A stretch of 37,784 nucleotides of DNA, from contig JAENWK010000012.1 of NCBI GenBank assembly GCA_016650045.1, forward strand, positions 1 through 37,784. The letters are read 5' to 3'. A program made the translations under genes and the position numbers. Positions 1 through 37,784 of the stretch are shown piece after piece; position 1 is the stretch's first letter, and each line of letters opens with the position of its first letter. The stretch is from Eubacteriaceae bacterium. Its GTDB lineage: Bacteria; Bacillota; Clostridia; Eubacteriales; Eubacteriaceae. Under the pieces are notes generated by a model. That model did no database searches, was not told the origin of the DNA, and saw only the letters and a program-made list of their open reading frames with translations.

Positions 1-4
1 CAAC

Positions 5-35
5 TTAACAAGTAATAAATTCCATAGTATATAAT
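5..35 (+). promoter_or_regulatory. Promoter of the toxin-antitoxin-chaperone operon
   Basis: A perfect TATAAT lies at 30-35. A TTAACA-like -35 box lies at 5-10, but the 19-bp spacer is longer than the usual 17. Transcription would begin near 42. That is too close to the ATG at 53 for a normal leader and fits the ATG at 74 better. Confidence 0.45.
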
Positions 36-73
36 ACATCTAATTAACAGGAATGGTTGAGAAGCGAAAGCGT

Positions 74-673
74 ATGAATGATGAAATTAAAGAATTCTTT
101 GGATATCATGGAACACCAGAAAGATGTATAGATTCAATAAAGAATGATGGATTTAAAGTCCGTACATTTTTATTTGATTGTGCAGAGGAACAAGAGATAC
201 CATGTGATCTTGGAAACGGTATTTATGTATTCTTAGATAATGATGAATATGGATTTGATGGTAAGGAATGCGCCAAAAAATATGTAAAAAATGTTAAACG
301 AGGAGAGCTCTCCTATGGTGTTATAGAGTTGTCACTGTCAATAGATTTTGAAAATCAAGAGATTGTAGATTTAGATGACGAAGAAATTATTTCCGAGATC
401 TTGGCAGTTAGAAAAGTAATGATGCCAAAATTAAAAAGACTTTTTGAAGAAAATTATTTTAAGAACAACGGAGCATTTCAAAGAGGAAATTGTGATGGTA
501 TTATTTTAGAGGGTTTGTTATTAGAGAAAAAAAGCGACCCTGTTATGATAATAAAAAACACCTACACATCAGAAAGCTATTATAGAATTTCTAATTTTCC
601 GGATGGTACAGAAGCATGCATCAGAGATATTTCAATCATAAAGAACAAAGAAGTGTGCGAAAAATTTCATTAA
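74..673 (+). CDS. ADP-ribosyltransferase-fold toxin, CmdT-like
   Basis: Predicted 199-aa cytoplasmic protein. The N-terminus has a Tyr-His-Gly-Thr motif (residues 11-14) and then Leu-Gly-Asn-Gly-Ile-Tyr (46-51). This spacing is typical of small bacterial ADP-ribosyltransferase-fold proteins, in which the His and the Tyr line the NAD pocket. The third catalytic residue cannot be placed by eye. It is the first gene of a three-gene operon ending in a SecB-like chaperone, the order toxin-antitoxin-chaperone known from CmdTAC anti-phage systems, where CmdT ADP-ribosylates mRNA. The toxin role is inferred from fold motifs plus context. An in-frame ATG at 53 would add 7 residues, but its AGGA abuts the start codon. 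The ATG at 74 has GAGAAG at 59-64 and suits the promoter better. Confidence 0.75.
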   Translation: MNDEIKEFFGYHGTPERCIDSIKNDGFKVRTFLFDCAEEQEIPCDLGNGIYVFLDNDEYGFDGKECAKKYVKNVKRGELSYGVIELSLSIDFENQEIVDLDDEEIISEILAVRKVMMPKLKRLFEENYFKNNGAFQRGNCDGIILEGLLLEKKSDPVMIIKNTYTSESYYRISNFPDGTEACIRDISIIKNKEVCEKFH

Positions 674-699
674 ATTAATAAGAAATAAAGGTGAATGTT

Positions 700-960
700 A
701 TGAACAAGATGTTTGAAAAGTGTAAGAAGGTTTCGTTTAAAGAAGAGGCCAAAACCGTTGAACAATGGTTAACAGACGAAAGATTAATTGAACTTCTTTT
801 TGAGATGGGATTTGAACGGAATGAAACAGCAACCTGTCCAAATGATCATGGAGTTTGGAAAAAGAACAGTTGTAAGCAGAGTAATTATTTTGAAACCGAA
901 GATTTACTATCAAAGAAGAACAGATTTTCGGAAATAAAAGAAATTTCTTTGGCTGCATAA
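700..960 (+). CDS. Small protein, candidate antitoxin of the TAC operon
   Basis: Predicted 86-aa soluble protein of no family I recognise. It lies 26 bp after the toxin-like gene and 19 bp before the SecB-like gene. It is rich in Lys and Glu, has a helix-prone first half and a Cys pair around residues 46-58. Position, size and context suggest the antitoxin whose folding depends on the chaperone; this is inference only. An in-frame GTG at 691 exists, but it overlaps the AAGGTG Shine-Dalgarno (688-693), which is ideally placed 6 nt before the ATG at 700, so 700 is chosen. Confidence 0.65.
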   Translation: MNKMFEKCKKVSFKEEAKTVEQWLTDERLIELLFEMGFERNETATCPNDHGVWKKNSCKQSNYFETEDLLSKKNRFSEIKEISLAA

Positions 961-979
961 AGTAAATGGAGATATAATT

Positions 980-1408
980 GTGGATGAATTAAAAGAGATA
1001 GAAAGTGTTTTGACGTTAGAATCACTTATTGTTGAGGAAATATCATTTAAAAGAGATCCGGCGCTAGCCAATATTACCGATATGATTAAATCAAAAATCG
1101 GGTTTTGTAGAGAAATTGAATACATCGGGGATGATGAAGATGAAGCAAAAGTATCTTTGAGTATGTCGATGAAGCATAAGACAGGTGCGGTAGAGCTCTT
1201 TATAAAGATGTCAGGGTACTTCCAAATTCAAAGTAATGTCGATATTGATTTAAAGAAGGAATTATTTGAGAGAAATGCAGTAGCCATTATATTTCCCTAC
1301 TTAAGAGGGCAGCTCTCGATATTAACAGCACAACCAGGTTTTACACCTGTTGTATTACCGGCAATTAATATAGTGAATCTTCTTGAAAAGGATAATGACG
1401 AGTTTTAA
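980..1408 (+). CDS. SecB-like chaperone of a toxin-antitoxin-chaperone system
   Basis: 142-aa protein. Its C-terminal third carries the SecB signature: an Asn-Ala-Val-Ala segment, then Phe-Pro-Tyr-Leu-Arg, Leu-Thr-Ala-Gln-Pro-Gly-Phe and Val-Val-Leu-Pro-Ala-Ile-Asn (about residues 99-130). Classical SecB is an export chaperone of Proteobacteria. In Firmicutes, solitary SecB-like genes are usually the chaperone of a toxin-antitoxin-chaperone operon, where they fold and protect the antitoxin. That matches this place as last gene of the operon, followed directly by a terminator. The start is GTG with GGAG at 968-971. Confidence 0.85.
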   Translation: MDELKEIESVLTLESLIVEEISFKRDPALANITDMIKSKIGFCREIEYIGDDEDEAKVSLSMSMKHKTGAVELFIKMSGYFQIQSNVDIDLKKELFERNAVAIIFPYLRGQLSILTAQPGFTPVVLPAINIVNLLEKDNDEF

Positions 1409-1411
1409 ATC

Positions 1412-1441
1412 AAACATGCTTAGTAAGCGTGTTTTTTTTTT
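1412..1441 (+). terminator. Rho-independent terminator of the TAC operon
   Basis: A 9-bp stem (1413-1421 with 1425-1433, one G-T pair) with a 3-nt loop runs into a tract of ten T. It sits 4 nt after the SecB-like stop codon and closes the operon. Confidence 0.85.
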
Positions 1442-1464
1442 GAGTAATGAGGAAGGACACTGTC

Positions 1465-1590
1465 ATGCAAGAACCTGAAATTATCATCGAACAGAAACAG
1501 AGATTAATAGCAATGCTCACCAAGGACAATAAGGGAACAATATCCCCGACAGATCTAGCAGAAGCATTAGGAGAAGGTTTTTTTGGCTAG
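1465..1590 (+). CDS. Short ORF of 41 aa, unrecognised
   Basis: ATG at 1465 with a good Shine-Dalgarno (AGGAAGG, about 1450-1456) opens a 41-codon frame ending in TAG at 1588. The product is helix-prone and polar, with no family I can name. It may be a real small gene or the 5' end of a gene whose body was lost, since the next 330 bp hold only fragments. Confidence 0.3.
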   Translation: MQEPEIIIEQKQRLIAMLTKDNKGTISPTDLAEALGEGFFG

Positions 1591-1729
1591 GGCTCTATTT
1601 TTTTTAAAACTTAAGTCTTTCAGGGACTTTTCCATGCCTATAGGGTACAGATGATCACGTGAATTCAAGAACGTTTTCATCTTTATAATATAGTTTGTCC
1701 TGTTTGTTTTCAAGTTCAATACAGAGAAG

Positions 1730-1920
1730 AGGTGGTATTGCGGAAATATTTAGTCAGATGAATATTATTGAGAGCTGGGGAACAGGTATTCAACGTATTA
1801 TAATGGTTGTAGAGAATATGACCTTCCAGATCCAACCTTTGAGGAGATAGGGAATAGCTTCCGTGTTATTTTGTATCGTCCATCAAACAATGAAAAGAAA
1901 GATATCATTTTAAATCATCA
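1730..1920 (+). pseudogene. Remnant of an AlbA_2/HATPase-type transcriptional regulator
   Basis: A readable fragment of the C-terminal domain of the Schlafen AlbA_2 / HATPase_c_4 ('RecG-like') regulators. One frame gives a stretch ending Trp-Gly-Thr-Gly-Ile-Gln-Arg-Ile. A one-base shift near 1800 then moves to a second frame that continues as Asn-Gly-Cys-Arg-Glu and ends with Phe-Arg-Val-Ile-Leu-Tyr. No start codon or N-terminal domains are present, so it is a decayed remnant. The stretch 1591-1729 before it shows no gene. Confidence 0.6.
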
Positions 1921-1940
1921 CAATAACATGTGTAAAACTT

Positions 1941-2933
1941 CTAGTTTAATTTACCGTACTGTTGTGTTTGAGAAATTTTCCAAATTTTTGGCTCTTTAGC
2001 ATTTAAATCCTCATCAAAAAGACATGCCCGGGTTATTTGGTTATTATCGTAGGTTTTCACGTAATAAGTACCGGTGTTGCAAACCATACATGCGGTGTAT
2101 TGGGTATAATCAACACCCTCATCGGTGATGACGTTTCCTTTTGGTATGTCAACGGATGCTAAAATATGAAAGGCTGCCTTAATACCTTCATCCTCATTAT
2201 CTAATTCGTTGATAGCCTCTTTCCCAAAAAGCGCGCGAATAAACCGTGATGGTGGCGTGTAATCACCCGGTAAACCAATTGTCCTGGCACCATTGCCAAA
2301 AGGTGCAAATGTGAGACCATTTAATTTTAGAGGTTCTATTTTAAAGGGATTAATGCCGATATAATTGCGAATGTTGGTCAAATGCCAATTAAAATCAGGA
2401 CTGTTGGACATAACCCCAAGAGGATTATCGTGAATGACAATGCCGCTCTTCATGGGTTCAATGACAATGGTGTTACCGTTCTTATCGGTTACAATCCAGT
2501 GGAGTGGTGTAACAACCCCAAAAAGTTTAGCCGGGGTATTGACAATATTTAATTGGAAAATGGCTTCTTTAACCTCATCAATGGTTGAAAAATTAGATAA
2601 AAGCCATCCCACGACCTCATAGGATGCAAGGTTGGTTTTATCGGAAATAAGCTCTTCGCTGTAATGGGCATAGCCAGGGAAATACAAGGTGGCGCAGGCG
2701 AGTCCCGCTTCATTTACGCCATCAGTAAAAGTAAAAGTTTCCTGTTGTTCCTGTTGTTGACCGATACCCATCAAGGCGTATTTTACTGACCGTTCAGGCC
2801 CATCCATTTCAAAAAACAGGGGATATTTTCTGGGTATGAAAATAAGTTCCGGTTCTAGAATAAAAGCGAAATCCATCGTTCTGGCGAGCATATTTAATCG
2901 ATCGTTGGTCTTTAAGGTTATACTTGTACACAC
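1941..2933 (-). CDS. Choloylglycine hydrolase family (linear amide C-N hydrolase)
   Basis: 330-aa Ntn-hydrolase of the bile salt hydrolase / penicillin V acylase family. Such enzymes cleave linear amide bonds, and processing exposes Cys2 as the N-terminal nucleophile. Visible conserved residues are Cys2, Arg18 and Asp21 (Ala-Arg-Thr-Met-Asp), Asn73, Asn177 (Met-Ser-Asn-Ser-Pro) and Arg230. Length is normal for the family. No signal peptide is seen, so it is probably cytoplasmic. The start is GTG, preceded on the minus strand by AGAAGG at 8-9 nt. The substrate (bile salt, N-acyl homoserine lactone or penicillin-like) cannot be told from sequence. It is a single-gene unit converging on the remnant at 1730-1920. 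Confidence 0.88.
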   Translation of the reverse strand: MCTSITLKTNDRLNMLARTMDFAFILEPELIFIPRKYPLFFEMDGPERSVKYALMGIGQQQEQQETFTFTDGVNEAGLACATLYFPGYAHYSEELISDKTNLASYEVVGWLLSNFSTIDEVKEAIFQLNIVNTPAKLFGVVTPLHWIVTDKNGNTIVIEPMKSGIVIHDNPLGVMSNSPDFNWHLTNIRNYIGINPFKIEPLKLNGLTFAPFGNGARTIGLPGDYTPPSRFIRALFGKEAINELDNEDEGIKAAFHILASVDIPKGNVITDEGVDYTQYTACMVCNTGTYYVKTYDNNQITRACLFDEDLNAKEPKIWKISQTQQYGKLN

Positions 2934-3000
2934 AGTTGGTACCTTCTTTCTTCATTTGCCTAATTATATATGATTTTGCTCCAATAGTAAACAATCGATT

Positions 3001-3157
3001 TTATTCCGGTTGTATTTTATTTAAAATTGTAGAGCTGTTATTTTCGCCAAGTGAAATTGGTGTAGAGTTTGATCCCTTAATTGAGAAGGTTTTATACGGA
3101 AATGAAAATGAACTCAAAATATTTTGTACGATGGAAAATTCTGGGACTAAGAAATAA
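3001..3157 (+). pseudogene. Possible 3' gene remnant, unrecognised
   Basis: An open frame of about 50 codons ends at a TAA at 3155-3157 and has no start codon with a ribosome binding site. Its composition (alternating hydrophobic and acidic residues) looks coding, and a strong terminator follows about 110 bp later. I recognise no family. It may be the tail of a deleted gene or chance. Confidence 0.25.
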
Positions 3158-3264
3158 TTATTGGATGCTATTGAAGCAATAGTATCAGTATCAGTATAGG
3201 AAAAAATCTTAATAGTAGAGTAGAAATAATATAGATTGTGATTCGAAGATAGAGAATAGTTTTG

Positions 3265-3305
3265 AAATCCCCTAAAGGTGTTTAGCGCCTTTAGGGGATT
3301 TTTTA
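3265..3305 (+). terminator. Strong rho-independent terminator
   Basis: Long near-perfect stem, AATCCCCTAAAGG pairing with CCTTTAGGGGATT, with a loop of about 9 nt followed by a T run. No intact gene ends just before it, so it probably belonged to the remnant upstream. It now insulates the cas operon. Confidence 0.85.
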
Positions 3306-3420
3306 TAAAAAAATAATTGGAACATGTACCAAATTTGTCAAAGTGCATGAAGTATGATAATCGTAACAAAAGGATATTAATATCACAAGTGTGAAAAGAA
3401 ACAAATTTTGGATTAAGAGT

Positions 3421-3570
3421 AGGAGGATTAAAAATATGTAAAAAAAATAGATGCAGTAGAAATTGCTCTGTGTTAGCTAATCGGCACCTGAATGATTTCT
3501 ATCTGAACTTTAATATTGTTCAATGTAAAATATTTAAGAATAATGAGAAATATAATTGAATAAAATTAAT
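3421..3570 (+). pseudogene. Decayed small gene with intact ribosome site and start-stop
   Basis: A textbook GGAGG (3421-3425) lies 9 nt before an ATG (3435) that is followed at once by TAA. Dropping bases in the A run just after the ATG gives a short frame beginning Met-Lys-Lys-Ile-Asp. A further shift near 3472 gives about 29 more open codons ending at a TGA near 3559. It looks like a small gene broken by slippage in the A run. Family not recognised. Confidence 0.3.
3516..3544 (+). promoter_or_regulatory. Candidate promoter of the cas operon
   Basis: TTGTTC (3516-3521) and AATAAT (3539-3544) are 17 bp apart, about 95 bp before cas3. A second TATAAT at 3551-3556 lacks a good -35. The AT-rich background makes this tentative. 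Confidence 0.3.
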
Positions 3571-3638
3571 ATAAGGCTTATACTTAAATAAGTAAACATT
3601 TGCAATAAACATGATGATTGAAATAGGAAGGTGATTGA

Positions 3639-5840
3639 TTGAAATATTTAGGCCATACCAAGGATGGTAAAAATTTTATCGATGAAGAAAATTCCCAGGA
3701 ATTAATAAAGCATCTTGAAAATGTATCAAACTATGCTGAAAAGTTTGCAAAGAGTTTTGATGCCGGTGAAATGGGTGCGCTATTAGGGTTAGTCCATGAT
3801 CTTGGCAAATATCAAATGAGTTTCCAAGACCGGATCAGAGGAAGTAAAGTAAAAGTTGATCATGCCACCTTAGGAGCAAAAGTATTAACAGAATACTGGA
3901 ATGATTTGGGTTGGCTTCATGGCATGGTTGTTTCCGGGCATCATACCGGTCTTAAAGACAGTGGCAGTGGGTCAAACAGGGGGGATAATACTTATTCTTC
4001 ACGGATTAATAATTATGATGGACAGGATACAGATTACAGTAATGAAATAATAATTCCAAGTAGTTTTAAACCCAAGATGCTCAATGGGGATAATGAATCC
4101 ATGAGTTTTGCTTTTGCCACCTATCTGAAAATGCTTTTTTCATGTTTGGTGGATGCTGACTGGACGGACACGGAAGAATACATAACGGATGTAAGCAGAA
4201 AGAGTATTCCATATACAATCGAAGAATTAGATAAAAAACTAACCAGTGGGATACCAGTCAATAATGGTTCTTCAATTAATAACATCCGCGCAGAAATTCT
4301 AAATGATTGTCAAAAAGCTTCTCAAAAGGAGCAAGGGCTATTTACGCTCACTGTACCCACTGGTGGAGGAAAAACCTTGTCATCTCTGTCATTTGCATTA
4401 CAACATGCATTAAAACATAAACTCAAACGAGTTATTTATGTTATTCCCTATACCAGTATTATTGAGCAAAATGCGGATGTTATTGCAGGTATTCTTGGTA
4501 AGGAATTTGTATTGGAACATCATAGTCAGGTTGATGAAACCAAAGGTATTCTTGAAGAAGATGATATTGAAGGGAATATCAAAAAAAGAATAAAGTGGGC
4601 CAGTGAGAATTGGGATATCCCGGTTATTTTAACTACCAATGTTCAATTTTTCGAGTCCTTCTTTTCAAACAAACCTTCAAAAACAAGGAAATTACATAAT
4701 ATTGCCGAGAGTGTGGTCATTTTTGATGAAGCACAAATGCTACCAAGGGAACTGTTATCCCCATCCATGTATGCCATTTCTGAACTGGTTACAAATTATA
4801 AGGTAACAGCGATTTTGTGCAGTGCGACTCAACCGGCAATCAGTCAATATAAATATGAAAAATTAAAAATTTCAGAAATCATAAGCAATCCTGAAGAACT
4901 TGCAAAGAAATTAAAGCGTGTGGAATATGAAGTGATTGGTAAAAAAAGTGATGAAGAAATTCTGGAGATATTTACCAAGAACCCAAAAACACTATGTGTG
5001 GTCAACTCCCGTAAACATGCCCATGCGCTGCATCAATTGGTGTCACAGGATGGACGCTTTAAGAATATTTATCACCTCAGTACCTTGATGCACTGCATTC
5101 ATCGGCGTGAAGTGCTTATGGAAGTCAAAGAAAGACTGAAAAAAAATGAGGATGTTATTTTAATTGCCACATCATTGGTGGAAGCAGGTGTAGATATTGA
5201 CTTTCCCGTTGTAATGAGAAGCATTGCCGGGATCGACAATATTATACAGGCGGGAGGGCGAGCCAATCGTGAAGGGAAATTGGAAAAGGGACGGGTTTTG
5301 GTCTTTGAACCAACAAGCGAAGCCGGAAAAATTCCAAAAGTTATTCAAAGCATGGCAAGTCTTACTAAAGAAGTCATTGAAGTATTAAAGGAAGATGCCT
5401 TTGAAATAAAAGGGATTACCATGTATTTCGAAAATTTATATCATGCATCAAGTTCTGATAATATACTGGATGCAAAAAACATTCTAAATGAATTCGAAAT
5501 AAAAGGTAACAGTTACAAATTTAATTTTGAAACGGTGGCAAAAAAATACAAAATCATTGAAGATAATACGGAAAATATTGTTATTAATCTTTCGGAGGAG
5601 TCAAGGAAATTAATTAATGAATTACGCCAGGGCATATTTAATAGGGAAACCATGAGAAAACTCCAACAGTATTCAGTGTCTGTTTACAAAAATGAATATC
5701 AGAAACTCTTGGAAGAAAACGCACTGGAAGTACTACAAAATGGCTTTAGTATACTTAATAACAATCAATACTACAAAGGTGATATAGGGTTGGATATATT
5801 CACGGATAATAACAAAAATGCAGAATGCAATATGATTTAG
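3639..5840 (+). CDS. cas3: CRISPR-associated helicase/nuclease Cas3 (type I-C)
   Basis: 733-aa effector recruited by Cascade to nick, unwind and degrade target DNA. The N-terminal HD nuclease shows His53-Asp54 (Val-His-Asp-Leu-Gly-Lys), His101-His102 and Asp172/Asp174. The SF2 helicase core has the P-loop Thr-Gly-Gly-Gly-Lys-Thr (241-246), DEAQ (363-366), Ser-Ala-Thr (395-397), a Val-Glu-Ala-Gly-Val-Asp motif (514-519) and the Gln-Ala-Gly-Gly-Arg-Ala-Asn-Arg motif (537-544). All catalytic motifs are intact and the length is typical. The start is TTG with AGGAAGG about 6 nt upstream. It is the first gene of the cas operon, 13 bp before cas5c. Confidence 0.97.
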   Translation: MKYLGHTKDGKNFIDEENSQELIKHLENVSNYAEKFAKSFDAGEMGALLGLVHDLGKYQMSFQDRIRGSKVKVDHATLGAKVLTEYWNDLGWLHGMVVSGHHTGLKDSGSGSNRGDNTYSSRINNYDGQDTDYSNEIIIPSSFKPKMLNGDNESMSFAFATYLKMLFSCLVDADWTDTEEYITDVSRKSIPYTIEELDKKLTSGIPVNNGSSINNIRAEILNDCQKASQKEQGLFTLTVPTGGGKTLSSLSFALQHALKHKLKRVIYVIPYTSIIEQNADVIAGILGKEFVLEHHSQVDETKGILEEDDIEGNIKKRIKWASENWDIPVILTTNVQFFESFFSNKPSKTRKLHNIAESVVIFDEAQMLPRELLSPSMYAISELVTNYKVTAILCSATQPAISQYKYEKLKISEIISNPEELAKKLKRVEYEVIGKKSDEEILEIFTKNPKTLCVVNSRKHAHALHQLVSQDGRFKNIYHLSTLMHCIHRREVLMEVKERLKKNEDVILIATSLVEAGVDIDFPVVMRSIAGIDNIIQAGGRANREGKLEKGRVLVFEPTSEAGKIPKVIQSMASLTKEVIEVLKEDAFEIKGITMYFENLYHASSSDNILDAKNILNEFEIKGNSYKFNFETVAKKYKIIEDNTENIVINLSEESRKLINELRQGIFNRETMRKLQQYSVSVYKNEYQKLLEENALEVLQNGFSILNNNQYYKGDIGLDIFTDNNKNAECNMI

Positions 5841-5853
5841 GAGGAAATGAAGT

Positions 5854-6537
5854 ATGGGTTATGGAGTAAAAATCCGGGTCTGGGGTAATTATGCCTGTTT
5901 TACACGACCGGAAATGAAGGTGGAAAGGGTGAGTTATGACATGATCACCCCTTCAGCTGCCAGGGGTATCATTGAAGCGATTTACTGGAAACCGGCAATA
6001 AAATGGAGTATTGATAAAATACACGTGATCAATCCCATTAAATTTACAAATATTCGAAGAAATGAAGTATCAGAGGTGGCCAAATTAGGCAGCATAAAAA
6101 AAGCAATGGATAAATCAGAACCCTATCATATTATTGCAACAGAAAATCGACATCAGCGAGCTGCCCTTATTCTCAGAGATGTTGAATACATCATCGAAGC
6201 TCATTTTGATTTAAACCCGGACAAAGCCGGAGAAACAGACAGTGTAGAAAAACATTATAATATTGCATTACGTCGCCTTAGGCAGGGACAGTTTTTTTAT
6301 CAGCCGTCACTGGGTACCAGGGAATTTGGAGCATCCTTTGAACTCATTGAGGATGAATCGGCCATACCCAAAAGTAAAATTACTGGAGACCTCGATTTGG
6401 GCTATATGCTTTATGACATGAATTTTACTTTAAATGAGAGCAAAACAAAACAAACTGTTAATCCCAGCTTTTTTAGAGCCAGGCTGGAAAATGGGGTGCT
6501 GGATTTAACCAAAGTAAGGAATGAGGTGAGAATTTGA
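5854..6537 (+). CDS. cas5c: Cas5c, pre-crRNA endoribonuclease and Cascade subunit
   Basis: 227-aa type I-C Cas5. In subtype I-C this protein replaces Cas6: it cuts the repeat hairpin in the precursor transcript and stays bound to the 5' handle. Tyr44 and the Lys133-His134 pair are in the places expected for the catalytic Tyr, Lys and His known from Bacillus halodurans Cas5c; exact equivalence needs an alignment. The start is ATG with GGAGG upstream. Its stop overlaps the TTG start of cas8c by 4 nt (TTGA), suggesting coupled translation. Confidence 0.93.
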   Translation: MGYGVKIRVWGNYACFTRPEMKVERVSYDMITPSAARGIIEAIYWKPAIKWSIDKIHVINPIKFTNIRRNEVSEVAKLGSIKKAMDKSEPYHIIATENRHQRAALILRDVEYIIEAHFDLNPDKAGETDSVEKHYNIALRRLRQGQFFYQPSLGTREFGASFELIEDESAIPKSKITGDLDLGYMLYDMNFTLNESKTKQTVNPSFFRARLENGVLDLTKVRNEVRI

Positions 6538-8300
6538 TTTTAAATGCATTATGCGATTATTATGACGTGTTAAGTCAAATAAAGGATACGGATATTTGTC
6601 CCTCGGGGTTTCAAAAAGTACAAGCAACTTACGCTGCAACCTTATCAGAAGAAGGAGAGTTGCTGGATATTATATCCCTCAAAGAACTGAATGATAATCG
6701 ACCTCAAAGTTTTACAATGCCAGCGAGTATGAAAACTTCCAGCATTTCTTCTTCACCGGTTTGTGACAATTTTGAGTATGTTTTTGGGGTTGGTGGGGAC
6801 AAGGGTGTAAAGACAACTGAAGAAAAGAAGTTTGAGAAAGCCAGAAATTTGCATTCAGAAACATTTAAAAATGCAAAATCGCCTGAAGCGATTGCCATTA
6901 AAATATTTTTTGAAACTTGGGATCTTGATAAGGCCTGGGAAAATGAGCAAATTTTAAAACATTATTCTGAAAAAGGAAAAGCCTTTTCAGGGAATGTGGT
7001 ATTTAAGCTTTTAGGGAGGAGAGAGTATTTTCATCAACAACCGGAAATCATTGAAATCTGGAAAAATGAAAATACTGCAAAACTAAAAAGCGATGGCGTG
7101 GAATTCGCTCAATGCTCAATTACAGGAGATATCGCTCAAATTTCAAGGTTGCATGAAAAACTAAGGGGAGTAGATGGTGCAAGTACCATGGGGGCATCAT
7201 TAGTGTGTTTTAATAAGGACTCAGATGAATCCTATGGGTTAAAACAATCCAGAAATTCTGCAGTCAGTGAAGAGGTAGCTTTTAAATATTATACGGCCCT
7301 TCAGTATATGCTCTCAGACAGAGAGAGAAAAATCCAAATTGGTGATGCCACTACGGTTTTCTGGGCGGGGGAAATGGCAGGCGCCTATACCAATATATTT
7401 AAGAGTATGATGAACAACCCAGATGATATAGAAGAGGAAGCTACCTTGGAAGATGTGAAAACAAGGGAAAAGATAAAGGTCATTTTAGCAGATGGTTCAA
7501 AAGGCATATACAATGATACAGAACTGAATCCCGATACGAAGTTTTTTATACTGGGGTTATCACCCAATGCCGGACGATTATCGGTCCGTTTTTTCTATAA
7601 GGACACCTTTGGTAATTTTTGCGACAAGATTAAACAGCATTATGATGATATTTCGATTGATGCGGGGAAAAGCGGAAAAGACCATATAAAAATATGGAGT
7701 CTTTTAAATGCAACCATCAGCTCAAAAAGCAAAGATAAAAAAGTAAACCCACTTCTTGGTGGAGCAGTAGCCCGTTCGATTTTCACTGGAGAACAGTATC
7801 CTCAAATCCTATTAAATCAAACCATTATACGAGTAAAAGCTGAGACCCAGATAACGCAGCCAAGGGCTTCAATTATCAAAGGCTATTTAATAAAAAAAAA
7901 TAGAATTCAAAAAAAGAAGGAGGAATTAACAATGTATCTCAATGAAAAATCCACAAAACCGGCCTATGTATTGGGCCGAACCTTTGCCATTCTTGAAATG
8001 ATTCAAAAAAACGCATTAGGCGATGGCATCAATGCAACCATTAAAGACAAGTATTTTGCATCAGCCTGTTCAAATCCCTCATTAGTATTTCCTAATTTAT
8101 TAAAATTGACCCAGCACCATTTGGCGAAAATTGACGGGAATTACTGGGATATAAAGTTGGGAGAATGCTTAAGTCTTATAGAAGGCGATACATTTCCGAA
8201 AATATTAGACATGGAAAATCAGGGTCGTTTTATTTTAGGCTATTACCAACAAAATCAAAAAAACTATGAAAAAAGAGAAGTGAAAGAGGAGGCTAAATAA
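6534..8300 (+). CDS. cas8c: Cas8c, Cascade large subunit (Csd1 family)
   Basis: 588-aa large subunit of the type I-C surveillance complex, responsible for PAM recognition and target opening. It is identified by its place between cas5c and cas7c, its length, and typical Csd1 segments such as the N-terminal Leu-Cys-Asp-Tyr-Tyr-Asp and a central Ser-Ile-Thr-Gly (around residues 195-200). The start is TTG, overlapping the cas5c stop, with GAGGTGAG upstream. The last 122 codons contain their own strong ribosome site and in-frame ATG, described as a separate Cas11c entry. The stop overlaps the cas7c start by 1 nt. Confidence 0.95.
   Translation: MILNALCDYYDVLSQIKDTDICPSGFQKVQATYAATLSEEGELLDIISLKELNDNRPQSFTMPASMKTSSISSSPVCDNFEYVFGVGGDKGVKTTEEKKFEKARNLHSETFKNAKSPEAIAIKIFFETWDLDKAWENEQILKHYSEKGKAFSGNVVFKLLGRREYFHQQPEIIEIWKNENTAKLKSDGVEFAQCSITGDIAQISRLHEKLRGVDGASTMGASLVCFNKDSDESYGLKQSRNSAVSEEVAFKYYTALQYMLSDRERKIQIGDATTVFWAGEMAGAYTNIFKSMMNNPDDIEEEATLEDVKTREKIKVILADGSKGIYNDTELNPDTKFFILGLSPNAGRLSVRFFYKDTFGNFCDKIKQHYDDISIDAGKSGKDHIKIWSLLNATISSKSKDKKVNPLLGGAVARSIFTGEQYPQILLNQTIIRVKAETQITQPRASIIKGYLIKKNRIQKKKEELTMYLNEKSTKPAYVLGRTFAILEMIQKNALGDGINATIKDKYFASACSNPSLVFPNLLKLTQHHLAKIDGNYWDIKLGECLSLIEGDTFPKILDMENQGRFILGYYQQNQKNYEKREVKEEAK
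7932..8300 (+). CDS. cas11c: Cas11c, small subunit from internal start in cas8c
   Basis: Inside cas8c, AAGGAGG at 7917-7923 lies 8 nt before an ATG at 7932 that is in frame (codon 467). The product is 122 aa, Met-Tyr-Leu-Asn to Glu-Glu-Ala-Lys, the size expected of the helical Cas11 small subunit that lines the Cascade belly. Type I-C systems are known to make Cas11c by internal translation of the cas8c 3' end. The ribosome site here is stronger than that of the full-length TTG start, which would favour several small subunits per large subunit. Seen: site, frame and length. Inferred: expression. Confidence 0.8.
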   Translation: MYLNEKSTKPAYVLGRTFAILEMIQKNALGDGINATIKDKYFASACSNPSLVFPNLLKLTQHHLAKIDGNYWDIKLGECLSLIEGDTFPKILDMENQGRFILGYYQQNQKNYEKREVKEEAK

Positions 8301-9178
8301 TGGAAACGATGAAAAAATTTGAAAATGCCATTGGAAACAGATATGAATTTGTGGTGCTCTTTGATGTGGAGAATGGGAACCCCAATGGAGATCCCGATGC
8401 CGGGAACATGCCAAGGGTTGATGCTGAAACTGGACATGGTCTTGTGACGGATGTTTGCCTTAAAAGGAAAATCAGAAACTATGTAGAGTTAATTAAAAAT
8501 GATGCACCTGGGTATAAAATATTTATCAAAGAAATACTGAATGATAAATTAGAAAATGCATATTTAGAAAAGGGCCTTACAAAAGAAAAAAAAGGTGATA
8601 CAGATAAAGTTGCAATTGCACAAGGATTTATGTGCGAAAATTATTTTGATGTGAGAACATTTGGAGCAGTTATGAGTACAGGGGATTATCCTTGCGGGGT
8701 TGTAAGAGGTCCGGTTCAGATTAATTTTGCAAAAAGTATTGATCCCATTGCCACGCAGGAAATAACCATTACTCGTATGGCAATTACCAAGGCAAAAGAT
8801 GCCAGTAAGGGAACAACAGAAATGGGAAAGAAAAGCTTTGTTCCCTATGGGTTGTATAAGGCAGAAGGTTTTGTTTCCGCGGCTTTGGCACAAAATGTTA
8901 CGGGATTTAGTGATGAGGATATTGAACTATTGTGGCAAGCCATTATCAATATGTTTGAACATGATCATTCAGCAGCGAGAGGAAAAATGATAGTAAGAAA
9001 ACTGATAGTTTTTAAACATGATAGTTTTCTGGGGAATGCACCATCGCATACACTATTTGAGAGAGTTAATGTTCAGCGGATCGATGACGAAGCACCTGCA
9101 AGAAAATATACTGATTATGAAGTGCGCATCGATACAAGTAATATGCCAAGTGGTGTAACAGTGGATGAAAAAATTTGA
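8300..9178 (+). CDS. cas7c: Cas7c, Cascade backbone subunit (Csd2 family)
   Basis: 292-aa RAMP protein that polymerises along the crRNA spacer to form the complex backbone. The N-terminal Asn-Gly-Asn-Pro-Asn-Gly-Asp-Pro motif (about 25-32), followed by Pro-Arg-Val-Asp, is characteristic of Csd2/Csh2 proteins. Length is normal. The ATG overlaps the last base of cas8c and has GAGGAGG upstream. The 3' end overlaps cas4 by 14 nt. Confidence 0.96.
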   Translation: METMKKFENAIGNRYEFVVLFDVENGNPNGDPDAGNMPRVDAETGHGLVTDVCLKRKIRNYVELIKNDAPGYKIFIKEILNDKLENAYLEKGLTKEKKGDTDKVAIAQGFMCENYFDVRTFGAVMSTGDYPCGVVRGPVQINFAKSIDPIATQEITITRMAITKAKDASKGTTEMGKKSFVPYGLYKAEGFVSAALAQNVTGFSDEDIELLWQAIINMFEHDHSAARGKMIVRKLIVFKHDSFLGNAPSHTLFERVNVQRIDDEAPARKYTDYEVRIDTSNMPSGVTVDEKI

Positions 9179-9830
9179 AGAGTATGATCGACTTCCTTTA
9201 TCTGCCTTAAAACAATTTATTTACTGTAAAAAACGATTTGCACTGATGTATCTTGAGTGTGAGTGGGGTGAAAACTATAAGATCGTTGAAGGTGATTTAT
9301 TACACAAAAGCGTCAACGATCCAACTTTCAATGAAAAACGCCGGGATGTATATGTTAGTAGAAGTGTGCCTGTTTTTTCAAGTCAATTAAATCTATATGG
9401 TGTTGCAGATATCGTTGAGTTTATAAATAATGACGAAGGAATCAAGTTGCCAGGAAAAAAAGGTCTATGGAAAATAAATCCAGTCGAATATAAAAATGGG
9501 AAGCCGGAAAAAAGCAATGCAGATAACTATCAATTATGCGCCCAAGCCATGTGCCTGGAAGAAATGTTTCAAACTGAAATAAAAAGTGGTGATATTTTTT
9601 ATGGAAAGATTAAAAGGCGAGTGACAGTTGATCTAACAAATGAATTAAAAGAAAGTGTAAAAGGACACATAAGTAATATGAGTGAAATACTTATGACGCA
9701 AGTGATCCCGATTAAGTCAGAAGATCAAAACTGTCATTTGTGTTCATTGATTGATGTCTGTATTCCTACTGTGTTTGGCAAACAGAAAAAATTCAAAGAT
9801 CAGATATCCACTCAGATGAGAGGGAATTGA
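9165..9830 (+). CDS. cas4: Cas4, RecB-like exonuclease of spacer acquisition
   Basis: 221-aa Cas4/Dna2-type nuclease that trims prespacers and selects for the PAM with Cas1-Cas2. The PD-(D/E)XK core is visible as His47, Asp82 (Gly-Val-Ala-Asp), Glu108-x-Lys110 and Gln123. The Fe-S cluster cysteines are Cys21 near the N-terminus and Cys190, Cys193 and Cys199 at the end. Its start lies inside the cas7c 3' end, so translation is probably coupled. It is followed 1 bp later by cas1. Confidence 0.95.
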   Translation: MKKFEEYDRLPLSALKQFIYCKKRFALMYLECEWGENYKIVEGDLLHKSVNDPTFNEKRRDVYVSRSVPVFSSQLNLYGVADIVEFINNDEGIKLPGKKGLWKINPVEYKNGKPEKSNADNYQLCAQAMCLEEMFQTEIKSGDIFYGKIKRRVTVDLTNELKESVKGHISNMSEILMTQVIPIKSEDQNCHLCSLIDVCIPTVFGKQKKFKDQISTQMRGN

Positions 9831-9831
9831 T

Positions 9832-10863
9832 GTGAAAAAATTACTCAACAGTTTATATATAACGACCCCTGATTCATATCTTTCACTAGATGGTGAAAAT
9901 CTCGTTGTGTTATTGGAAAATAATGAGAAGTTTAGGTTGCCGTTTGTTAATATTGAAAATATTATCTGTTTTGGTTATATGGGGGCGAGTCCCGCATTAA
10001 TGGGCAAATGTGCGGACAATAATATATCTATAAACTTTTTGAAACCCAATGGACAATATATGGCCAGAATTGTTGGAAAAACAAAGGGAAATGTGCTTCT
10101 CAGAAAAAAACAATATGAACTGAGTGATAATGAAGAATTTTGTCTAAATATTTCTAAGGATATTATTGCAGCCAAGCTTTGCAACAGCAGAACGACTTTG
10201 GAAAGAACAATAAGAGATAATTCAGATAAAATAGACACATTAAATCTCAAAACAACATCAAACTATATTGCAGACAATATCAACAGAATCTATGATTTTA
10301 ATGACTTCGATCAGTTAAGAGGTTTTGAAGGAATTATTGCAAGAAATTATTTTTCGGTTTTTAGTGATATGGTGTTGAATCAGAAGAAAGATTTTAGAAT
10401 GATCGAGCGTTCGAAACGACCACCTTTAGATTTTTTGAATTGTATGTTGTCATATCTGTATACGATCCTTTCATTTGAAGTTCGATCAGCGTTGGAAACA
10501 ACAGGATTAGATCCCTATGTCGGTTTTATGCATACTTTAAGACCGGGGCGACCATCTCTGGCACTTGATTTAATGGAAGAGCTGAGAGCGTATATGGTAG
10601 ATCGGGTTGTACTAACTATGATAAATTTAAATCAGATCACAAAAAAAGACTTTTTTAAAAAAGAAGGTGGCGGTGTATTGATGACAGATGATGGAAGAAA
10701 AAAAATACTCAAATCCTGGCAGGATAGAAAAAAAGAAATAATCATGCATCCATATATTAAAGAAAAAATTGAGATTGGGTTAATTCCTTATGTTCAGGCA
10801 CAGTTGCTGAGCAAGTATTTACGAGAAGAATTGCCTGAGTACTGTCCATTTTTAATGAGATGA
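9832..10863 (+). CDS. cas1: Cas1, CRISPR integrase
   Basis: 343-aa subtype I-C Cas1, the metal-dependent integrase that with Cas2 inserts new spacers at the leader end. The metal ligands are visible as Glu166 (Arg-Gly-Phe-Glu-Gly), His234 (Gly-Phe-Met-His) and Glu249 (Asp-Leu-Met-Glu). Length is typical. The start is GTG, 1 bp after the cas4 stop, with GAGAGGG upstream. It is followed 9 bp later by cas2. Confidence 0.97.
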   Translation: MKKLLNSLYITTPDSYLSLDGENLVVLLENNEKFRLPFVNIENIICFGYMGASPALMGKCADNNISINFLKPNGQYMARIVGKTKGNVLLRKKQYELSDNEEFCLNISKDIIAAKLCNSRTTLERTIRDNSDKIDTLNLKTTSNYIADNINRIYDFNDFDQLRGFEGIIARNYFSVFSDMVLNQKKDFRMIERSKRPPLDFLNCMLSYLYTILSFEVRSALETTGLDPYVGFMHTLRPGRPSLALDLMEELRAYMVDRVVLTMINLNQITKKDFFKKEGGGVLMTDDGRKKILKSWQDRKKEIIMHPYIKEKIEIGLIPYVQAQLLSKYLREELPEYCPFLMR

Positions 10864-10872
10864 GGTGGTTTT

Positions 10873-11163
10873 ATGTATGTTATAATCGGCTATGATGTAA
10901 GTACGATGTCGGCTGAAGGAAGAAAAAGACTGAGAAAGGTTAGTAAAGCCTGTCAAAATTATGGTCAACGGGTGCAAAATTCATTATTTGAATGTTGTAT
11001 TGATTATGGGACATTTTTGAAATTGAAAAATGAATTAGAGAAAATAATAAATAAAGATACAGATAGTTTGAGATATTATTATTTGGGAAATAATTGGGAA
11101 AAAAGAGTGGAACATGTAGGAGCTAAGCCTTCCTATAATCCTCAAGATATCTTGATTATCTAA
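10873..11163 (+). CDS. cas2: Cas2, CRISPR adaptation protein
   Basis: 96-aa ferredoxin-fold protein that bridges two Cas1 dimers in the integration complex. Asp8 in the first strand (Ile-Gly-Tyr-Asp-Val-Ser) is the conserved family Asp. Length and C-terminal Ile-Leu-Ile-Ile are typical of I-C Cas2. The Shine-Dalgarno is GAGGTGG. It is the last cas gene, directly before the leader. Confidence 0.97.
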   Translation: MYVIIGYDVSTMSAEGRKRLRKVSKACQNYGQRVQNSLFECCIDYGTFLKLKNELEKIINKDTDSLRYYYLGNNWEKRVEHVGAKPSYNPQDILII

Positions 11164-11327
11164 TTAATAAATATTCTGCGAACCCTAAGTTAACATTGTT
11201 TTCTATTTTCAAGAAAGCTAGGTATAATCAGGTTTCTGATAAATAGAAGAAAAAATAAACAAGAATATAGTCCGCCTCATAAGGACGCGCAACCCCATAG
11301 ACATCGTATTTCATGTCAAATGGCAGG
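11164..11327 (+). promoter_or_regulatory. CRISPR leader with putative array promoter
   Basis: 164-bp AT-rich non-coding stretch between cas2 and the first repeat. It holds GCGAACCCTAAG (about 11178-11189), which resembles motifs seen at the start of type I-C leaders. A TATAAT at 11223-11228 has only a weak -35. It lies on the side where the repeat begins with GTCGC, so transcription and new spacer insertion enter here and the youngest spacers should be at 11361 onward. Confidence 0.75.
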
Positions 11328-12357
11328 GTCGCGCTCCGCGAGGGGCGTGTGGATTGAAACCTTCAACGGTTCCGGCAATACCACCGTCTGTTGTCGCGCT
11401 CCGCGAGGGGCGTGTGGATTGAAACAACCATGCGTTTTGATTCTAACCATATGATCTTGTCGCGCTCCGCGAGGGGCGTGTGGATTGAAACTGAATGTTT
11501 GCAATATCTCTCGATGAAATAAATGAGTCGCGCTCCGCGAGGGGCGTGTGGATTGAAACAATGCATATCAGGTAATAGTATAACCCTTCATGTCGCGCTC
11601 CGCGAGGGGCGTGTGGATTGAAACATGATTGAAGAATTAGAACTGCAAATCAATTGTAGTCGCGCTCCGCGAGGGGCGTGTGGATTGAAACAAAACATGG
11701 TGTTTGAGCCATAAAACGTTGATTGTCGCGCTCCGCGAGGGGCGTGTGGATTGAAACCAGATTATTATGAAATTGATGGTATTTTGATCTCGTCGCGCTC
11801 CGCGAGGGGCGTGTGGATTGAAACGTTACACTTAGAATTTTGACGACTGCTTTTTATTGTCGCGCTCCGCGAGGGGCGTGTGGATTGAAACTGTTACTCT
11901 AACTATACCACCATTACTTAGTCTAGGTCGCGCTCCGCGAGGGGCGTGTGGATTGAAACCCTCAACTTTCTCACTGTCTCAGCATCCAGTAAACGTCGCG
12001 CTCCGCGAGGGGCGTGTGGATTGAAACTAGCTGGATCAGCGGCTTTATTAGTGGCTTCTAGTCGCGCTCCGCGAGGGGCGTGTGGATTGAAACCAATTGT
12101 TCGAGTGTGTGCGTAATATTTAAAGGTCGCGCTCCGCGAGGGGCGTGTGAATTGAAACTTCGGATGGTTGTGTGCATCGTTCATCAGGGGCGTCGCGCTC
12201 CGCGAGGGGCGTGTGGATTGAAACACCTATAAAACGCCGTGAAAGGGTTAAAAATGGCAGTCGCGCTCCGCGAGGGGCGTGTGGATTGAAACGTCTGGTC
12301 CGGTTTTGCTCGTGGCTGCCATGCGTCGCGCTCCGCGAGGGGCGTGTGGATTGAAAC
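11328..12357 (+). CRISPR. Type I-C CRISPR array: 16 repeats of 33 bp, 15 spacers
   Basis: Repeats begin at 11328, 11393, 11459, 11527, 11592, 11659, 11725, 11792, 11859, 11927, 11995, 12061, 12126, 12192, 12260 and 12325. Each is 33 bp, starting GTCGCGCTCC and ending GGATTGAAAC, with a hairpin (CGCTCC pairing with GGGGCG around GCGA) that suits Cas5c. Fifteen copies are identical. The copy at 12126 has A instead of G at position 25 (base 12150). Spacers are 32-35 bp and all differ. No spacer was recognised by eye as matching this window. The strand follows the cas genes and the 3' ATTGAAAC handle. Confidence 0.98.
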
Positions 12358-12418
12358 GATTAATCTTGAAATAATCGGTAAAGTTGTAGAATTAAGAAGG
12401 AAATATGAAAAATGCTAG
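12358..12418 (+). pseudogene. 3' tail of an S24 repressor gene abutting the array
   Basis: Directly after the last repeat, an open frame encodes a tail matching the last about 17 codons of the S24 pseudogene at 13209-13547 (Ile-Ile-Gly-Lys-Val-Val-Glu-Leu-Arg-Arg to Glu-Lys-Cys), with the same TAG. Everything upstream is replaced by CRISPR array. It shows that this repressor module once existed in two copies. Confidence 0.7.
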
Positions 12419-12435
12419 GGGATCAATCCCCTTTT
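12417..12435 (+). terminator. Short terminator hairpin after the repressor tail
   Basis: AGGGGAT (12417-12423) pairs with ATCCCCT (12426-12432), followed by TTTT, overlapping the TAG. A weaker related hairpin lies at the same place in the second module (about 13546-13566). It may end CRISPR array transcription. Confidence 0.5.
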
Positions 12436-12461
12436 AATATAAAACTTTGAAGGAGGATAGA

Positions 12462-12938
12462 ATGAAAAAATTATTAATTTTATTAAGTAAAATAATAGTG
12501 ATTTTTGTTTTTGCTATATTTGCGGTGACGATTGCTAACAATTTGATAGAAAATTATAAAAATACTCCAACGCAAGATTATTCAGTTAAACAAGTTGCTA
12601 CGGGGCAAACCCCTGTCGAGAGATCCGCAGAAGCCTTGGTTGACGCAAATAAAATAGCCGCTGGTAAGACGGCGCCTGCGCCTGCTCTTGCCCCAAAACC
12701 TGTGTCAATTGACTTAAGTGCCGGGGTATATGTCGTAGGGCAAGATGTTCCGCCAGGGAAATATGATATAAATGTGATTTTGGGTCACGGAAATTTCTAT
12801 GGTAATCCGGGCATAATTAATGAAATGATGGGGACAAATCAAGATTATTATATTCAAACATATAAAAACGCAACTTTTAAAAAAGAAAATACCATTGAAA
12901 TATCAGGGACTCTTGTTGTAAATTTAACATCTAAGTAA
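12462..12938 (+). CDS. Membrane-anchored protein, short paralogue of the 13598 gene
   Basis: 158-aa protein of unknown function. One N-terminal membrane segment (about residues 5-27) is followed by a polar region, an Ala/Pro-rich linker (about 70-83) and a roughly 75-residue C-terminal domain beginning Val-Ser-Ile-Asp-Leu-Ser-Ala-Gly-Val-Tyr, with Pro-Pro-Gly-Lys-Tyr-Asp. This domain is about 80 percent identical by eye to the C-terminus of the protein at 13598. Similar domains occur in uncharacterised Firmicute and phage lipoprotein-like proteins. An extracytoplasmic location is likely. AAGGAGG (12450-12456) fixes the ATG at 12462 rather than an upstream TTG. It follows the repressor tail, as in the second module. 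Confidence 0.75.
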   Translation: MKKLLILLSKIIVIFVFAIFAVTIANNLIENYKNTPTQDYSVKQVATGQTPVERSAEALVDANKIAAGKTAPAPALAPKPVSIDLSAGVYVVGQDVPPGKYDINVILGHGNFYGNPGIINEMMGTNQDYYIQTYKNATFKKENTIEISGTLVVNLTSK

Positions 12939-12978
12939 ATAAACTTATTTATTTATCAATCAGAAAGGAGTGTTAAAA

Positions 12979-13056
12979 ATGAAGTACGATGGCGTGTGGA
13001 TTGAAACTGGGAGAATCGCGCTTGAGAGTAAAAGAAGTGGTAGAATTTGGAAGTGA
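12979..13056 (+). CDS. 25-aa ORF containing a captured piece of CRISPR repeat
   Basis: AAGGAG about 9 nt upstream and an ATG at 12979 open 25 codons. Codons 5-10 are the last 17 bp of the CRISPR repeat (12991-13007), read as Gly-Val-Trp-Ile-Glu-Thr. The product is basic. The good ribosome site suggests a former gene whose body was replaced by repeat DNA. Whether the short product is made or useful is unknown. Confidence 0.35.
   Translation: MKYDGVWIETGRIALESKRSGRIWK
12991..13007 (+). repeat. Partial CRISPR repeat (3' 17 bp)
   Basis: Exact match to repeat positions 17-33 (GGCGTGTGGATTGAAAC), 634 bp beyond the end of the array and in the array orientation. Confidence 0.85.
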
Positions 13057-13093
13057 TTAATAAAACTATATCTTTGAAAGGATGTATAAAGTA

Positions 13094-13198
13094 ATGAAAA
13101 AAAGAGGCATGTTTGGATTATTAGTTGATGTGGTTTTGGTATTCGCTACTGGAGGACTGTGGTTGATTTGGTTGATCATTAAATACTTACGAAAGTAA
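13094..13198 (+). CDS. 34-aa single-span membrane protein
   Basis: ATG at 13094 with AAAGGATG about 11 nt upstream encodes a 34-aa peptide: a basic start (Met-Lys-Lys-Arg-Gly), one hydrophobic span rich in Val, Leu, Trp and Ile (about 8-29) and a basic end. Small proteins with this Leu-Trp-Leu-Ile-Trp-Leu-Ile pattern are common in Firmicute phages and accessory regions. Function unknown; superinfection immunity is only a guess. Confidence 0.5.
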   Translation: MKKRGMFGLLVDVVLVFATGGLWLIWLIIKYLRK

Positions 13199-13208
13199 GG
13201 GGTGTATT

Positions 13209-13239
13209 GTCGCGCTCCGCGAGGAGCGTGGATTGAAAT
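13209..13239 (+). repeat. Orphan divergent CRISPR repeat (31 bp)
   Basis: Shares the first 16 bases with the array repeat, but lacks 2 bp in the TGTGG part, has A for G at 13225 and ends in T. Its 3' half (GAGCGTGGATTGAAAT) looks like the type I-C repeat of other species. No partner repeat lies within spacer distance on either side. Confidence 0.85.
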
Positions 13240-13547
13240 CGAATGGATGCTGCGGCGTGGCAATTATTTTGCATTAAAAATTAAAGGCCGGTCGATGGAA
13301 CCAAATATACAGGATGGCGATATTATCATTGTAAGGCAACAAAAAAAAGTCGAAAATGACGAAATAGCGGTGGTTGTGGTTGAAAGCGACCGTTAAGCAG
13401 ATAAAGTTGTTAGAAACTGAGCTGATGCTCATTCCTCATAACAAAGATTTTGAAACAATGTTTTATACGGCTGAGGAAGCTAAAAATAAACCTGTTAAAA
13501 TTATCGGGAAAGTTGTAGAATTAAGAAGGGAATATGAAAAATGCTAG
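13209..13547 (+). pseudogene. S24 (LexA/CI-like) phage repressor, 5' truncated and frameshifted
   Basis: The C-terminal peptidase domain of a LexA/CI-type repressor is readable: Lys-Gly-Arg-Ser-Met-Glu-Pro with the catalytic Ser, then Asp-Gly-Asp-Ile-Ile-Ile-Val. A single extra base in the A run at 13383-13385 breaks the frame. Removing it continues as Glu-Ala-Thr-Val-Lys, which holds the catalytic Lys, and on to the TAG at 13545. The N-terminal HTH domain is missing: the frame starts inside the orphan CRISPR repeat at 13209. The tail matches the fragment at 12358-12418. Confidence 0.8.
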
Positions 13548-13597
13548 GGGGGAACAATTCCCTTTTAAATAAATATAAAAATATTAGGAGGGAAGAA

Positions 13598-14449
13598 ATG
13601 GAAGAAAAAGTAAGTATTTTGAAACAAGAATGGTTTGTTATTCTTATGGTGGTTTTCGTGGCTCCATTTGGTATTTTTTTAATTTGGAAGAATAAAATGT
13701 TCCCAGTCTATGCGAGGATAATCTTATCAATAATTTTCGGGGTTGTATTTTTATTTTTTTTGATTACATTAAGGGGTGCAGGCATCTTATTAAATTCAAA
13801 CACGAAATCCGTGGATACTAATAAATTTGTAAATCAAAAGTTGACGGGGTCTTGGGAATTAGGTGGCGACTATCTCAATAATTCTAGTTTTGACTATTTT
13901 ACTATAACCTTTGGGGATGCCGGCAAATACGTATCGAAAGCAAAAGTTAAGGTAAATCAACAAATCGTGGCGACAAACGGTACTTATCTTGCTGATAAAG
14001 ACGGTACATTATACATATCAAAAGATACCGGTGGCGAAATAAAATATTACTACACTTTGCAGGATGGGTATTTAATAATACAATTCATGGAAAAAAACGG
14101 AACAGTTAAATTAAAAAAATCAGGGGCGACCACTACTCCAACTCCAACTCCAACACCGGCACCTGTACCTGTACCAGTACCAACACCGGCTCCTGCTCCT
14201 GCTCCCGCTCCTGTATCAATTGATTTATCAGCAGGAGTATATGTGATCGGCCAAGATGTCCCGCCAGGGAAATATGATATAAATGTGATTTCAGGAAGTG
14301 GAAATTTTTTTGGGAGACCCAGTGTGGTAAGTGAAATGATGGGAACAGATCAAGATTATTATATTCAAACTTATAAAAACGCCACCTTTAAAAATGGGAA
14401 TACCATTGAAATAAAAGGGAATCTTGTAGTAAATTTAACATCTAAATAA
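13598..14449 (+). CDS. Two-span membrane protein with lipocalin-like and shared C-terminal domains
   Basis: 283-aa protein of unknown function. Two membrane segments (about 12-31 and 39-61) are followed by a beta-rich domain (about 77-175) with Thr-Gly-Ser-Trp-Glu and Gly-Thr-Tyr spacing reminiscent of lipocalin-like DUF5640 proteins. Next come a Thr/Pro then Pro/Val/Ala linker of about 30 residues and the same C-terminal domain as the 12462 protein. The linker is coded by low-complexity CCN repeats. AGGAGGG before the ATG at 13598 decides the start. It sits downstream of the repressor pseudogene and its hairpin, so it is probably a phage-derived accessory gene. Confidence 0.75.
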   Translation: MEEKVSILKQEWFVILMVVFVAPFGIFLIWKNKMFPVYARIILSIIFGVVFLFFLITLRGAGILLNSNTKSVDTNKFVNQKLTGSWELGGDYLNNSSFDYFTITFGDAGKYVSKAKVKVNQQIVATNGTYLADKDGTLYISKDTGGEIKYYYTLQDGYLIIQFMEKNGTVKLKKSGATTTPTPTPTPAPVPVPVPTPAPAPAPAPVSIDLSAGVYVIGQDVPPGKYDINVISGSGNFFGRPSVVSEMMGTDQDYYIQTYKNATFKNGNTIEIKGNLVVNLTSK

Positions 14450-14504
14450 ATAAAGAAACCGCTTTTTCTATTGGTGCAATAAGTTTTTTGAAAGGATAAA
14501 GTAC

Positions 14505-14789
14505 ATGAAAGAGATTAAGCAATACAACGAAAATATTTTTGAAGGCATTAAACATGTCAATGAATTTGGCCAGGAGTATTGGCTGGCCAGAGAGCTGCAG
14601 CCGGTTCTTGAATATGGTAAATGGGATAATTTCAAAAATGTCATCAATAAAGCAAAAGTAGCGTGTGAAAATAGTGGCTATGACCCATCGGTACATTTTG
14701 CCGACGTCGGGAAAACATCTGCAATGCCACAAGGTGGCGAAAGAATCATCAAAGAAATAGAAAAAGATCAAAAGAAATTATTGAAATGA
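14505..14789 (+). pseudogene. dinD: Shortened dinD (DNA damage-inducible protein D)
   Basis: 94 aa against about 270 for full DinD. The first about 80 residues match the DinD N-terminus (Phe-Glu-x-Ile-Lys-His, Glu-Tyr-Trp-x-Ala-Arg-Glu-Leu, Trp-x-Asn-Phe). After Gly-Gly the frame jumps to a Lys/Glu-rich helix of about 16 residues that could be the original C-terminus, pointing to an internal in-frame deletion of roughly 170 codons. The ribosome site (AAAGGAT) and frame are intact, so a short product may be made. DinD is LexA-controlled elsewhere; no LexA box was identified here. Confidence 0.65.
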
Positions 14790-14879
14790 TATAACCCAAA
14801 ACATAAAAAACCGCCCTTATGCTACCAATATAAGAACGGCTTTGATATACCGGGAAACGAATCCGCAATACATCATCGG

Positions 14880-14912
14880 GTCGCGCTCCGCGAGGGGCGT
14901 GTGAATTGAAAC
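14880..14912 (+). repeat. Orphan full-length CRISPR repeat
   Basis: Complete 33-bp copy of the array repeat carrying the same G-to-A change at position 25 as array repeat 13 (12126). It lies about 2.5 kb beyond the array, in the same orientation, with no second repeat at spacer distance. Confidence 0.95.
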
Positions 14913-15374
14913 TCGTACGTGGTGGCGTTGGCGTTATATATATGAGTAGACCTTTTTTAGTGCCCATTTTATAGATTCCATTTTATGCCGTTTGCAAATC
15001 AAAGATATATTTACTTGTAATCCTTTACATTTAAATTATGCTAGTATAATTACATAGAGTATTGATAGGCTTTTCATATGATATTATGAATAAGAAACAA
15101 GAGGTTATGTTGCCAGGCCTGCTTTTGGTCAAGCATAGCCACTCGGTTTTTATTTTTTGGAGGATAGTATAAAAAAGGATGGAAAGCAAACTTCAACAGT
15201 GGGATTTTTCAGCATTTTGTTTCTTCACAAAGGGTTGTTAAAAAGGTATGATAAAGAATGAGATAGAATCGCATTGAAGAAGATCATGTGATGCCGATAT
15301 TTAGAGTGCAGAGGTCTTTTTAAAGGTTAATGGGATATAATGGAGGACAACGAAGGAAAAAAAAGGAGTAAAAT
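14913..15374. other. 462-bp intergenic region before the sirtuin gene
   Basis: No convincing gene. It begins with about 34 bp that could be a former spacer. TATAAT at 15045-15050 with TTTACA 15 bp upstream could be a promoter, but the spacing is short. A GGAGG at about 15160 is not followed by a start codon, so it may be a leftover of a lost gene. Confidence 0.4.
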
Positions 15375-16097
15375 ATGCAAACAGAATTTATGAAACTGCA
15401 GGATTTCATTTCAAATAGTCAAAACATTGTATTTTTTGGCGGGGCCGGGGTCTCCACAGAAAGCGGCATTCCTGATTTTCGAAGTGTGGATGGTTTATAT
15501 AACCAAACCTATAAATATCCGCCGGAAACCATTCTTTCCCATCAATTTTTCATGAATAAAACGGGAGAATTTTATAAATTCTATAAAAATAAAATGTTGT
15601 TTTTAGATGCAAAGCCCAATAAAGCTCATCAAAAATTGGCTGAATTAGAAGCTTTGGGAAAGCTTAAAGCTGTGATTACCCAGAATATTGACGGGCTGCA
15701 CCAACTGGCAGGAAGTAAAAACGTCTTGGAGCTCCATGGTTCGGTTCATCGGAATTATTGCATAAAGTGTCATCAGTTTTATGATGTGAAGGCTGTCGTT
15801 GATGGAGAGGCCATTCCAAAATGCACCTGCGGCGGCATCATTAAACCGGATGTTGTCCTTTATGGCGAAGGTTTGGATAATGATACCATGCAACAATCGG
15901 TGAAAGCCATTGTCAATGCAGATGTTCTCATTATTGGGGGAACCTCTTTAGGGGTGTATCCTGCCGCAGGACTGATTGATTATTATCGGGGCAATAAGCT
16001 GGTGCTCATCAATAAAACATCGACACCCATGGATGCCAGAGCAAATCTTGTGATTAATGGCAGCATCGGTGAAGTTTTGGGCAGACTGGAACTTTGA
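15375..16097 (+). CDS. cobB: NAD-dependent protein deacylase, sirtuin family
   Basis: 240-aa Sir2-class enzyme that removes acyl groups from lysines using NAD. Visible motifs are Gly-Ala-Gly-Val-Ser-Thr-Glu-Ser-Gly-Ile-Pro-Asp-Phe-Arg-Ser (23-37), Thr-Gln-Asn-Ile-Asp-Gly-Leu-His (102-109), catalytic His121, and a zinc site of Cys129, Cys132, Cys150 and Cys152. Length and motifs are complete. AAGGAG precedes the ATG. It is a single-gene unit ended by the terminator at 16182. In acetogen-like bacteria it could reverse acetylation of acetyl-CoA enzymes; that is inference. Confidence 0.95.
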   Translation: MQTEFMKLQDFISNSQNIVFFGGAGVSTESGIPDFRSVDGLYNQTYKYPPETILSHQFFMNKTGEFYKFYKNKMLFLDAKPNKAHQKLAELEALGKLKAVITQNIDGLHQLAGSKNVLELHGSVHRNYCIKCHQFYDVKAVVDGEAIPKCTCGGIIKPDVVLYGEGLDNDTMQQSVKAIVNADVLIIGGTSLGVYPAAGLIDYYRGNKLVLINKTSTPMDARANLVINGSIGEVLGRLEL

Positions 16098-16181
16098 ATG
16101 TAAGCACGCATTGTTGCTGTTTAATGGAAATGTTTAATGAATCCATCATAGGATTTCTTTAATAATGGTTTAAAAAAATAA

Positions 16182-16226
16182 CACCTTCAGAGGTTAGACA
16201 CAAATCTAAACTCTGAAGGTGCTTTT
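16182..16226. terminator. Bidirectional terminator between convergent genes
   Basis: 17-bp stem with one mismatch (16182-16198 with 16205-16221), a 6-nt loop, T run on the plus side and A run on the other. It lies between the sirtuin gene and the minus-strand block. Confidence 0.85.
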
Positions 16227-16233
16227 TAACGCA

Positions 16234-16644
16234 TTAAATGGGTAAGTTACATTGGAGATTCACCACAAAATCCTGGATATTGGTGATAATGGACTCAGAA
16301 CTGAGGCTTCCCCGGTCTTTAAGTTTATTCACTACAAATTCGGAAATATCCACGGTATAAAAAAACACAGGACGGACCACACCATCAATGACCTGATAAG
16401 AAGGGGTCATATTGCCGGTGGCAATGGTGTGAAGCTGGGTTGCCAGGCAAATCACGGTAGTGGCTTTTTTGGTATGGACTCGAAGAGCATCCTGGGCATC
16501 ATAAACATTGGCATAAACTCCGGGAAAATGGTTGTGGATATTGAAAATACGCTTTGGATCAATTTGAATATTTGCACAGGATTTTTTATAAAAAAATGAA
16601 GTGTCGGTTAAGACACTCCAAGACTGTTGATCACACTTTATGAA
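16234..16644 (-). pseudogene. C-terminal remnant of a LOR/SDH (TIGR00300-type) enzyme
   Basis: An open frame of about 136 codons on the minus strand has no ATG, GTG or TTG until a late GTG at 16455. The C-terminal pattern Leu-Ala-Thr-x-Leu-His-x-Ile-Ala-Thr-Gly-Asn-Met-x-Pro-Ser, then Val-Asp-Ile-x-x-x-Val-Val-x-Lys-Leu-x-Asp-Arg-Gly, matches my memory of the NAD-binding end of the LOR/SDH bifunctional family (ornithine cyclodeaminase / arginine dihydrolase relatives, about 400 aa). The N-terminal two thirds are missing and FmdE lies where they should be. Most likely a deletion remnant. Confidence 0.5.
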
Positions 16645-17066
16645 TTAATAGCTTGTGGAAAATCCTGCTTTTCAGGAAGTTCGAAATGGGGCTTTTCGAA
16701 ATCAAAAATTTTGGTTGCAGCCGGTTCGTTGAGAAGAAAAGCTTCCTTTTCGTCACGGTCCATTTCAGGAAGGTCTTTTAAAATCAAACGGATACTTTTT
16801 CCGGTTGTCCGGTTGAAAATGGAAAAGGCCTGCTTTTCGTTTTTTATAAAAAGAAGATTTCCTTTGTTTCCGGTGCATCCAAGAACCACACGAATCCCAT
16901 CAACGCTGCAGGATTCATTTTCAGAAACACAAACGATTTCGTCATTTTCCGCAAAATTAATGGGAAGGGCTTTAATGGCTTCCAGAGAAGCCCGAACCCC
17001 AATGGCTAATCCCGGACAGTGATGCCCGTGATACTCTACACATTTATTCCATAATTGTTCATCCAT
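16638..17066 (-). CDS. FmdE-family protein
   Basis: 142-aa protein with the Tyr-His-Gly-His-His-Cys-Pro-Gly motif (12-19) that defines the FmdE family, named after a protein of methanogen formylmethanofuran dehydrogenase operons but widespread in anaerobes and often stand-alone. Cys17 and the histidines may bind metal. A Cys-Thr-Gly-Asn-Lys-Gly segment (about 63-68) is also typical. It has no C-terminal zinc ribbon, so it is the short form. GGAG precedes the ATG. It lies 17 bp after the DUF711 gene and is probably cotranscribed with it. Substrate unknown. Confidence 0.85.
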   Translation of the reverse strand: MDEQLWNKCVEYHGHHCPGLAIGVRASLEAIKALPINFAENDEIVCVSENESCSVDGIRVVLGCTGNKGNLLFIKNEKQAFSIFNRTTGKSIRLILKDLPEMDRDEKEAFLLNEPAATKIFDFEKPHFELPEKQDFPQAINS

Positions 17067-17083
17067 TTTATTTAATCTCCAAA

Positions 17084-18442
17084 CTAATTTTTAAAACTAT
17101 GAATCGGTGCCGGGATTTGCCCGCCGCGATTGATAAAAACAGAAGAATCATATTGATTGACGGCCATAATCGGGGCTCGACCAAGAAGTCCGCCAAATTC
17201 AGCCATGTCACCAACAACTTTGCCATGAACCGGAATCAGTCGAACACCGGTGGTTTTATTGTTAATGACGCCAATGGCGGCTTCATCGGCCAGAATGGCG
17301 GAAATGGTCGTGGCAGGAGTGTCACCGGGAATCGCAACCATGTCGATGCCCACTGAGCAGACACTGGTCATGGCTTCCAGCTTATCAAAGGTAAGAGCAC
17401 CGCACTGGACGGCTTCAATCATCCCTTCATCTTCACTGACAGGAATAAAGGCGCCGCTAAAACCACCGACCGAGGTAGAGGCCATGATGCCGCCTTTTTT
17501 CACAGCATCATTAAGCATGGCAAGGGCGGCGGTGGTGCCATGGGTACCGCAGTGTTCCAGACCCATTTCTTCAAGGATGCGGGCAACACTGTCTCCGATT
17601 TCCGGTGTCGGCGCCAGAGATAAATCTAAAATACCAAAGGGGACATTCAGCCGTTTGGCCACGGTGGTTCCCACCAAATGCCCAGCTCGAGTTATTTTAA
17701 AGGCTGTTTTTTTAATGATCTCAGCCATTTCCCCAAAAGAGGCATCCTGGGCTTTTTCGAGAGCGCGTTTCACAACGCCGGGACCACTGACGCCGACATT
17801 AAGCACAGCTTCGCCTTCGCCGACGCCATGAAAGGCACCTGCCATAAAGGGATTGTCTTCAACCGCATTGGCAAAAGCAACAAATTTTGCACAGCCAATG
17901 GAGTCGGCATCCCGGGTCAGGTAGGCAGTTTCTTTAATGACTTCCCCCAGGCGTTTAACGGCATCCATATTAATACCGGCTTTGGTGGTGGCTAAATTAA
18001 CGGAGGAGCAAACAAAGTTGGTGGTTGCCAGTGCCTCGGGAATGGAATCGATGAGAATCCGATCGCCTGTGGTAAAACCCTTGGGTACCAGGGCAGAGAA
18101 ACCACCAATAAAGTTGACACCAACAGTCGCGGCGGCGGCATCAAGAATCTTTGCATATTCCACATAATTCAGATCAGCACTGCTTCCGGCAATAAGGGAA
18201 ATTGGGGTAACGGAGATACGTTTATTAACAATGGGAAGTCCCAGCTCGTTTTCAATACGTTCCCCTTCTTTTACCAGGTTTTCAGCCAAGTGTGTGATTT
18301 TATCATAAATCTTCTGACGGCTTTTTTTACCTGATGAATCAATACAGTCCAGCAAGGAAATCCCCATGGTAATGGTGCGGATATCCAGGCGTTCCTTTTC
18401 TATCATTCTTACCGTTTCTAAAATGTCTTTAAACATTGCCAT
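17084..18442 (-). CDS. DUF711 / UPF0210 family protein
   Basis: 452-aa cytoplasmic protein of the conserved PFL/DUF711 family, whose members are nearly always encoded beside a small ACT-domain protein, as here. Typical segments are Ile-Arg-Thr-Ile-Thr-Met-Gly-Ile near the N-terminus and many Gly-rich loops through the middle. The family is structurally related to pyruvate formate-lyase-like proteins, but no reaction is firmly established and I see no glycyl-radical motif. GAGG overlapping the upstream stop serves the ATG, 8 bp after the ACT gene, so translation is probably coupled. Confidence 0.92.
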
Positions 18443-18450
18443 AATCAGCC

Positions 18451-18720
18451 TCAGATGGTGTGCATCGCATTGAAAAGATCTTCATGCTGAATGCGAATGG
18501 ACATACCGATACTTTCACCGATGGCTTCAAGTGACTCTTTTAGTACATTAAACTCAACTGTCATCTTTTTAAGATCAACTAACATGATCATGGTGAAAAA
18601 GTCTTGCATAACAGTTTGACTGATATCTTCAATATTAACATTATTTTCTGCCAAAATTTTTGATACATTGTAAATTATTCCGGTGCGGTCAGTTCCAATA
18701 ACCGTGACTACTGCTCTCAT
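18451..18720 (-). CDS. ACT-domain protein (UPF0237 family)
   Basis: 89-aa protein made of a single ACT regulatory domain and a short tail. It starts with the Val-Thr-Val-Ile-Gly-x-Asp-Arg-Thr-Gly-Ile motif of GcvR-like ACT proteins, which bind amino acids at dimer interfaces. It is first in the minus-strand operon before DUF711 and probably a ligand sensor for it (inference from the constant pairing of the two families). AAGGAG precedes the ATG by 8 nt. Confidence 0.93.
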
Positions 18721-18924
18721 TTTTAATAACTCCTTAAATTTTCATTGTATTATTAGTGTAAACCAAAACCCCATTAATCACAAGATAAAAGTGGAATTTC
18801 AGAAAGAAATGCCATGGATGCTTTGAAAATATAATTTTAAGCATTCTGTTGTAAGATGGATACAAAGGTTGTTAATTTTTAACAAAATAATCGTCGTTTT
18901 TTTCTTAAGTCAAGGTTGTAGAAC

Positions 18925-18970
18925 TTGTGAAGGGTGGTGGAGTGTGGTATAATGTGGAACAGAATGGAAG
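18925..18970 (+). promoter_or_regulatory. dcw promoter with overlapping MraZ operator
   Basis: -35 TTGTGA (18925-18930), a 17-bp spacer and a perfect -10 TATAAT (18948-18953) lie about 45 bp before mraZ. TGG triplets begin at 18935, 18945, 18955 and 18965, exactly 10 bp apart, bracketing the -10 box. MraZ is known to bind short G-rich repeats spaced about one helix turn in front of its own gene, so this is very likely an autoregulatory operator that blocks RNA polymerase. Confidence 0.8.
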
Positions 18971-18997
18971 AGGTAAGTGAGAAGGGGGGCAATTCGA

Positions 18998-19429
18998 ATG
19001 TTTTTTGGAGAGTATGAACATAACATTGATGACAAAGGAAGACTGATCATTCCTTCAAAATTCCGAGAATGTCTGGGAGGACAGTTCGTTTTAACAAAAG
19101 GACTGGACTGTTGCCTTTTTGTTTTTTCCATGGAAGAATGGGCCAATTTCGAGGGTAAATTAAAGACCCTGCCGGTGTCTGATAAAGATGCCAGAGCCTT
19201 TACTCGATTTTTCTTTGCCGGTGCCGCAGATTGCGAATTAGACCGACAGGGCCGGGCAAGTATTCCGGGAGCCCTAAGAAAATATGCAAAAATATCAAAA
19301 GAAGTCACCATTATTGGGGTATCAAACCGACTTGAAATTTGGGATAGTCAGGTATGGGCTACCTATAATGATGACGAAGATTTGAACTATGAGGATATTG
19401 CCAATAACATGGCGATGCTGGGTATTTAA
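18998..19429 (+). CDS. mraZ: Transcriptional regulator MraZ
   Basis: 143-aa AbrB-fold DNA-binding protein that controls the dcw cluster. The N-terminal Gly-Glu-Tyr-x-x-x-Ile-Asp-x-Lys-Gly-Arg-Leu-Ile-Ile-Pro motif and its second copy (Asp-Arg-Gln-Gly-Arg-Ala-Ser-Ile-Pro, about 83-91) are the two SpoVT/AbrB-like halves that form a ring. GAAGGGGGG at 18981-18989 fixes the ATG at 18998. An upstream GTG at 18977 would put the ribosome site inside the gene. Its stop overlaps the rsmH ATG by one base. Confidence 0.97.
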
Positions 19430-20394
19430 TGAAACCAGAAAATTTTTCCCACACTACTGTTTTATTACAGGAATCCATTGAAGGACTTAATATCAATCCC
19501 CAAGGCGTCTATGTTGACTGTACCCTTGGCGGAGGAGGACACTCCCAATGGATTTGTGAAGCGCTTGAAGATACCGGAATTTTAGTGGGTATTGATCAAG
19601 ATGATTATGCATTGGATTTTGCAAAAAAACGTTTGGAACAATATACCTGCGAGCGTCATTTTGTAAAAAGTAATTTTGCCAGTTTAGCTAAGGTTTTAGA
19701 GGGACTCCATCTCTCCGAAATCGATGGTATTCTATATGACCTCGGGGTTTCGTCATTTCAACTGGACGACGATACCCGAGGCTTTTCCTATCACCATGAA
19801 GGTCCGCTGGACATGCGCATGAATCAATCTGCAGACTTAACGGCAGAAACTGTTGTGAATGATTATCCTCCAGGTGAATTGAAAAAAATACTATTTATCT
19901 ATGGCGAGGAAAAGTTCTCAAGCCAAATTGTTAAATCCATTGTGCGAGAACGAGAAAAAAAACGAATTGTCACTACTTTGGAATTAAGCGAGATAATAAA
20001 AAATGCTTATCCCCCCAAGGAACGATATAAAGAAAAACATCCTTCCCGAAAAACCTTTCAAGCCATTCGACTTGAGGTTAATGGAGAACTGAGAATTCTC
20101 GAAAATTCTCTTTCCCAGGGACTTGAAGCACTTAAACCAGGCGGACGAATGTGTGTGATTACATTCCATTCCCTGGAAGATCGTGTTGCAAAACACCTTT
20201 TTAGAGAACGGGCAAATCCTTGTACATGCCCACCAGATTTCCCCCAATGCGTTTGCGGAAAAGAACCAGAAGTTAAAATACTTTCCAGAAAACCCATTTT
20301 AGCAGGGGAGAATGAGCTTGAAGAAAATCGCCGTTCTCGAAGTGCTAAGCTTCGAATCGTTGAAAAGCTGGGTACAGGACTAAAAGTTCGATAA
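19429..20394 (+). CDS. rsmH: 16S rRNA m4C1402 methyltransferase RsmH (MraW)
   Basis: 321-aa SAM-dependent enzyme that N4-methylates C1402 in the 30S decoding centre. The SAM motif Asp-Cys-Thr-Leu-Gly-Gly-Gly-Gly-His-Ser is at 30-39. Other family motifs are Asp-Leu-Gly-Val-Ser-Ser-x-Gln-Leu-Asp (about 105-114), Thr-Phe-His-Ser-Leu-Glu-Asp and a Cys-rich stretch (Asn-Pro-Cys-Thr-Cys-Pro) near the end. It starts within the mraZ stop (TAATG), showing tight coupling. Confidence 0.98.
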   Translation: MKPENFSHTTVLLQESIEGLNINPQGVYVDCTLGGGGHSQWICEALEDTGILVGIDQDDYALDFAKKRLEQYTCERHFVKSNFASLAKVLEGLHLSEIDGILYDLGVSSFQLDDDTRGFSYHHEGPLDMRMNQSADLTAETVVNDYPPGELKKILFIYGEEKFSSQIVKSIVREREKKRIVTTLELSEIIKNAYPPKERYKEKHPSRKTFQAIRLEVNGELRILENSLSQGLEALKPGGRMCVITFHSLEDRVAKHLFRERANPCTCPPDFPQCVCGKEPEVKILSRKPILAGENELEENRRSRSAKLRIVEKLGTGLKVR

Positions 20395-20406
20395 AGGAGA
20401 GTACCT

Positions 20407-20793
20407 ATGGCGACTATTACTAAAAGAAGACGAAAAATGAAAAAGCGTAAAAAACGTTTGACTTTAGCCTCCTATGTTGTAATGGCGTGTATCATCACCT
20501 TCGTTGTGATGTCACTGCTTTTATTTCAAAAATCGGGTATTGATGAAGTCAACAGTGAAATATTGAGTCTTCAGAAGACCCTGGAGGTTGCGGTCCAGAC
20601 CAATGATAGCAAAGAGGGACAGCTGGTAACAAACATGAATTTGCAGTCCATTAAAGCCCAGGCAAGAGGCTATGGAATGACGGAACCTCTTCAAGAGCAA
20701 TATCGTCGTGAAATCACGGTTGAAAGCAAACCGGCTATACCCCTCCCAGAGATTCCCGCAGTAGCTGGATGGCTGGAAAATTTATTAAAATGA
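20407..20793 (+). CDS. ftsL: Cell division protein FtsL
   Basis: 128-aa bitopic membrane protein of the divisome. A very basic cytoplasmic tail (residues 1-20) is followed by a membrane span (about 21-41) and a coiled coil (about 44-72) that pairs with DivIC/FtsB and DivIB to activate FtsW-FtsI. Sequence is poorly conserved, but topology, size and place between rsmH and the PBP gene are diagnostic. AAAGGAG precedes the ATG. Confidence 0.88.
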   Translation: MATITKRRRKMKKRKKRLTLASYVVMACIITFVVMSLLLFQKSGIDEVNSEILSLQKTLEVAVQTNDSKEGQLVTNMNLQSIKAQARGYGMTEPLQEQYRREITVESKPAIPLPEIPAVAGWLENLLK

Positions 20794-20842
20794 TGTAGGG
20801 CAAGGCTTTGCCTGACATGAATTACTATTGTGGAGAAAAAAT

Positions 20843-23251
20843 GTGAATAGAAAAAAAAGAGCACAACGAGAGATAGGACCGGTTAGTAAGCAGAAAAAAA
20901 TACTTTCAGCAATGGTTCTGCTTTCGGTGTGCTTAATTATTATTATAGGAAACTTGTTTTATATACAGATTATAAATTCTACAGGGAAATACGCAAGACA
21001 AGTGGATCAGCTGGTAGAGGAAGTTCCAATTAAAGCTTCTCGCGGGGATATTTATGATAAGAATAATAACATTTTAGCCAAGGATTCCTCGGCATCAGCA
21101 GTAAATGTGATTCCTTTTGAAGTCATCGATCCTGAAAAGTTAGCGACTACCCTGAGCAGTAAACTGGGGTTGGATCGTGCCGAAGTTGTGAAACAAATCT
21201 CTGTTTTAGAAAATGATATTGTGGAGGTTAAAACAGGAATTAGCAATGATCAAACGGCCACGGTTCTCAGCCATAACTTCCCTGGAGTCACAGTTGAAGA
21301 TAATACCCTTTATTTTAAGCCCTTATACATTACTAATCCGGCCGGGGTTGCCGCAGCGCTTTCTTCGGATTTACAGGGGTCCTATGATGATTATTACGCC
21401 AAGGCAATCCAAAAGGAAAGCCAACCGGTACTTATTAAAGGGAAAGTCGATAATGCGCTGGCCCAGGAAATTAAAGACGCGGAGGCTATTCTTGACAAAA
21501 ATGGAAAGGTTCAGGATAACAATGGGATTGAAATATTAGAGGATTATCGTCGTTATTATACCAATGGTAATTTTGCTTCATATATTCTGGGTTTTACAGG
21601 GATTGATCATACCGGGCTTTACGGGGTTGAATCAACCTATAACGATGTATTAAAAGGCGATGACGGCGTGGTTTACTTTCAAAAAGATGCCAAGGGCAAT
21701 CAGATTCCATCGCAAACAAAAATTCTTAAAGAACCAACACAAGGTAAAGATATTGTTTTAACCATTGACAGTAATATTCAGCTGATTACCGAAAAGGCAT
21801 TGTCTCAGGCAGCCGCACAATGGAAAACGAAAAGTGTTACAGCCATTGTTATGGAAGCAAAAACAGGCGATATTGTTGCCATGGCATCAAAGCCGGATTA
21901 TAATCTCAATGATCCTTTTACCCTTGATCCTACCTTTGCTGCAACCCATGCCGAAGATTTAACAGGCAAGACCCCGGCAGAGCAATTATCGCTCATGTAT
22001 AAAAACCCGGCGGTAAGCTTTATTTATGAGCCAGGGTCGACCTTTAAAGCCATTACCGGCTCAGCCGCCCTTGAGGAAGGCGTCGTGACCCCAGACACGA
22101 TTGTTTATGACCCGGGCTTTATTCAAGTTGAGGATGCAGTCATTCAATGTGCAACCGGCCCCCATTGGGAAGAAACGGTTTCTGATGCCATTGCCTATTC
22201 ATGTAATCCGGGGTTGGTTCAGATCATTGAGCGCTTAAATCCGGATGTTTTTTACCAATATGTTTATAATTTTGGATTGGGTGCGAAAACAGGGATTGAG
22301 TTGGATGGTGAGGAATCCGGAATTATCAACCGTCTTTCGACGGCAAATGGTGCAATCAACCAAGTGGATTATGCGACCTTTTCCTTTGGACAAGGTTTGG
22401 CAGCAACCCCTATTCAGATGGTCAGTGCATTAAACGCTATTGTTAATAATGGTTACTATGTTAATCCCAGCATCATATCCGAGGTTACCAAGGGAGCCGA
22501 AAATGAATCTCTGAAACAGGTGATCTCAAAAGAAACCTCCCTGGCAATGCGGGAAATTATGCGTAAGGTTGTCGGATACGATGCTGAAATGACGTTTCTT
22601 TCAGCAGGGTACAGTATCGGCGGAAAAACAGGAACTGCTGAAAAATTTATTAATGGTGAGTATTCAAACACTAAATATGTAACATCATTTTACTGCTTTG
22701 CCCCAATAGAAGATCCTAAATATTCTGTTCTTGTTGTTCTTGATGAACCTTCAACAGGGGCTTACGGAAGTACCAGTGCGGCTCCAACGGCCATCAGTAT
22801 CATGAAACAGGTACTTAATTATAATTCTGCCGATACTAATCTCAGCCAGGATAATTCTCAGAAACTCCAAAAAGGGGTTATTACCATTCCCGACTTGGTT
22901 GGTCAGAAAAAGGACTTGGCAGCAAGCATCCTGCATGAAAAAGGGATTCGCTATAGTTTTGATCGCGGTCAAGGCGGAGATACCGTTCTCAGTCAAAGTT
23001 TACCGGTCAATTCAGTTTATGATGTGATGACAGAAGTGGTTCTTAGTTTGGGAACACCAGCCAGCGATACGGCCACAACGGTTATTGTACCTGAATTAAA
23101 AGGTCTTTCAATTCAAAGTGCCAATGAAATTTTAATAGGTTTAGGATTGAATCTTAAAATGACAGGTAATGGTTTTGCTGCGAGTCAAACCCCGGCACCA
23201 ACCACAGTTGTAGATAAAGGCAGTGATGTCACAGTGACGTTTACCCCATAG
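20843..23251 (+). CDS. ftsI: Division penicillin-binding protein (FtsI/PBP2B) with two PASTA domains
   Basis: 802-aa class B PBP that crosslinks septal peptidoglycan. After a basic tail and one membrane span (about 22-45) comes a dimerisation domain, then the transpeptidase with Ser399-x-x-Lys402 (Gly-Ser-Thr-Phe-Lys), Ser-Cys-Asn (453-455) and Lys-Thr-Gly-Thr (595-598). Two PASTA domains follow (about 685-742 and 745-802). Two PASTA domains fit PBP2B more than SpoVD, which usually has one. The GTG at 20843 is preferred because GGAG (20832-20835) is 7 nt away. A TTG at 20828 would add 5 residues and put GGAG inside the gene. It is followed by a terminator-like hairpin. Confidence 0.95.
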   Translation: MNRKKRAQREIGPVSKQKKILSAMVLLSVCLIIIIGNLFYIQIINSTGKYARQVDQLVEEVPIKASRGDIYDKNNNILAKDSSASAVNVIPFEVIDPEKLATTLSSKLGLDRAEVVKQISVLENDIVEVKTGISNDQTATVLSHNFPGVTVEDNTLYFKPLYITNPAGVAAALSSDLQGSYDDYYAKAIQKESQPVLIKGKVDNALAQEIKDAEAILDKNGKVQDNNGIEILEDYRRYYTNGNFASYILGFTGIDHTGLYGVESTYNDVLKGDDGVVYFQKDAKGNQIPSQTKILKEPTQGKDIVLTIDSNIQLITEKALSQAAAQWKTKSVTAIVMEAKTGDIVAMASKPDYNLNDPFTLDPTFAATHAEDLTGKTPAEQLSLMYKNPAVSFIYEPGSTFKAITGSAALEEGVVTPDTIVYDPGFIQVEDAVIQCATGPHWEETVSDAIAYSCNPGLVQIIERLNPDVFYQYVYNFGLGAKTGIELDGEESGIINRLSTANGAINQVDYATFSFGQGLAATPIQMVSALNAIVNNGYYVNPSIISEVTKGAENESLKQVISKETSLAMREIMRKVVGYDAEMTFLSAGYSIGGKTGTAEKFINGEYSNTKYVTSFYCFAPIEDPKYSVLVVLDEPSTGAYGSTSAAPTAISIMKQVLNYNSADTNLSQDNSQKLQKGVITIPDLVGQKKDLAASILHEKGIRYSFDRGQGGDTVLSQSLPVNSVYDVMTEVVLSLGTPASDTATTVIVPELKGLSIQSANEILIGLGLNLKMTGNGFAASQTPAPTTVVDKGSDVTVTFTP

Positions 23252-23263
23252 ATTAAGGAAGAA

Positions 23264-23298
23264 GAAAAGCAAGTGCGAAAAATCCTTGCTTTTCTTTA
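23264..23298 (+). terminator. Hairpin between pbp and murF
   Basis: Perfect 10-bp stem (GAAAAGCAAG with CTTGCTTTTC) with an 11-nt loop and a T-rich but broken tail. It is probably a partial terminator that lowers readthrough into murF, which has its own promoter just after. Confidence 0.55.
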
Positions 23299-23309
23299 TT
23301 TGTAAAGTT

Positions 23310-23318
23310 TGATATAAT
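23310..23318 (+). promoter_or_regulatory. Extended -10 promoter before murF
   Basis: TGATATAAT matches the extended -10 consensus (TGnTATAAT), 68 bp before the murF ATG. The -35 region at 17 bp (TTTTCT) is weak, as allowed for extended -10 promoters. It splits the dcw cluster into two transcription units. Confidence 0.55.
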
Positions 23319-23386
23319 ATCTTGGTCTTTTTATATTAAAAGAAATACTGCTGAATTTGAAGAGAAAGATCAGGTAAAATTAATCT

Positions 23387-24763
23387 ATGGAAAGTATGAT
23401 GGTTAATAAAATACTCGAGATTACCCAGGGAGAACTGCTCCAGGGAAAAATAAATCGAGAAATTACAGGGGTTACCATTGATAGTCGAACAATAAACCCC
23501 GGGGACTTATATATTCCCATTGTTGGAGAAAATAATAATGGACACATTTTTATAAACGATGTTTTCAAAAATGGGGGAATGATTACCTTAACCCAGGAAA
23601 GGGCAAGATATTACCCGGAAAAAATGACGGTTATTTTTGTGTCTTCCACATTAGCAGCAATGAAAGCACTAGCCAGGTTTCATCGACATCGTTATACCCT
23701 TCCGGTGATTGCAATTACGGGAAGCAGTGGAAAAACAACCACTAAAGATTTAGTTGGGGCAGTGCTTTTCCAAAAATATTGCACTCTGAAAACTCAGGGA
23801 AACTTTAATAATGAATATGGTATTCCACAAACTCTGTTTCGTTTAGAGCCAGAGCATGAAATGGCAGTCATTGAAATGGGCATGGATCATTTAGGGGATA
23901 TCACAAAATCAATTGATCTGGTAGACCCGGATATTGCAGTGATTACTAACATTGGATTAACCCATATTGAAATCTTGAAAACCCAGGAAAATATATTTCT
24001 GGCGAAAAAAGAAATTCTTCAAACATTGGGAAATGGTCAAATTGCACTCATTAATGGGGATGACCCCTTTTTAAGAAAATTAGAGGATGAAGAACATCCT
24101 TTTCAAATTAAAAGTTTTGGGCTTCACGGAAACCATGATCTGAAGATTCTTGATTACAATTCCCATAGTCGGGGTTTAAACATGAACATTAGCAGAGAAG
24201 GTCAAAAGGAAAGTTATTCATTTGCCTATCCCGGTGAGCATAATATTTATAATTGCATGGTGGCTATTTGGCTTGGACATTATTATAAAATGACACCTCA
24301 GGAAATTCAAAAGGGCCTGGATGCTTTTGTTCCCAGTGATAACCGAATGAATATTTTTCAAGTCGGGGAAATGACGGTTATTAATGATTCCTATAATGCG
24401 AATCCCGATGCCATGAAGGGTGCGTTAAATGTTTTAAGTACCATGAAAACAGATCATCAGCGTTCCATTGCAGTTTTGGGAGATATGCTGGAAATGGGAG
24501 AACATGGCCCGGCAGCTCATTTTAAAACAGGGGAATACGCTCAAACAAGAGCAGATATTTTGATTGGGGTAGGGCCTTTGGGAGAATACATCTGCAAAGG
24601 CTATGGCTCTGAACAGGGACAGGTTTATCATGTTTCAGATGCCATAACCGCAGGACAATGTATTGCTTCGATTATGGCTCCGGGAGATATTATTCTGATT
24701 AAAGCATCAAGAGGCATGGGTCTTGAAAAAACCATTGATTATATTAAAGGGGAAAAACAATAA
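23387..24763 (+). CDS. murF: UDP-MurNAc-tripeptide-D-Ala-D-Ala ligase MurF
   Basis: 458-aa Mur ligase that adds D-Ala-D-Ala to the UDP-MurNAc-tripeptide. Visible are the UDP-binding Asp-Ser-Arg-x-x-x-Pro-Gly-Asp-Leu (32-41), the P-loop Thr-Gly-Ser-Ser-Gly-Lys-Thr-Thr (111-118), and the Asn-Asp-Ser-Tyr-Asn-Ala-Asn-Pro motif typical of MurF. An in-frame ATG pair at 23396/23399 could also be the start. It follows pbp without a murE between them. The stop overlaps mraY by one base. Confidence 0.96.
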   Translation: MESMMVNKILEITQGELLQGKINREITGVTIDSRTINPGDLYIPIVGENNNGHIFINDVFKNGGMITLTQERARYYPEKMTVIFVSSTLAAMKALARFHRHRYTLPVIAITGSSGKTTTKDLVGAVLFQKYCTLKTQGNFNNEYGIPQTLFRLEPEHEMAVIEMGMDHLGDITKSIDLVDPDIAVITNIGLTHIEILKTQENIFLAKKEILQTLGNGQIALINGDDPFLRKLEDEEHPFQIKSFGLHGNHDLKILDYNSHSRGLNMNISREGQKESYSFAYPGEHNIYNCMVAIWLGHYYKMTPQEIQKGLDAFVPSDNRMNIFQVGEMTVINDSYNANPDAMKGALNVLSTMKTDHQRSIAVLGDMLEMGEHGPAAHFKTGEYAQTRADILIGVGPLGEYICKGYGSEQGQVYHVSDAITAGQCIASIMAPGDIILIKASRGMGLEKTIDYIKGEKQ

Positions 24764-25731
24764 TGGAAATTACAATGTTAAAAGCAGGATTGATTAGTTT
24801 GTTAATTTCCTTTGGACTGGTTTATTATATTACCCCTCGTTTTATACCACTGCTCAAACGTCTTAAATTCCGACAGTCCATTAGGGAAGAAGGACCGCAA
24901 AGTCATCTTGAAAAATCAGGAACCCCTACCATGGGCGGTTTAGTCATTCAACTGGGGATTATTGCAGCGGTGATTGTTGTTTCCCTATTTATGGGATCCT
25001 GGAATTTGTTCCCGGTGATTGTCATGGTATTTTTTGGAGCCATTGGTTTCATTGACGATTATATAAAGGTTGCCAAAAAACATAATCTTGGTTTACGGGC
25101 ATGGCAAAAGCTGGTTCTCCAATTTATTGGCGCTGGGGTCATTGCTCTTTATGCTTATTATACGATTGGGTCACAACTTATTGTTCCTTTTATGAGCCAG
25201 CCTCTTGATTTTGGATTTTGGTATGTACCTTTTACATTTTTCGCTATTATCGCCATTGTTAATGCCGTTAATCTTACCGATGGCTTAGATGGACTTGCAT
25301 CCGGAGTTACCCTCATTGTGTCGATTTTCTTTTTTGTTGGATCTTTGATTCTACCGGAAGCCGGCACAACCATTTTCATCGGAGGTGTCATAGGTGGGTG
25401 TCTCGGATTTTTGAGACACAACTCGAAACCTGCAGCAATTTTTATGGGAGATACCGGTTCCATGGCTTTAGGTGGCGCCATTGTGGTTATGGGGATTATT
25501 ACCCAATTACAAATCTTTTTACTCATTGCCGGAGGGCTCTTTGTTATTGAAGCTTTATCGGTTGTGATTCAAGTAGGTTACTTTAAAGCGACCAAGGGAA
25601 AACGCTTTTTTCGAATGGCACCTATTCATCACCATTTTGAATTAGCGGGCTTTAGTGAAACGCAGGTTGTGACGGTTTTTTGGATGGTCACAGCAATTTT
25701 TGTTACCATTGCATTTATTTGCTTAGTTTAG
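24763..25731 (+). CDS. mraY: Phospho-MurNAc-pentapeptide transferase MraY
   Basis: 322-aa integral membrane enzyme that makes lipid I from UDP-MurNAc-pentapeptide and undecaprenyl phosphate. About ten membrane spans. Catalytic motifs are Asp98-Asp99 (Phe-Ile-Asp-Asp-Tyr), Asn-Leu-Thr-Asp-Gly-Leu-Asp-Gly-Leu-Ala (170-179) and the Pro-Ile-His-His-His-Phe-Glu loop near the C-terminus. Starts in the murF stop codon (TAATG). Confidence 0.98.
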   Translation: MEITMLKAGLISLLISFGLVYYITPRFIPLLKRLKFRQSIREEGPQSHLEKSGTPTMGGLVIQLGIIAAVIVVSLFMGSWNLFPVIVMVFFGAIGFIDDYIKVAKKHNLGLRAWQKLVLQFIGAGVIALYAYYTIGSQLIVPFMSQPLDFGFWYVPFTFFAIIAIVNAVNLTDGLDGLASGVTLIVSIFFFVGSLILPEAGTTIFIGGVIGGCLGFLRHNSKPAAIFMGDTGSMALGGAIVVMGIITQLQIFLLIAGGLFVIEALSVVIQVGYFKATKGKRFFRMAPIHHHFELAGFSETQVVTVFWMVTAIFVTIAFICLV

Positions 25732-25743
25732 GAGAGTATCCAT

Positions 25744-27105
25744 ATGAAAAAAACAACATTAGTTATTGGTGCTGCCCGAAGTGGGGTGGCTGTAAGTGAA
25801 TTATTACTTGATCGCGGGGAATCGGTTGTTTTAACAGATACCCGGGCATGCCAAATTGTTTTAGAAGAATCTCCTCAGATCTCTGATTATGAGAAAAAGC
25901 CTTTGTTTGAAACAGTTTTTGGCATCCAGGTCAGCCCAGAGATTTTAACGGAAATTGATGAGGTTGTCATTAGTCCGGGGGTGCCATTGACCATTCCCAT
26001 TGTTAGTGCTGCTTATGAACAGGGCGTTCCTGTTATTGGAGAGGTGGAAATTGCCTATCGATTGACAAAAACCCCTTTTATTGCCATTACAGGTACTAAT
26101 GGAAAAACCACCACCACCACTTTATTGGGCGAAATCTTTAAGGCCTCTGGCCGAGGAACCTATGTGGTGGGAAATATCGGGGACCCTATTACAAATTATG
26201 TGGCAAACGCCAAAGAAGATGAGGTTTTCATCACGGAAATCAGCAGCTTCCAGTTAGAAACCATTGATACTTTCAGACCAAAGATTGCGGCAATATTAAA
26301 TTTAACTCCCGATCATCTGGATCGACACCTCACCATGGAGAATTATTTAAATGCCAAAGCTCGGATTTTTGAAAATCAAACACCCGAAGATCTATTGGTT
26401 TTAAATGCAGACGATCCGTTGGTATGCAATCTGGGAGAAAAGGCGATTTCCAGAAAAGCCACTTTCAGTTATAAACAGCCTTTGGATTTTGGGGCCTGGT
26501 GTCTTAACGGTGAGATTTTCATTAATGATGGAAAACAGGTTATTTTTGTATGTCGTGAAGAGATATTAGGCATCGTGGGACCTCATAATACCATGAATGC
26601 TTTGGCTGCGATAACCACAGCTTATTTTTCAGATGTTTCTATTCCTGTGATTGTTTCAGTACTAAAATCCTTTAAAGGGGTTGAACATCGTTTGGAATGG
26701 GTGGGCTGTTTTTCAGGAGTGACTTATATTAACGATTCAAAGGGAACAAATACCAACGCCACCATAACCGCACTCAATGCGGTTAAGGAACCCATTATTT
26801 TATTGGCCGGAGGATATGATAAAAAAGAAGACTATTCTGATTTAATGGCCCTGGTGGCACAAAGCGTCAAACGACTAATCGTATTAGGGGTAACCGCCAA
26901 CGACCTGATTAGAGCCGCCAATCAGAAGGGTTTCACAAACATTAAAAGAGTTGGAAATTATGAAGAAGCCGTTGCTTTTGCAAAAGCCGAAGCCGAACCA
27001 GGAGATACGGTTTTGCTTTCACCTGCCTGTGCCAGCTGGGACATGTATGACAATTATGAAATCAGAGGCAGAGTTTTCAAGGAATTGGTGACCAGGGATC
27101 AATAA
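25744..27105 (+). CDS. murD: UDP-MurNAc-L-alanine:D-glutamate ligase MurD
   Basis: 453-aa cytoplasmic Mur ligase adding D-Glu. An N-terminal Rossmann domain (Gly-Ala-Ala-Arg-Ser-Gly, 9-14) is followed by Ser-Pro-Gly-Val (78-81), the P-loop Gly-Thr-Asn-Gly-Lys-Thr-Thr (117-123), Asn-Leu-Thr-Pro-Asp-His-Leu-Asp-Arg-His in the central domain and Asn-Asp-Ser-Lys-Gly-Thr-Asn. Ends with a C-terminal ligase domain of normal length. GGAG precedes the ATG. Confidence 0.98.
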   Translation: MKKTTLVIGAARSGVAVSELLLDRGESVVLTDTRACQIVLEESPQISDYEKKPLFETVFGIQVSPEILTEIDEVVISPGVPLTIPIVSAAYEQGVPVIGEVEIAYRLTKTPFIAITGTNGKTTTTTLLGEIFKASGRGTYVVGNIGDPITNYVANAKEDEVFITEISSFQLETIDTFRPKIAAILNLTPDHLDRHLTMENYLNAKARIFENQTPEDLLVLNADDPLVCNLGEKAISRKATFSYKQPLDFGAWCLNGEIFINDGKQVIFVCREEILGIVGPHNTMNALAAITTAYFSDVSIPVIVSVLKSFKGVEHRLEWVGCFSGVTYINDSKGTNTNATITALNAVKEPIILLAGGYDKKEDYSDLMALVAQSVKRLIVLGVTANDLIRAANQKGFTNIKRVGNYEEAVAFAKAEAEPGDTVLLSPACASWDMYDNYEIRGRVFKELVTRDQ

Positions 27106-27123
27106 GAAATTTAGGAGTAAATT

Positions 27124-28218
27124 ATGAATACAGGGAAAATAGATCGTCCGTTTCTTATGGCCTTGCTGATGCTAGCGGGTATAGGTGTCATCATGGTGTT
27201 TAGTGCCAGTATGTATGAATCTACCATGAGTGGCGAAAAAGGGTATGCGCTTTTTCTAAAGCAGCTTTTGTTTGTTATCATCGGAGTCATTGTTATGGCG
27301 TTTATGAGTACGGTTGACTACCGAAAATACAAAAGATATTATGCCATTGGTTTAGCAATATCGGTTTTTCTTTTAATCATTGTCCTCATTCCAGGGATTG
27401 GTGTTAAAGTCAACGATGCCAGGCGTTGGCTGGATTTTAAGGTAACAACCTTCCAACCTTCAGAGCTTGCAAAAGTAGCGGGCATTCTGTATTTTTGTAC
27501 TGTTCTTTCAAAAAAACCGGAAATTCTCAAGCAGCCAAGCCCTCTTTTTTTGTATTGTATCTTACCAATGGGGGTTATTTGCGGCTTGACAGCCATAGAA
27601 CCATCTCTGAGTGCGGCTTTGGCAATAGCCATGGGAATGATTGGGGTATTATTCTTTGCGGGAATACGATTCAAAGCATTTTTACCTTATCTTGGACTTG
27701 GGCTAATGGCCGTCATAGGTCTCATGATTGCTGAACCCTGGCGGTTAGATCGTTTTAATGTGTTCTTGGGAAAAGGGGGTTATGATTATCAGATCACCCA
27801 GTCTCTTCTAGCTTTTGGTACCGGTGGATTTTTTGGTCGGGGGCTGGGAAATGGCAAGCAAAAGTTTTTGTTTTTGCCGGAATTACAAAATGACTTTATC
27901 TTTGCAAACATCGGTGAAGAGTTTGGCTTTATCGGATGTTTGCTGGTATTGGCATTATTTGCCTTTGTTATTTGGCGTGGCTTTAAGATTGCTCAAAAAG
28001 CTCCGGATACCTTTAGCTATTTGTATACCAGCAGTGTTATGCTTTTACTGGCATTCCAGGTATTGGTTAATATTGGGGTGGCATCAGCAATTATTCCGGT
28101 CACCGGAATAGCCCTTCCATTTATAAGTGCAGGGGGAACCTCAATGGTGGTGATTTTTGCCATGATGGGTCCGATTTTAAATATTTCCCGGAAGGTTGAC
28201 CTGAGTAAAAAAAGATAG
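27124..28218 (+). CDS. ftsW: Septal glycosyltransferase FtsW (SEDS family)
   Basis: 364-aa membrane protein with about ten spans that polymerises lipid II at the septum as partner of the FtsI-type PBP. SEDS features are Asn-Asp-Ala-Arg-Arg-Trp (about 97-102), Phe-Gln-Pro-Ser-Glu-Leu-Ala-Lys (about 110-117), and a C-terminal Pro-Phe-Ile-Ser-x-Gly-Gly-Thr-Ser. The large loop with Gly-Gly-Phe-Phe-Gly-Arg-Gly-Leu-Gly-Asn-Gly is intact. Position between murD and murG favours FtsW over RodA or SpoVE, though these paralogues are similar. Confidence 0.94.
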   Translation: MNTGKIDRPFLMALLMLAGIGVIMVFSASMYESTMSGEKGYALFLKQLLFVIIGVIVMAFMSTVDYRKYKRYYAIGLAISVFLLIIVLIPGIGVKVNDARRWLDFKVTTFQPSELAKVAGILYFCTVLSKKPEILKQPSPLFLYCILPMGVICGLTAIEPSLSAALAIAMGMIGVLFFAGIRFKAFLPYLGLGLMAVIGLMIAEPWRLDRFNVFLGKGGYDYQITQSLLAFGTGGFFGRGLGNGKQKFLFLPELQNDFIFANIGEEFGFIGCLLVLALFAFVIWRGFKIAQKAPDTFSYLYTSSVMLLLAFQVLVNIGVASAIIPVTGIALPFISAGGTSMVVIFAMMGPILNISRKVDLSKKR

Positions 28219-28233
28219 AAGTGCGAGGAAATT

Positions 28234-29337
28234 ATGAAAATATTAATAGCCGCGGGAGGAACCGGTGGGCATATTTACCCAGGGCTTGCCATTGCTGAAA
28301 AGATAAAAAAAGAAAACCCTGATGCTGAAATTATTTTCATTGGATCAATGGTTGGTATGGAAAAAAATATTATACCCCAAACCGGATATCCCATTGAATA
28401 TATTCGTGTTCGAGGCTTTGAACGACAGCTGTCACTGGAAACGCTGGCAGCCTTTAAAGGAATCTTTGATGGCTTGCAGGATTCAAAAAAAGTATTAAAC
28501 CATCATCAGCCTGATTTGGTGATTGGTACCGGTGGTTTTACTTCGGGACCTTTACTATTACTGGCCAGTCGGCGAAAAATACCGACGATGATTCATGAAC
28601 AAAATGCCTTTCCGGGAAGAAGTAACCGAATGCTTGGGAAAAAGGTGGACCGCATCGCCATTAGCTTTCAAGAGGCTAATCGTTATTTTCCCGAAGGAAA
28701 AACATTTTTAGCGGGGAATCCGGTGCGATCAGAATACTATGACCTGAACAGACAAACGTGTCGGGAAAACCTGGGTCTTTTAGATTCCCAGAAAATGGTT
28801 CTGATTATGGGAGGCAGCCAAGGGGCAGGGTCCATAAATCAAGGAGCATTGGGCCTCATGAAGGCTTGGGATAATAGAAGCGATCGGGTGATTTATCACC
28901 TTACAGGGAAACAACAATACCACCAGGTATTGGAATCCATGAATGCTCAGGGGTTAGCATCCTTTGAAAATAATCACATTGAGGCATACAGTAATGAGGT
29001 CTATGGGCTTTTGGGCGCTGCAGATCTTGTGATCAGCCGATCAGGAGCAATGTCGGTTGCAGAGATTGCTGCTGTTGGGACACCATCCATTTTAGTGCCT
29101 TACCCTATGGCAGCAGGGAACCATCAAGAGTTTAATGCTCGGGTCATAACGGATCATGGCGGCGGGCTGTTGATTGAGGACAGCGCATTAACCGGAGAAC
29201 TTTTATTGCAGACCGTGGAAGATTTACTAAAAGACGAAATTTTATTACAAAATATGAGGGCCATTACAAAAAAATCAAGAATTTTTGATGCAGTTGATCG
29301 AATTTACGATGAAATAAATAAACTCATGGAGTGTTGA
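28234..29337 (+). CDS. murG: Lipid II synthase MurG
   Basis: 367-aa GT-B glycosyltransferase that adds GlcNAc to lipid I on the inner membrane face. N-terminal Gly-Gly-Thr-Gly-Gly-His-Ile-Tyr-Pro-Gly (8-17) and the Met-Gly-Gly-Ser-Gln-Gly-Ala motif in the middle are the two signature loops. The C-terminal half shows Ser-Arg-Ser-Gly-Ala-Met-Ser and a Gly-Asn-His-Gln-x-x-Asn-Ala segment. Its TGA overlaps the divIB ATG. Confidence 0.97.
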   Translation: MKILIAAGGTGGHIYPGLAIAEKIKKENPDAEIIFIGSMVGMEKNIIPQTGYPIEYIRVRGFERQLSLETLAAFKGIFDGLQDSKKVLNHHQPDLVIGTGGFTSGPLLLLASRRKIPTMIHEQNAFPGRSNRMLGKKVDRIAISFQEANRYFPEGKTFLAGNPVRSEYYDLNRQTCRENLGLLDSQKMVLIMGGSQGAGSINQGALGLMKAWDNRSDRVIYHLTGKQQYHQVLESMNAQGLASFENNHIEAYSNEVYGLLGAADLVISRSGAMSVAEIAAVGTPSILVPYPMAAGNHQEFNARVITDHGGGLLIEDSALTGELLLQTVEDLLKDEILLQNMRAITKKSRIFDAVDRIYDEINKLMEC

Positions 29338-30170
29338 TGAAACGATCACAAAGAGGACGTCGAAATAAAACGCGAAAACAGTCTGAGATGACCAGAGAAG
29401 CTTTGTGTAAACAACGACGAAATATTCGAAAAATAAATAAACGGAAGAGAATTATTAGGCGCTCAATCGTCATCCTTATTGTTCTCATTATTATTGGGGG
29501 CCTCAGCTTTGGAGCCCTAAAGGCCAATGAGATTGGTTTGTTTAACGTCGCCAAAATTGAAGTGGTGGGAAATGAAATTATTGATGCCCAATCAGTGATT
29601 GATGCTTCCGGTATTCAAATCAATGAAAGTATTTTTCTGGTGGATTTGAATAAAGCCAATTATCAAATTAATTCTCTTCTTAATTTAGATAAACTGGAAA
29701 TCACAAAGATCATGCCAAATAAAATTTTGATTCGGATGGTGGAATCAACATCGATTTGTGCCATTAATTTTGATGGTAAAGTCACTTATATTTCCCGAGA
29801 AGGAAAATTAATTGAAAATGGGGACACTCTTCGAAAAACAGATATTCCCATTGTTGTTGGGTGCGACAGCGTCACCATCTCGGACATCGGTAAAAAAGCA
29901 ACCGTGGAACCCAATTGGCGTTTTGATACAGTCATGAATATTTTAAAAAATTTGCAGGATCACGGGAATCTCAATAAAATATCAGAAGTTCGTATGACGG
30001 ACAATAATACCTATGAGATTGTGACAAAGAATGGAACGATTCTCATTGTCTGGGATTATGATAATTTTGTTGAAAATCAGAATTATATTCAGAGCACACT
30101 GGATCAAAATATGAGTAATATGATTATTAATCTAACAGCAGGAACAAAAGCTGTGGTTAAACCAAGGTAA
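29337..30170 (+). CDS. divIB: Cell division protein DivIB/FtsQ
   Basis: 277-aa bitopic divisome protein. A long very basic cytoplasmic tail (1-39) is followed by one membrane span (about 40-60), a POTRA domain (about 65-135) beginning with Phe-Asn-Val-Ala-Lys-Ile-Glu-Val-x-Gly-Asn, and an FtsQ/DivIB beta domain. It links FtsL-DivIC to the wall synthases. The ATG at 29337 overlaps the murG stop (TGATG) and GGAG is 5 nt upstream. An in-frame GTG at 29331 is less likely. Confidence 0.9.
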   Translation: MKRSQRGRRNKTRKQSEMTREALCKQRRNIRKINKRKRIIRRSIVILIVLIIIGGLSFGALKANEIGLFNVAKIEVVGNEIIDAQSVIDASGIQINESIFLVDLNKANYQINSLLNLDKLEITKIMPNKILIRMVESTSICAINFDGKVTYISREGKLIENGDTLRKTDIPIVVGCDSVTISDIGKKATVEPNWRFDTVMNILKNLQDHGNLNKISEVRMTDNNTYEIVTKNGTILIVWDYDNFVENQNYIQSTLDQNMSNMIINLTAGTKAVVKPR

Positions 30171-30480
30171 CAGGTTCTCATTAAGAACATCAATACCCGA
30201 GGATTCCTTTATTATTATGTCATTTATATAAATAAAGAGGGATAATTTACTTAATTTATCATGAAAGTGTGATTCAACAGTTGAAAAATTTGGAAATAAA
30301 GGTTAATATAAAGAAGTGAAGAATTCTTTCGTTCAATATTAAAGAAGAAAGGTTTTATTCAATTCGAAAAAACAACCAATAATACTTTGATTTATAGCAG
30401 TGTTTTGGTAAAAAGAAATACAAGTTAACTACAAAATTACGACAATAAAGAGAAAGCTGTTTAGTAAGAGGAGGAAAAAA
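30171..30480. other. 310-bp intergenic region before ftsZ
   Basis: AT-rich with no ORF. It contains a small stem without T tail (about 30174-30188) just after divIB and the ftsZ promoter candidate described separately. No other structure was recognised. Confidence 0.5.
30281..30309 (+). promoter_or_regulatory. Candidate ftsZ promoter
   Basis: TTGAAA (30281-30286) and TAATAT (30304-30309) with 17-bp spacing, about 170 bp before ftsZ. The long leader would allow separate control of ftsZ from the upstream genes. Confidence 0.4.
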
Positions 30481-30481
30481 A

Positions 30482-31537
30482 GTGTTTGAATTAGATGGAA
30501 ATTATGACAATTTTGCAAAAATCCGTGTCATTGGTATAGGTGGGGGTGGAAATAATGCCATCAACCGCATGATTGAAGCTGGAATGAAAGGTGTCGATTT
30601 TATTGCAGTTAATACGGATAAACAGGCCCTTGCTTTAGCTTTAGCAGAAAAAAAGCTGCAAATTGGAGAAAAAATTACCCAGGGCCTCGGCTCAGGGGGA
30701 AATCCTGAAATCGGACAAAAAGCTGCAGAAGAAAGCAGAGATGCGGTTGCAGATATCATCAAGGATACCGATCTGTTATTTCTGACAGCAGGTATGGGTG
30801 GCGGAACAGGTTCCGGTGCTGCTCCAATTATTGCAAAAATTGCCAAAGATATGGGGATTTTAACCATTGGCGTTGTGACTAAACCCTTCTCTTTTGAAGG
30901 CCGTGTCCGTATGCGTAATGCTCAAATTGCCAGCGAATTTTTACAGGAAAATGTGGATTCATTGGTTACCATTCCAAATGACCGTCTTTTAAGAATGGCT
31001 GATAAATCAACCACATTAAAGGATGCCTTTAAGCTTGCTGATGATGTGCTCCTTCAAGGGGTTAAGAGTATTTCAGACTTGATTTCTATGCCAGGTCTTA
31101 TTAGTCTTGATTTTGCTGATGTTAAAACCATTATGAAAGATACCGGACTTGCACATATGGGTGTTGGTCGCGGAAGCGGAGAAAACCGAGCAGAAGATGC
31201 AGCGAAACAAGCGATCCTCAGTCCACTTCTGGAAACAGAAATTAGTGGTGCTACCGGTGTTCTTCTTAACATTACTGCCGGGGAAGATCTGTCTCTCTTT
31301 GAGGTTGATCGTGCAGCCAGTATTGCCAGAGAAGCTTCTGATCCCGATGCGAATGTTATCTTTGGTGCGACCATTGATGAATCAATGGGTGATGAAATTA
31401 AAATTACGATTATTGCCACAGGATTCCTTTCGGGCGTTGAAAAAGAAAAGAAAGCGGTTGTCAAAAAAGTTGTTAAAAATGCAACCAGTAATGCCGGTGA
31501 ATTTTCGATTCCAGACTTTTTAACACGAGAAGACTAA
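30482..31537 (+). CDS. ftsZ: Cell division GTPase FtsZ
   Basis: 351-aa tubulin-like GTPase that forms the Z ring. Nucleotide-binding Gly-Ile-Gly-Gly-Gly-Gly-Asn-Asn (18-25) and the tubulin signature Gly-Gly-Gly-Thr-Gly-Ser-Gly (105-111) are intact. The GTPase core is followed by a very short linker and the conserved C-terminal peptide Ile-Pro-Asp-Phe-Leu-Thr-Arg (343-349), which binds membrane tethers and regulators. ftsA, the usual tether gene, is not next to it. The start is GTG with AGGAGG upstream. Confidence 0.98.
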
Positions 31538-31543
31538 AAAAAT

Positions 31544-32017
31544 ATGAAATGTCCATTTTGTGCATTTGATGAAAGTCGGGTTGTGGATTCCCGTCCCACC
31601 GAGGATGGTAATATGATCCGAAGACGCAGGGAGTGCTCTCAATGTAATAAACGCTTCACAACCTATGAACGCGTTGAGAATATCCCGCTCATCGTTGTAA
31701 AAAAAGGCGGGCAGCGGACATCCTTTGATAAGAACAAAATTTTCAATGGAATGATTAAGGCCTGTGAAAAACGGCCTGTTCCCATTGATAATATTAAAAA
31801 TTTGGTGGATGCTCTTGAAAGAAATCTATATCAAAGTGAAATGAAAGAAGTTCCTTCAGCCTATATCGGGGAACAGGTCATGGCGGCGTTAAAAACATTA
31901 GATGAGGTTGCCTATGTTCGGTTTGCTTCGGTGTATCGTCAGTTTAAAGACGTGGCATCGTTTATGGATGAACTGGAACGGTTAATTTCGGAAAAACAGA
32001 CTGAAGGGGATTTATGA
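31544..32017 (+). CDS. nrdR: Ribonucleotide reductase repressor NrdR
   Basis: 157-aa repressor of ribonucleotide reductase genes. N-terminal zinc ribbon Cys3, Cys6, Cys31 and Cys34, and Arg-Arg-Arg-Glu between them, bind NrdR boxes. An ATP-cone domain (about 46-136) senses ATP and dATP. It lies 6 bp after ftsZ without a clear ribosome site of its own, so it is probably coupled to ftsZ. Overlaps the next gene by 4 nt (ATGA). Confidence 0.97.
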   Translation: MKCPFCAFDESRVVDSRPTEDGNMIRRRRECSQCNKRFTTYERVENIPLIVVKKGGQRTSFDKNKIFNGMIKACEKRPVPIDNIKNLVDALERNLYQSEMKEVPSAYIGEQVMAALKTLDEVAYVRFASVYRQFKDVASFMDELERLISEKQTEGDL

Positions 32018-32556
32018 AACTATTTGAAAAAACCCTAAAGACAAAAGAAATTTTTAATGGCCGCATCCTAAATCTCCGTGTGGATGATGTTGCTTTGCCA
32101 GATGGAACTCTCTCAAAAAGGGAGATTATCACCCATGTGGGCGCAGTGGCAGTATTAGCAATCATGGATCATCAGATGCTTTTTGTAAATCAATATCGAA
32201 TTGCCGTTCAAAAAGTATTAACTGAGATTCCAGCAGGGCTGATAGATCCCGGTGAATCGACAATGGAAGCGGCCATACGAGAATGCCGTGAAGAAATTGG
32301 ACAGCGGCCACTTAATTTGTTTCAACTTGGAGAGTTTCTTCCAACCCCAGGATATTGCTCGGAAAAAATAACCCTATTTTGTGCAACGGAGTTTGACTAC
32401 GATCCCAAAAAAGAAGATCCTGAAGAATTTATAAGAGTAATGAAAATTCCAGTACGAACGGCCAGGGCTCTTTTTGTTAACGGTCTTTTTATTGATGGGA
32501 AAACAGCAGCAACCTTGGGATATTATTTTTCTCTTACTTCTAAGGTTTTGTTGTAG
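32014..32556 (+). CDS. nudF: NUDIX hydrolase, ADP-ribose pyrophosphatase type
   Basis: 180-aa hydrolase of nucleoside diphosphate derivatives. The Nudix box occupies 75-97, with Gly75, Glu81, Arg89-Glu90, Glu93-Glu94 and Gly96 all matching the consensus. The preceding Glu-Ile-Pro-Ala-Gly and a later Pro-Thr-Pro-Gly-Tyr point to the ADP-ribose subgroup. Last gene before the strong terminator at 32578. It may dispose of ADP-ribose; a link with the distant sirtuin or ADP-ribosyltransferase is not shown. Confidence 0.9.
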   Translation: MKLFEKTLKTKEIFNGRILNLRVDDVALPDGTLSKREIITHVGAVAVLAIMDHQMLFVNQYRIAVQKVLTEIPAGLIDPGESTMEAAIRECREEIGQRPLNLFQLGEFLPTPGYCSEKITLFCATEFDYDPKKEDPEEFIRVMKIPVRTARALFVNGLFIDGKTAATLGYYFSLTSKVLL

Positions 32557-32577
32557 GAATGCGAATAAATGTTCAAT

Positions 32578-32632
32578 AAAAATAGATGGTTTATTTCAAT
32601 GCAGAGCATTAAAATAAATCATCTATTTTGTG
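32578..32632 (+). terminator. Long hairpin terminator after the NUDIX gene
   Basis: AAAATAGATGGTTTATTT (32579-32596) pairs with AAATAAATCATCTATTTT (one G-T pair), extended inside by AATGC/GCATT round a 3-nt loop. It ends in a T-rich stretch and marks the end of the dcw-nrdR-nudF block. Confidence 0.8.
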
Positions 32633-32731
32633 TTATTCTTTAGGGAGAGTTAAGGGTGGTTAGAACAAAAACGAAGTGAAATGGTCGTAGATAATTGCGA
32701 AAGTATCATGAGCTTGCTGTCTGTTTACATG

Positions 32732-32798
32732 AAACAATTTTTCCACTATACGTCGTACACTTCTTTGAACTGTTCGCCTATACGTTATAAAATTGTTT
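32732..32798 (+). promoter_or_regulatory. Inverted repeat and promoter candidate before the membrane protease operon
   Basis: AAACAATTTT (32732-32741) and AAAATTGTTT (32789-32798) are perfect inverted repeats 47 bp apart. Between them CTATACGT occurs twice as a direct repeat (about 32745 and 32778). TTGAAC (32765-32770) and TAAAAT (32788-32793), 17 bp apart, form a promoter candidate whose -10 overlaps the right arm. This arrangement suits control by a DNA-binding protein. Confidence 0.4.
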
Positions 32799-32880
32799 GT
32801 GAAAACTGACATCAGAGCAATTTACGATTGTGTCTATGAATTTCGCAATGATCGATGAATGATTAATAAAGGAGACAAAA

Positions 32881-32973
32881 ATGAGAAAAAACTATATTCT
32901 TTCGGAACACGACATGGTAATTTGGGGATTGGACAAAAAGATCGGATACCAGGGTGACTTAGCTAATGTTTGA
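32881..32973 (+). CDS. 30-aa leader ORF coupled to the membrane protease gene
   Basis: A very good Shine-Dalgarno (AAAGGAG, 7 nt before) and an ATG at 32881 encode 30 aa, Met-Arg-Lys-Asn-Tyr-Ile-Leu to Leu-Ala-Asn-Val. The stop TGA at 32971-32973 lies 8 bp past the protease ATG at 32966, so ribosomes ending here can restart on the protease, which has no strong site of its own. Charged, no membrane span, no family recognised. Most likely a translated coupling ORF; a functional small protein is possible. Confidence 0.55.
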   Translation: MRKNYILSEHDMVIWGLDKKIGYQGDLANV

Positions 32974-33607
32974 TTTTTCAGCTGCGCATTTTTATTACCT
33001 ATTGTTGAGCCTTCCTGGCATTTTGATTGCCATTACCTTTCACGAAATGGCCCATGGTTATGCGGCTGAAGCCATGGGTGACCCCACGGCAAAAAATGCC
33101 GGGCGTTTAACCCTTAATCCTTTAAAGCATATTGATCCCTTAGGGTTTATTTCCATGGTGCTTTTCAGTTTTGGATGGGCAAAGCCGGTGCCCATTAACC
33201 CCATGAATTTTAAGGACCAAAAAAAGGGAACGATTATTGTTTCCCTGGCAGGGGTAGCAACAAATTTACTCTTGGCATTTATTGGGATGGCAGTATTTAA
33301 AGCAATCGTCCCTATGCAAAATATGACACTGAATTTAGTTTTTGAATCCATTTATTTGTATAATATCATATTTGCAGTGTTTAATATTATTCCCATACCC
33401 CCACTGGATGGTTCCCGGATACTGATGGTCTTTCTTCCGCCAAAGGCACTGCCGGCTTATTTCAAATACCAGCGTTATGGGATGATTCTCATTTTTGTTT
33501 TAGCATTTACAGGCATCTTATGGATCATTATCGGTCCAGCTATTTATGGCATTGAGAGTCTGTTCAACAATATAATATCACCAATTTTTAGTCTGTTTGG
33601 ACTTTAA
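32966..33607 (+). CDS. Site-2-type membrane metalloprotease (M50 family)
   Basis: 213-aa polytopic membrane protein. The zinc motif His26-Glu-x-x-His30 is inside the first span, and the third ligand Asp148 lies in Pro-Pro-Leu-Asp-Gly-Ser. About five spans, no PDZ domain: the short Firmicute/archaeal subgroup often encoded before scpA-scpB, as here. Such proteases cut within membranes; the substrate is unknown. Starts inside the 30-aa ORF and lies 3 bp before scpA. Confidence 0.93.
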   Translation: MFDFSAAHFYYLLLSLPGILIAITFHEMAHGYAAEAMGDPTAKNAGRLTLNPLKHIDPLGFISMVLFSFGWAKPVPINPMNFKDQKKGTIIVSLAGVATNLLLAFIGMAVFKAIVPMQNMTLNLVFESIYLYNIIFAVFNIIPIPPLDGSRILMVFLPPKALPAYFKYQRYGMILIFVLAFTGILWIIIGPAIYGIESLFNNIISPIFSLFGL

Positions 33608-33610
33608 ACC

Positions 33611-34345
33611 ATGGGGTATGCAGTCAGCCTTGAAAGTTTTGAAGGCCCCCTGGATCTGCTGATTCATTTAATTCAAAAGAATAAAATTGATATTTACGAT
33701 ATTCCCATTGCCGAAATTACCAAACAGTATTTATTGCAAATTAAGGATTGGAAAAAGCTGGATATGGATGTGGCCAGTGATTTTATTGTGATGGCCGCCA
33801 GGCTTCTGGAAATAAAATCCAGAATGCTTTTACCCATCACCGAAGAGGAAACCGAAGATGAGGAAAGTCTTCAGGCCAGACTTGTTCGGCAGTTGGTTGA
33901 ATACAAAATATTCAAAGAGATCAGCGTTTTTTTAGGAACAAGAGAACAATGGGAGCTTTGTGCTATTTACAGAGATCCGGAATATATTTTTCAAAATGAG
34001 GATACAGAACCCATTGTTCTTGATCCAATGGCATTAATGCAAAGCTTCCAAAGCCTATTGTTGTTAAAGGAAGAGGAAATAGAAGCCATTGTTCCCCCAC
34101 AAAAAATTGTTCGAGATCTCTTTAATGTGGAAGAAAAAATAACTGAAATTATGGAGGCCTTAATCCGATGCGGTGAGGCGGGTTTGAGCTTTTCTGAATT
34201 GCTCCATCCGGAGATTTCAAGAGAAGAGGTGGTGGTTACCCTGATGGCTTTACTTGAAATGGTTAAAACCAGTGGGCTGCGGCTGGAACAAAATCGGGTT
34301 TTTATTGATTTTCAAATTAAAAGGGAGGAAGAAATCCATGGATAG
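33611..34345 (+). CDS. scpA: Segregation and condensation protein A (ScpA)
   Basis: 244-aa kleisin subunit of the SMC-ScpA-ScpB condensin. The N-terminal Phe-Glu-Gly-Pro-Leu-Asp-Leu-Leu (9-16) that contacts the SMC neck and the C-terminal winged helix are both present, with an acidic middle that binds the ScpB dimer. Its 3' end overlaps scpB by 8 nt. Confidence 0.97.
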   Translation: MGYAVSLESFEGPLDLLIHLIQKNKIDIYDIPIAEITKQYLLQIKDWKKLDMDVASDFIVMAARLLEIKSRMLLPITEEETEDEESLQARLVRQLVEYKIFKEISVFLGTREQWELCAIYRDPEYIFQNEDTEPIVLDPMALMQSFQSLLLLKEEEIEAIVPPQKIVRDLFNVEEKITEIMEALIRCGEAGLSFSELLHPEISREEVVVTLMALLEMVKTSGLRLEQNRVFIDFQIKREEEIHG

Positions 34346-34991
34346 TGATGATCTTACCGGTATTTTAGAGGGAATTCTCTTTGGTGCGGGAGAAGCGATT
34401 GGGTTAAATGACCTTTGTCAATGTTTGAATAAAACCCCATCGGAAATCCGCTTTTCCATGAAAATTCTATCTCAGGATTTTCAGTCCAAGGCAAGGGGAA
34501 TTCGGCTGATTCAAATCAAAGATACTTATCAACTTTCAACAAAGCCCGAGTATTACGAGTATATTAAGGAAATCACAAAGCATAAGCAAAAAACAGGCTT
34601 GTCACGGGCAGCATTAGAAACGCTTGCCATCGTCGCCTATCAACAGCCAGTAACCCGAATTGCCATTGATGAGATTCGGGGGGTGGGTTCAAGCAGTGCC
34701 ATTCAACGTTTGTTGGATCGCGGGCTTATCTGTGATGGTGGTCGCCTTGAAGCTCCGGGACGTCCTATATTGTATAAAACAACCCAGGAATTTTTAAAGG
34801 CGGTGGGTTTTGTTAACCTTAAGGAACTGCCTGAATACGAAGTTTTTTCCCAGGGTATACAAGAAATGTTTGATTTGAATACCACTGAAGACAGCAGGTC
34901 ACGACCAGAGTCGAAACAAGAAGAACTGTTTTCAAGCGTCCTTGAACAGGCCATTGGAGAAGAAAAAAAACAGGAAGAGGAAAGTCATTGA
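34338..34991 (+). CDS. scpB: Segregation and condensation protein B (ScpB)
   Basis: 217-aa winged-helix partner of ScpA. Typical segments are an N-terminal Leu-Glu-Gly-Ile-Leu-Phe and Ala-Leu-Glu-Thr-Leu-Ala-Ile-Val-Ala-Tyr-Gln-Gln-Pro-Val-Thr-Arg, then Ile-Arg-Gly-Val. The C-terminal 35 residues are acidic and low complexity. The ATG at 34338 has GGGAGG upstream. An open frame continues upstream inside scpA to 34254 but gives an unrelated N-terminus, so it is rejected. Overlaps the next gene by 4 nt. Confidence 0.96.
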   Translation: MDSDDLTGILEGILFGAGEAIGLNDLCQCLNKTPSEIRFSMKILSQDFQSKARGIRLIQIKDTYQLSTKPEYYEYIKEITKHKQKTGLSRAALETLAIVAYQQPVTRIAIDEIRGVGSSSAIQRLLDRGLICDGGRLEAPGRPILYKTTQEFLKAVGFVNLKELPEYEVFSQGIQEMFDLNTTEDSRSRPESKQEELFSSVLEQAIGEEKKQEEESH

Positions 34992-35704
34992 GAATACAAA
35001 AATATATGGCACAATGCGGTGTCGCTTCCCGGAGAAAATCTGAAGAATTGGTAAATGCGGGATTAGTAATGGTTAACGGCGTAGTGGTTACGACCCCAGG
35101 CTTTCCCATTGATCCGGAAAAAGATACAATTTCGGTTAATGGGAGGATGCTCTCTGAACCACCAGCAAAGATGTACATAATGATCAACAAACCCAAAGGT
35201 GTTTTGTCTACCTCTCAGGATACCCATGGGCGAGAGCTTGTCATTAATTTGATCCCTGTGAATGAGCGGCTTTACACGGTTGGCCGATTGGATATGGAAA
35301 CCGAAGGTCTGTTACTGCTGACAAATGATGGAGAGCTTACTTTTCGGTTAACTCACCCGAAACATGAATTTAATAAAACCTATGTTGGATTGGTCAGGGG
35401 ATGTCCCACAGAATCCAGTCTGGAGTATTTTCGTCAGGGTATGGATGTTGAAGATTATCACACGGCTCCGGCGGCAGTGAAAGTACTTGAGAATTATGAT
35501 GAGGCCACCTTGCTTGAAATGATCATTCATGAAGGTAAAAAACGTCAGATAAGAAAAATGTGTGGTGTCTTGGGACATCCAATACAGGATTTGAAACGAG
35601 TGGCCGTTGGTAAATTAACATTGGGAGATTTAGAGCCCGGTGAATGGCGCTATTTAACAGATGATGAAATTGACTATCTAAAAGGAGATGAAAAGGCATG
35701 GTGA
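34988..35704 (+). CDS. rluB: 23S rRNA pseudouridine synthase, RluB family
   Basis: 238-aa RsuA/RluB-type enzyme. N-terminal S4 RNA-binding domain (about 1-50) starting Arg-Ile-Gln-Lys-Tyr, then the catalytic Gly-Arg-Leu-Asp-x-x-Thr-Glu-Gly-Leu motif with Asp102, and a late Lys-Lys-Arg-Gln-Ile-Arg-Lys-Met. B. subtilis RluB acts on helix 90 of 23S rRNA and is likewise near scpAB. The start is TTG overlapping the scpB stop (TTGA), with GAGGAAAG upstream. Confidence 0.94.
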   Translation: MRIQKYMAQCGVASRRKSEELVNAGLVMVNGVVVTTPGFPIDPEKDTISVNGRMLSEPPAKMYIMINKPKGVLSTSQDTHGRELVINLIPVNERLYTVGRLDMETEGLLLLTNDGELTFRLTHPKHEFNKTYVGLVRGCPTESSLEYFRQGMDVEDYHTAPAAVKVLENYDEATLLEMIIHEGKKRQIRKMCGVLGHPIQDLKRVAVGKLTLGDLEPGEWRYLTDDEIDYLKGDEKAW

Positions 35705-36096
35705 AAATTGGGTTTTCAAAAGATTTTAGTACAATCAAAAAGCTTTTTCCTGAAAAGGAAAAAGAACAGGATTTATATATTGCGGCTGAAAATACTGATA
35801 ATTCGAAGATCCTGGGAGCCGTTCGTTTTTCCTATGAAAAAGAACGTGTGGACATTTTTGAAATGATCATGGTTTATCAGGAACAAGATTCCATGGCGAT
35901 CTTTGATGGTATTATCAGAACCCTGTTGTTTAAATTAGCTGATGAAGAATGTACCACTGTGGTAGTACATAATGCCCAAGGTGAGTTAAAAAAATATTTT
36001 GAAGATCACGCATTTGAAACAGAATCAGAAAATTTGATTCATTGCAGTTTTCCAGGCGAATTTTTCAAACCCTGTTCAGGATGCAGTGGTCAATAA
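35698..36096 (+). CDS. Small GNAT-like protein
   Basis: 132-aa protein resembling an acyltransferase of the GNAT fold: Ile-Leu-Gly-Ala-Val-Arg-Phe strands, a helix following Asp-Ser-Met-Ala-Ile-Phe, and Phe-Glu-Asp-His-Ala-Phe-Glu near the end. The usual Gly-rich acetyl-CoA loop is not evident, so activity is uncertain. It ends with Cys-Ser-Gly-Cys-Ser. Overlaps rluB by 7 nt and the following methyltransferase by 11 nt, showing translational coupling in this operon. Confidence 0.55.
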   Translation: MVKIGFSKDFSTIKKLFPEKEKEQDLYIAAENTDNSKILGAVRFSYEKERVDIFEMIMVYQEQDSMAIFDGIIRTLLFKLADEECTTVVVHNAQGELKKYFEDHAFETESENLIHCSFPGEFFKPCSGCSGQ

Positions 36097-36667
36097 TCCA
36101 ATAAGAGTCACTTCATTGGCTGGAGAATTCATAAGATCAGTGGTGAAACCCGGGGATATTGCGGTTGACGCTACGGCAGGAACCGGCCAGGACACCTTGA
36201 TGCTGGCAGAATGTACCGGAAGTATTGGGACTGTTTATGCCTTTGATATCCAGGAAGATGCCCTTGAAAAAATACAGGAAAAACTTAAAATTAAAGGCAT
36301 GGAATCCTGGGTATCATTAATCCGTCAGGGACACCAAAACATGAAAGAAGTTTTGGAATCTAAAGGTGTTAAGAGCAATACGGTTAAGGCCATTGTTTTT
36401 AATCTGGGTTATCTGCCCGGCGGGGATCACAGTGTTGTGACCTCCAGCGCTACAACCCTGAAGGCTCTAGAGGATGCATTAAAACTATTGGCGCCCCAGG
36501 GCATGATAACGGTTTGTCTGTATCCGGGTCATTCAGTAGGGCAACAGGAAGCCGAGGATGTACTAACCTGGTGTGAAGCATTGGAAAAGCCCTTTGTGGC
36601 ACATCATTTCCGGACTTTAAATCGAAAATCGCCACCAACATTAGTCATTATCCAGAGAATGAGGTAA
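36086..36667 (+). CDS. mnmM: tRNA methyltransferase MnmM/YtqB family
   Basis: 193-aa SAM-dependent methyltransferase of the rRNA_methylase/YtqB family. SAM motif Asp-Ala-Thr-Ala-Gly-Thr-Gly-Gln-Asp (28-36) and the family mark Asn-Leu-Gly-Tyr-Leu-Pro-Gly-Gly-Asp (about 131-139). B. subtilis MnmM (YtqB) completes mnm5s2U34 in tRNA by methylating nm5s2U. The start is GTG inside the preceding gene with CAGGATG upstream. Confidence 0.88.
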   Translation: MVNNPIRVTSLAGEFIRSVVKPGDIAVDATAGTGQDTLMLAECTGSIGTVYAFDIQEDALEKIQEKLKIKGMESWVSLIRQGHQNMKEVLESKGVKSNTVKAIVFNLGYLPGGDHSVVTSSATTLKALEDALKLLAPQGMITVCLYPGHSVGQQEAEDVLTWCEALEKPFVAHHFRTLNRKSPPTLVIIQRMR

Positions 36668-36670
36668 GTT

Positions 36671-37606
36671 ATGGAAGAGAATACCAATGGAAAAAATGAG
36701 AATAGGGATATTTTTTCAGCTATTAAACAGCACTATCCCACACTAAGTAAAAGCCATAAGCTGATTGCGGATTATGTTATTAGTCATTATGAACGGGTTT
36801 CTGAAATGTCTGCCGTTAAAGTGGCAAAAAGCGTTCAAGTAAGTGAAGCAACCGTGGTTCGTTTTTCAGTGACTTTAGGATATGATGGGTATCCTGAATT
36901 TCGACGGGCATTGAAAAATGAAATGAACAGTAAACTTACCACCATCGAACGCATTAATATGACCCTCAGAAATGAAGAAAAAGAAAAAGCACTTCAGGAA
37001 ACGGTTCACAATGTATTAAAAACAGATGTGGCAAATATCAAGGCAACCTTTGATGATTTTGATTATGAAATTTTCAAATCTTCCATCGATTTAATTTTAG
37101 GTGCCAGAAAGGTTATCATTATCGGGTTTCGCACCACCACCCTGTTAACCGAACATCTAGGTTATTATCTCAATCTGATTTTAGATAATGTGCGGGTGGT
37201 AAACTACGGAGTTTCAGATATTTATGAGCATTTAATCAAGATTAATGAAAAAGATGTGGTGATTGCCATTAGCTTTCCGCGATATGCTCAAAAAACATAT
37301 GAGGCCGTGGAATTTCTTAAAAATAAAGGAGTTAAAATTATTACGATTACTGATAATGAAAATGCTCCTATTAATGCATTTACTGAGTATCGACTGATTG
37401 CTAAAAGCAACGTCTATTCCTTTGTAGATTCTCTTGTGGCACCACTTTCTTTGATTAATGCATTGGTTATCTCTATGGGCCTTCGAAATATCGGGCAAAC
37501 TAAGGAAACCTTTAACGAGCTTGAAGAAATTTGGCGAGACCATTATATATATACCGGCGATGAGTTGGAAAAAGAATTCATGAAAGATCATAGGAAAAAG
37601 AAATGA
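36671..37606 (+). CDS. MurR/RpiR family transcriptional regulator
   Basis: 311-aa regulator with an N-terminal HTH_6 domain (about 15-85, Val-Ser-Glu-Ala-Thr-Val-Val-Arg-Phe as recognition helix) and a C-terminal SIS sugar-phosphate isomerase domain (about 140-265). Members sense phosphosugars. No sugar gene is visible beside it in this window. GTAAG rather than a strong site precedes the ATG, 3 bp after mnmM. Its TGA overlaps the next ATG. Confidence 0.93.
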   Translation: MEENTNGKNENRDIFSAIKQHYPTLSKSHKLIADYVISHYERVSEMSAVKVAKSVQVSEATVVRFSVTLGYDGYPEFRRALKNEMNSKLTTIERINMTLRNEEKEKALQETVHNVLKTDVANIKATFDDFDYEIFKSSIDLILGARKVIIIGFRTTTLLTEHLGYYLNLILDNVRVVNYGVSDIYEHLIKINEKDVVIAISFPRYAQKTYEAVEFLKNKGVKIITITDNENAPINAFTEYRLIAKSNVYSFVDSLVAPLSLINALVISMGLRNIGQTKETFNELEEIWRDHYIYTGDELEKEFMKDHRKKK

Positions 37607-37784
37607 GTAAAGTAGCAATAATTGGAGGCGGCCCATCAGGAATGATGGCAGCTGTGGCAGCAGGAAACAATGGACATAATGTTGATTTATACGAGGCCAA
37701 TGAAAAGTTAGGTAAAAAGTTATATATTACAGGTAAAGGTCGATGTAATTTGACCAATGCCTGTGATATTGGAGATTATTTCGA
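37603..37784 (+). CDS. HI0933-family NAD(P)/FAD-dependent oxidoreductase, cut by window end
   Basis: Only the first 60 residues are inside the window. They show the FAD-binding Gly-Gly-Gly-Pro-Ser-Gly (8-13), a Glu at the end of the second strand and Gly-Lys-Gly-Arg-Cys-Asn-Leu-Thr-Asn, which is diagnostic of the HI0933/YtfP/BaiN flavoprotein family (about 410 aa). ATG overlaps the RpiR gene stop (ATGA). Confidence 0.92.
   Translation, partial: MSKVAIIGGGPSGMMAAVAAGNNGHNVDLYEANEKLGKKLYITGKGRCNLTNACDIGDYF

Follow-up and report, generated by a model that had tools for sequence, protein, structure and literature searches.

The window analysed here, a stretch of 37,784 nucleotides, is contig C171 of an Acetobacterium genome assembled into 217 contigs. 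The assembly comprises 2.23 Mb at 98.9% completeness, and the genomes of its congeners are larger (2.7–4.1 Mb). The locus of interest is read from the forward strand. It opens with an open reading frame at 32014–32556, 5' of the leader, whose product we take from its sequence to be a NUDIX-type hydrolase. A terminator-like hairpin with 24-bp arms that are 92% complementary follows at 32579–32629, and is also seen in the leaders of congeners. Lying between the NUDIX gene and the leader, it is strikingly alike across the congener leaders L003–L020, more so than expected of an ordinary terminator. The leader itself contains a MITE-like element (32688–32855), one copy of a dispersed palindromic repeat, and a 30-aa ORF (32881–32973), probably a remnant of lysA, with the Shine-Dalgarno sequence AAAGGAG at 32868–32874. 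The downstream genes encode a membrane protease of the M50 (site-2-protease) type (32966–33607; Pfam PF02163, E 4.5e-11), scpA (33611–34345, an ORF call) and scpB (open frame 34254–34991, with the true start probably later); the names of the last two are taken from the original prediction.

That prediction described the region as a regulated leader in which spaced inverted repeats, a doubled CTATACGT, a promoter in a repeat arm and a coupled small ORF control the protease-scpAB operon. The inverted repeats are real: perfect 10-bp arms (AAACAATTTT / AAAATTGTTT) at 32732–32741 and 32789–32798 form an inner hairpin spanning 32732–32798, and enclose both copies of CTATACGT, at 32746–32753 and 32778–32785. 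A second pair (18 bp, 83%) at 32685–32702 and 32841–32858 takes in the terminal inverted repeats of the element, TAGATAATTGCGAAA on the left (32688–32702) and TTTCGCAATGATCGA on the right (32841–32855). The 168-bp copy folds with −41.1 kcal/mol (z = −3.2, with 1 of 200 shuffles as good); this fold, together with the dispersal of the repeat in at least 32 matches in its own genome, places the repeats beyond chance. The ORF also exists as described, with AAAGGAG 6 nt 5' of its ATG and an 8-nt overlap with the protease ATG (ATGTTTGA). The promoter fared less well: TTGAAC-17-TAAAAT is matched at 9 of 12 positions at 32765–32793, but the match is weak, since 18 such matches occur in 5 kb against 12.2 ± 3.2 in shuffled sequence. 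As a property of the element the promoter was discarded, because only 2 of 28 scorable copies reach 9/12.

We searched 19 Acetobacterium genomes with the segment 32560–32972 and recovered at least 32 matches in the window's genome and up to at least 40 in others; among the matches listed, almost all fall within about 32688–32889. All 19 genomes contain some match, which in a few of them covers no more of the query than the hairpin or the ORF. A 13-base core of the element is present in 13 of the 19 Acetobacterium genomes but absent from all 42 genomes examined from elsewhere in the family and order, and genome G009 holds 70 exact copies of this core. Twenty 20-kb stretches of G009 (400 kb), searched with a profile, contain 12 copies, which extrapolates to roughly 100–120 copies in that genome. 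The consensus of 40 aligned copies, the window's included, is 169 bases long, starts with TAGGTAATTGCGAAA, ends with TTTCGCAATTACCTA and folds as a single hairpin of −71.2 kcal/mol (z −9.1, 0 of 200 shuffles as good). The element is thus a genus-restricted, hairpin-shaped, MITE-like sequence of which nearly the whole length is one palindrome, and this palindrome includes the doubled CTATACGT and the nested arms in its interior. It has the terminal inverted repeats and the dispersal in many copies that characterize MITEs, and 20 of the 46 two-ended copies (counting L135, a contig-end artefact without a right flank) are bordered by target-site duplications of at least 9 bp with at most one mismatch. 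These duplications are 9–12 bp long. The window copy, which has no recognisable target duplication, is decayed and old.

Several copies depart from the consensus in length. A longer variant (L124, L125, L127, L196–L198, L204, L205) carries an extra middle segment of roughly 60–90 bp, which in some of these copies begins like GCGAACCATAAGAAATTCGC. Very short elements of 52–70 bp with the same 13–15 bp ends also occur (L193, L194, L195, L200–L202), some of them adjoining a Shine-Dalgarno sequence (L193).

At protease loci the element was found in the window only, and not at the other 29 examined, 18 of them from congeners. This bears on the reading of the repeats as a regulator-binding or RNA-switch region controlling the protease-scpAB operon. 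The window copy is a long hairpin directly before a ribosome site, and some effect on expression is possible for that reason. However, the element is missing from this locus in 18 of 18 congeners, the same repeat stands at many unrelated genes, and the leader gave no Rfam family at the gathering score, a permissive search yielding sub-gathering matches only. On the Rfam result a riboswitch or other known RNA was rejected as a candidate. We consider dedicated control of the operon by these repeats most improbable, and reject the operator reading because the element is lacking at the protease loci of the congeners: the repeats are a copy of a dispersed mobile element. Absence from relatives, by which the original prediction was to be judged, thus applies to the repeats (present in 0 of 18 congeners).

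An autonomous relative of the element was located through a 13-bp end pattern. Genome G012 (locus L206) contains two copies of a 1760-bp insertion sequence (IS) with perfect duplications of 11–12 bp and a 485-aa transposase. Its left end is identical to that of the MITE over 15 bases; the locus has no match to the element profile, the interiors looked unrelated, and only the 15-bp ends are common to both. The duplications of the IS overall are 10–15 bp long. The transposase contains the domains DUF772 (PF05598, 40.1 bits) and DDE_Tnp_1 (PF01609, 23.9 bits), both above cut-off. The best NCBIfam model is IS1182, and we call the IS IS1182-related only, because its 61.5 bits stand against a cut-off of 270. 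With the IS1182 family, which includes IS1272, it shares the two domains, a length of about 1.7 kb and terminal inverted repeats; the family score sets it apart. Of the 19 Acetobacterium genomes, 10 yield a transposase match at E 0.001, and the window's own is not among them. Close relatives (E 1e-110) were found in 8 of 391 genomes drawn from the class, two of them Acetobacterium, in 3 of 398 drawn from the phylum, and on one plasmid each from Roseburia sp. 831b and Butyrivibrio proteoclasticus B316; among these genomes, G552 has 16 matches. The agreement in terminal repeat, target duplications and choice of target suggests kinship between the two, and the MITE was probably moved by this IS1182-related family. 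A different element of about 146 bp at L209:2161, which shares this left end and has what looks like an 11-bp duplication, lies directly 5' of TTTGGAGG, which suggests a second MITE family.

The insertion sites of the MITE follow a pattern. In the G009 sample, which is unbiased for counting insertion sites, a called gene starts 23–30 nt from the border of 11 of the 12 copies and is directed away from the copy. GGAG or GAGG lies 12–19 nt from an intact end in 43 of 62 copies with distinct flanks, in 35 of the 46 two-ended copies and in 9 of the 12 copies of the G009 sample, against 4.8% at random positions of that sample. A stricter count of GGAG only, which used right borders one base too far inside, gave 41 of 62 copies against a background of 2.9%. 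The spacing is often exact: GAG begins 6 nt past the duplication in 15 of the 20 MITE copies with a duplication (L135 again among the 20). The palindromic MITE occurs in both orientations relative to the motif. The window copy faces the Shine-Dalgarno sequence of the 30-aa ORF; counted from the element end, GGAG starts after 15 nt and GAG after 16, and this distance is the spacing of the family.

The IS follows the same rule, which was formed on Acetobacterium before other genomes were examined. We collected 42 distinct right flanks of the IS and set aside three tandem junctions, leaving 39 insertions from several clostridial lineages. GGAG or GAGG is found 12–23 nt past the right end in 35 of these 39, a range widened after the G552 flanks had been seen, the motif windows and end patterns having been fixed after part of the flanks was known. 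The motif is present in 13 of 15 Acetobacterium insertions and 22 of 24 others, and at the left end, where that end was found, in 0 of 39. The background elsewhere in the same IS loci is 4.8% (binomial p 7e-42). A perfect duplication of at least 9 bp borders 33 of the non-tandem copies, and in 29 of these GAG begins exactly 6 nt past it, the exceptions being L254, L256, L268 and L270. The four sites without the motif are L254, L256, L265 and L270, of which L254 and L256 have only AAGGG/AAGGA. The orientation is fixed: the same end always faces the motif, 35 to 0. Since the duplication varies between 10 and 15 bp while the 6 nt stay constant, we infer that the cut on the motif side is the measured one. 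On plasmid pCY360 of B. proteoclasticus an annotated gene, BPR_RS16800, supplies both the motif and the start codon, and it begins at L278:552, 26 nt from the IS end. Tandem IS arrays at one address (L243, L291/L292, L278), with units split by the same target duplication, suggest that one address is used repeatedly.

Such a distribution might also arise if the elements inserted anywhere in AT-rich DNA and only the copies between a promoter and a Shine-Dalgarno sequence were tolerated: most sites do precede a start codon, and insertions there spare the coding sequence. Against survivor bias of this kind stand a GAG spacing that is exact to the nucleotide in 29 of 33 IS copies despite duplications of 10 to 15 bp, and the 35 to 0 orientation. 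It is further opposed by two G014 insertions inside open frames, L244 (FVLK) and L245 (FKVM), at the GGAGG motifs GGAGGTGATCC and GGGAGGAGG. Here the frame runs through the duplicated residues on both sides and the spacing is the usual one, in the absence of a start codon. The in-gene sites favour recognition of a DNA motif over selection for gene starts, and the exact 6 nt, kept at these two sites as well, is likewise better fitted by target recognition. We regard survivor bias as very unlikely. Even less can be said for a conserved 5' UTR RNA that spreads by improving mRNA stability and resembles the IS by coincidence. The strong consensus hairpin directly 5' of ribosome sites would suit such an RNA, but target duplications, the common 15-bp ends and a spacing identical to that of the autonomous IS make it very improbable.

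The second component of the leader, the 30-aa ORF, appears to have a separate origin. In Eubacterium-type genera (L044–L047) the NUDIX and protease genes flank lysA, which has its own Shine-Dalgarno sequence, and the ORF occupies this syntenic position in the window. In L023 lysA ends in an overlap with the protease ATG (ATGTTTAA), just as the window ORF does. Acetobacterium has no close lysA: the best matches, about 30% identical, occur in 17 of 19 genomes, and one of them, when scanned, proved to be a LysA-type decarboxylase with a score under the NCBIfam cut-off. The window's genome has no LysA match at E 0.001. The window ORF starts with MRKNYILSEHDMV, and LysA of the order-level relative L169 with MTKNYIFSNHDTV; over its first 13 codons the ORF resembles the LysA N-terminus with a score of 50, a value that none of 20000 shuffles and none of 2790 control N-terminal windows attained. 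The margin is modest, because the best control scored 44 and the best shuffle 47. The L009 ORF scores 44 against the same N-terminus (3 of 20000 shuffles), that of L014 is weakly similar (117 of 3000 shuffles), and those of L003, L013, L019 and L020 are at chance, so that the likeness is clear in two of the seven ORFs compared. An origin from the C-terminus of lysA was dropped, as the window ORF aligns to the LysA N-terminus from the first residue. From these comparisons the 30-aa ORF is most likely a lysA remnant.

The recurrence of the position, the Shine-Dalgarno sequence and the stop overlap would suit, instead of a remnant, an ORF encoding a functional leader peptide or small protein that belongs to the protease operon: in 9 of 18 congeners there is an ORF of at least 22 codons with a good Shine-Dalgarno sequence whose stop overlaps or abuts the start of the protease gene. 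L015, a tenth congener, has a 3-codon ORF only, and in the remaining 8 the ORF is missing and the protease gene has its own GAGG. The peptide, however, is not conserved. Summed over two close pairs, the codon differences in the ORF are non-synonymous in 9 cases and synonymous in 4; for the protease gene the corresponding counts are 4 and 34 (Fisher p 1.2e-4), and by this comparison (9:4 against 4:34) the peptide is under no detectable constraint, contrary to what a regulatory leader peptide would show. With the loss in 8 congeners and the LysA-like N-terminus in 2 of 7 ORFs, a functional peptide is unlikely. Translational coupling between the ORF and the protease is possible where the ORF survives, and is plausible there because ORF and overlap are found in 9 of 18 congeners and an independent protease GAGG in 8. 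The arrangement is like that of translationally coupled upstream ORFs in its good Shine-Dalgarno sequence and its stop overlapping the next start; it differs in that the peptide is unconserved and the ORF is missing in 8 of 18 congeners and probably a gene remnant.

The leader therefore very likely consists of two unrelated things that adjoin, a MITE copy and a lysA-remnant ORF, an assessment we make jointly with the explanation that the MITE sits at the Shine-Dalgarno sequence of the remnant through an IS family with Shine-Dalgarno-addressed insertion. The transposase would recognise a Shine-Dalgarno-like GAGG in DNA, and would cut one strand 6 nt before GAG and the other 10–15 nt further upstream, as the duplications indicate. 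Joining would leave one copy of the duplicated target between the element end and the Shine-Dalgarno sequence. The autonomous IS would always turn the same end to the motif, and the palindromic MITE could insert either way. The motif may be read by the transposase itself or with the help of anti-Shine-Dalgarno RNA. Since coding sequence and ribosome site would usually be spared, insertion of this kind would amount to a safe-haven strategy. As to the ORF, it would have kept the lysA start, Shine-Dalgarno sequence and first codons, with a lysA-style stop overlap with the protease, the rest of lysA having been lost in an ancestor of Acetobacterium. Its protein function would be gone; where it persists, in some species, it would at most let ribosomes enter for translation of the protease, and its Shine-Dalgarno sequence would have been the address for the window MITE. 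Mobilization of the MITE by the IS family, direct recognition of DNA and any effect on expression are proposed here from sequence comparison. Several results count against the explanation: the window copy shows no target duplication and its genome no transposase match, MITE and IS agree in their 15-bp ends only, four IS sites are without the motif, the spacing is exact in 15 and not all of the 20 MITE copies, and four of the seven ORFs resemble LysA no more than chance.

The element shares with bacterial MITEs its small size, the lack of a transposase gene, terminal inverted repeats, duplications, many copies and ends in common with an IS, and differs from them in being nearly all one palindrome and in its fixed spacing to ribosome-binding sites. 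Tn7 is a site-directed transposon that uses glmS as its address. IS607 and IStrons insert at GG-containing sites (PMC4227781). In these systems, too, a host sequence serves as the address; here, in contrast, the address is a generic translation-start motif at many genes, and not one gene or a dinucleotide. Some described members of the IS1182 family target palindromes, and IS1272 replaces inverted repeats (PMC5678879), whereas the present IS targets a Shine-Dalgarno motif with a 10–15 bp duplication. The portion of the literature covered by our search contains no description of a Shine-Dalgarno- or GGAGG-targeted insertion sequence or of an Acetobacterium MITE, and the portion consulted of an IS survey (PMC9208149) mentions neither Shine-Dalgarno sequences nor ribosomes nor start codons.

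The regulated leader is thus partly supported: the idea finds no support for the repeats, and the coupling alone survives, for the ORF. The MITE explains recurrent hairpins in the 5' leaders of Acetobacterium, which could otherwise be mistaken for riboswitches or operators. The main result of interest is Shine-Dalgarno-addressed transposition, of which the part of the literature searched holds no description. We think it likely that a family of clostridial DDE transposons uses the Shine-Dalgarno sequence as an address, inserting 6 nt from GAGG in a fixed orientation, re-inserting in tandem and, in some genomes, providing roughly a hundred genes with a long MITE hairpin directly 5' of the ribosome site. 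If this is true, mobile DNA would have a new way of sparing its host, by reading the signal at which translation starts, and such a transposon may serve to place cassettes immediately 5' of ribosome sites.
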